From assembly GCA_019925095.2 (NCBI GenBank), contig CM034394.1, positions 5,902,272-5,966,271 of the forward strand: DNA of 64,000 bases, written 5' to 3'. Positions 1-64,000 of this stretch are shown piece by piece (positions within the stretch are counted from its first letter, which is position 1; every line of letters begins with the position of its first letter). A model generated the notes under the pieces. The model searched no databases and was not told the origin of the DNA. It saw only the letters and a program-made list of their open reading frames with translations. The translations under genes and the position numbers were made by a program. The stretch comes from Dendrolimus kikuchii (taxonomy: Eukaryota; Arthropoda; Insecta; Lepidoptera; Lasiocampidae).

Positions 1-524
1 TAACAGTTTTGTCAAAAACGGAACTCTTATAAAAGCGACATGTCTCGTACATCCATTTACATTTTTCTCAGACCCTACTGGCTCAATTTGGGTGAAATTA
101 TACAAGAAGACATATTATATCTAATGTTCTACTACACAATGAATTAGAAATTAAAAGCGTCGTGATATTTATTTCCAATGAAAATAGTCATAAAATCGGT
201 AGACATTATTATCTAATAAAATCATGTTGATGTGTTTAGAACTATTTTTTTAAATTTAGTCCATAAACTGGAGATGGTAGATCTTAAAATCAAATTGATA
301 GAGGTTAAAAATTAGTTAAAAAAATTGTTTGAACAAAATTTACTGAGTAGTATTTAAGATATGTGATATTTTTAATAAGATGTTTTTTCTGTAGCCACAT
401 GAATGAAGACAGTGGAAGCTTGTAATCTCTACGGAGTCCTAAGATAAAGGTTTCGCGGTACAAAGAAAACGAAAATAGATACGCTATCTAGTGATTTTTA
501 ATTCTGCCTATTTTTTCTTTACAG

Positions 525-693
525 AGTAACACCAGCGTACTTAATCGTGATCCTGTTCTACATAACATGGTTCCCAAAATTGGGCGAAGGACCGTTATGG
601 GAAGACCGTTTACTGTTGGAACAGGAGCGCTGCAAAGCGTCGTGGTGGGCGAACATTCTGTACATCAACAACTATGTGAACACTGACAAAATT
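525..693 (+). CDS. NRF-6-like gene, exon 1 of window
   Basis: Acceptor ttctttacag ends at 524 and donor gtgagt starts at 694. The first base completes a split codon; 56 full codons follow and the exon ends in phase 0. It encodes a membrane helix (YLIVILFYITWF) followed by the conserved WED...C...WWANILYINNY block of the family. Confidence 0.92.
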
Positions 694-2868
694 GTGAGTT
701 ATACTAAATTCTGGGTGGAAGTTAGGGAATAGTTCCGATCTGGATTATTACGAATGAGGAACTTTTGTTAAAGTAATGCATATCGTTTACTATAGAAATA
801 TATAACCGTCAAGTCTTCTCTTTAATCAAAACCGAATTTTACAGTACTCTTTAAGAATTTATCTGACTTTCTTCTTGTTTTATTGGTTGTCGTAAGAGGC
901 GAACTAACCACTGTGAGGTAAGGCAATTGTTAGTCTGGATGGCTATCATCCCTGATCTAGGGATATCACAATTAAAAGCCTTCTGTTGTGGCATTACTGG
1001 TCCACTTGCAGTGTTCCCTTCGAAGCCGGTTGCACATTGGCAGCACCTTTAGGGTTGCAAATGTTGTAGGCGACGGTACACCTTGTCAGGCTTTCTGCTG
1101 CAATACTACAGCAATAAGAGACGGTTTATGTATTTAATCGGTATCAGGTATTCCTGACTATCCAAGCTTTAGGATCATCTTCAAGTGAATAGGCAGTAAA
1201 TGAATTAGTAGGTCCATTGCCTGACAACGTAGGTACAGGATAAACGAAATTTAAATATTGCAAAATCTGTCCATTTGTTTTTATGTTATTGTTTTATTTC
1301 TAATGATAAGTTCGAATATGTCCGGTTCACGCCGGGAGCGAACGAATGACGCTTTGAGAATAACACAATAATAATCTGAAATATTATAATCGAAGTTTAT
1401 TACACTAGAATTATTACAGTTACGATATCAAATATTGCACACTAATACACAGAAATATTAGGACAACTCCAAGAGTCGCATCCACGCTTGTCAGTTGTTG
1501 AGCAGTAATTTGCCCTCCAAGAATATTGCTATTATCAAGCAGTAATTATCGACCACAATGTATCATGTGGTCCTCGTCCAAGATTGTCATTGTAGACTGT
1601 CGTGTAGACCGTCGTTGTGGACTACTTGTTGTAGACTGCCGATTCAAGACTTGGTTGTAGACTCGTAGAATGTCGGTTTAAGACTGCCCCTCCTCTGCCT
1701 GAACACCACGTATTTAAAAGATTCTCGTAGCGCGCCGCAGTGACACCATCCGGTAATGCTGTGGCGCCACTTCAGTTGTTTTTTTAATTTTTATTGTAAG
1801 AGATCAGCAGACAGGCAGACGGCCCACTCGATGGAAAGCGGTTACCAGCGCCTATGGACATTTGCAACACCAAAGTTACTACAAATGCGCTGCTGCTCTC
1901 TTAAGGGAAACTGAAACCTGGTCACTAATGCCGGAACACAACTCAAGGTCGTTCTGGCGACATACTTTAGACAACTCTCATGGTAAAATCCTGAATTTAC
2001 CGTTGGTTACGTTTCGTGTGAAACATAATGAAGCATTCAACTAAAAAGTGATTAAAAAAAAATATATTGTTTGCCTTATTTACCAAAAAAAGTCCAACAT
2101 GAGACGGGTTAAGGGGTTACCTAAATAGAGTTCGCTATCTCGCTCGCACATCACCAGATCTTTGAAGATGTTAATTGACAGAACTTACAAATGTGTATTT
2201 TATCCGTGCAGGAACGGAGAAAGAATACAATTTCCTGCGGCCGGCGGCCTGTCGTAAGAGGCGACTAAACAACCCACAGCCAGGTGGTAGGGCATTTGCC
2301 CGACTGGATGGCTACCACCCCTGGTCTAGAGCATGCCGCCATAAAAACTTTGAGTTGTGTTCTGGCATTAGTGACCAGGTTCCAGTCTCCCTTAAGAGAG
2401 CAGCAGCGCACCCTTGGTGTTGCAAATGTCCATAGGCGATGGTAAACGCTTTCCATCCAGTGGGCCGTCTGCCCGTCTGCTGAACTAGTGCAATAAAAAA
2501 AAAATCTACGAATCTAACGATAATATTTCGAATGTTACACAATTTTTCCTCTGTGTTTTCTCGAAATGAGGTTTGCATTCAGCTTATTGTTGTGCTGGAA
2601 TTATATCCAAAATGTGCTGATTTTTAGTTCGCTTTTCCCTTCCACTGTGATGGCAAAACGAACCAAAATCATAAATATGAAACAAATTAACTTAAATTTT
2701 TGTGCAATGATAACATTATGTAGATGGGTAAATTTTATCTTAATTTGTTGTAAACGACGTTGCAAAATTGTTATCTAGTGGAACATATGTAGATGGACTA
2801 AAAACATTTGAATTTGAATATATTATGTTTAGGCTTTTTTATAATTGAGAGAGAGAGAGAGAGAGAGT

Positions 2869-2911
<43 letters not shown>

Positions 2912-5900
2912 GTCTATTGAACATAATTTAAGAATTAAATATACATACATACATACATACATAACTTCACGCCAGTTCCCTTGCGGGGTAGGCACGAACA
3001 GCAGAGTGCCATTTAGGCTTATTCTTACACACCTCACTTGCCTCTTTGACATTCATAACTCTACACGATCAAATTTGCACATAATTTAAGAATTAAATAT
3101 ACAAATACATACATATATACACAGTCATATATATACAGTCATATATATATACACATATAAAATAATATATTTCAAAATACATAAGTCATTGTAATAAATG
3201 TATTAGCATGGTATAGTGTTAATCAGACAGCTATTTGTGGACAAATAGTGTTTTCTGAGTAAATTTCTAAATGTTGTTAAGGATTTGGCCTCTTTGACAG
3301 TAAGAGGCAACATATTCCAAAATTTGACAGCCTGTATCATGCTAGGATGAAGTGTGTGCAGGTGTTATAAGTTACGATACATATCAGAGTGCAAATTGTG
3401 GCCAGTGGATATGGGAAGGACTTTAAAACGTTCCTTAATGTACTGGGGACTATTAGGAGTAAATATTATGTATGTTAATAATATAATAATATGTTGAATA
3501 CAGTCTCTTATTATTTTATTTCAGTGTATGTTTCAATCCTGGTATTTGTCAGTCGATACGCAGTTGTTCTTTGTCGCGCCGTTCTTCATCTATAGTCTTT
3601 GGAGGTGGAGGAAGTTCGGACCAATTTGTTTATCAGTTACACTCATCATCTCACTTATTATCCCCGCTGTGATAACTTATAAGGAGCACTTGGATCCTAC
3701 TTTGCTGTTCTATGCCAAGTAAGTTCATTTAGAAAATATTCGAAAAAGCTTAAGGTGCTCAACAGGGCTAAGCTGTTCTGCACGCCGGAACATAAGCTTT
3801 TATTATATAAAGTCCAAGTCATCTCTGGGTTGGGGCACCTCAGTACCAGCTGCTCCCAATTGACTCTTTGTAGCGCCGAGCGGTCTGTATTGTTGACGAT
3901 CCCAACGTTACAGACGGCTTAGAACCTTTAAGTCTCAGAAGAGACGTTGGCACTCTACGTCTGTACAATTGGGAGTGTTCTGATGAGATATTTTATTTTG
4001 TGCCTACCTCGCTATTTTACCACCGCACTGCTCGCCGGCGACTGGGAGTTCATCCACATTATCTTGACACCTGGAAGTCATCCACTCTACGTGGCGTTCG
4101 CACCTTTAAGCCCTATGTGAGAGATATTTAAAGTCTCAACGAGGTAGGCAACGCATCGGCTCCCTTAGTGTTGTAGATGTCCTTGGCGACGGTAGCCACT
4201 TGCCACCAAGTGGACCTGTTTGCCAGTTTGCCTACAAGTAAACATAAAAAATGTCATTTCTTTAAATTGCCTGAAATAAGCAAACAGGTTGATGTTCCGC
4301 CTGAAGAATAGTAGTCACCACTCCGCCATCTATGGAGGCTTCCAATACTATAGGCGTTATCAATCTATTGTGTTACTGGCTTCGATTTTTTTTAGGAACG
4401 CGAAGAGCTTTCAGTATAAATTCACAAACAGTTATTTATAGGTATTATTTTTTATTATAAAGATTTGTATGTCTTTAAAGACCACGGGAAAAATTATTTT
4501 TTATTATTATTATTTAATTGTTTTGTTAGGGATTATTATTGTATAATTCCTATATTTTTTTTAAATTCATGTAATAGTTTAAGGTTACCCAAATACTTGG
4601 AGACTTTAGGACATACGAAATATGAGATTTTGAAGTGACCTGAACACCAGTGCTGTGTCGGAACATGTTTCGGCACAGCAAAAGATTGACTGCCAACCTC
4701 ATTTATTAAATTGTGGCATTCATTTTTGTTTTGTACGTATATTATCTTATCAGTTTGTATTGTGTGTGTCGCAATTGGAAATAAATATATTCTGTCTTTC
4801 TTCTTTTGTAGTAAAAATCTACGGTCATTTTTAATCGTTATTTTTCGTGTTGACTGCCATTTTGTGTAGCCGTATAGTTATAATAGACAAAACCAGCCAT
4901 ATAAAACCAGTATATTTAGGAAAAATAACAGTCTGCCAAAATCGTTAGGCAACCATAAGAAAGTTCAATTTTAAATTAAGTCAGCGTAATTTAAGTTTCA
5001 CAGATTTGGTATGTTATTTTAGAGGTTAAATTCAACGACACTTCCAATTTTATAAAAATGTTTGATAAAATATATTTACTACGTTTTGATGGTTTTAGGT
5101 GCGGTAATTTATTTGATTTATATTATTCCGACGTTTCGGCCACTTCAGTAGCTGTGATCACGGAAGACAAAGATGTCAAGTGTCAGTGAATGTGAATGGT
5201 CTGTTAGATTAGGCTCCCATTGAATAAATAATGACCATAAACATAATTAAAACTAAATAATTAAAATGAACAGTTGGCGATAGGCTAAATAATACTTTAA
5301 CAATACTCATTGTCACTTGACATCTTTGTCGTCTGTGATCACGATTACTATAAAGTGGCCGAAACGTCGGAATAATAAAAATCAAATAATTTACCGCGCT
5401 TAAAACCGTTAAGAGGTAGTTTTATTATGTATACTAGTCGCGAAAACTTTAGAAAATAAAAATATTAGTTACTTTTTTATATTTTCACATGCGACTATTT
5501 TCGTGACATTTTTTTTTCAATATAATTTAATTTTCGTATAATTGTAAATAATTGTTTGAGCCAATTTTTATTTTTATTATATAAATATTTTTTTAGTGGA
5601 AACTTGATTGATATATGTATTCATTTTGTGTTTTATATTTAAGAATATCAATTATTGTATGTTTCCCAAACAAATTAAATAAATAAATATGTAATTTTTG
5701 TGTTTTAGAGAATTCACCGATATTGTATCGAACTTTTATTTCAACGACGCTTATATTAAAACCCATATGAAGATGACAACTTACTGCATGGGATTGTTAA
5801 TTGGATATATTCTTCATAGGATACAATCAAAGAAGTAAGTAACATTAATAAATATAATAATTAATAAAGTCTTGGCATTTTTAGGGGCCCATGCAGTGAG

Positions 5901-8900
5901 TGGCGAGTCACCGCCTGCCCATTTTTTCCATGTACCTTGAATACTGCGACGGGCAGACGCCATAGTCGCCATAGTTCCCGATCTGTAGCTCCATTAATTG
6001 ATCATCCCAATAGACCGGTACCTTTTGTTCTCATTTTCTACAATACTCCTACACTTACCGGGACTTGTCCATGGGTGGATTTTTATATGTTTTAAACGGG
6101 GATAATCGCCGGTCAGTGTGACTCCACATCTATATATATATATATATAAAAGAAAGTCGTGTTAGTTACACTATTTATAACTCAAGAACAGCTATACCGA
6201 TTTGGCCGAAAATTGGTGAGGAAATAGCTTAGAACCAGGAGACGGACATAGGATACTTTTCATCCCGTTGGAACAGGTAGGTGACGCTGAGATCGGGTTC
6301 TAGAATCCTCCTAATCAACTGGACCGATTTTGGTGATTTTGTTTTTGTGTGTTTGAGTGGGTCCCCGGATGGTTTAAATCCACAATTGGAACCGGTAGAT
6401 GGCGCTGGAATCGGGTTCTAGATTTTTATTTTTTCAGAGCAGGACAACGTCTGCCGGGGCTGCTAGTTTAGAATAAATTTGACAAGCGGCCTCTACGTGT
6501 TGGCCTTCCCATGGCCCCACGCAAGCTCTTCAAAAGTCCGGACCATTTTTATGGCCTGTGATCTACAGAGATATACATATAATAAAGTCTTATTAATTTT
6601 CAACCAGTTTGTATATTTAATAAACATTTAAAATTAGCTGATAACTTCAGAAAGAGTCAAATTTCTACTAGTAATATAATTTATAAAGTTATAACACCAT
6701 ATGGATAGGATATGAGAAAAGCACCTTTAAAGACACTTTTTTTATATTTTACAAAAAGTAAATTTGCAGTCAATGTATGCTAAAACATGTCGCAATTATT
6801 ATCATCATTTCCGAAGCTAATAATAGAATTATTTGGCTTGAAAAAATCGGCTAATTAATACAATATTTTAATTAACCGTATATTTTTTGTAAGAAAAGCT
6901 TATCAACCGGCTTCATTTACGTAAACTTCGGGTTATTATTTTGGGGAAATTACTTCGTTATCGATAGGTATATATAATAAAAAGTATCGTATATTTATGC
7001 CAGTTATCTAAAATTCAGATAGGTATACAAAATTTCATTATAATCAATTCATTTCTAAGCTGAAAAGAAGGAACCAACAATTACATAGGCATACTACGAT
7101 ATACCCGCGCCTTCATCTATGTCGGCATTAGGTAATTTTTATGCACGCGAACTACTACTACAAACCGCTACCGGGAAAATTCTTGGGGGATTCCCGAGAC
7201 AAAATTTTTATTACATAAAATTTGCTATCGATAAATGAAAAATTCGCATTGGAATTCGATTTTTTTTTCAATGTGGCCGATTTACATCATTTCCAGAAAA
7301 ATTCTAGGAAGAAGAAGAAGATTTTAATTGTAAGAATTTGCTGTCGATCAGAGATAACCGTATCGACTTCGGCCCAGTACTTTTTACGTGAATCCCGAAC
7401 AAACAGGCAAGAAGTCTAAAAATAATTACATCGTGTTCTCCATCTATATATAGTCTATTCCAGTTGTTTTTTTTAATAACTTTAATGTACAGACACGGCA
7501 TGTTTCGAATTTTATAATATTATATATAGATAGATAGACAAGTTAAAGTAAATAAGACAATTTTCACACTTACCCTGAATTGATTTAAATTTAAGTTTTA
7601 ACTAATGTAATTATTTCAGTTACCAAATCTCAGGTCTTATTAAAACCTTCGCCTGGATCATAAGCATTATCCTGGGCACTGTCACCACATTCTCAGTGAC
7701 ACTGTTCTACCAGGAGTGGTACCAGTACAACAGTATCGAAGCGGCTGCTTACATTTCTCTTCATAAGTTAGCGTGGGGCATTGCTAATGGATGGCTGATC
7801 ATTGCTTGTGCGACTGGAAACGGAGGTAAATTATTATATTTACTTAGTGGTGTATCGTGCTTCTTTATTCAATGAGATAATATAATATATATGTTACGGG
7901 CAATTTGATTAATTGGGCAGTATTAATATGGACTGATCATTATGAATAATGACCACGAGCGTTGGTCAATTTGATAAATTTATTAATTTGGCCGGCCTAT
8001 ATTAATAAAGCACAACCGATCATCCATTAAAAAAATCATGGTTTGAGATAACTTTAATTTGTCACTTGGACTGGGCAGTATGTACTTGTCTACTTCTAGC
8101 TGGACAATATTAATGATAAATTCAGTTACCTGTCCATAAGAATTATGTAAGTTTAACTCATTTAAGGGTGGGCACAGTTATATGGCACTTTTATTTATTA
8201 TGAACAGATTCAATTTTTTTAAAATATAGGTTAAAGAGTGGTTCATTGTTATTTTTTATAACCACCCAAAGTTCACTGCATATCTCAAATGACAAATAAA
8301 AGTGCTGTATAACTATACTTTAACCTCATTTCATAACAAAAAAATACAGTTCACCGATGTTTTATTATACATATTTTTTTTCTTACTATCCGTGATCGCT
8401 AGGATGTTTTTATATCCTCCGCCGTGTGGCAGGGCAGAGATCTTTGTTTTATTAATTGCCCAAGATAAGGTACTCATTATTCATACTGACCAGGAAAAGT
8501 GATCAATCATGCAGTTTTATATTGCGCACTTTTCACGGGCAATAATTGTATACGAGTACAGACCGGTCACTATGAATAGTGACCGAATTTATCAAGTTGC
8601 CCGTAATATATACATAGATAATACTTTACTGTTCATTAAAATAACAGACATTATATATCTACTACTTATATATGTAACTATTATTATACGCAAGTAATAT
8701 TTTTAGGCAATACTGTAGGCGGCCTTATTGCGATCTCCTTTAAACGACCTAACTTATAGGATATTTTTAGGCAATGTGGCGATGTAGGTGGTGCATAAAC
8801 TTAGATGAAAAATGGTAGTTTTAGAGAAATCTTAATTGGTTCGATTTTTAAAGCATAATATTGTTACGAGTGCGGGACTCGAATTAAAATGCCATTGGAA

Positions 8901-11900
8901 TTACTATAGAATAGATATAGAACTATATATACAAACACTTATAGCACAAGTACAAATATAACTGGACGCAACCAGTACAAACTGCACAATTCAATAACAC
9001 GCGCAAAGCCCGTCACTATATAGCTTATCAAATGTACGTCTTGCTCGTATCGTCATCCTCGCTTGACTGCGGTTCTCGCTACATTGCCTCCCCTCTCCAT
9101 CCTGCCGTCGTTTTATACTTCACAAATATAAGTGTGCCCGCCAGTATCGTCGACTTAATTTCCTAGAAATACGTAATCCGCACGCCTGCTTAATTATTCC
9201 TGCTAACGGCCATAAACTAGTACAATATACAATAGACTGTTTTTCTAAGTAAACAAAAGGAGTCCAAATACGGGAAGGTAATAAACTGTGCTTTATGTCA
9301 GGCAGGTGTGAATTCACTGTTTGTCGACATATAACAATATTTTGTAAGATTCGTGTGTATTTTTTCCATCATGATCATGAATTTTGTCTCTTCACGTAAA
9401 TAGTGTCTTATTAGTAACTAAAGCTTCTGATTAATCTAACCACCTCAGTCATATTAGTTATACGAGGTATATGGTAAAAAAAGTTATAAAAATTGTTCTA
9501 ATTGCATGCGGAATGCGTTTCTGAAAAACAATTTTAACTCTTTAATGAGCCTGTTAACCTCGTATAACTATTATAAATAAGTTTGTATTTAAGTAAATTG
9601 TAAAAAAATATTGTTTTCTTGCAGTAAAGTATCAAAATCTTAAATCGGCTCTTTGAAAAACTATATCTGTTTTTTTGTTAAAAGAAGTTATTGAAATAGC
9701 TCTGTTTTGTTTTTATCTAACTGAAATCTTATTAAATTTTCATATCTTCTAGGAATTTTCGGCAAGCTGTGAAATCCTATTAAGTTTTCATATCTTCTAG
9801 GAATTCTCGGGAAGCTGTGAAATCTTATTAAATTTTCACATCTTCTAGGAATTCTCGGCAAGCTGTGAAATCTTATTAAATTTTCATATCTTCTAGGAAT
9901 TTTCGGCAAGCTGTGAAATCCTATTAAGTTTTCATATCTTCTAGGAATTCTCGGGAAGCTGTGAAATCTTATTAAATTTTCACATCTTCTAGGAATTCTC
10001 GGCAAGCTGTGAAATCTTATTAAATTTTCATATCTTCTAGGAATTTTCGGCAAGCTGTGAAATCCTATTAAGTTTTCATATCTTCTAGGAATTCTCGGGA
10101 AGCTGTGAAATCTTATTAAATTTTCACATCTTCTAGGAATTCTCGGCAAGCTGTGAATTCTTATTAAATTTTCATATCTTCTAGGAATTTTCGCCAAGCT
10201 GTGAAATCCTATTAAGTTTTCATATCTTCTACGAATTCTCGGGAAGCTGTGAAATCTAATTAAATTTTCTCATCTTCTAGGAATTCTCGGCAAGCTGTGA
10301 AATCTTATTAAATTTTCATATCTTCTAGGAATTTTCGGCAAGCTGTGAAATCCTATTAAGTTTTCATATCTTCTAGGAATTCTCGGGAAGCTGTGAAATC
10401 TTATTAAATTTTCACATCTTCTAGGAATTCTCGGCAAGCTGTGAAATCTTATTAAATTTTCATATCTTCTAGGAATTCTTGGCAAGCTGTTAACATGGAG
10501 GTTCTTGGCACCGATATCGAGGCTAACGTTTTGTGCTTACTTAGTAAACGGGATAGTCGAGTTGTACTACGTCGGTCAACTGAGGCACCCGCTTCATATC
10601 AACTTCTTTACTGTAGTAAGTATAACTTTCTCAAGTGTAACTAATTTAATTAACCGCCCTACTCAGAGTTCAATTATTGCCAATTATCGTTAAAAATGTG
10701 ATTGGATTGCTCATTTCACTAGATCGGTCGTAAATAGAAGATTTATTTACGGTTATTTCAATTATAGACATATATTTAGATATAATTATGTTCCTACCTC
10801 GGATAACGGATCAGTATGGCGATACAGCGACTTCGATGACCGAGGCTCATCTTTTTTAATTTTTTTATTATTATTATTAACATCTCTCCGAAATCGAGTT
10901 CCGTACCTTTTTTTACTACTTAATTTCTATGAAAAATTTTAGAGTCCATTCACGCTTATTGTTTATTTTTTTTTAGTCTGTGACATTAATTTAGTGATTT
11001 ATATGTTATGGTGTACCTTAAGATTAACTTATTATATTAATTTATCCTATTTTTAATACTAAACTTATACTAATGTAGAGTGTATCTGTTACATGCTGGT
11101 GTTGTGAGGAGTTTTTTATTTAATTTATTCTACTTTTACTTTTAAGGGATTATAGGTACAATGCAATATAAATTAGGTTTCTATCACTGTACTAGTTTAT
11201 AGTTATTATAATATATTGTATTAGTAAACAGAATTTTAAAATTGCAAAAAATCAACTATTGAATCTAAGAAACATGTTTTAAACATTGAATAGCAAGAGG
11301 ATTGACACAATTATGGTATCATAATAACTTAAGTGTGATAATGTTTCTAGTCTTTGAAGAACATTTCCTGTGATAATTTTGTATTAAATAATATACATTT
11401 TAAAGTTTGTTTGTTAGTTATAATATATGTAAACAGATAGATAACTCTTTCTTGTACACCAAAGCTTAGACAAACAAAAGTGATAAAATATTGTACAACG
11501 AGCGGCCTTAATGCTAAAATACGACCTCTTCCAAACAACCCCTTTTTTATACAGGGGAAATCTATTTGAGGACCATAGGCGACGCAAGGGGGAAAGGTTG
11601 CGACCCATGTGTGGGATTCGCCAGGTTGGGGTGTCACTAGCACCCCACGTGTTAAGTGCTATTGGCATGCAGCAGTTAGGGATACCCACTAAAACCTTGG
11701 TCCAATCCTCAAGCGTCTTTTGTGCGGGCTGTGGGTTTGCTCAAGCATTCGCCTTTAGTTCAGATGGATTTCAGATAACCCCTGCCAGAGATTGATAGAA
11801 CAGTTACCGTCGCTTATAGATGTTTGAACACCGGGGGCGAAGAAGAGGCGTTACCAGCTTTTAGAATGACATAATGGGAAGACTTAGACGGAACAGACAA

Positions 11901-14900
11901 GAGGAACAGAATAGAGGAGATGGGATTGGAGGTAGAATTATCCGTGCAGGAACGGAGAAAGAATACAAATTCCTGTGGCCAGGCGGCCTGTCGTAGGAGG
12001 AGAAAAAAAATCCACAACCAGGTGGTAGGGCATTTTTAATCTGGATAGTTACCAACCCTGATCTGAAGTATACCGCCATAACAACCTTGAGTTGTGTTTC
12101 CCATCTACGAGTCCGTCAGCACATTGGTAGCGCCTTTAGTGTTGCAAATGTTTATAGACGACGGCAACCACTTTCCATCACAGTTGGACCGTTAACCTGT
12201 CTGCTGTACTCCAGCAACAAAAAAAAAGAATATTGTGATTTAATTCAAAATGAAGATGAAATGATATTGCATTTTAAAATACAGACATTGGATTTGAACA
12301 TAAGATCATTAAATTTCAATACAAATAAAACAAACTGCATTGCAGTGCAAAACAGTAATTCTCAAAGACATTAAGTTAGCCGCAGCGACTGCACAGACAA
12401 AAGTGACGATTTATGACGCTGATGTAATTCCAAACCCTGCAGTTACACTGAAAAATATTGCAGCTGCGTCTTAGTAAAAACATTCCTTATAACGAGATTA
12501 TATGATAGTGTTATGAGATTAAATGATAACTTTTAGTTCCATATTAACATATAAACGCAAAAATAATTATGTTTATATGATATTAATTTGTCAGGTGATA
12601 GGGCATTTGCCCGACTGGACGACTACTATCCCAGGTCTAGAGTATGTCGCCATAACAGCCTTAATTTGTGTTCCGGCATTAGTAACCAGGTTCCAGTTTC
12701 CTTTAAGAGAGCAGCAGCGCATTTGTAGCACCTTTGGTGATGCAAATGTCCATAGGCGATGGTAAGTGGTTCCCATCAAATGGGCCGTCTGCCTGTCTGC
12801 TAAACTCGGGCAATAAAAATTAAAATATATATAAATAAAATTAGCAAGAGAAGGATTTTTTTTATTGCAGGAGATCAGCAGACAGGCAGACGGCCCACTT
12901 GATGGAAAGCGGTTACCATCACCTATGGACATTTGCAACACCAAAGTTGCTACGAATGCGCTGCTGCTCTCTTAAGGGAGACTGGAACCTGGACACTAAT
13001 GCCGGAACACAATACAAGGTTGTTATGGCGACATTCTTTAGACTAGGGGTGGTAGTCATCCAGTCGGGCAAATGCCCTACCAGCTGGCAAAAGTGGAATA
13101 TAGTGAGGAAAGGCTTCGGTTGTTTTGTCTCGGAAAACGAGTGACAAATTTTTTTATGGGTAACGCCTCAGACGAACTAATTTATAGACGGAGCCTGCGT
13201 GAACCAAATCATCAAATTAGGTGAAGCATATTTTAAAAACTTCTGTGCGTACACTTCTGTAGTGTTACACGTTGTTTGCGTCTGTGGGGTCAATAGTAAT
13301 ACACACTGGAAACTATTCCACTTTTATCCGTACTGACACGATTATTTAGTAATAAGTTCTCGCAAGGTACTACAGCGCGGTCGACTTCTTTTTAGCTGGC
13401 TTCACTCTCAGAGCTCGGGGCTCTATCTACCCATTTCAGTTATCTGAGTAATGCATAATATCGCAAGGTAGAAAAATCGATATTTAGACTTTTGATAAGA
13501 GAAAATAAAAAATATAGGTATATCAATTGTATAGGGTAAATACCTAGCAGTGGCGCGAGGTAAAAATTCTGATTACATCGCTGTCGAAAACACTGTTAAC
13601 TCGCGATGTATTACGTTATTAAAAATTTTAATTTTAATTTTGCAATTATACCGCATATTTTGAAACAAAAGCCGGTGCCGATCGGGTTATGAGTTGTTAT
13701 GTCATCCAACACGTGTGGAAAGCCGTCCATCGTAAGAGATAGGACTACAGTAATAATATTTCCACGAATAAAAAACGTAAGTGCCAATAAATTCATGGTG
13801 CTTTCGACTTTTTGGTCGCTAGTTAATTTATAGAGACACTAATAAATAATGTGTTGGAACACAACGCGTAAAAGCTAATAATTATTTGGTCGCTAGTTTA
13901 TTGAAGATAGGCTATGGGGAAATGAAGTTGTATGACCTCCACGTCACTGACACCTAGTATGATATAAAGAGGTACTTCCAATGGTGTTGCTAAATTTTGA
14001 CCATTTACAGCGGCCTTCTCCTTGAACCTACAGATGTCAAACTTGACAGGAATACTTATTTGATATAAAAATTTGAATAAAGAAAGCCGCACAATTCGAG
14101 AAAAATGTTAAAATATATCATTTTATTTTTTTAGATGGCCACTGCGATCTCACACATCACGCTGACATTCTTCCTTGCCATAATACTTTGCATCACTTTC
14201 GAATCGCCGTTACATGGAATCGAAAAGATCCTCCTCAGGAAGTTTGGTGAGTATCATAATTAGCTCATGAGTTGAGGCACTTAAACAAATTATAATCAAA
14301 CGAAGTATTCAACCAAAAATGTGATTTAATCCTTGTGTGTTTTTTTTTATTTAAAAGCAGAAATAAGAATGCAATGGAGTATTTATGGACTTACAAGTAT
14401 AATGTTTTTGGTATTTCTGTGGTCATTTTTATAAAAAAAATATAAATAAAATAAAAAGTCTTTTATATCTTCTTTAAATACATAATATGTCATTACATTC
14501 CTTTCAATCAGTTTTTTGTAATTTTTATGAATATTTTAATTTCCAACAAATTTATTCGTTAAATTATAAACAGCAGATATTGATTAACAGTAAGATGTTG
14601 ATGGTAGCACTAAATCTGTATTCTGTAATCTTGGTATTCGAATACGTCACCTTTTTTTGAGTGGCAATACTGTCTACGCATGTCACTGAATTATATAATC
14701 TACCTCCACTGTTTCCAACTACAACTTAAAAATTGTGGTGGGTAGCAATGGTGGCATAAAAGGATGCTGCGGCCGCGTTCCGCTAATATAACATCTAACA
14801 CGTACCTACATAACACTAACAAGCAAATTTTGATGTGAAAACACAATAACTATGAGTATTGACGTTAAATATGTTCAAAAGTAAAATAAAAGCTGGAGAA

Positions 14901-15418
14901 TCAATCCAAAGTATTTTTATGGCAAATATTCTATTTGCCTTACATGTGTTTCTGTTGATAATCTTAATAATTTAGTGAAATGTCATTTTTCGCGCTTAGA
15001 TACAAGAACTAAAACTTTATTTTTAACGGCTTTAAGCGTGGAATTCTATTTGTTTTTATTTCGACGTTTCGGCCATATCTCAGTAGACGTGATGACGGTA
15101 GACAAAGCTATCAAAACCGATAAAAATTAGTATTAATTACCTATAAGTACTCGTGAAAACTTGAGAAAATATTACTACAAGAATTTCAATTTAACGTCAA
15201 TGAAAGACAAATAATTTAGTTGAGGCTTATGTCACTTCGCTTCGGCTTTTGTCTGTAGCCTATTATTCTAACGCTCGTTTATTTATGAACAATATTCAAG
15301 CAATTTAATAAATAAGTAATTACAACTTCATTTTTCAGCTGGGTCACCAAGAGACACTACGAAAAGGGAATTAAACGAATCATCAAGAAATACTAGTCAG
15401 TCAAAAATAGAATCATAG
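525..15418 (+). CDS. NRF-6-like acyltransferase-3 membrane protein, 3' part of gene, 7 exons
   Basis: Coding exons are 525-693, 3525-3718, 5709-5834, 7620-7825, 10473-10615, 14135-14246 and 15339-15418. Every junction is GT-AG and the phases match throughout, giving 342 codons and a TAG stop at 15416-15418. The protein begins inside a codon shared with an unseen upstream exon. Recognisable blocks are a PAYL...WFPKLGEGP segment, CKASWWANILYINNY, CMFQSWYLSVDTQLFF and PISRLTFCAYLVNG. These are typical of the acyltransferase-3 half of insect and nematode 'nose resistant to fluoxetine' proteins, which are polytopic membrane proteins of poorly known substrate; some members act in lipid or drug uptake in gut and epidermis. 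Several 18-22 residue hydrophobic stretches fit membrane helices. The tail after about residue 316 is short and polar. The N-terminal NRF domain would lie off the left edge. Introns are heavily loaded with transposons and one acceptor is tandemly repeated. Confidence 0.93.
888..1117 (+). repeat. S1 SINE-like copy, old and diverged
   Basis: It aligns by eye to the S1 family from the 'cgtaagaggcgac' block to the 3' 'gcaataa' end. Many substitutions and small indels mark it as an old copy. It lies in the intron after 693. Confidence 0.55.
1585..1700 (+). repeat. Cryptic repeat of 'gtagactg'-like words
   Basis: The words tgtagactg, tgtagaccg, tggactac, tgtagactgcc and tgtagactcg recur irregularly over about 110 bp. 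It looks like a decayed short tandem repeat inside the intron. No coding sense was seen. Confidence 0.4.
1779..1972 (-). repeat. S1 SINE-like copy, 5'-truncated
   Basis: The minus-strand copy has its A-rich tail (T-run on +) at 1779-1796 and is cut after the 'atactttaga' block. The tail is kept and the head is lost, as expected for incomplete reverse transcription. Confidence 0.75.
2201..2504 (+). repeat. S1 SINE-like retroposon, full-length copy
   Basis: This is the reference for the commonest repeat here, about 300 bp, starting tatccgtgcaggaacggag and ending gtgcaataaaaaaaaa. It is found at least 17 times on both strands. Truncated copies lose the start but keep the A-rich end, so the family behaves as a retroposon. 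No clear tRNA A/B boxes were found, so the promoter type is open. Its 3' third resembles the 3'UTR of the LINE at 3745-4250. Apparent ORFs in it are by-products. Confidence 0.8.
2842..2908 (+). repeat. (GA)n microsatellite
   Basis: This is a near-perfect GA dinucleotide run with two GTGAGT-type interruptions near 2868. The minus-strand Ser/Leu-rich ORF over it is an artefact of the repeat. Confidence 0.95.
2945..3078 (-). mobile_element. L2 LINE tail, 5'-truncated, with 24-bp TSD
   Basis: The minus strand carries the end of an RTE-like LINE ORF (the block usually reading MNVKEASEVCKN...YPAR) followed by an (ATGT)n tail. It is flanked by direct repeats of 24 bp beginning acataatttaagaa at 2921-2944 and 3079-3102, an unusually long and exact target-site duplication. 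Confidence 0.8.
3130..3460 (-). mobile_element. LINE reverse-transcriptase C-terminal fragment plus 3'UTR
   Basis: Minus-strand conceptual translation contains FWNMLPLTVKEAKSLTTFRN, matching the 'lWN.LP...r...s...Fk..l' end of CR1/Jockey RT proteins. It is 5'-truncated and lies in the intron ending at 3524. Confidence 0.6.
3525..3718 (+). CDS. NRF-6-like gene, exon 2 of window
   Basis: Acceptor tttatttcag ends at 3524; donor gtaagt starts at 3719. It starts in phase 0 with CMFQSWYLSVDTQLFF, the most conserved motif of this family, then two hydrophobic segments. It ends with two bases of a Lys codon. Confidence 0.93.
3745..4250 (+). mobile_element. L6 LINE 3' end (R1/Jockey-like RT C-terminus) with S1-like 3'UTR
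   Basis: Frame-broken translation shows VLNRAKLFCTPEHKLLLYKVQ then pieces of the AERSV...TIPTLQT and YFTTALLAGDW...HPLY blocks, typical of lepidopteran LINE RT C-termini. Directly after it, 4140-4250 resembles the 3' third of S1 (tgtccttggcgacggtagcc versus tgtccataggcgatggtaac). This is a pseudogene fragment. Confidence 0.6.
5085..5425. mobile_element. Penelope-like fold-back element (terminal repeats only)
   Basis: A left arm (gacgtttcggccacttcagt) and a right arm (aagtggccgaaacgtcgg) form an inverted pair with 'aaccgtta..gtagttttatta' ends. It has no coding part. It matches the inverted terminal repeats of the Penelope copy at 33586-34846. Confidence 0.7.
5709..5834 (+). CDS. NRF-6-like gene, exon 3 of window
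   Basis: Acceptor tgttttag ends at 5708; donor gtaagt starts at 5835. The exon encodes the loop FTDIVSNFYFNDAYIKTHMK and a helix beginning CMGLLIGYILH, matching the family's extracellular loop and 'Y.MGLL.GY.L' helix. It was too short and closed by stops to show as a long ORF; splice phase and homology define it. Confidence 0.88.
5876..6570 (+). repeat. R6 repeat copy, split by a Helitron
   Basis: It shares blocks with 21263-21790: ggggcccatgcagtgagtgg, gcgacgggcagacgccatag, and the end gcctctacgtgttggccttc. The pieces are 5876-6128 and 6467-6570, separated by a Helitron-like insert. Class of R6 unknown. Confidence 0.7.
6129..6466 (+). mobile_element. Non-autonomous Helitron (LEP1-like), 338 bp
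   Basis: It starts TCTATATATA and ends GCTGCTAG, inserted between A and T without target duplication, all Helitron hallmarks. Joining the flanks gives 'ccaca' + 'tttagaataaattt', which matches the uninterrupted R6 copy (ccacatttacattaaat, break point 21688/21689). Related copies are at 20653 and 51048. Confidence 0.8.
7122..7530 (+). repeat. R7 repeat copy, unknown class
   Basis: It pairs with 20215-20652. Shared words include gggattcccg, gattcccgaacaaacaggca-type strings, tcgtgtt(c/t)tcc, tattccagttgtttttttta and acagacacggcat. It is about 410 bp, AT-rich, with no ORF of note. Confidence 0.65.
7620..7825 (+). CDS. NRF-6-like gene, exon 4 of window
   Basis: Acceptor ttatttcag ends at 7619; donor gtaaat starts at 7826. 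Encodes two hydrophobic helices around an LFYQEWYQYN loop, ending HKLAWGIANGWLIIACATGNG, the family's 'R..WA...AW.i..C..G.GG' block. It ends with one base of a Gly codon (G|GA). Confidence 0.92.
7894..8606. mobile_element. Non-autonomous DNA transposon with long TIRs
   Basis: Left end ttacgggcaatttgattaat and right end (reverse complement) ttacgggcaacttgataaat are inverted repeats; flanks are TATATA-rich so the TSD is ambiguous. A second inverted pair lies inside at about 8161-8205 and 8285-8325 (gcacttttattt / aaataaaagtgc), which may be a nested small element. No transposase is encoded. Confidence 0.7.
8862..9336 (-). mobile_element. Solo LTR, Ty3/Gypsy-type, 475 bp (family SL1)
   Basis: On the minus strand it ends ...actcgtaaca; on + it runs tgttacgag...ataaca, with TG/CA ends. 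Flanked by the 4-bp direct repeat atat (8858-8861 and 9337-9340). It shares ends and the 'acggcattttaattcgagtc' block with 27830-28324 and 40399-40882. No internal region or second LTR is present. Confidence 0.75.
9719..10486 (+). repeat. 48-bp tandem array duplicating a 3' splice junction, 16 units
   Basis: Each unit has 30 bp of intron end (gaaatcttattaaattttcatatcttctag with variants) and 18 bp matching the start of exon 5 (gaattctcggcaagctgt). AG dinucleotides fall every 48 bp at 9752, 9800 and so on to 10472. The unit at 10232 has AC instead of AG. The first unit lacks two bases. Units cycle as A (attttcggc), B (cctattaag...gggaag) and C (tcacatc...ctcggc), giving a 144-bp higher-order period. 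From any upstream acceptor the frame meets TGA after six residues; only the last unit continues as ctgttaacatgg into the exon. Minus-strand openness follows from 48 being a multiple of three. Confidence 0.97.
10473..10615 (+). CDS. NRF-6-like gene, exon 5 of window, with duplicated acceptor
   Basis: The acceptor atcttctag ends at 10472 and is the last unit of a 48-bp tandem array. The exon completes the split Gly codon and reads ILGKLLTWRFLAPISRLTFCAYLVNG, the conserved 'f.PLSRLTYcaYL.H' motif. Donor gtaagt starts at 10616, phase 0. The first 18 exon bases (10473-10490) are also part of the array unit, so the start was fixed by reading frame: the upstream copies all run into TGA. Confidence 0.92.
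11805..11936 (-). repeat. S2 repeat fragment related to S1
   Basis: It shares 'tagatgtttgaacaccgggggcgaag' type sequence with 52142-52290 (tagacgtttacaacactagg) and the following agaatgac/aggatgaga and ggatgggac blocks. The family appears to be a distant S1 relative. Confidence 0.45.
11938..12228 (+). repeat. S1 SINE-like copy, full length, diverged
   Basis: It starts ttatccgtgcaggaacg and ends ccagcaacaaaaaaaa. Several substitutions in the middle place it among the older copies. Confidence 0.8.
12593..12820 (+). repeat. S1 copy, 5'-truncated
   Basis: It begins at the 'aggtgatagggcatttgcc' block and keeps the 3' gcaataaaaatt tail. Confidence 0.8.
12856..13090 (-). repeat. S1 copy, 5'-truncated, tail-to-tail with its neighbour
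   Basis: The T-run and gcaggagatcagcagac at the left mark the 3' end; it stops at ccctaccagctgg. With 12593-12820 it forms a tail-to-tail inverted pair about 35 bp apart. Confidence 0.8.
14135..14246 (+). CDS. NRF-6-like gene, exon 6 of window
   Basis: Acceptor atttttttag ends at 14134; donor gtgagt starts at 14247. It encodes the last membrane helix (AISHITLTFFLAIILCITFESP) and the conserved E.P....EK...R end of the acyltransferase domain. Ends in phase 1. Confidence 0.9.
15013..15115 (-). mobile_element. Penelope-like terminal-repeat fragment
   Basis: It contains ttaacggctttaagcgtgg and tcgacgtttcggccatatct followed by gacggtagacaaag, matching one arm of the Penelope copies. It sits in the last intron. 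Confidence 0.55.
15339..15418 (+). CDS. NRF-6-like gene, terminal coding exon
   Basis: Acceptor catttttcag ends at 15338. It completes a split codon and adds about 25 polar residues rich in Ser, Lys and Arg before a TAG stop at 15416-15418. Such a short polar cytoplasmic tail is normal for the family. Lower certainty than the other exons because the tail is not conserved. Confidence 0.75.
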
Positions 15419-15433
15419 CCTAGTTGTTTTTTA

Positions 15434-15671
15434 GGGTGTTCCATTTGTAGCTCACAACGCCCTAAATGCTCTGTTAGCCGGTCCACAAGGCGACCGCGGT
15501 CGTTGTGCTCGTGGCGAAAATATCACTAATGACGTCCTCATTTTCGATCACACAACGCTCACAACGACCCATGTCAATAGGTCGTATAGCCGTTCCACTT
15601 GCGTTTACGATTGTAACGGATAAATCGCGGTCGTGAACGTGGTCGTTGTGAGTCCCTAATGGAACGTAGCC
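15434..15671. mobile_element. MITE-like TIR element in the 3'UTR of the NRF-6-like gene
   Basis: The left end (gttccatttgtagctcacaacg) and right end (cgttgtgagtccctaatggaac) are inverted repeats of about 22 bp. A related longer element lies at 35008-35348. No convincing TSD. The interior has further 'acaacg/cgttgt' inversions. The minus ORF over it is spurious. Confidence 0.65.
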
Positions 15672-15823
15672 TTTTGTCATATGTAAATATTAATTGTACA
15701 TATTATTGTATTACGTCTTTCTTATAAAGAGAGCAGTATTCTGATTTTAGTTCAACTAAGTTTCTTTGTACATAGTCAGTGGTTTTTGTGTTATAAGTAG
15801 GTAAATATTTAATACTGTATATC

Positions 15824-15829
15824 AATAAA
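15824..15829 (+). terminator. Candidate polyadenylation signal AATAAA
   Basis: This canonical hexamer lies about 405 bp after the NRF-6-like stop and is followed within 20 bp by a TG-rich stretch (gaggtgtttgtc). It is downstream of the TIR element, so that element would be part of the mRNA if this site is used. Confidence 0.45.
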
Positions 15830-15939
15830 TATAATTGAGGTGTTTGTCAGCGATTTCTAAATATTGGTTTATTGCAAGGCAGATGTTACAGTTAATGGTT
15901 ATGTTGGTTATAAATGGTTATCGTAGTCTAAATATATTT

Positions 15940-16325
15940 CTAAATGGGGGCATGTCGTGTTCTGCGCGCGCTCACCTCGCCTCCCGTAAGACGCGTTAAA
16001 CACTGCCCCACGCAATGAGAGACTGAAGACGCTGGCGGCGTAGTTCCCCCAACGTTTCAATGGATGAGACCGATGGGCCCCGCCTGATAGGGCCCACGGC
16101 GGGGGGGGCGGCGGCTCTGGCATAAGGTCGTAAGATGGAACACCGAAGGGTTTAAGTGAGTATCCTTGACTGTGGTGTGCAATAGTACCCGCGCTTGCGG
16201 TGCTAGTGCCACCCCTACTTAGCGAATCCTACATACCGGCCGCGATTCCCTGCGCATGCATTGCCGCCCTGTATTTGTAGCATCAACCTGCCTGCCATTA
16301 CCTTTGGGATGCGATAGGGTGAAGG
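15940..16325. other. GC-rich block, origin unknown, possibly a LINE 3'UTR
   Basis: GC-rich relative to the flanks, with a gcggggggggcggcggc run near 16100 and the phrase acaccgaagggtttaagtgagt, which recalls lepidopteran LINE 3'UTRs. No ORF with recognisable domain. The class call is a guess. Confidence 0.3.
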
Positions 16326-16329
16326 AATA

Positions 16330-16925
16330 GAAGAAAGGGGATAGAGGGGATGCGACTGATGAATTGAATAATAACATAATATATGCTAACACTTAAGCGA
16401 AAATTGCTAGTGGAGAAAACTAATTTTCTAGTAAAATATTTATTGGTCTTTATGATTTGTGTATTTAGCCAGGGTCAAGTTAGAATTTGGTTGAGGTTTT
16501 ACCAAATCGTAGATCTTTGATTTCACTAAATAGTTGTGATTTTCAACACAAATGCACAATTCTACGTTATTCAATATTCTGCAACTATAGTTCACTTTTA
16601 ACCAGTATTAACTTATGATATATTTAAAATATAAGGGCACAGCAAAAAAACACTCTTCAGGTTACCCCTAAAAATCCAGAGCAAACTTAACCAAACGAAC
16701 GAAATTTCAAATTACAAGTTGACATTGGCCAATTAAAATTCATTTTTATGCAAAAATAACTAGCATTAAAGCTAAATTACTTGTTTGTTCCAAAAAATGG
16801 ATCGCAGCGTGATACGGAATATTTGTGGCTGTTTTACCGACGGCATAAATACACTTATAGTAACTGAGTTATGCGAAAAACCGTCTATAACACAGCTATC
16901 TTCTAACAGAGGACAGAAAATTTGG
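16330..16925. other. AT-rich stretch, nothing recognised
   Basis: No domain, repeat or splice-consistent coding exon was found. The 78-residue ORF here has no recognisable motif and runs into LINE 3'UTR. Confidence 0.5.
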
Positions 16926-16929
16926 AGGT

Positions 16930-17262
16930 CTTTTCCGTTTAAATTTAATATATTTGTCTATAAACATATTTTTGTAGATATTTGTTTATATGTTATGTAT
17001 ATAAAGTATATTTCTATTTAATATATAAAACATCTGTACATACTGTATTTGTATATTTATTACTAGAATGTAAGAAATCGTACTATGTATTATGTATACC
17101 ACCATCATCATTACAATCTCAATTCATTGCTGGGGTTGTCTGTCTGGAAGAGATCGCTTTTTAGCGATAAGACCGCCCTTTGTGCATAATGAGACATAGT
17201 TTTAGTTTGTAAGTTCTTTTTTGTATTGGTGTAAAATAAAGAGTTATTGATTGATTAATTGT
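16930..17262 (+). mobile_element. L1 (CR1/Jockey-group) 3'UTR copy
   Basis: It matches the 3' end of the LINE at 56178-59094: tgtataccaccatcatcatt, ctggggttgtctg, gagatcgctttttagcgata, agaccgccctttgtgcataa and aataaagagtta. Its 3' end runs into attgattgatt, a different microsatellite tail from the tctatctatc of the 59-kb copy. Heavily 5'-truncated. Confidence 0.8.
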
Positions 17263-17565
17263 CATGTCTAGAAAACATACATTTTAATGCTCAATTTTTC
17301 ATGTAAATACTTAGTATAAATAAATAAATAATTGGCGTACAAACACACATATTGGATATTCGCAAATTAAGCAAGATACGCTTGTGTTATGGGTAATATA
17401 CAACGGACTACTCTGGGGCTGTTACAGACACCCAGACCATAGTAAAAAACTACTACTATACTATACCAGGCATTGAATCCGGAGCCTCTGCGTTACAATG
17501 AAGTAAGCCTTTAAAGGCTTAATTCGCTCAATCACCGAGGCCGTCAAGAATATAATTTAGCAAAT

Positions 17566-17940
17566 AGCTTTTTCAACACACTTGCTCATAAAGTGGCTCT
17601 ATGGTCACCGCAATTAAGCACAGAATGACACCCATTATCAAACTGTGAGTAAAAAACATTATAACTCACTAGTGAGTTATAGATTTTTTTTTTATTTTAT
17701 TGGTTGAGTTGCTTTGTTCTTAAAAAGTTTTTATTAAAAAAAAAGATCGTGTTCTATAGAACAAATAAATTAAAGTTCCTGTTGCTTGCTCATTTCATGC
17801 AACTTCTTATTTAAATACATAATTTTAACTCGTACGTGTTTAATAAATAAAACTTTCACTCATATATAACTTTTTTTCATCTACTAAATAAAATGAGTTT
17901 TTGTTGTTATTTTATTCACAAGTGTGTTGAAAAACGTCGT
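17566..17940. mobile_element. MITE with ~25-bp TIRs
   Basis: Left agctttttcaacacacttg and right caagtgtgttgaaaaacgt are inverted repeats, extended by ctcataa/ttattca. The interior contains actcactagtgagt. Immediately to the right, 17945-18050 is a second palindrome-like block (tgtgtattgatgattaccg versus cggtaatcaccaatgttac), perhaps part of a larger composite. Confidence 0.65.
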
Positions 17941-18195
17941 ATGATACACGTGTGTATTGATGATTACCGTCCTCGGCTCTCTTAAGACCCTCGCCTACGG
18001 CTCGAGTCTCAATGGCGCCTCGGCGGTAATCACCAATGTTACACACTAGTACCATAATGTACTATTCTCATGTTAATTGATGTGCATAAATGTGATTGTT
18101 TTATAGTTTGATATTAAAAAGGAATGAAGAATCTCATTGTTTTATTAGCCAATAAAATGAGGAACATTTCACTCAAATCTAGTTAATGAACTGTA

Positions 18196-18408
18196 ATTCC
18201 CTGGCAACGTGGCAAGCCTTTGATGTGGGCCGCTACCTACGTAGACACGTTGACCGCATCCTATTTACTAAATACATCTAGATCAGCCGGCTCTGCGGCG
18301 GAAACAGCTGAATCACTCAAACGGCGCATATATAGAACCTTCAGTGAGAGTTATATGTTTGTGCCGTATGCTCTCGAGACGCTTGGACCGTGGGGTCCTC
18401 TATAAAAA
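18196..18408 (+). mobile_element. Retroelement C-terminal relic (family X)
   Basis: Reads PWQRGKPLMWAATYVDTLTA then SAGSAAETAESLKRR and FVPYALETLGPWGPL. This block occurs in a family of invertebrate retroelement proteins that I recognise but cannot classify with certainty. A second, more decayed copy is at 44062-44560 on the minus strand. Confidence 0.5.
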
Positions 18409-18409
18409 T

Positions 18410-20210
18410 TTATCAAAACGACATTTTTTTTTAAAGTGAAACTTCATTAGAATCGTTGTGATTTGAAACACATAAGTCTATAGGACTATGCCTGCGAGAT
18501 AATGAGATACGAGATTTACATTGTGCAGCACAGATTATAGAATCAATAAGACTGTACGGTTCAACGTACAGCGTTTTGCTGACGGTGCGGCCTACTTTAG
18601 GTTACTTTAATATTATGATATGTATATTGAAATAGTAGTGTTGATTTTTAACAAAATATCTATTCCCTCTACATTCGAATCCAGGGATTCGATTGTAAGG
18701 AAATTAATGCGCTATTTGCGATATATAATTTGAATCCAGGATCCACGTCTCTTCCAAAACTCAAGTTTGAGATCCGAGAGCGTTACGATCTAAGCTACAA
18801 GGTTTCTTCAAATATGACATATTTTCGATAAATGTCTTATTTAGGAATCAAAACACAGATATGGTCACAACTACAGAAACATACATTGTACACAGTTTGT
18901 CTATGCATAATGTAAGTTTCTGTCGACATACTTGGCCATTTTTATTCATGAATTTCAGCAGTTATGTCCCTTTCAAATTGCAAAAGAATCTGTACGACCT
19001 TTGACCTATAAGCAAAATACGTATCTAACAGTAGGTAGCGCTCTACGTCAGACGGAAGGCGATTACGCGATTTCAAGGTAATTATTCGGTGATTAACCCT
19101 GTCTTAATTAGCCCAGATCGCTCCAGGCTGTGAAATATGGCAGCTGAGGCAGGGTTTTTCTTATAGCTAATGCATTTAATTCTCCAATAATTGTTATTTG
19201 TGCCATAAGGTATTTATATTGGAGTATCATTACAATAAAAGGATATTATACAAGAGAAAAAGACAGTAAGTGATCATTCTGATGAAGGCGAATAGGAAAC
19301 TAATTAAGCTTTAAGAAGCTTAAATGGTTACCTATCCGCCCTAATTACCTATAATACTACCTATTAATATCGTAAGCAATATTCGAAAACATGGTCATAA
19401 TTACGCTTTTCAAATATAATCCGTATTTACCTATGTAAGTACAGACATTTTGAAGTCGGTCGATCTTGTTCAGTTGGTTTAGTATTAAGGCGAAATAGCT
19501 GGCATTAGCATAATCAATACAACAAAGATAGAGAAAACATTAATTTAGTAGAACTAGGAAGGAAATTCTTAAGTATACTAAGTGACGCTGACGACGCTTA
19601 GAGTCTTTGTTATCAATGAAGTAAAGTCACTAACACTTTATTAGTGATAATCCCAAGATTTATTATAATTTCGCTAACTTCGATGCATACCATCAAATTC
19701 GACCTGAAGAAATACTCCAATCTATCGTAGCATTGACTATGATAACTTTGGTCTTTTTGGATTTACTCGAGTGTCTTGGAGAAGTCTTGGTTGGTAATTT
19801 ACATCTATATCGCTTTATGAAATATACCTAAGTGAGGTCCTTTATATATTTGTCAATCATTTGTATAGAAATTTAATAAAGATAGAGAATAAAAGAGGAG
19901 ATAAAATGTTACCTTGAGGGACACCAGCAGACAAGTTACACTAAGATTCGTACTTACACATCATTAATGCGAATACGGTATTGGCCTTCAACCACGTAAC
20001 TACGTAAATGTCAATTAATTGTTGTTGGAGATAGAAAAGTTGAAATTAAGAGAGTACTAAATAGTATATAGTAGTATCATTACTAAATTCTAGAATGTGC
20101 CCGCGACCTTGTCTACGCTAGACTTGAAATTCCCGGAACATTAAATACCGCAGCATTTGAAAATTTGAAAAGGAATGTAAGCTATCGTTTTAGTGAAAGC
20201 TGTGACCGAA
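18410..20210. other. Intergenic stretch, nothing recognised
   Basis: AT-rich. A short near-palindrome sits at 19287-19345 (gcgaataggaaactaattaa / ttacctatccgc). No supported gene, RNA or repeat family. Confidence 0.5.
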
Positions 20211-20214
20211 TAAA

Positions 20215-20652
20215 CTAATTTTTACGCACCCGAACTACTATAAACTGCTCCCGGAAAAATTCCTGCGGGATTCCCGGGATAAAAATCACACTTTTTATTA
20301 CATTAAATTTGCTCTAGATCAGTATAAAAATCACATTGGAAGTAAAATTTTTTAATCTAGCCATTTTAAAATTTTCCCAGAAAAATTCCCATGGAATTAC
20401 CAGGATGAAAAGAAGCACAAGTTGTAAGTATAAAAAATTTCTGCCGATCAGCGAAAACCGCACCGAAATCCGCCTAGTAGTTTTTATGTAAATCCCGAAT
20501 AAACAGACAAGAAATCTAAAAAAAATTGCATCGTGTTTTCCTTCGTTTATATAGTGTTATTGAGATATAGTGTATTCCAGTTGTTTTTTTTAATAGATGC
20601 AATATGCAATACAGACACGGCATATGTAGAGTTTTATAATATTATACATAAA
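20215..20652 (+). repeat. R7 repeat copy
   Basis: This is the partner of 7122-7530. It abuts the CTAG end of a minus-strand Helitron at 20653, so the Helitron may have inserted at or near its 3' end. Confidence 0.65.
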
Positions 20653-20949
20653 CTAGTTGTCCCTGCAAATGTTGCCATTTCCTGAAAAAATAAAATCTGG
20701 AACCCGATTGCAGCGCGGCCTACTGGGTCCAACTGTAGATTTAAACCATCAAGGGACCCACTCAAATAAACAAAAAAAATAGTCAAAATCCTGGAACCCG
20801 ATTTCAACGCTACCTACCGCGTCCAATTGTGCATCTAAACTATTCTCTAATCCACCTGAACACACACAAAAATTTCATCAAAATCGGTTCATCCGTTTAG
20901 GAGGAGTTCATCCACATGCACACGCACAGAAGAATAATATATATAAAGA
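20653..20949 (-). mobile_element. Helitron (LEP1-like) copy
   Basis: The minus strand starts TCTTTATATATATTATTCTT and ends GGACAACTAG with T following. It shares the 'aaatcggttc', 'gtgggtcc' and 'ggaacccgat' segments with 6129-6466. Confidence 0.7.
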
Positions 20950-21262
20950 TTTAATCTTCGTGACATGATAAATATGCAATAATATATAACTATATAATCG
21001 TTTATTTCTTTCAAATATGGGTAAAGTAATTAAAATATTTGCTTCTGTAAAATATCTACAATGTTGTTTTCTGAAATGAGTGCGCAAATATTTACACAGG
21101 ATTCTTTGAACTAACTTTTTACAAGAAATTTTGATTTATTAGATGGAACTAGCCAGAAGTGAAAAAAAGATTTTCTATTTTTATTGAATTCATTTAAAAA
21201 TATGTTTAAATTAATAAAGTCAAAGCAGAATAAACTTATGACTACCAATAGTTCGTAGTATT

Positions 21263-21790
21263 TTGAAGCTTTCAGTTTTTTTTAAAGCAATTATTTTTCC
21301 CAAAACTCGTATCGAGAGGAGATCGCTAGAGTTAAGAATAAAAGCTCCAGGTGTGGAAGTGATAAATCGTATCACGTCAGAAGTAGCTTCGGTGAACCTG
21401 CAGCCCACCTCTCGACACTCCTTAGTCACTCACATCCATGTTAACCCTGTCTTCTATGGCATTTTTTGGGGCCCATGCACGTAGTGGCGAGTTACCGTCT
21501 GCTCATTTTTTCATGTTCCCTGAACATTGCGACGGGCAGACGCCATAGTACCACTAGCAGTTCACCCCAATAGCCCGGTACTTTTTTTCCTCAGTTCCTA
21601 CAATAGTCCTACACTGGCCGGGGCTTGTCCTTGGGTGTATTATTATATGGTGTAGACAGGAATAATCGCCGATCAGTGTCACGCCACATTTACATTAAAT
21701 TTGTCAAGGGGCCTCTACGTGTTGGCCTTCCCATAGTCCCACGCAAGCCCCCAAAAAGTCCGGGCTATTTTTATGGCCCGTGGTCTTGAA
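21263..21790 (+). repeat. R6 repeat, most complete + copy
   Basis: About 530 bp, shared with 25945-26462 (inverted) and the split copy at 5876-6570. It has blocks gtagcttcggtgaacctgc, ttggggcccatgcacg, gcgacgggcagacgcc and gcctctacgtgttggcc. This copy provides the empty site for the Helitron at 6129. Overlapping 69-73 residue ORFs on both strands look incidental. Confidence 0.7.
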
Positions 21791-22000
21791 AGAACTCGTA
21801 TTATATTTGTCATTACGTTACATGCAATCTATGTATGGTCAAGAAAAATATAGCCATTGGTACAGTTTTCATATCTATAACCGTAAATAGAATAGCGTAA
21901 GCAAATGTTCCGGTTTAACATTGTGGTCTGAATATAAAAGCGGTCGATATTAATTTATAATTAGCTCTTGAAATACTTTTTCTGTATATTACGCATATAA

Positions 22001-22435
22001 AGAAATCGTTGTAGCTTAGTGGGTTAGGGTCTAACTTCTCATCGAAGCGACGTATGTTCGAGACTTAGCAGGCACTTAGGTATTTTTTTTCCTTATGAGC
22101 GTATTATTACAACTAGTGATCGCCTGTGATCGAAATTCGACCATGATAATTAATTTAGATTATAAGTTTGAACATTATTAAGATTCTGTTGTCAAATATT
22201 ATACTTCAATAATCACAGATTTCGTTAAGACTACAGTGTTAATTTGACTTTAACAACAAACAAAACAGTATATGTGTGTGTTAAATACATGGTAGTATGT
22301 GTAATGTTTTTTTTTACTGATTTAATGTATTTTTTAAAAATTGCATTCTGTAATCTTTCTCTATATAAACTATAAGTGTGCAAAATTTCATACCTTCGCG
22401 CAATTTTCGTGAAAAGGAGTACAAGGTTTTTGTTG
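22001..22435 (+). mobile_element. S4 tRNA-derived SINE, with tRNA-like head
   Basis: The head reads gtagcttagtgggttagggt (A-box-like) and atgttcgagact (B-box-like), then a body ending cgcgcaattttcgtgaaaag and gtacaaggtt. The body recurs inverted at 25388-25690. It is not a functional tRNA gene: the stems do not close. Confidence 0.65.
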
Positions 22436-22978
22436 CGATTTTGCTTCACATATTAATATAATGATAATCACATTTGATTGCAGATTTACCATGGTAAGCG
22501 AAAATATTTTGCGGAAATCTGCATGTCGAAATAATCGATGTGTAAAACGCGTCAATTCAGTATGAGTTGACGACCTTGAATAATTTAGAATTAAATTGTA
22601 TATACAATTCATATACGATGTGAGGAGATAGGGATAAATTTGTAAAATCAACAATAAATGAAATTCATCACAATAATCAGACTTGAATAAATTTTCAGAT
22701 ATAATAGACGCGCGTCTTTGTACCATCTCGTGCATTCGAATATATGATTCAATTTGTATAGGTTATCATCGTATGTTGATTTGGCCATGAGTAGTTATTA
22801 TAAGTATATGTATCACTATTCGAAGTACGAAACACGGTTAGCTTAACAGGCTATTAATTTTGAATAGAACTTCTATAACGCAGCAAACAAACTTGTCTAG
22901 TGCGTGCAGTTAATAACGGATTTATAACAACAAAGGTAAATTTAATTCGTTAAAATATTATCGACGCAGAAACTAAGA
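22436..22978. other. Intergenic stretch, nothing recognised
   Basis: The 115-residue minus ORF at 22388-22735 shows no known motif and overlaps the S4 end. No support for a gene. Confidence 0.5.
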
Positions 22979-22980
22979 GC

Positions 22981-23229
22981 CCTGTCGTAAGAGGCGCGAC
23001 AAAACAACCCACGGCCAGGTGGTAGGATATCTGCCCGCCTGGATGGCTACCACTCCTGGTTTAGAGTATGCCGCTATAACAACCTTAGGTTGGGTTCCGG
23101 CATTAGTGGCCAGGTTCCAGTTCTCCTTTAGAGAGCGGCAGCACATTGGTATTACATATATTCATAGGTGATGATAACCGCTTTCTATCAGGGCTTTCTG
23201 TCTGTTGAACTCATGCAATTAAAAAAAAT
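22981..23229 (+). repeat. S1 copy, 5'-truncated
   Basis: It starts at cctgtcgtaagaggcg, lacking the first ~40 bp, and ends gcaattaaaaaaaa. Confidence 0.8.
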
Positions 23230-23631
23230 ATATACAAATTATTAAAAATATATCGACAATTATGCTTAATAAGGCACTGGGTTGAAGACTAAGGGAGATG
23301 CGGCAGGAAACTTATATTGGGTCGTGAAACCCCTGCGTAAAATGTTATCGCGACCAAACAACCAGCTTACAAGTTCCCCTCGGTAATCTTTTATCTCTCT
23401 TGTCTAAACAGCTACGTTGTCTCTCTCTTGTTTATTTGCTCTCAGCTTTTCAACTCTTCGAATTAAAGCTAAAGTTTTTCTAAGAGAATAAAGTTAATAG
23501 AAAAATGGTTTCGTGATTACGAAAACGTGTTTTGAGAGAAAAGTTTTTAATGTATTAGCTGAGTTGAGGTGAAATGTAGACTTGAAATCAAGTCGACTTA
23601 AATACTAAAACCAACACACATATTTATTAAG

Positions 23632-23707
23632 GGCCGATTTCTCAATTACCAGATAAAAGTTTTTCATAGAGTAAAACACAACATGGGAAAATTAAAAATG
23701 ACAGTTG
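23632..23707 (+). mobile_element. Half of a GGGCCGATT-type MITE, cut by S1
   Basis: It starts gggccgatttctcaattacc and agataaaagttttt, matching the left end of 42580-42752. The S1 copy at 23708 interrupts it and no right half is recognised beyond. Confidence 0.5.
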
Positions 23708-24033
23708 CATTTTTTTTTATTTTTTTTTTATTGCAGGAGATCAGCAGACAGGCAGACGACTCACTTGATGGAAAGCGGTTACCATCGCCTATGGACATTT
23801 GCAACATCAAAATTGCTACAAATGCGCTGCTGCTCTCTTAAGGGAAACTGGAAGCTGGTCACTAATGCCGGAACACAACTCTAGGTTGTTATGGCGACAT
23901 ACTTTAGAATAGGGGTGGTAGCCATCCAGTCGGGCAAATGCCCTACCACCTGGCTGTGGGTTATTTAGTTGCCTCTTACGACAGACCGCCCGGTCGCAGG
24001 AAAATGTATTCTTTCTCCGTTCCTGCACGGATA
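23708..24033 (-). repeat. S1 copy, full length
   Basis: Tail T-runs at 23708-23730; head cctgcacggata at the right. Confidence 0.85.
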
Positions 24034-24183
24034 AAAAAGATGCATGCATACAACACTTGCATTGTTTCATTTTTGGACTTAGTCAAGTTATAAATTATTC
24101 GATTGTTTTTTTATTTATTTTAGATAAATATACGTAGTATATGAGATTAGTGCAAAACAAATTATTTGTAAACAAACAGTACA

Positions 24184-25228
24184 AATAATAATTACAGCCC
24201 ATAAACGTCCCACTGCTGGGTTCGAGCCTCCCATTTTTATAAAGTAACGGACAGTATACCCGCCATGCTTCTTCAAGGCTGATTGGCGGGTTTGACAGAT
24301 CTGTTACCTCGAGTACAGTTTTTATCGCGATGTTTTCCTTCGCCGTTAGCACGTGGTAATTGTAACAATCTGCACATTATAAAACTACGTTTTAACGGTT
24401 TTAAGCGCGGTAATTTGTTTGATTTTTGTTTTTCCGACTTTTCGGTCACTTTTCGGTGGCTGTGATCACCAACCCAACCACTACATCAGATTCGATAACC
24501 CACAAATCCTCGCGAAAGAGAATCGTTTCATACCTAGAATGATGCGTGAGGCTATTGAAATCAAAAAACACCCAAATTTTAATGGAGAAGATGGTTGGCA
24601 AGTACCATCTGTTTGGGATCCGACCATCAAAACTATTAAGACCCAAACCTAGCAAAAACCAGCTGCCAGAACTCAAGACACCGTGAACTCTTTCTGCATG
24701 CAACGGAACAAACCAACTTGACTGATAATTTCTTTTATTTTTCCTTCCATCCATTTTAATATTATATAAAATATTAGAGTTAGGCATGTTTGCTAAAGAG
24801 TTTCTTGCGCCGCTTCTTCTCTTCAAGCCATAACATGTTGCGAAGCGGTGGTAAATTAGATTAGGCTCTCATAGAGTAAATAATAACCATAAACAAAATT
24901 AAAACTAAATAATCAAAGTGAACAAGTTGGCGGTAGGCTAAATAAAACTTTTACAATACTCGTTGACACTTGACATCTTTGTCTTCCGTGATCACGGCTA
25001 CTGAAAAATGGCCGAAACGTTGGAAAACAAAAATCAAATAAATTACCGCGCTTAAAACCGTTAAAACTTAGTTTTATTGTATACAAGTCGCGAAAACTTA
25101 AGAAAATATAATATGCACATTAGGTCAGAAAACTGCCTAAACGGTGCATGCTTTCCGGTTGGGATTCGAACCCACGCCTTTTGTGTTTGGGGCGCATGTG
25201 CTAACCACTATGCTACCATGTCTTTTTT
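24184..25228 (-). mobile_element. S3 tRNA-derived SINE, split by a Penelope-like element
   Basis: On the minus strand the head (25228 downward) reads tggtagcatagtggttagca (A box) and gtgggttcgaatccc (B box). The body resumes at 24379 and ends gggctgtaattattattt. The inserted element is 24380-25113. A related body lies at 55394-55604. The tRNA-like head is the SINE promoter and not a tRNA gene. Confidence 0.75.
24380..25113 (+). mobile_element. Penelope-like element, deleted, with GIY-YIG endonuclease tail
   Basis: It is flanked by tgcacatta at 24371-24379 and 25114-25122 (9-bp TSD). Order: inverted terminal-repeat arm (24380-24465), end of the endonuclease ORF, then a 3'UTR and a direct terminal repeat (24815-25085). 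The protein part (24479-24652) reads IRFDNPQILAKENRFIPR, then REAIEIKKHPNFN and GWQVPSVWDP, matching the C-terminus of Penelope GIY-YIG endonucleases. The RT is missing. Confidence 0.8.
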
Positions 25229-25387
25229 GTGAATATTATTAAGTGAATAGTGTATTACTTTTTAAATTTATACAAAACGTCATAGTGAATAAAAAGATAT
25301 TGATATCATTAAAATAAACCAGAGATAGGTGAATTAGCACGATGTTATTATCATTATATTAATACGTGAAACAAAAATACAGCAAAG

Positions 25388-25690
25388 ACTTTGTACCCCT
25401 TTTTACGAAAATTGCGCGGACGGAGGAGTATGAAATTTCGCACAAATATAGTTTGTATAAAAAAGGAGTGAAGAATGCTAATATTTAAAAAAAAATATGC
25501 ATAAAAAATACATTAAATCAATAAAAAAACATTACACACACACTACCATATATTTGACACACACACGCATATAAGTATACTCTTATATTTATTGTTACAG
25601 TTAAATTAACAGTGTAGTCTTGGCGAAATCATTAATTAATTAATTATTATGGTCGAATTTCAACCACGGGCGACCACTAGTAATTATAAT
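25388..25690 (-). mobile_element. S4 SINE body, head lost
   Basis: The inverted match to 22110-22435 includes gtacccctttttacgaaaat, the CA/TG-rich centre and the gaccactag block. Confidence 0.65.
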
Positions 25691-25944
25691 ATTTCATAAA
25701 TAATTTAGGTATGTACATAAGGTATTATGTAAATCACTTTGCAGTCAAAGGCTAAGTTAAACTGATGAAGCCATCAAATTTTGCTGTAAGTTTTTTACCC
25801 TTTCAAAATTTCGTACCTTGTCACAGCACCTGCGTTGCTTAAATTATGTAAATATTCCCTAACTAGCTTTTCCACTCGGCCCTTTGTGTACCTGAGAGTG
25901 GCACAGAAAATATAGGTAGGTTATAATATAGTATTTTTCTATGT

Positions 25945-26462
25945 TCTCGAAGACCATTGGCCTTAAAATTTTTACCGGTTTTTGGAGGGCTTGCGTGAGG
26001 CCTTGGGATGGCTAACACTTAGAGGCCTCTTAGACAAATTTAATGTAAATATGGTGTGACACTGATCGGCACTTGTACCTGTCTACACCATAGAAAATGC
26101 ACTTCAGGACAAGCCCTCGTTACTGTTGGAGTATTATAGCAATAGAAAACAAAAGATACCAGGCTATTGGTGAATTGCTTTCGTGGATTCTGAGACTATG
26201 GGGACTGTGGATTCTGTTCGAGCAATGTTCACAGAACATGGGTTAAATGGGCAGAGGGTGACGTGCCACACCCTGCATGGGCCCCAAAAAATGCCATACA
26301 AGATTGGCGAGAGGCAACATGGGTGTGAGTGGTTGAGGGGTGTGGAGAGGTGGGCTACAGGTTCACCGAAGCTACTTCCGACGTTATGACATTTATTACT
26401 TCTACCCCTGCAGCTTAATTCTTAGCTCTAACGATCTCCACTCTATATCGGCTGTCTAAGGT
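25945..26462 (-). repeat. R6 repeat copy
   Basis: The reverse complement matches 21263-21790 over most of its length (tgggccccaaaaaatgccat, acaggttcaccgaagctac). The 68-residue ORF on + is within the repeat. Confidence 0.65.
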
Positions 26463-27140
26463 AGTATTAATTTATTATTTTTAATATAGTATTTTTGTAA
26501 CTGTATAAAAATTTACTCGTACTAATTAGTTAAATCATAAGAGGCTTCTAATAACACGTTGTAGACTCTTAGATTTTGTATGAGTGTACAAGTTATATTC
26601 TGAAATTTAGTATGAAGTTGTGTTCTATATATATGTTGCAACATAATCTATACTAATAATAATATTATAAATAGGTAAAGTTTGCAAGTTAGGTTATTCG
26701 GGATAATCTTCGGTAATACTGATAAGATTTTGAAAATTCTGTCACCGGTAAAAACCTACATTATTGACGAGTGACATCTAATAGGCTATATTTGATTGTA
26801 ATTAATAAATCAAAAAAGTAAAAATGTTTGACGTCCAGCGAAGTAGGCACGAGAACGCCTTTCAAATATATTACAGCAATAACGTTCTACGCAAGAATTG
26901 CGCGCATCCTCATACGGGGCACTGGGAGTGCTTTCTGTGTTTATGAATTAATTAAAGGTTACAAAGCTTAATTAAACCTTGATATGCATGCAGTGCATGC
27001 AGGTAGTGTAATAAAATCTCAAAAAAGTAACAATAAAGGTGGTCGCCATACGTGTAACTGAGGGTTGAGATCTGAAACTTTACACAGAGCTAGGGTAATC
27101 TCTAGTTAGGGTTATAACTAAGTATTTATCCATCAGGACT
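26463..27140. other. Intergenic stretch; possible Helitron left end
   Basis: Only 26650-26760 (tctatactaataataatatt then aggtaaagtttgcaagttag) looks like the start of a common lepidopteran repeat. The rest is unrecognised. Confidence 0.35.
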
Positions 27141-27142
27141 TT

Positions 27143-27458
27143 CATCCGTGCGGGAACGGAGAAAGAATACAATTTCCGGCGGCCGGGCGGCCTGTCGTAA
27201 GAGGCGACTTAACAACCCACAACCAGGTGGTAGGGCATTTGCCCGACTGGATGCCTACCACCCCTGGTCTAAAGTATGCCGCCATAACAACCTTGAGTTG
27301 TGTTAATAAGGCATTAGTGACCAGGTTCCAGTCTCCCTTAAGAGATCAGCAGCGCATTTGTAGCACTTTTGGTGTTGCAAATGTCCATAGGCGATGGTAA
27401 CCGCTTTCCATCAAGTGGGCCGTCTGCCTGTCTGCTGAACTCATGCAATAAAAAAAAT
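27143..27458 (+). repeat. S1 copy, full length
   Basis: It starts catccgtgcgggaacggag and ends catgcaataaaaaaaat. Low divergence suggests a younger copy. Confidence 0.85.
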
Positions 27459-27829
27459 AAAAAATATTTTGCAAAAATATAGCACTGAAGTGAAATTATT
27501 CTTGCAGGATAACAACCTATCTTTTTTTAGGTACACAATTGTTTATTTCAGAGATTCTCGTAACCTTTTTACGGCTGTTTGGGAAGCGGCCCTTGTAAAA
27601 TACGACACGCCTGTTGTTAAAAAGTAGGGTAATTGGCTTATCAAAATATTTTCGATAGCAAATTTCTTTTAGTAACAAATGGCTGCTGTTGACACAAATG
27701 AGTATCATATATTCTATCTTCGTTAACCTTCACGAGATATAATGGATTTTCTTTTTTTTTATCTATTAAGAAATTTTGCAAAATATTTAAGTTCAATCAC
27801 AGGTACGGAATCCAATGTATGATGTGTAT

Positions 27830-28324
27830 TGTTACGACCTAGACGCCGACAAAGACACATTCAGACCAGCATATCTGTAGAAATACGTTTTATTACCTTT
27901 CGGCATTTGGACTTCTTTTGTTTACCTTGTATTTAAAATTTGTCATTAGAAAACAGCCCATTGTGTATTGTAATCTTTTATGGTAGTCATTAGCCAGGTG
28001 TATCGGATTTAAAGTAGAAACTGATTCTAGGAAATTGGGCCCACGCGGCCGGGCATATTGCATCTGTGCAGTATAAAGCAATGCCTCGATTGAGGGACGA
28101 GGCAGTCGAGCGAGAACCACGATCGAGGCGAGCCTTTTGTACATTCGGTGATCTATTTAGTGACGGACTTTGCGTGTGTTATTGAATTACGATCTTCTGA
28201 ATTACGTTTGGACTTGTTGTGTTGGGTTATATTTGTACCTGTGTTATACGTGTTTGTATAGTTCTAAGTAAACTCTATAATAAATTCCAACGGCATTTTA
28301 ATTCGAGTCCTGCAACTCGTAACA
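27830..28324 (+). mobile_element. Solo LTR SL1, 495 bp, with 4-bp TSD
   Basis: It starts tgttacgacctagacg and ends gcaactcgtaaca, flanked by gtat at 27826-27829 and 28325-28328. A 4-bp TSD and TG...CA ends fit Ty3/Gypsy. No internal region is present, so it formed by LTR-LTR recombination. Confidence 0.85.
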
Positions 28325-28329
28325 GTATG

Positions 28330-29031
28330 TTAAAAGAATCGAATCCATACAACGTACATTTTTAGACTTTAAATGCAAGGTTAACGATAATCACTACGAA
28401 GCTAGATGTCTCAGACATCATATTTTGCCATGGCACAAAAGCAGACAAATAGCAGATATAGTGATGCTAAGTAAAATTGCAGTTAGAATAGACCCGCCTT
28501 ATTTATTATCTAAAATGTGTTTGAAAGTGCCAACAAGACTATTCCGGAATCCAATACAATTGTTTGTTCCTCGGATATTTAGTGTTTTTTTTTTATTGCA
28601 GGAGATCAGCAGACAGGCAGACGGCCCACTTGATGGAAAGCGGTTACCATCGCCTATGGACATTTGCAACACCAAAGTTGCTACAAATGCGCTGCTTTTC
28701 TCTTAAGGGAGACTGGAACCTGGTAACTAATGCCGGAACACAACTCAAGGTTGTTATGGCAATATACTTTAGACCAGGGGTGGTAGCCATCCAGTCGGGC
28801 AAATGCCCTACCACCTGGCTGTGGGTTGTTGAGTCGCCTCTTACGACAGGCCGCCCGGCCGCAGGAAATTGTATTCTTTCTCCGTTCCTGCACGGATAAT
28901 TATAGGGCAATTTCTTATTTTAATCGTGAGTCAATTAACTATAATCTTTTAACTGTTACACATGATTTAGATTTATTTATTACTAATCCACATGTAAAGA
29001 CGGTCCTGGTAAAGCACTGGTTTGAATATTA
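28330..29031 (+). mobile_element. LINE RT C-terminal fragment, split by S1
   Basis: Left part reads YEARCLRHHILPWHKSRQIA, then LSKMCLKVPTRLFR; right part (28899-29031) reads YNLLTVTHDLDLFITNP. These match the last ~120 residues of CR1/R4-like RT proteins. The insertion at 28585-28898 divides it. Confidence 0.6.
28585..28898 (-). repeat. S1 copy, full length, inside a LINE fragment
   Basis: T-run tail at 28585-28594 and head cctgcacggata at 28887-28898. One of the best-preserved copies, close to 23708-24033 and 61000-61318. Confidence 0.88.
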
Positions 29032-29034
29032 GCG

Positions 29035-29928
29035 GGTTGCATTAGTTAGATCAGTTTTAAATAATCAATTCTTTTTTTTATTTCCTCTTTTTAATTTAAT
29101 TAATAGATTGTAAATTATTTACTAGCAAGCATTATAGATATCTATATGTGGAAACAATGAGAAGGTTATAGATTTTAGTGGTATATGCCTCAGCCATAAA
29201 CTGTTTATTTTCAAAATAAAATAAACAATCTTTGTATGAGATGTGTGGAATCCCGTGAAAGCATGGTGTAAGGAACGCATGTCCGTAACATAACGGACAA
29301 GCTGTTAGAAACCGCATTCGTTAATAAGGATATTTTTTACAAAAATCGGGTAAAACTATGTAGCAAACATATGTTCAGCCATGCCGGCTCAGGCAGGTCC
29401 CAGTAGAAAAAGTAGACTCGATAAATGCTGACTTGATATTTAATCGGTTCACAGTAAAGGATACTGACGACCACGTGGAAAGGAGAAGCAAAAGTAGGAA
29501 TATAGAAACCGGCTTCTATGGCAGACGCTACGAACTGTTACATCCCTAAACCGCAAGCTAAAATGCTGACGGGATGCTTCGACAGCATCCCGTACTTTTC
29601 ATCCGACTGCACCCCAGGGTTCCGTTCGGTTCGCGCCACCTCTAGAGTTAGACATATTTTTAATATCCTACATTTTTAATTAATAAGTTCTATTGTCTCA
29701 TGTATAATAATTTAAAAAAAGAGTATATTTTTATCTGGTATAACAGAACGCAACCGGGATTTATCGCTAGGATGACGGCGATTAATTATTTTTTTTATAT
29801 TTAATATGACTTATCAAGCTAACACAAATCATGGTGTGAGTCAAAGAGTTACAGTTTAGCTGAGTCTAGAGCTGGGTGTTAAAATTATTTATTCTAACAC
29901 TAGCATATTTAAGAATACTTGACACGGT
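29035..29928. other. Intergenic stretch, nothing recognised
   Basis: AT-rich with one small hairpin at 29566-29594 (gacgggatgct / agcatcccgt). No gene supported. Confidence 0.5.
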
Positions 29929-29930
29929 CT

Positions 29931-30185
29931 CTCCAGGAACGAAGTAAGAAAACTAACTCCTGCGTAAGAGGAGGAAAAACAACACACACCAAGGTGGTGG
30001 GGCATTTAACCATCTGGATAGCAACCACTTCTGGTCTAGTGTATGCTGCCGTAACAACCTTGTCTTACGTTCCGGCATCTGTGCCTAAGATCAAACTTTT
30101 TCTTCGAGACCGGCAGCATATTGGTAGCACCTTTAGTGGTGTAAATATCCATAAGCGATAGTATCTACTTTCCATCAGGGAGATG
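29931..30185 (+). repeat. S1 copy, old and diverged
   Basis: It aligns from ccaggaacgaagtaag to the ccatcaggg block; the A-rich tail is degraded. Confidence 0.6.
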
Positions 30186-30227
30186 CAAGCCTGTCAATAC
30201 TGACAAATTACGCAGAACATGCGACAT

Positions 30228-30455
30228 CATATTATCTATACAGATAAATAAAATTGAGGTGTCTGTTTGTAATGTCATGTCAATGAAAATGTAAGTTTTA
30301 GAATTTTTGTGTGTGTGTCTGTCTGGATGTTCTGGCTAATTTCTGAAACCGCTGGACCGATTTTGACAGGGCTTCCAGATATCTGATGTTATAAGGAGTA
30401 ACTTAGGCTACGTTTATTCTTTTCACGGACGTGGATGAATTCGTGGGAACAACTA
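30228..30455 (+). mobile_element. Helitron-like repeat fragment
   Basis: It contains tatctatacagataaataaa, tgtctgtttgtaatgtc, ctggaccgattttgacagg and ends gggaacaactagttag, a layout seen in non-autonomous lepidopteran Helitrons. A related piece is at 37988-38110. Confidence 0.45.
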
Positions 30456-30910
30456 GTTAGAAATATAAGAAGAACTACTAGTTTTAAAACTAATTAAGAT
30501 AAATATGGAATTCAGCACACAAACTGTTCTTGATACCACTGATCTTCGCTCATTTAACTAAAAGCGCCCGAGTTTCGAATAACTGTAACTTGCAAGCATT
30601 CATGCTTACGTCGCATTGGAAATGAAATTTCTAATTTCATGAAGTTAGTCTTAACATCAAGCTTAGACTGTTCTTAGTTCAACGTAAGTTCGTATTACTT
30701 GCAGTACATGAGTAGTTGCTTTGCGAAGAATCTTACAAAGTTTCATCACTGGTACTTTAGTACACTTCGAAGTAATATTTAATTAAATTTTTGTTAAATT
30801 GATTTTTGAGTCATACTATACGCAGTACGACTTAAAAATCAATTGCAACAAGGGCTTTTTCGCAGGTGATTGAAACGTGATGTAGTGACAATTTATGTTC
30901 AAAAATATAT

Positions 30911-32524
30911 AGGGGAAAGCGGGATATATTGTATCACTTTTCAGTTTTAAAGATATATCAAATACAAAATGACAAGTAGTTGCAATTACAAAAAAACAAA
31001 TAGCTAAGAGCGTTACTATGTTGATATTAGATGGATGCACTTCAATCAACAATCAAATCGAATCAAATCAAATAATTTATTGCATAAAAACATGGTAGTT
31101 ATACAAATAGGTGTTGTTATTTTATAATGATCACATGTTTTTGCCGGTTCGGCGTACAGTTTTTTGAAACGTATATTATAAAGGTACATACTTATTTCAA
31201 TATTTATTTAGTGTTAATTACTATTTTTTTTTTATGTTGCGTACTGCACATCCCACCTAACAATAATGGAAATAATTATATAGCGATGTTCAGGGTCTTA
31301 GAATAATTATGTGTAAAATATAAGGATGTTATTGTGATAGGAGATTTTAATTTATACTCGGCAAGCAGAAATGTATCTGCATATCATATTATATGTTATG
31401 ACGACTGAATACATATATATATGTATATATACATATTTATATGTCCATAATGTATTATGTGTACCACGCTATCGTATTGGTGAAAACTGTAATGATAGCG
31501 ACGTTTGTAAGTTAATAAATAAATATTTTATTACTAATGTTTCAATCTTAAAATTATGTATAAAGTTAAATTTAACAAAATACTAAACAATACACAATTA
31601 AAATTTACATATGTTTCTAATAATAGTAATATGGTACAATTATAAATATATTTAAACAATTAACATTCTAATATTTTCTTAAGTTTTCGCGACTTGTATA
31701 CATAATAAAACTACGTTTTAACGGTTTTAAGCGTGGTAATTTTATTTGATTTTGGATTTTCCGACGTTTAAAAAAAAAATAATTAAATTAATAAGTTGGC
31801 GGTAGGCTAAATAAAACTTTAACAATACTCGTTGACACTTGACATCTTGGTCTTCCGTGATCACGGCTACTGAAAAGTGGCCGAAACGTCGGAAAAACCA
31901 AAATCAAATAAAATTACCGCGCTTAAAACCGTTAAAACGTAGTTTTATTAATTAACATTCTATCTTATCATCTATATTTTAAACTTATCAATAAGGAACT
32001 CCGTTACACTGTAGTACATTTTTTATTACTAGTTTTCTTAGTTATGATTGAAATAATTTAATTTTCAGAGTTTTCAGTTCTTTTGGATTTTTTTTATATA
32101 TTTTGAGGCCATGCATACTATAATTTTGTACAGTAACGTTGTTTTTGCAGGATGCACACAAAGTCTTTCTTTATTACGTATATTCTTAACTGTAACGTTG
32201 GATGTATTTGGAAATAAGTGTAGATTTTGTGTACAAACATCGAATCAATTTAGTTGATAGACGCAGAAATAAAAGAGCACGACGAGATCGAATGACTCAA
32301 TTTTACGTTTACATACATTATTTTGGTTGATTCATCCAAATTGAAAAACAGAAAAGAACTGTCTAATATCGGCTTAACGCTTCCTTTTATATGATTGCTG
32401 GTAATATAAAACCATATAAAGGGAAGCGGTAAGAAAGAAAAGGAATTATAACGATCAGTAAGAAATCTTCAAATTTTCAGGTAGTATAATTTGTCTAGTG
32501 GTACAATATACCCTACTTTACCCT
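30911..32524. mobile_element. Putative 1.6-kb DNA element with TIRs
   Basis: Left aggggaaagcgggatatatt and right (reverse complement) agggtaaagtagggtatatt continue as gta(t/c)cact, about 27 bp of inverted repeat. The interior holds no transposase but does hold a Penelope fold-back (31671-31949) and a short hairpin at 32379-32430 (cgcttccttttatatg / catataaagggaagcg). TSD not clear. Confidence 0.5.
31671..31949. mobile_element. Penelope-like terminal-repeat element with 13-bp TSD
   Basis: It is flanked by aattaacattcta at 31658-31670 and 31950-31962. The left inverted arm (gacttgtatacataataaaa) is cut short at ttccgacgttt, then a full direct repeat runs to acgtagttttatt. Non-coding. Confidence 0.8.
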
Positions 32525-32669
32525 AACATCGATGTACACACATATATATACATATAATGATCACAAGCATTAAATGTGTAGTTTTGTGCCTTTTTGACCT
32601 CCCAGAAGTACTCCCTCGTTTTTTGCCAAGCAAAGACCTGCATTTGAACTGAAATTGAGAATTATTATA

Positions 32670-32960
32670 CATTATGTATGTATCACACATCACGCCTGTT
32701 TCTTATGGGAGTAGGCAGAGACTATAGATCTCCACTTGCGACGATCCTGATAAACAACTTTCGTTTCATCTATTTTCATTAACCTCTTCATACATGCACG
32801 TTTCTTTGATATGCTTTTTACCTGACCTCATTTTGGCACTTCTGTTATTTGATTATGATGTGTACGTCGTGGTCTACCGGTACCAACTCTACCATTCACA
32901 ATACTGTCATACACTTGTTTTGTGATGCTATGTTCATCCATCCTTTCTACGTGCCCAAAT
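32670..32960 (-). mobile_element. L4 RTE-like LINE tail
   Basis: The minus strand reads FGHVERMDEHSITKQVYDSI and GRVGTGRPRRTHHNQI, a LINE C-terminal signature related to L2. The 3' end shows tacataatgtatgtatc at left. Confidence 0.65.
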
Positions 32961-33585
32961 CACAAAATAACCACAAAAATCCTTTAATTTCGAGAATTAT
33001 TATTCACTTGAATATTCATTAAATACACATATCCCACATTTTATTCCTACCTTAATCCCACCTTTACTCTTATATCTATGAATCTTCTAATTTAAAACTT
33101 TTGTTATACAATTTACATCCCTTCTTACACCCGTTTACCAGCGGAACCTTTTCTGGACGTAAAGATCATTCATTAGGCACGAAACGTCGCAATAGCCTAA
33201 TAAGAAAAACCGACCTTTTTCCTAAAATATATTCACGGAAGTTGTTTCAAATATATTCGGCTGAAACACCCGCTTAATTCTGATGAATCTCATACATAAT
33301 TCTGTACTCCTGAACATGACCTTGACACTTCACTTAAAACTTTCCAGCGAGCGACGTTGGCATTGTCATTAATCAGCATAAATCTGCTTGATGACTATCT
33401 ATTTATTAAATTTTGGGAACTGTACACTTTTCATGGTAGTATGATGACCTTAATACACTTAGAATAAAGTTTGTGATTGTGTCACGCAGATGTAGCCAAG
33501 GGCTTAATGCGTTATTTGAGATATGATGATGATTGACAGATTCTATTCTATTCTGTTCGGTGATGGCTCTAACGCTTTAATGTGT

Positions 33586-34846
33586 AATAAAACTACGTTT
33601 TAACGGTTTTAAGCGCGGTAATTTTATTTGATTTTGGTTTTTCCGACGTTTCGGCCACTTTTCAGTGGCCGTGATCACGGAAGACAAAGATGTCAAGTGT
33701 CAACGAGTATTGTTAAAGTTTTATTTAGCCTACCGCCAACTTATTAATTTTAATTATTTAATTTTTAATTTTGTTTATGGTTATTATTTAATCTATGGGA
33801 GCCTAATCTAATTTACTACCGCTTCGCAACATGTTATGGCTTGAAGAGAAGAAGCGGCGCAAGAAACTCTTCAGCAAACATGCCTAGCTCTAATAATTTT
33901 ATATAATATTAAAATGGGTGGAAGGAAAAATAAAAGTAATTATCAGTCAAGTTGGTTTGTGTTCCGTTGTACGCAGAAAGAGCTCACAGTGTCTTGAAGT
34001 CTGGCAGGTGGTTTTTGCTGGGTTTGGGTCTTAATAGTTTTGATAATTGGATCCCAAACAGGTGGTACTTGCAAACCAGGCAATGTTTTAGTAGATCTGC
34101 ATATTCCTCAGGCATGTTATTATCTATTAGCTTCCTTTTGACAATCTCAATGCAGTCTTCCACTGGTAAACTGGTAAATAAGGACTGGACATCAAAACTG
34201 ACTAGTACTTCATCCTCAGCTAATGTCAAATTTTCAATTGCGCTGATGAAGTCGAAGGAATCCTTGACATGGTAGGGTGTGTTGCCGCGGAGATTGTTGA
34301 GTGTCTTCGCGAGATGTTGTGCCAGTCTGTATGTTGGTGAGTCAAGCTGGCTAACTATAGGGCGCAAGGGGATGTTGTTTTTGTGAAGTTTAGGTAACCC
34401 ATACAGTTTAGGCGCTTTGGCGCAAGATGGTGTGAGTGCGGATACGTCTAAGCTTAATTTTTCGGAGTGTTTTTTCATAACCGCGATTGTTTGTTTGGTT
34501 ACTTTATCCGTGGGGTCAGTTTTGACCTTTTTATAAGTGCTTTCGTCCGATAAAAGATCTTCTTCTCTTCAAGCCATAACATGTTGCGAAGCGGTAGTAA
34601 ATTAGATTAGGCTCCCATAGATTAAATAATAACCATAAACAAAATTAAAAATTAAATAATTAAAATTAATAAGTTGGCGGTAGGCTAAATAAAACTTTAA
34701 CAATACTCGTTGACACTTGACATCTTTGTCTTCCGTGATCACGGCCACTGAAAAGTGGCCGAAACGTCGGAAAAACCAAAATCAAATAAAATTACCGCGC
34801 TTAAAACCGTTAAAACGTAGTTTTATTATGTATATAAGTCGCGAAA
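33586..34846 (-). mobile_element. Penelope-like element with inverted terminal repeats, internally deleted
   Basis: It is flanked by gctttaatgtgt at 33574-33585 and 34847-34858 (12-bp TSD). Arms of about 270 bp (33588-33858 and 34563-34832) are inverted and nearly identical. Between them on the minus strand lies part of the RT and the end of the endonuclease ORF. This is the most complete Penelope copy in the window. Confidence 0.85.
33984..34550 (-). pseudogene. Penelope-like reverse transcriptase fragment fused to endonuclease tail
   Basis: The ORF reads LYGLPKLHKNNIPLRPIVSQ, then SPTYRLAQHLAKTL and DEVLVSFDVQSLFTSLPV, i.e. the RT fingers and the first catalytic Asp region of Penelope-type RT. 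After LLKHCLVC, near 34070, sequence switches at gcaagtacca to the endonuclease C-terminal DNA (compare 24590-24652), out of frame. The YADD catalytic box and GIY-YIG motif are deleted, so it cannot be functional. Confidence 0.85.
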
Positions 34847-35007
34847 GCTTTAATGTGTGTTGGTTTTGCCATGTCGGAGTGACTATATAAAAATGACAGG
34901 TGCTGGGTGATCAGAAATTTATTTTATAATGACAATGGAACGGTGAAGGACGTTTTCTGATGACCTGAGGAGATTGACAGATAACTCATGTATATCCACT
35001 AATGGGC

Positions 35008-35348
35008 GCGATCCTCTAGTAGCTCACAACGCCCAAAACGCTCCGTCAGCCGTTCCACATAGCGACCACGGTCGTTATGGTCGTGGCGAAAACGTCACTA
35101 ACACACAGCGCTCACAACGACCCATGTCAAGAGGTTTGTCAAAGTGCATTAATTCTCTCTATTGATAGACATTGAAAAAGGCGCAATTTTCAAATCAACC
35201 AATGACATTTGTCTATTTTGTCGTTAATGACATCAACGCTCCCTAATCCGTTTCACTAGTTTATGATTGTAACGCCCGCAAGCAAGTGGAACAGGAAAAA
35301 TTGCAGTCGTGAACGTAGTCGTTGTGAGTCTCATGTGAAACGTAGCCA
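35008..35348. mobile_element. MITE-like TIR element, longer relative of 15434-15671
   Basis: Left agtagctcacaacgccc and right cgttgtgagtctcatgtgaa match the termini of the 15.4-kb copy; ggtcgtggcgaaaa and caacgacccatgtcaa are also shared. About 100 bp in the centre (35135-35235) is extra. Confidence 0.6.
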
Positions 35349-35349
35349 A

Positions 35350-36538
35350 TGTAGCTAGTCATTAACGGATTTATTTTTTATCGCTATAAGTAAGTCGCAC
35401 TTGGACACAATCACACTTGGAAACATTAACTGAGGTGCAATAGGAGTATGACAATAGACACTGTTTATTTCTTATGCATTGTGTTTATAATCAACTACTG
35501 TACTCTTTCCAAACGTTTATTTTACTTTTGAAGGTTTCATGTCCATCAAGTTACGTATTAATTTTTTTTTTCAGTAAAGCCCACATTAAGCAAATGATAT
35601 AATTGTCGTACTTTATTGTTGTGGGTAAGGTAATAATGATGTTCTGTGAGTCATGTAACGCACAGACTATTAAACCATCAATACTATACGTAAATAAATC
35701 AAAAGTAACCGATTTGAAAAAAAAATATGGTTTTACTTTAAAGAAAAATAATACCGCAATTATTATAACTGCTTCTAAAATGGCATATTTGATATATGTA
35801 AAATATGTTCATTGAAATGTGGGTATATTTATTACACGGTATAGTATATTTTTAGCCAAAATATACAGATAAGTTAAATTGATTGAAACTTATTTATAAA
35901 TGAAGTCGATTTTTATAACAAATGGAGTCAGTAACACATTATGACATTACTAATTGACCCGTCATCAAGCTGTCAAAAGTAAAATAAATACTTGGAAAGG
36001 ATATAGTACCGGTGAAAGTTTATTTGCGTTACCATGACGACGTGTTTATTGCAACGGTGACATCAAAACACACGACTGCAGCGGACGACAGACGACAGCA
36101 TCTGTTCGCTGTATTCGTCTATCTCAAGGGTAGAGGTGTATGATGGTGCACCAGGCATCTACCATTTAATCATGATCATATCATATCATTCCCCATAGCA
36201 ACAAACCGAAGCCGGCCCTGCTTCGAATACGGTCCTGGGGAACGATAATTCAACTGCACGGGCCAACTGCGTCGTCAATAACAAGCTGAGCAACATACAA
36301 GGGCGCTCGCGGCATGCAGGTAGACCCCGGTAAAGTTGTGAGGTCTTCGGACATAAAGAATAAAAAAAAAGGAAGAGACGCAGCAAGATCACCATCGAGG
36401 CCACACGCTACTCAGTATCCGCGAAATCCAACGGCGACACTCTGACCGTTGAGTTTCTTAAAATCGCCATTCTCTATTTTAAACTGTATCCCTTGGGTAA
36501 CGTTAGAATCAGTGAATATCAAAATATTGTAAAAATCA
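35350..36538. other. Intergenic stretch with a less AT-rich block
   Basis: 35350-36030 is AT-rich with nothing recognised. 36100-36450 is more GC-rich and contains a minus-strand 72-residue ORF without recognisable motif. No splice-supported exon. Confidence 0.4.
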
Positions 36539-36543
36539 GTAAT

Positions 36544-36916
36544 TGTTAACGCCGACCTATTTGGTCACCGCCTCTTTGTTTCTTTTTTTTCTTTCGCCGC
36601 ATCTGTCATTATGTAATGTGACATAGTCTACGTCCGACCGCCGAACACACCGCTGCTTCCGCACAAACCACGCCGCGTTTTGTGTGTTGTGCCGAATTTT
36701 ACACCCGCTTTCATCAACCCGCGCGTAGAAAGGTGTCCACTGCACCGTTTCTGCTGGTCCGCTATCGAAGGAACCGCAAGACCGAAGAAGGAAAGACCAC
36801 GAGGAAGAAGTGCCTGCTGCTGCGAAACACGCATCGCTCCTAGCGTGTCTGGTGCGGCGACTTTATCCTGTAAGTCCTTTCCATCTCTTTTAACCCTGCT
36901 CCCGCCCGCGCCAACA
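36544..36916 (+). mobile_element. Solo LTR SL2, 373 bp, with 5-bp TSD
   Basis: It starts tgttaacgccgacctattt and ends cgcgccaaca, flanked by gtaat at 36539-36543 and 36917-36921. The body is GC-rich and matches 49948-50313 closely. A 5-bp TSD and TG...CA ends fit BEL/Pao or related LTR retrotransposons. ORFs on both strands here are incidental. Confidence 0.85.
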
Positions 36917-37087
36917 GTAATACTGTATTCCATTAATCCACGTATATGATTTAATTTGGTAATGTTGAATAAGAAGACGCTTGTTACAACCACTATACAG
37001 CTAAGTATATCATCACGCTGACAGACATACGTGTGGATGTGGTCAGAGGTTCCATACTTACATGATAACTCTGGTCACCATTACAGA

Positions 37088-37219
37088 GGTATGAGTCGTG
37101 CGCAGAAGGTATGACTGGGACCGGGGCTTGTCTAAGTAGTAATAAGAGCTAGACGACTGCGGGTCGTTTTTCTGCGAGGGATTGTCATCGACAAACCTTC
37201 TGCGCACGACTTATAAATG
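37088..37219. repeat. Short inverted-repeat (fold-back) element
   Basis: Left gagtcgtgcgcagaaggt and right accttctgcgcacgactta are exact over 17 bp; the spacer is about 90 bp. MITE-like size; TSD not clear. Confidence 0.6.
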
Positions 37220-39160
37220 TGGATTTTTTTTTATACTGATGATCCGAATTAGCTCCCCTGATTTTTCTTGGTTCCCCAAATGAAGATTTCTCATTTCCGT
37301 CTGTCTACTCGTTAAGTAGATTTGAGATTCGCACAATACAAATAGTGGGTACTTTTATTACTTGCATATCATTGGTCTAAATATTTATAGAGAGAAAACT
37401 GTGTACCAAAGGTTTTGATTACACACAATGTCACGTTAACTAGCAATCAATCTTACAAAATAGATTTGCCTAATGTAGTATGCAAAGTTTCATTAATGTC
37501 TAACGAACTAATGATAACATAATGACATTATTATGTTTCTCGGTTTGGAACAGAGATTGATTGTGCTAAACTTATGTTGAAACCTTGAAAATTGTCAAGG
37601 CGCCAAATATTTCAAAGTGAAACATATTTGACGATGCAACAACACGCAGGTTAAATAGCTTTTGCTGTGAAATTAAATATTTATATTCTATGTTCCTGCC
37701 CTAGTTTCCGAAATACAACATCCGAAATACAATTCCGAAATACACTTTTACAAAAGTAATAATTCCTCCCGATGTACTTGCGTAGTGGAACAATTTTAGT
37801 AGTGCGCGACAGTGCACGAATCACGGGTCAGAGCTAAGAATATCAGCCAGCAATACTTTGCCATTTCCGCTTGTGAATAAAGTTCAATATAGATTATTTA
37901 CATATCGGAAATCGGTCTGCACTTTTCTGCGCGAACGAAAACTGCTGATCGGAAATATAAATAGTGTAAAACTGTACTTAAAATAACACAAATTATCTAT
38001 ACAGATAATTAAAATTGAAGTGTCTGTTTGTAATGTCCGACTCTGGACCGATGAGGGGACTTTCCGCGAAAAAAATTCTACGCAGCAGAAGTCGCGGGCA
38101 CTGCTAGTGATATATAATATCCGTTGGGGCTAGTTTTTGAGTTATGGGGTATTTACGATTAAATCCATCTATGGTTCTGTAGCCATTTAATGAAACCGTT
38201 CGTCGTTTGCAGACTGGCAGGTTTTTTAAAATATTCTATAGGTTCGCATTTGAACAACATAGCACCTGATATTAGGTGGAAGTGAAGTAAAGTTGGAGCA
38301 CGCTTAACTAGAAGATAGATACTCACGCGAAACTTCAAGACCCTTAAATTGTATGTTTCAAGAAATATAGACGACGGTAAGGACTTCCAGTCCTCAGCGG
38401 TGCGTATTATAAAAGTGGAAGTAAAGCGCTTCGTCCACTTGAGAACTTAATTCCGTAAATTAATGAACACTCACCAAACATGTATCCGACAAAACTTACC
38501 CAATACTTACCTAGACTCCGACATACAATTGATTAAACTACTCGCAGGAAGTCTTACATTAGTAAATTACATAACAGTAAATTATCTTTGATCCTCATCA
38601 TAATCAGGTTAAGAATTCAAAAGTATATAATAGTATATATAGTTGTATGCAATCCGAAAATCTAATTCATCCTATTTTTTAGCTGATGCTGGTATTTTGG
38701 CCGTGCTTCGAAATTGCGTTGCGTACCCCTGATGAAAATACCGCACCAAGCGGAAAGTATTTCGGCATTTTTCTGTTAATATTGCCAGCAGCGAGCGGCA
38801 CAGGCAGGCGGAGGCCTGCCCAACGCATTTCGAATATACACGCGTTTTATTATAAACATATATGGACGAGAGTCGTTTTATTTTGCCAGGTGAGTATAGA
38901 GTTATACATTTACACCGTAGCGAGCCCAGTGCTAATATAATGATAATAATTTATTTATTTCAAGACAACACGAGCCAATACATATACACAGATAAACACA
39001 CAATAATGTTATTAGTAATATTTTTTCCTTATGTCTATGTTAATAATTAATGACTAGTACTGATTTACTCCTCTTAATGAAGGAATAAATTAGTAGGCAG
39101 TCAAATTCATCAGCTATTCCCTTCAGGATGCTATTGCTGCTACCACGCAATCTGCTTAGT
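37220..39160. other. Intergenic stretch; one Helitron-like fragment
   Basis: Apart from 37988-38110 (tatctatacagataattaaa ... gcgggcactgctagt, Helitron-like end CTAG), nothing was recognised. ORFs at 38686-38940 carry no known motif. Confidence 0.4.
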
Positions 39161-39164
39161 AACG

Positions 39165-39620
39165 AAGCTGTTTTTTTACGCCATAAAGTATCAAAACCCT
39201 AAGTGTCCTGCGGCGAACATAGACGACGCAAGAAACACGGTCGCCCCAACAGCACCCCGAGGGAATTATTGTATTGGACTCGTAGGGCCGGGACGTAGGC
39301 CTTCCTAAAATGGCGCCACTCATCCCTGTCCTCTGATTTCCGAAACTACGTTTACCGTGACGAGGTCTCCACTCCAGAACTCGTCTGCTCCATCGACCAT
39401 CGGTCCTGCGGCAGATTTGCCCGGCCCACTGCCACTTCAACTTGCTAATTTTGCGAGCTATGTCGGTTACCTGGGTTTTCTTATGGATATCCTCATTTCT
39501 AATTTTATCCTAAGAGAAACACCCAACATAGCTCGCTCCATAGATAGCCCTTTGAGCGACTTGGAACTTGTGGACCAATCCTGCCATCGGTGTCCATGTC
39601 TCGGCCCCGTAGGTCAGAAT
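39165..39620 (-). mobile_element. L5 RTE-like LINE C-terminal fragment
   Basis: The minus strand reads KWQWAGQICRRTDGRWSRRV and LEWRPRHGKRSFG, the conserved end of a lepidopteran LINE protein, with upstream parts in other frames. A-rich end near 39171-39177; an (AAT)n run follows the 5' break at 39617. Frameshifted pseudogene. Confidence 0.7.
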
Positions 39621-39639
39621 AATAATAATAATATATAAA

Positions 39640-40395
39640 TAATAATATCAGCCGTCAAATTTTATTCTTTATACTTTATTTTAGTATATTTATTTAATTT
39701 CATACATATACAAACAGATTACAATCGGTAGGTACATTGTCTTAAGCTAGATTGTAACCGAAAAAGTATACATAATAAACTTACATGTAGATGGTCTACA
39801 TGTAACTTTATAATTGTAGTATTAGGATTGTTTATTTGTTATAATTATGATTACAGTTTATAAATGGAAAACATAGATGTGTAGTCCATTGTTGTATTAT
39901 ATGTATTTTAAAATTGTGAACATTATGTTTGCAAATTACCTTTGTAATTAAAAGTATTTGTAAGTCGTACATCTACGTCGTTCGTCATCGTTAAATCTCG
40001 GTGGTTATATGTGTTTTTCTGGTTATATTTGTGCCTCCAGTTTGAAGCTAATAATACACATTCTTATGAATTTGCATGTACTAAATACACCAATCCCAGC
40101 GCTTAAGAATTTCATGGGAACTTTTGACTTAAAACTTAACGATATAAGGTATTGAGGTATCACAACCTACAAATTACTTATTTATAACAACAGTCAAACA
40201 CCGGAGTGAAAAAATATAAAGACACATTTATTTTGTCCTTAGGTACGTATACTATATTTATAATAAGAAACCATGATGTAAACATACTAATTATTTGATG
40301 CATATTGAAAGTATCTTGTTTCTTTGTGAATTTCATGAATTCGATGCATAATGCAGAATTCACCGATCCATATTTCTCAAAACTGTAAATAATAA
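39640..40395. other. AT-rich intergenic stretch, nothing recognised
   Basis: No repeats or coding features supported; a short inverted repeat catgtagatggtctacatg lies at 39783-39802. Confidence 0.5.
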
Positions 40396-40398
40396 TAT

Positions 40399-40882
40399 TG
40401 TTACAACCTAGGCGCCGACAAAGACAAATTCCACGTACAGATCTGTAGAAGCACATTTTTATTACCTGTCGGCATTTGAACTAATTGTAATCCTTTTATC
40501 ATCGTCTTCTTTTGTTCACTTATTTATTGGCATACGTTTCTAATTATTGTGAAGAATATCCAATTGTCCTATTGTACTCGCTCATTAGCATCATTTGCCA
40601 GGTGTTGCGGATACTTTTCTTCTGTGAAGTATAAAACGACGACCTGATGGAGAGAGGGGGGCAGTTGAGCGACGATTACGATACGGGCGTGACGTGTGTA
40701 CATTCGGGAATCTAATAATGACGGATTTTGCTCGTTTTATTGAATTACGACCTGCTGCATTACGTTTGGATTTGTTGTGTTCGGTTAAATTTGGACCTGT
40801 GTTATACGAGTTTGTATAGTTCTAATAAACTCTATAATAATTCTAACGGCATTTTAATTCGAGTCCCGCTAAACTCGTAACA
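40399..40882 (+). mobile_element. Solo LTR SL1, 484 bp
   Basis: It starts tgttacaacctaggcg and ends ctaaactcgtaaca. Flanks are atat on the left and gtat on the right, one mismatch from a 4-bp TSD. It aligns with 27830-28324 along its length, e.g. ctctataataattctaacgg. Confidence 0.75.
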
Positions 40883-41314
40883 GTATGAGAGAATTGTATA
40901 ACTTTAAGTTTTTTAACGTTTCATTAGTATTGAAACTGTAATTAACTCCGATGAATAAATTGATTAGCTTATTTAAAAATAGACCAGTGAACTAATTATT
41001 CTAATAATTGTTTAAATTCGCTTGTGAATCCTTTGTACTTTACGATTCGGTGTCATAATACCCCGTGTGGAACGTAATATTTTGAGGATGATGGTGTCGG
41101 ACTTCCCGTGACAATAGTCGCCATTTTGGCGTAAAGCCACGTGAAGTTTGTACACAGAATTGGATTTTAAATTCGATTTTCGTGTGAAGATTTATACGTG
41201 GTAGAGTTTTGTTGGAATTAATCATCTTAATTACAGCTCTTAGGGCATCTATGTTTGAATATCAGAATTTATAAAGTCTAAATATTCATTAACGAATATT
41301 TGATTGAGATCATC

Positions 41315-41615
41315 ATACGTGCAGGAATGGAGAAAGAATACAATTTCCTGCGACCGACTGGTCAGTCGTAAGAGGCGACAAAACAACCCGCAGCCAGGTG
41401 GCAGGATATTTGCCCGCCTGACGCCTGGTCTAGAGTATGTCACCATAACAACCTTGAGTTGTGTTCTGGAATTAGTGGCCAGGTTCCAGTCTCCTTTTAG
41501 ATAGCAGCAACGCATTTGTAGCATCTTTGGTGTTGCAAGTGTCCATAGGCGATGGTAACCGTTTTCCATTAGGTGGGCTGTTTGCCTGTCTGCTGAAGTC
41601 CTACAATAAAAAAAG
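41315..41615 (+). repeat. S1 copy, full length with internal deletion
   Basis: It starts atacgtgcaggaatggag and ends ctacaataaaaaaag. About 15 bp of the 'gactggatggctaccacccc' block is missing near 41420. Confidence 0.8.
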
Positions 41616-41619
41616 ACAT

Positions 41620-42575
41620 AAATTAGCAACTACCTACATCTCGTTAAAAATTAATAATACCTACTTTACACATTGTTTGCGATATACTATTATAATGTTG
41701 TTTTAGCAACAACACATAATAACATTAAGAGTTTATGTGAAACGTGCTTTCAAATAGCACTGTAAAGGATCGAGTACATGTAGAAAATTCATGAGTGGAA
41801 CCCACGTTGCGTACGCCCACGCAGTTTAAGATACCCGTGAGTGTTGTTTATTTATTCACAAGTATGTTTCTATAGAAAACTGGGAGCTGGAATGTACTAC
41901 GTTTTGGTTTATATTAGAACTATCTAAGGGTTAATAACGTGGGTGGTTCTGTATAATAAGTTACAATAAATACTAAGGCCGGGTACTCACCTGCGAACTG
42001 TAAGCGTAACCGGCGCACATTAGTGTACCCAAAATTCATAATGTGTACGTAGTTCGCTAGCCTTTTTTTTACGAAGGGAAACCCGAGCCCAGTTTTGTAA
42101 GTTTGTGAAAACTATCTATATTCGTTTGACTAAGGCCCGGCTCCTATATCTTCACAACCGTTCGTTTACCTTACTATCGGTTAAAATATGATATGTTTAT
42201 GGTAATTATTTAATAAAAATCAAGTCAAATACTGCGCTTAAAACCGTTAAAACGTAGTTTTATTATGTGTACAAATCATTTCGTATTTCAGAATAGAAAA
42301 TACCTTCGCGGAAATATTTTTCTGAATAAATAGTTATTTATGATACTGTAGGGTAAGTTGGTTTTTACAAACAAGTAGACGAATGTTAGCCCTCGACTTC
42401 GTCTCGAGCTTGCCATAGTCAAGAGTCATCCTAAAAATTCCAGCGAAACACAATTAATTGTTCTTCCTGAAGAAGTTTAGACCATTCCTCGATACTTATT
42501 ATTGACTAATTGACGGTTCCTATATCTTACTAACCGTTTATAATTTTACATAAGCTCTACACAAGTATTGTTAAA
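41620..42575. other. Intergenic stretch with a Penelope end fragment
   Basis: 42226-42268 (gcgcttaaaaccgttaaaac then tagttttattatgtg) is the terminal end of a Penelope-like repeat. The remainder is unrecognised. Confidence 0.5.
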
Positions 42576-42579
42576 GTAT

Positions 42580-42752
42580 GGGCCGATTTTTCAATCATCA
42601 GATAAAAGTTATTCGTCGAAGAAATTATAACCTCATTGAATGTAAAAGTGAAACAGCTCTATTGTTTTATTTAAGCAACTGTATTTTTTAATTTATTCGT
42701 GTTGTACCTAATTTGATGAATAACTTTTATCTGACTATAGTAAAATCAGCCC
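42580..42752. mobile_element. MITE, 173 bp, GGGCCGATT TIRs
   Basis: Left gggccgatttttcaatcatc then agataaaagttatt; right aataacttttatctgactat then agtaaaatcagccc. The arms pair over about 35 bp with few mismatches. A half copy is at 23632. Confidence 0.75.
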
Positions 42753-43427
42753 TAATAACGATAAACCAAGTAGCTGATGAAAATTTTAAACGTCATGTCA
42801 CCAATTGATTCTACTTGACATTCAATGGAGAAAAATAAATATTATATTTTCTTTTTAAATGAAAAATAAAATATTTGTTAAGAAATAATAACTTTAAATT
42901 AACTTCAAAGACATAATAAACTTAGCGTGGGTTTGTCTTAATTTAAACACACAGAGCTTTACGAATCAATACACGTATTTATTTTTATGATACTGCTGTG
43001 AATATTTCAGTATTTATTTTACAAGAATACTTGTCTAATATATTCAATATGTGTTCTGGTTGAGAAAGAAATAAAATTATAAGCAATAAAAAGGTTTATT
43101 AATACAGTTATTAACATTTTGTGTGATCCTTAGAAACTTTTATAATTTAACCGTAAATTTTAGTAAAATGAAATGTTCGATGAAAAATAACATGAAGCCC
43201 ATTATCAAATATTGCGACATTTTGCTATTAAAAATTAGAAATTCGTTAAATAAATTTTACAACGTCATAGTTTGGAATATGCGAGAGGGATGGGAGTTTT
43301 ATATTATATTAATATGCTTTATGTACATGAGATATTATCTTTTATACTGTAGCTGTACATCGTGGTTTAAATTATAATGCCATAGACAGCCTTCTGTTAT
43401 ATGTCGCACGTCACCTCTACCATCGCT

Positions 43428-43618
43428 AAAACGTGACCGAGACACAAGACAGGGGATTGTGACACCCGACATATTCCCTTTGTATGTATTTGTCAGAAGC
43501 AGTGTCGGAATTTGCGCTGGTTCATCTCTGTCTCGCACTTCTAATGTTCATCGTATAGTTCCGGACACAGCGGATGGGTCGCGTGTCACGATCACCTGTT
43601 TCGTGTCTCGGTCACGTA
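43428..43618. repeat. Inverted-repeat element next to the defensin-like gene
   Basis: Left acgtgaccgagacacaagac and right (reverse complement) acgtgaccgagacacgaaac continue as aggtgat/gtgacac, about 40 bp arms with a 110-bp centre. It lies 155 bp beyond the gene's stop on its 3' side. Confidence 0.7.
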
Positions 43619-43772
43619 TTTCTATTTTTTTTACTAAACTGTACTATAGATTCTAAAATAGTACGCATATTACTGTAGATTAGTATATATTCGTCTAGTT
43701 AATAACAATAAGAGATAATGGGTAGGTCTTGATAAGATCGTTGGTATTGTAATTAACAGTTTTCAGATTTGT

Positions 43773-43909
43773 TTAGAAGTTGTCGCATTTACATTTGCCG
43801 TTGACGCAGACACCCCCAGGAAGCTTCATTCTGCGACAGGTGCTATTGCATCCACTCGGATCGCAGGTAGAACGACGCAAGAGGTTGCCATGTGACTCGA
43901 AATCATGAA
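43773..43909 (-). CDS. Defensin-like gene, exon 2 (mature cysteine domain)
   Basis: Acceptor ctccttttta g ends at 43910; stop TAA at 43775-43773. It encodes the pro-segment end and all six cysteines, so the whole mature domain comes from one exon. Confidence 0.85.
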
Positions 43910-46068
43910 CTAAAAAGGAGAACACATGACATGAAGGTTTGAGTTGTAAAGGATACAGAATAAAGCAGTTTAAAAATATACATTATGGAAGTTAAGTTTA
44001 ATTAAGAAGGAAAGAAAATATTAAACTAAATCCTTAAAAATAAACTAATTTATAAATAAATTAATATAAAGTATATAACAAATCGCTGTCAGAGGGAAGC
44101 GTGCGCGGAAGGCTGGCTGCATTGCCATCGTTGCGCGAAATATGAACCAGCCTTCTGATCACGGGTGGTATTTTTTTACAAATTTCTTTCAAGAAACTCT
44201 TTGCCGATGGACCCCACAGACCTAAAGTTTCAACTCCAAACGCCACAAATATGTAACCCTTCCTAGGGTTCCATATTTGCGCCGTTTCAGATCTTCAGCT
44301 GTTGAAGCAGCGTTGCCAGCCCCTGACTTACTGGAAGATGTGATGCCGCCAGAGTGTTAACGCATGTCACGTCCCAGACAAGCGGCCTTCCCATCTTCTA
44401 GGGAATAAGTGACATTCCATCCGGCGTCTTGCCATCGTCGCGCACCAAGCCGTTTGGCTCTAGGATGGCTGGTACGCCGACGCTGACAAGAGCTCAGCGG
44501 ATGATGTCATGATGAGGCTGGAATGCCGGGATCTTCGGCCAAAGCTATGTAAACATGTTATTTCAAAATATAAATTTGTAACATAATTTACACTATAGGT
44601 AGTCATTACAATTGAATGTCGATACGAATATGTCATATGCAGTATTTTGGAGTCAAAAATAGTCTAAATTATAGACTTAATTGCACGTCTTGTCTTATTA
44701 TCATTATATGACAATAATGACCCAATTTAGAATTGAAATATTCTGCAACTTAGTAAAAGCTTCTATGAAGCAACCATTTTGACAGTTTTTTATTAAATAA
44801 TGGAAATACTTTTAATTTCTTTAAAATGTGAGGGAATTATTGGTGATATGGAAGTATTCGAAAAAGGTTAAAAGAAAGACAGAAAGTTAAGAGGACTTCA
44901 GGTTAACAGCAAGTTGAGGATTCGAATATTAATGTCCTAATGAATGAAACCTCTTTATTGTTCACCGCAACTTAAACCTAAACAATTTAATATGAATACA
45001 TTTTCATTAGAACAATGGGCGGCCTTATCGCTTATAGCGATCTCTTCCAGGAAACTCGGTGCCCAATGAGACGTTAAAAGAAAAATAAAATAAAATTTGG
45101 TGGTTTAACTAATTCAATCGTAATTAAATATAATTAAAGAAAAAACAAAAAAACTACATATACATAATTTAATAGTTAATAATAATATAAATTATATACA
45201 CCTACATGCCAACAATAATATAGTTCTACGTACTGCAACAAATTTTATTTAATGGACAAATAATGGTCAGTGATCAAGTGTTTGAAAGTAGAAATGGATG
45301 TAGCTTGTCTGATTTTCAAGGGGAAGGTCCCACAGGCGATCAGCCTGTACGACAAAAGAATTTCCTACGAAGGACGGAGTGTGTTTAGATATCGCTAGCA
45401 GAAGATTTTCATTTGAGCGCAAATTAAAAGAATGAGATTGATATTAGATAAAACTAGACTAAAAAGTTCCTTTAAATATGGGGGAATACAGGGATTGAAA
45501 GGGCTATTGTGCAGAAGTGGGAGTAAATTCCTAATAATTTTCTAAAGGATATCGTTTTTTTTTCTTTTTTCAGTCATGAAGCTACTTTTGGATTTTTGCC
45601 AGTAAACTTCTTATTTAAGAACGGTGTGTAACAAAATTCTTTAAGTAAATAGGCAACATGAACTCTTAGGCAACTTTAGCTGAACCGTAGGTACATGCAG
45701 ATGCATCCCAAGTGGTAATTTCTGTTTACTCAAAAAGTCACGTTTTATTGAGCATATGAAGTCTATTGTAAACTATACATAGTATTATGAGCAACTAAGT
45801 TTGTATAGTTATTTATGAATATGTTATTATATAAACATGTTTTATTACCTCGGTTATGAACAAATTTTTATGAACTGCGATTATATGCTATTCAGAGACT
45901 GGAACAATGAAAGAGTTCCTATGGAGAAGATTTTACATGGATTAAGATGCAGGAAAAAACATAGTATGTGAAATTAAATTCGTAAAACTTACCATCATGA
46001 GTGGGTTCAGCGAAGGTTACAGCAGCAAAGGCCAAGATAAGAGCAAATATGAAGAAGTACCCTTTCAT
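43773..46068 (-). CDS. Defensin-like secreted peptide (CS-alpha-beta), 2 exons, 70 aa
   Basis: Exon 1 is 46068-45993 and exon 2 is 43909-43773, joined across a 2.1-kb GT-AG intron; 76 + 137 bases give 70 codons and TAA. Residues 1-20 ([20 protein letters not shown]) are a clear signal peptide. A short acidic pro-segment follows, then a dibasic LLRR at 35-38. Cysteines lie at 41, 46, 50, 60, 65 and 67: spacing C-x4-C-x3-C-x9-C-x4-C-x-C, the pattern of cysteine-stabilised alpha-beta peptides. It resembles lepidopteran defensin and cobatoxin-like domains. Family members are secreted antimicrobial peptides of fat body or haemocytes; activity here is inferred. Alternative: a neuroactive or structural cysteine peptide. 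Neither exon is long enough to stand out as an ORF. Confidence 0.85.
44062..44560 (-). pseudogene. Retroelement C-terminal relic (family X) in the defensin-like intron
   Basis: Across frames it reads [50 protein letters not shown] and a [16 protein letters not shown] tail. It matches the 18.2-kb relic and extends further both ways. Several stops and frameshifts. Confidence 0.55.
44995..45430 (-). mobile_element. CR1/Jockey-like LINE C-terminus and 3'UTR
   Basis: The minus strand shows [20 protein letters not shown] then ITDHYLSIK and ends with gagatcgctataagcgataa and ggccgccc, the L1-type 3'UTR signature. Intronic, 5'-truncated. Confidence 0.6.
45993..46068 (-). CDS. Defensin-like gene, exon 1 (signal peptide)
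   Basis: ATG at 46068-46066; donor gtaagt begins at 45992. Encodes the signal peptide and EPTHD, then one base of the next codon. The start is set by the hydrophobic leader immediately following the ATG. Confidence 0.85.
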
Positions 46069-46153
46069 GATTTAGAATGTTATTGCACTTCGGCTATTAG
46101 AATATTTTCCAGCAGCACTCAGTTAATTCTATCCTATATCCTCCAAACGTAAT

Positions 46154-46168
46154 TGGTATATATACCCC
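46154..46168 (-). promoter_or_regulatory. Candidate TATA box of the defensin-like gene
   Basis: The near-palindrome ggtatatatacc lies about 90 bp upstream of the ATG, leaving room for a start site near 46125-46135 and a short 5'UTR. I found no convincing kappa-B motif in the next 400 bp. Confidence 0.35.
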
Positions 46169-46169
46169 A

Positions 46170-47930
46170 TGATAGGAATGTTTGCCATGCATACAACATA
46201 GTACATGCTATTAACAAATTGAATTTTAATCTCTAATATTATTGTTATCAAGACTGTTTGTGTTAAATGTAAGTGTATACATAAGCGTGTAACTGATAAG
46301 ATGTTAAGCGTTAGACACAATCGATGCAATATTGCAAATCTGAAAAGACCACAAACGTACAATAAATGTGGGATTATGAATATTACCGAACGTATGAGTG
46401 GTTATTTTGCATAAAGTTGTTAAGTGTTTCCGAACGACATGTACGATGTGTGAGTGGGAAAGATAGATGATGAACGAAAGAAAAGATAAACAGTAGACGA
46501 TGGAATGAAAAGACAAGAGACAATCAAATGGGAGTGTAAGTTGAGAGCTGGTACTGGCCAAAGGGCAATGATGTTATGAATAGTAGGATATAATAATTGA
46601 AGATGTTCTTAAGATGTTTTAAATAAGTTGTTACTAAGATATTAAAGGAAGATTAAAGATTTGTTTAAGAAATTGAAAAGTTCTACTTATTTCACCTCCA
46701 CATACATAATATAAAGCAATAAAAATATGTTACAGGACAGTTGGTGGCACAGCCGCTTCTTCTCCTTTAACAGTAACAATAATTGATTTAGAAGAGGTGA
46801 TTAACACGTGACCGTCAACAAGTATTCTGTAAGATTCAATTTTGAAATGTATTCCTCTCGAATACATTATGTTAAGAGTAGGTTTGTTAATACTTTATCA
46901 CATAATTCATAGGTCCCTTTACCATATATCTTTGTGGCAAGTTGAACTTAATATTTTTTTTCTGATTATGTTCAATTTACCACAATAGCAGGCCCGGGAT
47001 CTAGTCCATACAACATAAGACAATATTAATGAAACTATAGAAGATATCTACAGAAGGGAAATGACGTTTATTTTAGACAGATTGGTGGGTTTTATCCATC
47101 GCCAGTTGTAATGTGCAGGTTTTCTTCAAGATTTTTCTTACGTTGTGTATGCCCATGGTTAGCATTTGAATCCACGTTATTGGAATGAGGTGTAGATGCC
47201 TTGATAATTGAACTAATACCACGATAATAATGTGATAATAGTATGTTTTCAGCTTTATAATTCTGTGAAGTACCGTGCTAAGTATTTACTTTTTTATTTA
47301 GCAATTGAAATGAAACTGAATTTTCCTTTAATGCTCGATAGCAACTATGTAAAGTAAATTTTATAAAATATTCAGGTTAATGACTTTTGGAAAGGTCCTT
47401 ATGAAGTGGTTTGACAACGTTTATGATAAACTCATGTGTCTCTTATATGGCATTTGGGTTCGGCCTCACCTCAAGTGGTACGCTTGAAGGTTATCTAGGA
47501 GGCAAACTGAATATTCTAAATGATTTGATACATAACGGCCACAATGATATCTGCCATCCAGCCATACATGGTAATTTAAAATATCAAATTCTCCATTGCA
47601 TCCCAGAAATACAAGCAAATAACCGACTCGTACCGGCTGCGTACATTAATTACATGCAATGTGTTGGTTCACTAGAAAGAGTCATCTAAGCTATCAAATA
47701 CCCTCTTGCGGCCGGGCGTGCCATTTGAGGCCGAAGCTTTAGAGTCAAATATTATATTTATCATCAACCTAGAAGTTTGTGAGAGAAATGAGTGATATCC
47801 ATACAAAGAAGAACAGATGGTTAAAGCGATTGTATAAGGGATGTATTTTTTAACAAAATGCTTGATGGAGATCTTCAACAAACATGAAATGAAGCCTTAA
47901 ACTAAAACTAGACACTAAAGGTAGACAGAC
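46170..47930. other. Intergenic stretch, nothing recognised
   Basis: Includes ORFs of 85 residues (46304-46561, minus) and 92 residues (47411-47689, plus). Neither carries a motif I know, and flanking splice signals are not convincing. Confidence 0.45.
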
Positions 47931-47937
47931 TGTACTA

Positions 47938-48740
47938 CTCTGTCAAAAAAGTACATGGAAAAGGTCAATAATACACAAAATATTAGTTATTCATTCAAAT
48001 TTATTTTATCACCTTCAAAATGTGCTCTTTCAGAAATGATACACTTACGCCAACAAATAATCGAATCATCAAAACATTTGTTAAACGATTTTTCCGGAAT
48101 TGAGTTTAGTTAGGGTAGCATATCCTCAGTGACTCTTAGGCGATTAAGTTTTTGGAGAAAACTCAGGTGTTTTGGGACTAGCCGAGCGGCAACATGTTTC
48201 ATATCCAAGTGATAATTAAAAAAAAATCCGGATCGACTCGTGAGACACAGAAAGTTCAGCAGCTATTTCACTCAAACTTGAATGAGGATTTTCAGTCACT
48301 ATTTCCTTCACTTTTGTGATGTTAACTTGAGTTGGAGACGTTGATGGCCTACCAGGGCGAAGCAGATCTTCCAGCATAACTCAACTGCTCTTGGACGCTA
48401 TGTACCACTTATAAGCATGTGTTTTTGATAAATTTAATTCACCGTAAGCTTTTTGTAACATTTTCATTGTCTCCGAACATGAAATTCCATTGGCGATACA
48501 AAATTTAAGACAAACTCTTTGACCGATGTTCTTGTCCATTATGAAATTCGCAATACACACTAATTAATATGGTCTAACAAAAAACAGCACTGTATTTAAT
48601 CTACTCGTAAATGACCAATGCAACTCAAAATTCGCGCCAAAATGAAAAACAGTTGTGCCAATCTAATAACAAAAAAAAAACAAAAAATTGAATTTGGAAC
48701 CATTAACAAAACAACTCACGATACTTTTTTGCCAGAACAT
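47938..48740 (-). mobile_element. Mariner-type transposon, internally deleted
   Basis: TIRs: left ctctgtcaaaaaagtac and right (reverse complement) gttctggcaaaaaagtat, with TA at 47936-47937 and on the right side. The minus-strand transposase start (48539) reads MDKNIGQRVCLKFCIANGIS, then KTHAYKWY and a GRPSTS linker and LSEIAAELSVSHESIR: both helix-turn-helix motifs. After that it jumps to the C-terminal CW.KCI.SERAHFEGDKI block; the DDD catalytic core is gone. Stops are present. Confidence 0.8.
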
Positions 48741-48744
48741 TACA

Positions 48745-49490
48745 ATAATATAAATTACATGTCATTGTAATATATGAGTATCAAATCGCCGTCAGATTGA
48801 AATATTCCCAAAACACTGGCCGCATTTCCTAGTTGAATGGCAGCAGTAATGCGCTAACTTAAATATAGGTTAGCCCTTTGGTCATGTGAGACTTCTATAA
48901 AACGTGTTGTTAGTATCTGGATAGAGTCGATAAGTTTCGGAACCCCGTAGGGCTAGAGTTTCCGCACTGAGAGTACAAAATATTTCAGAGTGAGCCGTCT
49001 CCTATACCCTCCGATGAGAGAAAGCTGAGCCGGTTTTTAGTTTTTGTCGCTCATCGTATGCGTGCTGGACACGTGCCGCTCAAAATATTTGCTTTCCTTA
49101 TGAAAAATACAAACAGCCCCAATTGTGAGACGTGTAATAAAAAAGAGGACATTATCATATTCTTGTAGAATGCACCAAAAATAACAATTAGCAACTAAAA
49201 AGAGACTTATGCTTGCTGGACTTTCTGTCTTTTATTCTTTTTATCCGATTTCTTGTCTATAGTGATAAATTTAGTATTAGATTTCACTGTTAAAAGCATA
49301 AAATAAGTAATTTTGCATTTTGTGGAAGGTTTTGTCTTTACAGGACTGATATGGAGGTTCTTCCAAAAGTCCTCAAAAAATTTTGAAATAGGAAAAAGTC
49401 CGGGGTGCTAATTTGGACAAGCAGATTTCGAAAATGCATCTTATATGCTTGTTCTATCTCCGTATGTGAGAGTATCATGTAAAAACTACT
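48745..49490. other. Intergenic stretch, nothing recognised
   Basis: No convincing gene or repeat. A faint LINE-like phrase may be present around 48960-49160 (translated CETCNKKEDI), but it is too weak to call. Confidence 0.35.
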
Positions 49491-49496
49491 AAACTT

Positions 49497-49806
49497 ATCC
49501 GCGCAGGAGTGGAGTGAGAATACAATTTCCTGCGGCCGGCCGGCCGGCCTGTCATAAGAGGCTACAAAATAACCCACAACTAGGTGGAAGGGTATTTAAC
49601 CGTCTGGATGGCTACCACTTCTGGTCTAGAGTATGTCGCCATAAAAACTTTGACTTGTATTCCGACATTAGTGGACACGGTCTAGTCTTCCTTTAGAGAG
49701 CGGCAACGCATTAGTTGCATTTTTGGTGTTACAGATGGTCATAGGTGATAGTAACCGTTTTCCATCAGGTGGGCTATCTGAATGTCTCCCGAACTCATAC
49801 AAAAAG
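49497..49806 (+). repeat. S1 copy, full length, diverged
   Basis: It starts atccgcgcaggagtggag and has a locally expanded ggccggccggccggcct. The tail is gaactcatacaaaaag, with the usual 'caat' lost. Confidence 0.78.
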
Positions 49807-49947
49807 GGTCAACACTTAATAATTCACATAATAATTCTTATCCCGATAAATGACGTTGTTTCCATGGAATAAAAAAATGTCTCCAAAAATATGACGCTTT
49901 GGTCGCATTTTTATGAGGTCGTATTGTAATTTACTTACAAATATGTC

Positions 49948-50313
49948 TGTTAACGCCGACCTATTTTGTCAGCGCCTCTTTCATACCTTTTTTCTTTCGC
50001 CGCATCTGTCACTATGCAATGTGACATAGTCTACGTTCGACCGCCGAACGCATCGCTGCTTCCGCACAAACCTCGCCGCGTTATGTGTGTTGTGCCGAAT
50101 TTTACACCCGCTTACATCAACCCCCACGTTGGAAGGTGCACACTGTACTGTTCCAGCTGGTCCACTTATCGAAGAAACCGCAAGATGAGAAGACCACGAG
50201 AAAGAAGTGCCTGCTGCTGCGAAGACCGCATCGCTCGTAGCGTATCTGGTGCGGCGACCTTATCCTGTAAGTCCTTTCCATCTCTTTTATCCCTGCTCCC
50301 ACCCGCGCCATCA
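49948..50313 (+). mobile_element. Solo LTR SL2, 366 bp, with 5-bp TSD
   Basis: It starts tgttaacgccgacctattt and ends gcgccatca, flanked by atgtc at 49943-49947 and 50314-50318. It is about 90% alike by eye to 36544-36916. The LTR nature is inferred from two independent insertions each with its own 5-bp TSD. Confidence 0.85.
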
Positions 50314-50728
50314 ATGTCATTATAATGTGTACGAAGTTGCACTGGCACCACTAGTTCTACCATAAAATTGTTTAAATGATATCTCTATTATTCTTAATAT
50401 ATATTGTTGGGAACTAGTTGCTTTGATAACTGAGATCTTTGGATCCATCCTAAGTACAGTTTAAAACAATGTTGACTTGACCCAACTTAGTTCGAGTTCG
50501 ATAGTTCGAGAAGGGCCTATGTAAGTTATTTCTTGAATACCTACATTTCATAAGTAGTAATAAGTTTCATAATTAACATAACATGGATGTAGAGGTATAT
50601 GTTGAACCTTGTGGTACCTTACTCGGAATTAGATAAGTACAAGGTCTAAAGTAACAAACTATTAAATTACTTTTAAAATATTATGACAAAAATGAGTTAT
50701 ATTGTTCAAACGACAATAATGAATTTAT

Positions 50729-51040
50729 TTATCCGTGCAGGAACGGAGAAAAAATACAATTTCCTGCGGCCGGGTGGCCTGTCGTAAGAGGCGACAAAAC
50801 AACGCACAGCCAGGTGGTAGGGTATTTGCCCGACTGGACGGTTACCACCTCTGGTCTAGACTATGCCGCCTTAACAACCTTGAGTCGTATTCCGGCATTA
50901 GTGACCAGGTTCCAGTCTCCGTTAAGAGAACAGCAGCGCATTTGTAGCACCTTTCGTATTGCCAATGTCCATAGGTGATGGTAACCGCTTTCTATGTGGG
51001 CCGTTTGCCTGTCTGCTGAAATCATGCAATAAAAATAAAA
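50729..51040 (+). repeat. S1 copy, full length
   Basis: It starts tatccgtgcaggaacgga and ends catgcaataaaaataaaa; a Helitron begins within 10 bp of its tail. Confidence 0.85.
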
Positions 51041-51047
51041 ACTACTA

Positions 51048-51242
51048 CTAGCGTTTGCGACAGCTGTTGTCTTGTTCTGAAAAAATAAAAATCTCGAAAC
51101 CGATTCCAGTGCCACATACCGGGTCTAATTGTGAATCTAAACCATCCTGGGACCCACAGAAAATAATCATCAAAATAGCTTCAATCCTTTAGGAAGAGTT
51201 TAGTGACATACACACGAATAGAAGAATTTTATATATATATAT
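51048..51242 (-). mobile_element. Helitron (LEP1-like) fragment
   Basis: The minus strand ends with CTAG at 51051-51048 and starts near a (TA)n run at 51230. Shares 'gattcacaattagacccggt'-type sequence and 'gtgggtccca' with 6129-6466. The 3' hairpin region is altered. Confidence 0.6.
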
Positions 51243-51244
51243 TT

Positions 51245-52140
51245 TTGGGCCACAAACCCTCGCGGGCGTTCTCAGAACCCCCTACTAAAGTTTCAATAGT
51301 AGCTGATTAATGGTTTAGGAGCACATTGAGGACAAACATACAAACATAGATTTTTATTTATGAATTTACAAATTTCAATAGTAGCTGAATATTTTTTTTA
51401 TTGGTACAGTCCTTCAATCACAGAGTTATGCTCCTTTTTTCTTCATAACAGCCTAGAGTATATATACTGTAAAAATACTGGTCAGTGGCGATGGTCATTA
51501 TTTTAAAAGAGCAACTAATAAGATTTCAATCTATAACATCTAGGTATATTCATTCGACAGTTTAAAGCGTGAACATAGGAATAAAAATGAATTGAAATAC
51601 ATACATACGCACACAGCTGGAGTCAAAGCATAAGATGTTTAACCAAGTTAAAAAGGGGAGAGGTTCCCAATTCGTCTAAAGTACTTTAAGCAGTATAGAA
51701 TGTTTATATCTCTTTAGTGAGTAATCTATCTATTGTATGCTTTTACTTTAGCCGATATCAAAAAGGATTACATAACCTAAGCTACGTGTCGAACATTACC
51801 TTCAATTTAAAAGGATTATATAATCATAACAAAAACAAAATGTTAACACGCCTACCTCATATGCTTAATTAATCAATGTAACGCAATAGATAATCTAAGG
51901 GAGTACACCCGCGTGACCATCGATTCTGCTTGGCGGTTGACCGCACTCGGCTGGGTTCCGTTTATTTGAAGGGCCGGTCAAGTCGCCCGACCGCAGCGTC
52001 TGGGAATCCGACGAATCCCAAATTAGGTGGTCATGTATTTTGTCACATTTAGGTTGTAAGCTCGTTGTCCTGTGACAGATCTTCTGTTTGTAATTCATGT
52101 ATGAACATTTATATGGATGAATCGCATGTTTTTTGTTTAG
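51245..52140. other. Intergenic stretch; one GC-rich block
   Basis: 51900-52040 is GC-richer and carries a 67-residue minus ORF with no known motif (rejected as a gene). The rest is AT-rich and unrecognised. Confidence 0.4.
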
Positions 52141-52141
52141 T

Positions 52142-52290
52142 CAAATCTGGCAAACAGGAAGACGGCTTACCTGATGGAGTGGTTACCGTCAACTATAGAC
52201 GTTTACAACACTAGGGGCGAAGCCGACGCGATGCCCACCTGTAGGATGAGATAGAAGGGATGGGACAGGAAGGTTGAGGTAAAAGGGATA
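52142..52290 (-). repeat. S2 repeat fragment
   Basis: ggcaaacaggaagacggctt, acctgatggagtggttaccg and aggggcgaagccgacgcgat recall S1 with substitutions and deletions, matching 11805-11936 better. Confidence 0.5.
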
Positions 52291-52436
52291 ATGAAAAACT
52301 TTCAATGAATATTGCTTTGAATAAATTCATTTAGTATATTTCGAGATATGGAATTAATTTTTTTTTTGTGTTTCGTAGCGAATTACTAACACTAACAACG
52401 CCCCAAGAAATAAATAAAGAAAAGGTCTGTAATTCT

Positions 52437-52588
52437 GACCAGATCCATATTTTCTTATGTATTTCAATGCACTGAATCCTTTAGAGTCACTTTGGTCCAT
52501 AAACCCTCAAAATTTTGAGGGTGCGTGGACCAAACTGACCCCAGATTCGGATTCAGCGCATCAAAATACATAAGAATAGATAGGTCTG
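52437..52588. repeat. Long hairpin with almost no loop
   Basis: The arms run outward from ccctcaaaattttgaggg (52504-52521). They pair over about 70 bp with some mismatches: tttggtcca / tggaccaaa, ctgaatcc / ggattcag, ttcttatgtatt / aatacataagaa. Not matched elsewhere in the window. Confidence 0.75.
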
Positions 52589-53112
52589 CTAAAAAGTACA
52601 GATTACTTTTAATTTTTTGTGGTCCAGTGTAATTATTAATTATGTATACGGTGCTCTTTGTTGAGCATCGACTGAAATGCACAAGCCAATTTGATTTCAA
52701 AATAAATTGATATAAATTATGTTGAGATGTTTTAGTTATGAAAATCAGCATCAATATTAAATCTTGGCCAAAACACGTCTCAATATTTCAAGTTAATCCA
52801 ATATCAATGATCAAAGAATATAATTCCAAGGTATTCTATAAATCTTTCAAAGATATCAAACTTTCCGTTTTAACAAGTCAATTATTAAAGCTGGTTCTAA
52901 GTTTGCGGACTAAATTAAGTTCGAAGTTCCACATCGAAGGAAGGTGATTGACACTTCTTAATTGATCGATAGGCTAATGGAATTCTATAATGAAATAATG
53001 AACCTACATAAGAATATAATTATCTGAGGGCACCTACGTCTCTAGTTTACCTCGGACTCAAAATTTAAATAAGATTTATAGCGTTTAAGACTGTCAATAA
53101 AGTAAAATATAA

Positions 53113-53442
53113 TGGATGAGGTGAGATATGCGTACATATGTGTATATTTGAAATTTGCAACCGTGACTGAAAATTTGAGAAGAAGAAGACTAAGTTGGTA
53201 TGGGCATATAATGAGGAGGGACGAAAGTCACGTGACAAAAAGGATGTTAAACTACAAGATAGATACAATGTATGATGGTACAAATGTATAGGCAGACCAA
53301 AAAAAAGATGGATGGATTATGTGAAAGATGATATGATGATTTGTGGTGTGACAGAAGATGTATGTCAGAATAGAGGAGTGTGGAAGGATAAGACATATTG
53401 TACCAACCCCAATTAATTGGGATATGGTGAAAGAAAAAAGAG
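53113..53442 (+). mobile_element. L3 LINE tail with 16-bp TSD
   Basis: It reads VTENLRRRRLSWYGHIMRRD then ESHVTKRMLN, with later parts frameshifted, the C-terminal signature of an RTE/Jockey-type LINE. Flanked by aataaagtaaaatata at 53097-53112 and 53443-53458. A more decayed relative is at 62950-63170. Confidence 0.8.
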
Positions 53443-53884
53443 AATAAAGTAAAATATACCTTCATTCAAATTCAGGATGCCTAACAACTATGTAAAGGAG
53501 AAACTATAAACACAGAATAGATTTTTGCAAATATAACGTTTACAGCCATTTTTATGGGTTCGCCGTCGGGTCGAGAATCGAACCCGTTTACGAGGTCCGA
53601 GCTATAAAGTCGAACGAGCTTGCTAGCGGCTGTTAAGATGTATCACAAAATGACATTAACTTGATGTATCTCGATAAAATTAACAGTGAAATTGTTATAT
53701 TTATATAGCGTTGTAAAATTTTAGGATTTTGGGAGTTAGAAGATGTTTCTTTATTTATTTTGGTGCGATATTAGCTTTATTACAAGGTCTCTTGTAATAA
53801 CAACTTATAATACCCACTTAAATATATACATGTATGTGTGAAAATATAAAGAACGAAGATTGCTAAAAGGTTTTAAAAATCATT

Positions 53885-54020
53885 TTTGTTTGTTTTAAGA
53901 ATTTTAAGCGCGGCATTTTATTTGATATTTATTTTGACGTTTCGGACAGTTTTCATTAGTCGCAATAACATCAAAACGTAATTTTAATTATGTGTAATAG
54001 TCGGGGAAACTTAAGAAAAT
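53885..54020 (-). mobile_element. Penelope-like terminal-repeat fragment
   Basis: It contains gaattttaagcgcggcattt, tttgacgtttcggacagttt and later aaaacgtaattttaattatg, both ends of a shrunken Penelope repeat. Confidence 0.5.
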
Positions 54021-54170
54021 ACTAGATTTTGAAAATGTTTAAATCAAAGAAATTTGCTCTTTTCCTTTCAATCTACAATCAGTGATGCAAATTCAAGTAG
54101 AAGTATTGTAAAGATTTAGCGATAGACGTGAAGAAAATGATGTAAATAAAAAAGGTTTTTTATTTAATAA

Positions 54171-54297
54171 GCTCCGTTAAGAGAGCACCAGCGCATTTGT
54201 GTCACCTTTGATGTTGCAAATGTCCATAGGCGATGGTAACCGCTTTCTATCAGGTGAGCCGTCTGCCTATCTGCTGAACTCATGTAATAAAAAAAAT
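54171..54297 (+). repeat. S1 copy, strongly 5'-truncated
   Basis: It begins ctccgttaagagagcacc and keeps the complete 3' end catgtaataaaaaaaat. Confidence 0.8.
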
Positions 54298-54517
54298 AGG
54301 TATATATATTGTTGGTGAATACTAGATAGCTTGATGGTTTACATGATAGAAAATGGTGACCGTCGTCTATGGACACGCAATATCAGGGGCATTGCTAATG
54401 TGATGCCGGCCTCGAAAGAGGGACCACAATCTGGCCACTAATACGGGTACATCTCAGTTGTTATGGCGGCATACTTTAGACCAGGGGTGGTGACCAGACG
54501 GGCAAATGCACTATCTG

Positions 54518-55200
54518 GGGCCCAATTCTGCTATTACCATCTCGTCAAGATCCCCGGACAATAGTGTCAAAAAAGGATAGCCTTTCAATAATAGATTTCG
54601 GTATTCAGTTAATTCCAATCGCGAGTCCTTTTCTCTTCTGATCTTTACAAAAAAAAATTAAAGCGAAAGCTCTCAATAAAATGTTTTAAAAGTTTTGGTA
54701 GCTCTTCAGATTCTTTTCGGATAACGCCGTTTCTGGTAATAGTAATACCAAAGAATGCATGATGAAAGAATGACTAAACAGATATACAATGCAAAAGTGG
54801 ATGGATGCAGAAGTCGTGGAAGGCCACGACACACCTTCCATGATCAAATTGATCGTGTACTAGCAGAAGGTCAGATGATGATGAGAAGATGTCAGGAGCC
54901 TTAAGAACAGACGAGCTTGCATGACAAGAGTTATGAATATCAAAGAGGCAAGTGAGGTGTGTAAGAATAAGCCTAAATGGCACTCTGTTGTTCGTGCCTA
55001 CCCCGCGAGGGAACTGGCGTGAAGTTATGTATGTATGTATGTATGTAGTAATACCAATTTTTTATATTATTATTCTGTCGCAACGATATCGAGAAGTTAT
55101 TGTGGATTTAGCAGAATATGAATGTTTAACAATATCGCAATAGAGTCGTACTTTGAATATCTTCGCAACACTATGATATTGAAATAGCAGAATCGGGCCC
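54518..55200. mobile_element. DNA transposon (non-autonomous), 683 bp, TIRs GGGCCC, 3-bp TSD
   Basis: Left gggcccaattctgctatt and right (reverse complement) gggcccgattctgctatt differ at one base of 18. Flanking ctg at 54515-54517 and 55201-55203 is a 3-bp TSD. Empty site is readable from S1 copies (ctaccacctggctgtggg). Superfamily uncertain. Nearly half of it is a LINE tail that inserted later. Confidence 0.8.
54751..55045 (+). mobile_element. L2 LINE tail inserted in the GGGCCC element
   Basis: It is flanked by tagtaatacca at 54740-54750 and 55046-55056 (11-bp TSD). The sequence matches 61895-62210, with a small insertion (cagatgatgatgagaag) near 54870, and ends with (ATGT)n. Confidence 0.85.
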
Positions 55201-55393
55201 CTGGTCGTTGGTTATTTTATCGCCTCTTACGATAAGTTCGTAGGAGCGCATCTTCGTTCCTACAAATATCGAAATTATTTAAATCTAACTTGCAATTTGA
55301 CACAAAGCTTTACTGTTTATTCACCAATCGCTACAGTGCAACTTTAGGAACATGCAAATCAAATAATTCACTAATTTTAGGTATTATTACTTA

Positions 55394-55604
55394 ATAATAA
55401 CAGCCCATAAATGTCCCACTGCTGAGCTAAGGCCTCCCATTATAGGGGAACCCATCAAGCCTGTCCACGGCGACTTGGCATGTTTGACACGTCTGACAGA
55501 TGTGTAGGTTGCATCACGATGTTTTTCTTCCCCGTTGTTAGCACGTGATAATTGTAACAAAATGCACAATAGGTTAGAAAACTGCCTAAGTGGTGCATGC
55601 GTCT
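55394..55604 (-). mobile_element. S3 tRNA-SINE body, head lost
   Basis: It matches 24184-24379 plus the adjoining ttaggcagttttctgacc-type block: cagcccataaatgtcccact, gttagcacgtgataattgta, acaaaatgcacaatagg. This copy shows the S3 sequence without the Penelope insert and so supplies an empty site. Confidence 0.7.
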
Positions 55605-56177
55605 TTCGTTATTACTTGCTCGAAGAAATTTAATGACTGCACCATCCCCTACTCTTGCAATATTGCAACTTCAGTTAACCTGTGAGCAAGTTGCGTTGTT
55701 TCACAACTATTAATTGTGAACAGCTGTAACTTTGTCCCGTTTAGTATTGTAACAGTTACTTGATAAATTATCTGTCTAACTTTAAGTAGGGGTAATTAAT
55801 TGCCAGGAATCGGCAACTTGTACCGGGTAGGTAATAATTACGACTTAAATTTGCGCAAGACCTTTTGAAAAGAGCTGCAATTATAAGGTGTATATTTTAT
55901 CGAGTCTGTTTGTAGTGAAAATCGCATCTTATGCCAACATTAATTGGTGCAATTCTGTCTTTTACTTTGGATGAATCGACCAAAGTGAACCATATAATGA
56001 TAAACTTGAATCATTCTATGACATTAAATACCGTTCTTCCAGTTTTGTGTCTTTCAACTAAATTGATTCAACTCAAACTGATAGTTTACTTTATTTTTCC
56101 TTCCACCCATTTTAATATTATATAAAATTATTAGAGCTAGGCATGTCTGCTGAATAGTTTCTTGCAGCTCTTCTTCT

Positions 56178-58721
56178 GATGCTGGGGAGCATTTACTCAT
56201 TGAAGTAGAACTTGCTCATGCCAAAATTCTACTTGGAGTCTTTTATATTTCTTCACTTCGTATCAATTACTTTTCTTCCTTTGAAACACTTTTAGAAAAT
56301 ATCTCAACTTCATTCGCGCATACCATCATCATGGGCGATTTTAATACCTGCCTTCTGAAACGAGACCATCGGTCATCTTCCTTAGAAACTTTAGTTCGAT
56401 CTTTAAATCTCAATATTCTTCCGCTGAGTGCTACGCATAGCTTTCCTAACTCGACCCCTTCTCTTCTTGACTTGATGATGGTCTCGTCACCTTCTCACGT
56501 CTCCAAACACGGCCAGTGTTCGGCGGACGCTTTTTCATATCATGATTTGATCTACCTTTCTTACAATGTACGCCCGCCGAAAGTGAAACCCAAAATTATC
56601 CTGCAGCGAAATTTTGGTGATATGAATTTGGACGCACTTCTCAAGGATGCTCGGGAATTCGACTGGTCTGAGGTGGCTAAGGCCGCTACCGTTGATGAAA
56701 AGTTGCATGTGTTTAATACTGCTTTACTGAGGCTTTATGACTCACATGCACCTTTACGCCGTATAAAAATCAAACATCTGCCAGCGCCGTGGCTGACCGA
56801 TGACATCAAATCACTGATGCACAAAAAGTCCAAGGCTAAAACCAAATTCAAAATGAAACCTACCGAAGTCAACCGAATGGCGTTCGTAACTATTCGTAAT
56901 CGCTGCAATAGAGTGTGTAGGGACGCTCAACGCCGCTACATTCACGAGTCAGTTGAAAGTGAAAGCCCAGCTAAAGTCTGGAAATTTCTACGATCCCTGG
57001 GAGTTGGCAAGCAAACAAATAGTGTAATTCCCAAAGAACTCAACATTGACGATTTAAATCGACATTTCTCAGCTACTTCTGACTTTGACGTTGTAACTAA
57101 GTCTAATACTTTAAACACTCTTTCCGCCTTGCCAACACCCAATTATCCTCCATTCTTATTAAGTCAATTTACTGATAGTGATGTTAAGAGCGCTGTGAAA
57201 TCAATTACATCGAACGCTGTCGGTAGCGATGGTATTAGTCGCAACATGATTCTGCCCATACCGGATGTCATCAATCCTATCCTCACCCATATATTCAATG
57301 CCTCTGTAGTTTCTAGTACCTTTCCAGTCACCTGGAAGGAAGCCCAGATTATTCCTCTTCCTAAAAAACCTAACCCTGTTTCTTTCTATCAATTCCGTCC
57401 TATATCTATTCTGCCATTCCTTTCTAAAGTCCTGGAACGCCTAGTCCACCAACAGTTAAGTGTTTTCCTTAATCGACATTCTCTCCTTAATCCCTATCAA
57501 TCTGGTTTCCGTCCTGGCCACAGCACAACTACTGCCCTCGTGAAAATCACCGATGACATCCGTTATGGTATGGATAATGGTTTATTGACTGTGCTATCGC
57601 TACTGGACTTCAGCAGTGCTTTCAACAATGTTGACTTTGAAATATTACTTGGTATTCTAAGCTCTCTTAACATATCTCCTACAGTAATCGACTGGTTTCA
57701 CAGTTACCTGTTTGGCCGCCGGCAGCGGGTTCGCGTCGAGGATGATTATTCGTCATGGTGTGAACTCTCTGCTGGTGTTCCTCAGGGCGGCGTGCTTTCT
57801 CCCTTATTGTTCGCTGTTTTTATTAAGTCCATCTCTAACCAACTCACTTCAACCTATCACCTCTATGCAGACGATTTACAAATTTATACACAATCACCTA
57901 TCGCCACCTTAGACAAAGCAGTTTCTATCATAAACGTAGATTTTGAATGCATTCTGCAGTGGGGCAAGTCTTTTGGGCTTCATGTGAACCCTGAAAAAAC
58001 TCAAGTCATCGTCATAGGTAGCCCACGGATGCTTAATAAGGTCGACTGGAGTACCATACCTAGTGTGATGTTTGACGGAACAATCATTCCTTTTACTGAT
58101 AAGGTAAAAAACCTTGGCGTTATATTTGACAGCGAGCTGTCTTGGCGACCTCATATCACCGAATTAAGCCGGCGGCTTTATGTCTCATCCAAATCCCTTA
58201 GAAGGTTGAGGAATTTCTTACCCACTTCCACCAAAATTAAGCTAGCAGAATCCTTATTACTTCCTCTCCTTGATTATGCTGACGCCAGCTATCTAAATTT
58301 AACCCAAGAACAACTTAATAAACTTGAGCGCCTCTAAAATTTTTGTATAAGGTTCATATTTGGACTACGCAAGTATGACCATGTCTCTGAATTCCGAAAA
58401 AATCTCAAGTGGTTGCCAATTCGATTTCGCCGGAGTACTTACATCCTTGCTTTACTCTATAGTATTTTATTTGTCCCTAATACTCCTGATTACCTTAAAC
58501 AAAATTTTGAATTTCTTTCGTGCTCTCATAATTTACGCCCTTCTACTAAACTTAAATTGAACACTCCTGCGCATAACTCAACTTTTTATAACAATTCTTT
58601 TACTGTTAAGGCTATACAGCTCTGGAACGCGCTTCCTGTTACAATCAGACAAGCAAAATCGGTAGCGATATTTAAAACTATGATCAAAAAATACTACCTG
58701 TCGTTGGAATATAATATTTAA
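56178..58721 (+). pseudogene. LINE endonuclease end plus reverse transcriptase ORF, one nonsense codon
   Basis: The reading frame is open from the 5' junction (56178) through an ATG at 56331 to 58337. An in-frame TAA at 58335-58337 interrupts it; the same frame continues to TAA at 58719-58721. Endonuclease remnant: AKILLGVFYISSLRINYFSS and MGDFNTCLL (GDFN motif). RT blocks: IIPLPKKPNPVSFYQFRPIS, YQSGFRPGHSTTTALVK, SAGVPQGGVLSPLLFAVF and the catalytic LYADDLQIY (YADD near residue 512 from the ATG). The C-terminus has AIQLWNALPVTIRQAKSVAI. Full catalytic residues of RT are present; the C-terminal 128 codons lie beyond the stop. Confidence 0.92.
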
Positions 58722-58809
58722 ATTCACTTATAAACATTTATATATTTTGTAGACATGTATTTGTATGGTATGTATATTAAGTATATATCTATGTAATATA
58801 TAATATTTC

Positions 58810-58814
<5 letters not shown>

Positions 58815-58883
<69 letters not shown>
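58815..58883 (+). repeat. (TA)n microsatellite in LINE 3'UTR
   Basis: A pure AT dinucleotide run of about 68 bp. The 17-kb copy of the same 3'UTR has only short atgtatataaagtatat at this place, so the run expanded after or during this insertion. Confidence 0.95.
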
Positions 58884-58887
<4 letters not shown>

Positions 58888-59379
58888 GTATGTATTTATT
58901 ATTAAAATGTAAGTATTTTGTACTATATGTTACGTATACCACCATCGCCATTATCATCTCAATTCATTTCTGGGGTTGTCTGGAAGAGATCGCTTTTTAG
59001 CGATAAGACCGCCCTTTGTACATAACTAGATATAATTTTAGTCTTTAAGTTCATATTTGTATTGGTGTACAATAAAGAGTTATCTATCTATCTATCTTCT
59101 TCTCTTCAAGTCATAACATGTTGCGAAGCGGTGGTAAATTAGATTAGGCTCCCACAGAGTAAATAATAACCATAAACGAAATTAAAACTTAAAACTTAAT
59201 AATTAAAATGAACAAGTTGGCGGTAGGCTAAATAAAGCTTTAACAATACTCATTGACACTTGACATCTTTGTCTTCCGTGATCACGGCCACTAATAAGTG
59301 GTCGAAACTTCGGAATAACAAAAGAAAAAAATACCGAGCTTAAAATAGTTAAAACGTAGTTTTATTAAATTGATTCAAA

Positions 59380-60895
59380 TTGTTTGATCCGTCTAATATC
59401 AGCATTACTAGACTTCGTGTAGAATGCCCGCTAATAAGGTAGACAGATGACCCCTGTAAGGTTGCTGGTAGGGGTTGGATGAGAATTTTACCTCATCAGC
59501 TAAACCGCACGAGAGAAAGTTGCTCCTACTATCAAAGGCACTACTGAATTACCGTGTCGAAGCGTCATGAAAAAATACTGCAGATTCTGTGGCACTCAGT
59601 GATGCTGACGCCGGCAATGCTTGATTTTTAAACGGGTAGCGGGTAAAATCAAAAAGAGCGATATTAATTATGAAATGAAAAAAATGATATCTTACACTTA
59701 TGAAGTTATTGAAGCAAAGAGGCAATATGGCTCTAAATTTGGGAACCTGACATTTAGTAGGAACAAAGATTTCATTGCAAAAACTGTAAGTATTTCTAAA
59801 GCACCAGTTTGTTAGATGTTTTATATTAACTGTTGCTTCGATATTAATTATTCCGTTGTATAAGAGCCAAGCTCCACTGCTATAGAAGAAATATAAATAG
59901 TACGACAAATTATACTCTCCATGGATGACCAATTATTAATTCATTATAATTATTTAACATTAAACTTAAGACTGTACATATCGAATTCTGATAAGGCTAT
60001 GTGACATCGAACACCAATTTGTCAATCTTATGAAAGCCTACGAGTATAATAATTACTTATTATACACGTTGATGAGACTGAATCATTAAATATAATGACA
60101 AAAGCAAATTTATTCTTATCTCTGTCTATGACGGCGATATCTACTTTCTGTATAGATGTTGGATTACATTCATATTCAAATTGAAATGTTTTTATTCAAA
60201 ATACTAATACCACCGGAGAACACTTTTTGAAGGTCATACATATAAGTGAAATTTAATTTTACTTCCTATTCTATGTACACCGCTTTGTAACGTGTTATTG
60301 CTGTTAAGGAGAAGAAGCGGCAAGAAACTCCCCAGCAACACGTCTAGCTAAAAATTGTTTTTTTTTATATTTCTTATTTTATTTATATCTCAAGTACTTT
60401 AAGTTTTATACAGAAGTATGTTACAGAATTAATTGAGTTATAGCAAACAGTGCATACTCAATAAGACAATGACACCATAAAAGGAAAGAAAAATATTATT
60501 ATAGTTATAATAATGACATGACGTATTAAAATATTCGGGGAATGGTCAAAGTTATAAATTTACTCTACTAGAACACGTTCAAGAATGTTCTTAACCTATA
60601 CAACATGTCTAACTACCTTCATACCTAAACATCGGAATATATTCAACTATTCCAGTTAAGTTTACTTCACAGTTTAACAACAACATCTAACTTCTCTGTA
60701 TGGGTTTGCTAAACTTGGCAGACATATACGAGGCACAAAGCCGATACAGCCTGGATCAATGTTGGGCCAACATTAGCCAGAGTTGTTAATAGGTTAAATG
60801 AGTTAAATATCCAATTTGTATTATAGGCCAATCTTTTAACTATTCTGCTGATTTTTAGGGGGTTTATTTTCAAGTTATGTCGATTGCGTCTAGAG
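59380..60895. other. Intergenic stretch, little recognised
   Basis: 60290-60350 (gttaaggagaagaagcggca, agaaactccccagc) recalls the Penelope 3'UTR block gaagaagcggcgcaagaaact on the opposite strand. The 127-residue minus ORF (59549-59932) has no known motif. Confidence 0.35.
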
Positions 60896-60904
60896 TACAA
60901 AACC

Positions 60905-60998
60905 TTACAAATCCTCCTCCGCCCTTCTGCTGGGCTTGAACTTCTCCATTTCTTTAGCGAAAGGGACGGTATACCAACCATGCTTGTCCAAGGTGGAT
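60905..60998 (-). mobile_element. S3-like SINE fragment
   Basis: gcccttctgctgggcttgaa and gcgaaagggacggtatacca, catgcttgtccaaggtgg parallel the S3 body at 24205-24285. An S1 copy follows directly. Confidence 0.45.
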
Positions 60999-61318
60999 TT
61001 TTTTATTTTCTTTTTATTGCAGGAGTTCAGCAGACAGGCAGACGGCCCACTTGATGGATAGCGGTTACTATCGCCTATGGAAATTTGCAACATCAAAGGT
61101 GCTAGAAATGCGCTGCTGCGCTGTTAAGGGAGTCTGGAACCTGGTCACTAATGCCGGAACACAACACAAGGTTGTTATGGCGACATACTTTAGACCAGGG
61201 TGGTAGCCATCCAGTCGGGCAAATGCCCTACCACCTGGCTGTGGGTTGTTTTGTCGCCTCTTACGACAGGCCGCCCGACCGCAGGAAATTGTATTCTTTC
61301 TCCGTTCCTGCACGGATA
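60999..61318 (-). repeat. S1 copy, full length
   Basis: T-run tail at 60999-61018, head cctgcacggata at 61307-61318. Well preserved. Confidence 0.88.
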
Positions 61319-61462
61319 GAATAGATAGGATAGTGGATCGCAGTGTGTCACAAATCAAGATGTTTTCTCTCACTAAACGCACAGAATAATTAAGTAAATG
61401 ATACATTTTATAACGTAGTGCACTGATTATTAGTTTAGGTTTTGTTAAAATTAATGTTGTGC

Positions 61463-61706
61463 TAGTACCTTAAATCAATAATAAATTATGAGATATGAAG
61501 GTGTGGACTACTAAATAGTTAAAACTAGAGTATGCTATGTAAAATTTCTCCCAACAGATAAGCATTGCAATACAGCGTGGCAATTCAGCCAACCTTCTGG
61601 GCGCGCTCCCCGCTGGCAGTGATCTGCTACATCATTTACTCTAGTTTAACTATTTAGTAGTCTGCACTTTCATATCTCATAATTTATGATTGATTTAAGA
61701 TACTAG
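61463..61706. mobile_element. Fold-back element with ~70-bp terminal inverted repeats
   Basis: Left arm 61463-61532 (taaattatgagatatgaa, ggactactaaatagttaaaa) and right arm 61637-61706 (ttatttagtag, ttcatatctcataattta) pair with about six mismatches. The 100-bp centre is GC-richer (ccaaccttctgggcgcgctc). No TSD identified with certainty. Confidence 0.8.
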
Positions 61707-61894
61707 GACAACATAAATTTGAACATAACATAGTTCATATATTTATGTAGTGATTGGCGAAACATCGCGTTGGTTTGAGTTGTTATAGTCGACAGCCGTT
61801 AGTCCTATAATCAACTAATTATTTCACTATTGGTCCCTGAGTAGAAAAGTGTGAACATGACATAAATTACTTTATTAATAATTAAACATAAGAA

Positions 61895-62210
61895 GGTAAG
61901 GAAAGGAATGCTTCGGTGGTTCGGGCATGTGGAAAGAATGCATGATGAAAGAATGACTAAACAGATATACAATGCAAAAGTGGATGGATGCAGAAGTCGT
62001 GGAAGGCCACGACACACCGTCCATGATCAAATTGATCGTGTACTAGCAGAGGGTGATGTCAGAAGCCTTAAGAACAGACGAGCGTGCATGACAAGAGTTA
62101 TGAATGTCAAAGAAGCAAGTGAGGTGTGTAAGAATGGGGCTAAATGGCGCTCTGTTGTTCGTGCCTACCCCGCAAGGAATACTGACGTGAAGTTATGTAT
62201 GTATGTATGT
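61895..62210 (+). mobile_element. L2 LINE tail, best-preserved copy, 11-bp TSD
   Basis: It reads GMLRWFGHVERMHDERMTKQ, CRSRGRPRHTVHDQIDRVLA and MNVKEASEVCKN to the end of the LINE protein, then (ATGT)n. Flanked by aaacataagaa at 61884-61894 and 62211-62221. The reading frame is intact over about 100 codons. Confidence 0.88.
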
Positions 62211-62685
62211 AAACATAAGAATACTAAATTCCAATACAAGAATGCGTAATCAAAACTTCTTCAATATTAAAAAAAAATAATAACAAACGCGAATGTGCGT
62301 TAACGACGAGCGTAACTATTTGCACGAAAATATTGAACGGATTTTGCACATTTCACGTGAAATTTCCGACATTTCTCGCTTAAAAACGTATTTTTTGTTT
62401 ACTTGAATTAAAGTGCTTATCGATATTGTATCGACGCGATTTTCATTTTTCATTTTTACAAGCGAAGGTATTGTAAAATGTTTTATCGAAATTTTGACTT
62501 AAAATGGGAATAGTAAAATGAAACGGTATGTATATTATTTCATATACAAATTCTTGCATACTGTATTATTGAAGTTATTTTAACTAAAGGATATCTATTA
62601 TAAGGCCGGTCATATTATCTGATCATTACGAGTGTTAAGCCAATAAAATGGTAGGCCGAAACGTCTTTGATCGTTTTATTAATGC

Positions 62686-62936
62686 AAGAAGAAAAATACT
62701 AATTCCTCTGACATACCTGTCTTAACAGACTACAAAACATATCATAACCGGGTGGTAAGGCATTTGCCCGTCTGGACAACCATGAGTTGTGTTCCGGAAT
62801 TAGTGGCCGGATTCCAGTCCCATCTACGAGTCCAGCAGCACATTGGTAGCACCTTCAGTGTTGCAAATGCCGACGGTAACCACTTTCTATCAAATTGGAT
62901 CGGCAGCCTGTTTGCTGTACTCCAGCAATAAAAAAG
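62686..62936 (+). repeat. S1 copy, old, internally deleted
   Basis: It aligns from gaagaaaaatactaattcct to ccagcaataaaaaag, lacking about 50 bp around the middle. Confidence 0.65.
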
Positions 62937-62949
62937 ACTATGTTTGTAT

Positions 62950-63170
62950 GATTATTATATAATGAGGAGAGATGGTAATTGATGGACATAAGGATAAAGA
63001 TAAATCAAAAAATAAATTGGATGGATTGACGAAGAATTAGAAGAAGACGAATTGATGATATGAAGATTTGTTGTTTAACAGAGCACGTATTATAGAATAG
63101 AGGAAAAAAGAAGAAAAGTATACTCATGCTAATGCTATGTATAATTGGAAAAAAAGAGAGAGGGCTATGC
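62950..63170 (+). mobile_element. Decayed L3-like LINE tail
   Basis: aatgaggagagatggtaatt, ggatggattgacgaag and tagaatagaggaa echo 53210-53390. Very degraded. Confidence 0.4.
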
Positions 63171-63299
63171 GTATATCACACCCTCTTTAGCTACACCTAT
63201 AAAAAAACATTATAATCGGTTCATTCATTCATAGATAGATAGATAGATAACACTATTATACACCGACATAAAAATGAACTTAAAGTCTAGAATTATATT

Positions 63300-63480
63300 T
63301 AGTTATGTACAAAGGGCGATCTTATCGCTAAAAAGCCATCTCTTCCTGATAACTCCAGGAATGAATTAAGATGTTATCATCTTAATTCATTCCTGGGGTT
63401 GTCTGGAAGGCCATGGTGGTATACGTAACATATAGTACAAACTAGTTACTTTTTAATAATAAATACATAAATGATATACA
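63300..63480 (-). mobile_element. L1 3'UTR copy with an internal inverted duplication
   Basis: The minus strand matches the L1 3'UTR (gttatgtacaaagggcgatc ... gtatacgtaacatatagtac on +). At 63349-63401 the block ccaggaatgaattaagatg is followed by its own inverse catcttaattcattcctgg, separated by 4 bp, and the + strand ggttgtctggaagg follows before the minus-strand match resumes. Confidence 0.75.
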
Positions 63481-63490
63481 CACAAGTGAG

Positions 63491-63570
63491 GTGTGTAAAA
63501 ATAAGCCAAAATGGCGCTCTGTTGCTCGTGCCTACTCTGCAAGGGAACTGGCGCAAAGTTATGTATGTAT
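63491..63570 (+). mobile_element. Very short L2 LINE tail
   Basis: Only the last 80 bp of L2 (gtgaggtgtgtaaaaataag to (ATGT)n) is present; flanks repeat tatacacaca (about 63475-63484 and 63570-63579), consistent with a TSD. Confidence 0.7.
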
Positions 63571-63611
63571 GTATACACACACACACATACACACACATAT
63601 ATATATGTATA

Positions 63612-63925
63612 TACATATATACATACATACATACATAACTTCACACCAGTTCCCTTGCGGGGTAGGCACGAACAACAGAGCGCCATTTAGGCCCATTCTT
63701 ACACACCTCACTTGCTTCTTTGACATTCATAACTCTTGTCATGCACACTCGTCTGTTCTTAAGGCTCCTGACATCACCCTCCGCTAGTACACGATCAATT
63801 TGATCATGGAAGGTGTGTCGTGGCCGTCCACGACTTCTGCATCCATCCACTTTTGCATTGTATATCTGTTTAGTCATTCTTTCATCATGCCCGAACCACC
63901 GGAGCATTCCTTTCCTTACCTTCAC
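63612..63925 (-). mobile_element. L2 LINE tail
   Basis: The minus strand encodes KVRKGMLRWFGHDERMTKQI and on to YPARELV, ending with (ATGT)n at 63612-63630. It is closely similar to 61895-62210 and keeps an open frame. Confidence 0.85.
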
Positions 63926-63941
63926 CCCGACACACTCTTTC

Positions 63942-63942
63942 T

Positions 63943-63974
<32 letters not shown>

Positions 63975-63976
63975 TT
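63942..63976 (+). repeat. (TA)n microsatellite
   Basis: AT dinucleotide run at the right edge of the window. Confidence 0.9.
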
Positions 63977-64000
63977 ATGTATGTTCTGTTCGTCATGAAC

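What the first reader, a model, noticed from the sequence alone, without database searches (positions are those of the whole stretch)
9719..10486. A 3' splice junction amplified into a 16-unit tandem array directly before its own exon
Seen: the 48-bp unit is exactly 30 bp of intron end plus the first 18 bp of NRF-6-like exon 5. AG acceptors occur every 48 bp from 9752 to 10472; 14 of 15 upstream ones are intact. From any of them the frame inherited from exon 4 reads G-I-L(or F)-G-K(or similar)-L and then TGA. Only the last unit yields full-length protein. Inference: the cell must pick the last of 15 near-identical acceptors, or else makes truncated, decay-prone transcripts. The array could set protein dose through copy number. 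I know of no described gene with this layout.
Basis: partly seen in the sequence, partly recalled or inferred. Interest (0 to 1): 0.86.

Follow-up and report, generated by a model that had tools for sequence, protein, structure and literature searches.

The report
Splice acceptor repeated sixteen times
In what looks like an intact insect gene, a 48-letter piece spanning the end of one intron and the start of the next exon sits sixteen times head to tail, so the cell must splice to the last copy to make the full protein; it is most likely an accidental repeat expansion, but its effect on splicing can be tested directly.

Summary
Sixteen 48-bp units (9722-10489) each carry intron end, TTCTAG (TTCTAC in one) and exon start. 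14 of 15 upstream AGs are intact, and all 15 upstream joins stop after I(L/F)(G/A)KL. The host is a lepidopteran NRF-6-like acyltransferase gene, open wherever it could be read; 42 of 42 orthologue records examined run through the junction without an insert. One match was found in the 705-Mb own genome. The array is five 144-bp blocks of three unit types plus a final unit; four blocks are identical, so intact AGs reflect recent copying, not proven selection.

Best reading: a junction-spanning minisatellite. The last acceptor is favoured by exon definition; upstream ones are decoys giving decay-prone transcripts. A dosage role is possible but unsupported. New point: the best branch-point-like site (CTAAC, 9717-9721) lies just outside the array, 32 nt before the first AG, so two acceptors are privileged, first and last. 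Predicted folding does not consistently mark the last acceptor. The closest published case is the donor-side mirror image, the human 6-16/IFI6 minisatellite. Eight searches aimed at such arrays listed no acceptor-side case. No RNA data or relatives' DNA could be checked.

The parts
525..693 (+). Exon of the host gene (first one inside the window; four more 5' exons lie upstream of the window)
3525..3718 (+). Exon of the host gene
5709..5834 (+). Exon of the host gene
7620..7825 (+).
   Evidence: AG/GT borders and open frame; matches orthologues
7826..10472 (+). Intron, 2647 nt if the last acceptor is used; holds the array at its 3' end
   Evidence: donor GTAAAT at 7826, last AG at 10471-10472
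9717..9721 (+). CTAAC, the best branch-point-like site (putative branch A at 9720), 32 nt before the first AG and just outside the array
   Evidence: score 6.0, against best scores of 3.5-5.5 at the gene's 5 other acceptors tested and at most 5.0 in units 2-16; the weights are my own, the consensus recalled
9722..10489 (+). Array of 16 x 48-bp units (31 bp intron end + 17 bp exon start); five 144-bp ABC blocks plus a final unit
10154..10297 (+). Block 4, the only diverged block: five private changes, one of which removes the AG of unit 11 (10232)
10442..10489 (+). Last unit; its acceptor (AG at 10471-10472) is the only one that opens the rest of the gene
10473..10615 (+). Exon after the array ('exon e', 143 nt), followed by donor GTAAGT
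   Evidence: matches orthologues
14135..14246 (+). Next exon of the host gene ('exon f')
15339..15418 (+). Terminal coding exon with TAG stop ('exon g')
   Evidence: (weak match, E 0.27)

Best explanation
A 48-bp segment straddling the native 3' splice junction of an NRF-6-like gene was tandemly duplicated, diverged into three unit types, and expanded in 144-bp steps to 16 units: a minisatellite that happens to be made of splice acceptors (the units are shown; the order of events is inferred). Nearly every unit keeps a pyrimidine tract, an AG and an internal branch-point-like site, so each is a plausible acceptor. The last one is used for functional mRNA, because it alone leaves the conserved frame open; it is probably favoured by exon definition, being closest to the GTAAGT donor at 10616 across a 143-nt exon with long introns on both sides (inferred). 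Leakage to upstream acceptors yields truncated products of one length and should feed nonsense-mediated decay (inferred). Besides the neighbours of the last unit, the likeliest leak is to the first acceptor, since the best branch-point-like sequence lies 32 nt before it (inferred). The array is most likely tolerated, not a selected regulator.
For: Array and frame. Host gene open where read: 342 aa to the stop over 7 exons; four upstream exons, from orthologue residue 166. 42 of 42 examined orthologue records run through the junction without an insert. One match in the genome. Recent homogenisation, 4 of 5 blocks identical. Minisatellites are common here: 4 distinct arrays of period 20 or more with at least 5 copies in 200 kb sampled. 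Splice sites closest across the exon are favoured when flanking introns are long (PMC9225289, abstract and section 9). In weak duplicated 3' splice site substrates, splicing went only to the distal site, though very inefficiently (PMC5389562).
Against: No RNA evidence of any kind. For acceptors, PMC9225289 reports that the upstream preference is reduced under exon definition, not abolished or reversed for long/long introns, and that upstream sites are preferred overall. The strongest branch-point-like site serves the first acceptor, not the last. Double occupancy of two 3' splice sites inhibits splicing (PMC5389562), so 16 sites could be costly, not merely tolerated. Predicted structure covers the pyrimidine tracts of the array, the last unit's included, more than those of most other acceptors of the gene.
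Confidence: 0.66

Rival explanations
1. Splicing rheostat: array length sets the share of productive mRNA, through decoy use plus decay or through several U2AF/U2 complexes bound at once that stall splicing, so copy number tunes protein dose.
For: All 15 upstream units keep the pyrimidine tract and 14 of 15 the AG. Pre-mRNA with two 3' splice sites can bind two U2AF or two U2 snRNPs, and this inhibits splicing (PMC5389562).
Against: No sign of selection: the identity of units is explained by recent block copying. Predicted local accessibility of the last acceptor is unchanged from 4 units on (local folding of at most 250 nt, so long-range effects are not seen).
Confidence: 0.14
2. Damaging allele: most transcripts join to the first or other upstream acceptors, so this is a low-function or null allele in the sequenced individual or lineage.
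For: The best branch-point-like site feeds the first acceptor. Upstream 3' splice sites are preferred overall in PMC9225289 (section 9).
Against: All exons that could be read are open, and upstream borders look canonical by eye, so no decay of the gene is visible; a recent lesion would leave none yet.
Confidence: 0.12
3. Assembly artefact: the copy number or the diverged block is a consensus error and the true allele has fewer units.
For: All five private changes of block 4 are swaps to the complementary base, which is odd. Four identical 144-bp blocks are easy to mis-count.
Against: The locus lies in a 27.5-Mb contig; no N in the 294 kb examined. Three interleaved unit types and a distinct last unit argue for a real array even if its length is uncertain.
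Confidence: 0.06
4. Structural masking: the array RNA folds on itself and hides the decoys, leaving the last acceptor exposed.
For: The array folds better than plain shuffles (z -13.9, 20 shuffles) and than tiled shuffled units (z -2.7, 3 of 200 as good; z -2.4, 6 of 200). In two of four fold settings the last AG is marginally the most open of the AG-bearing units (0.58 against at most 0.54; 0.55 against at most 0.54).
Against: In the other two settings the last AG is among the least open (0.27 and 0.33), and its pyrimidine tract is never the most open. The last two units pair with each other more strongly (z -3.7, 1 of 200) than the first two (z -1.6, 15 of 200).
Confidence: 0.02

Closest known systems
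Human 6-16 / IFI6 (G1P3) minisatellite providing multiple splice donor sites (Turri, Cuin and Porter 1995, Nucleic Acids Res 23:1854)
   Same: A minisatellite at an exon/intron border that hands the spliceosome many copies of one splice site. Only the title was seen, in two reference lists; the paper is not held; the gene name and layout are recalled.
   Different: Donor side, not acceptor side; a shorter unit (recalled as about 12 bp). Here the unit holds an acceptor plus in-frame exon start, and every upstream choice ends at a stop of the same distance.
Duplicated 3' splice site test substrates (Reed and Maniatis 1986; PMC5389562)
   Same: A 3' splice site with a piece of its exon placed upstream of the native one; the spliceosome must choose.
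   Different: Two engineered sites, not sixteen natural ones. Passages and section 15 of PMC5389562 read; Reed and Maniatis seen only as a reference.
[quoted passage not shown]
   Same: Tandem duplication of splice-site sequence; duplication sizes that are multiples of three and premature stops are discussed (passages read).
   Different: That concerns exonic AG/GY sites turning into a new intron; here an existing acceptor is multiplied and the GTs in the units look poor by eye.
TERT intron 6 VNTR6-1 (PMC11830802)
   Same: A tandem repeat inside an intron whose length is reported to go with splicing of its gene (title and start of abstract seen in a listing).
   Different: Not described in that listing as being made of splice sites.

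Membership tests
Minisatellite | Head-to-tail array of units of about 10-100 bp (definition recalled) | tested here: met
   48-bp unit, 16.0 copies; units listed
Minisatellite | Copy number varies between individuals (VNTR) | not testable with these tools
   one assembly only; no relatives held for it
Minisatellite supplying multiple splice sites (IFI6 type) | Each unit contains a copy of the splice site of a real exon border | tested here: met
   15 of 16 units have the AG and all 16 the pyrimidine tract; the last is the conserved exon border
Minisatellite supplying multiple splice sites (IFI6 type) | The repeated site is a donor | tested here: not met
   the repeated site is an acceptor; GTs in the units (CT|GTGAAA in each, AA|GTTTTC in type B) look poor by eye
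Minisatellite supplying multiple splice sites (IFI6 type) | More than one copy is used in mRNA | not testable with these tools
   no RNA reads available
NRF-6-like acyltransferase gene | Acyl_transf_3 domain (PF01757) | tested here: met
   E 6e-12, 45.7 bits, cut-off 31
NRF-6-like acyltransferase gene | N-terminal NRF domain (PF20146) | tested here: inconclusive
   upstream exons match the orthologue from residue 166 and orthologues carry PF20146; the domain was not scanned on this gene itself
Functional copy-number rheostat | Array length changes full-length mRNA or protein | not testable with these tools
   needs minigenes or genotyped individuals

The most novel reading that the evidence does not exclude
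A natural splicing rheostat: an array of complete 3' splice sites, likely hypermutable, each closed by an in-frame stop, in which copy number sets how much full-length protein is made, by decoy splicing with decay and by several U2AF/U2 complexes jamming one intron. A heritable dose dial acting at splice-site choice.
Probability: 0.1. Interest if true: 0.85.

Novelty: new variant of a known kind. Interest (0 to 1): 0.55.

Why it matters
How a cell chooses among near-identical acceptors has been studied with engineered duplicates. This locus offers sixteen natural, evenly spaced ones in one gene, each wrong choice leaving a recognisable junction and a stop. It can separate first-AG, branch-point and exon-proximity rules in one RNA experiment, and show whether a repeat that hits a splice junction is harmless, harmful or a dose control.

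Tried and rejected
Structural masking: strong folding against plain shuffles shrank to z -2.4 / -2.7 when the control kept the tandem tiling; the last acceptor is not consistently more open. A first accessibility script gave impossible negative values through my wrong summing; that part is discarded and replaced; the block comparison stands. One search shows a change between 1 and 2 units (the pyrimidine tract becomes less open) and flat values from 4 units on, but it folds at most 250 nt at a time.

Selection on the AGs: rejected as evidence, because four of five blocks are identical. Microexons inside the array: the GTs in the units look poor, and the resulting 32-nt intron would be too short (by eye; limits recalled). 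Recursive splicing: needs AG|GT; the units have AG|GA.

The array elsewhere: one match in the own genome, no exact match to a 21-base pattern in viral contigs, and the antisense frame of the array found nothing convincing among predicted proteins (one hit at E 0.52, 30% identity, 7994 candidates scored). Rfam: nothing at gathering score in 7000-11500. NCBIfam: nothing for the protein; that library serves bacteria and archaea. Paralogues in the own genome: not completed (13 tries), so the number of gene copies is unknown. Exon borders were wrong by a few bases in some exons and were corrected.

Full report
What is there. Sixteen 48-bp units run from 9722 to 10489 (TRF 9722-10490). The pattern with up to 3 mismatches occurs 16 times in the window, mean 0.00 in 100 shuffles. 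A DNA search of the 705-Mb own genome found one match, the array itself (that search skips very common words and scores only the best candidates). AG is intact in 14 of 15 upstream units.

Frame. Joined to exon 7620-7825, each of the 15 upstream units reads I-(L/F)-(G/A)-K-L and then TGA, the first codon of the next unit. All 15 choices give the same length, 237 instead of 342 residues of the part encoded in the window, with the stop 171 to 843 nt before the end of that exon (unit 11 is formal, since its AG is lost). Only 10472 leaves the frame open.

Host gene. Seven exons in the window give 342 open residues ending in TAG at 15418, with AG before each exon and GT after each but the last. Four more exons upstream of the window bring the match to residue 166 of the 781-residue Helicoverpa orthologue; residues 1-165 were not found in the 30 kb fetched. 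The protein carries Acyl_transf_3 and is 82% identical over 316 residues to its best relatives, P0028 and P0030; many of the relatives are named nose resistant to fluoxetine protein 6 or 6-like by their sources. From 26 proteins of the first search and 120 listed of 237 of the second I examined 42 records at the junction (P0001, P0002, P0027-P0066; by source names 41 lepidopteran and one caddisfly; records, not species, and P0065 looks like a second gene of one species). 38 match a motif with identical spacing of 27 residues, and the other 4 were seen by eye to run through without an insert. Left out of this count: the other insects, the unnamed fragments, and four lepidopteran models that do not cover the place (P0009 skips the region; P0013, P0014 and P0017 end before it). 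Proteins cannot show whether relatives' introns hold an array.

History. Three unit types alternate A-B-C in five 144-bp blocks, then the last unit. Blocks 1, 2, 3 and 5 are identical; block 4 has five private changes, all to the complementary base, one of which destroys the AG of unit 11. So the array expanded recently in 144-bp steps, and the many intact AGs are not evidence of selection. In 20 pieces of 10 kb taken at round positions from 20 contigs of the same genome, TRF finds 4 distinct arrays with period 20 or more and at least 5 copies (7 rows). Scaled up that is on the order of ten thousand per genome, so now and then one should start on a splice junction; the estimate rests on 4 arrays.

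Which acceptor wins. The 15 positions before the AG are 80% pyrimidine in 15 units and 87% in one, against 60-87% at the gene's five other acceptors tested. Best branch-point-like scores in units 2-16 are 4.0 (14 units) and 5.0 (unit 12), within the 3.5-5.5 of the other five (weights are mine, and I scanned 40 nt back in the array and 50 nt elsewhere). The best site of all, CTAAC at 9717-9721 (6.0), lies just outside the repeated unit, 32 nt before the first AG. The ancestral branch point was thus probably left behind and now serves the first, stop-yielding acceptor, while the last must rely on a unit-internal site (inferred). On the other side, the exon after the last acceptor is 143 nt long, has a GTAAGT donor and lies between introns of 2.6 and 3.5 kb, where splice sites closest across the exon are favoured (PMC9225289, abstract and section 9). 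For acceptors that paper reports an overall upstream preference that is significantly reduced, not reversed, when both introns are long. I therefore expect two privileged acceptors, first and last.

Cost or control. With two 3' splice sites on one RNA, two U2AF or two U2 snRNPs can bind at once and splicing is inhibited; [quoted passage not shown]). Sixteen sites might slow this intron. That is the best argument for a dose effect, and it is untested here.

RNA structure. The array with 22 bases of left flank folds at -244 kcal/mol (z -13.9 against 20 plain shuffles). Against controls that keep the tiling it is z -2.7 (3 of 200 as good) and z -2.4 (6 of 200): the unit is somewhat self-complementary. 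The last two units pair with each other (z -3.7, 1 of 200) better than the first two (z -1.6, 15 of 200). Accessibility of the last AG against the 14 other intact ones differs by setting: among the lowest in two, marginally the highest in two, and its pyrimidine tract is never the most open. Array pyrimidine tracts, the last included, are mostly less open than at the gene's other acceptors at the same setting (last unit 0.30 against 0.42-0.78). Shortening the array in silico changes the last acceptor between 1 and 4 units and not beyond (local folds only).

Literature. Of ten searches of the held library, eight aimed at repeats that carry splice sites; two concerned this gene family and splice-site competition. 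Judged by titles and abstract starts, none of the papers listed concerns an array of acceptors; one search listed 25 of 43 and one search listed 20 of 142. The nearest is the donor-side minisatellite of human 6-16/IFI6, which I recalled and confirmed by title in two reference lists. The library lacks most subscription papers, so absence is weak evidence.

Verdict. The likeliest account is a tolerated junction-spanning minisatellite with the last acceptor preferred. The rheostat idea is open but unsupported.

Noticed in passing
10158, 10194, 10232, 10258, 10270: All five private changes of array block 4 are swaps to the complementary base (A>T, G>C, G>C, T>A, A>T), about 0.4% by chance if the three alternatives are equally likely; the other four blocks have none. 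Clustered repair, template switching or a consensus error.
   Followed up: partly
9688-10269, minus strand: Because 48 is a multiple of three, the antisense strand of part of the array is an open frame of 193 residues made of 16-residue repeats; no convincing relative was found, so it looks like a by-product.
   Followed up: yes
56154-58721, plus strand: Two adjacent long frames (727 and 127 aa), separated by one stop, that look by eye like a non-LTR retrotransposon protein with endonuclease and reverse transcriptase parts.
   Followed up: no
about 1744-1911, 12845-13141, 23702-23881, 28525-28896 (plus) and 41249-41629 (minus): Several copies of one dispersed repeat, recognisable by translated strings close to SADRQTAHLMESGYHRLWTFATPK; probably a transposable element family.
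   Followed up: no
P0009 (Operophtera brumata protein): The annotated protein skips the region around this junction, unlike the full-length lepidopteran orthologues examined; an annotation gap or an awkward intron there in that species.
   Followed up: no
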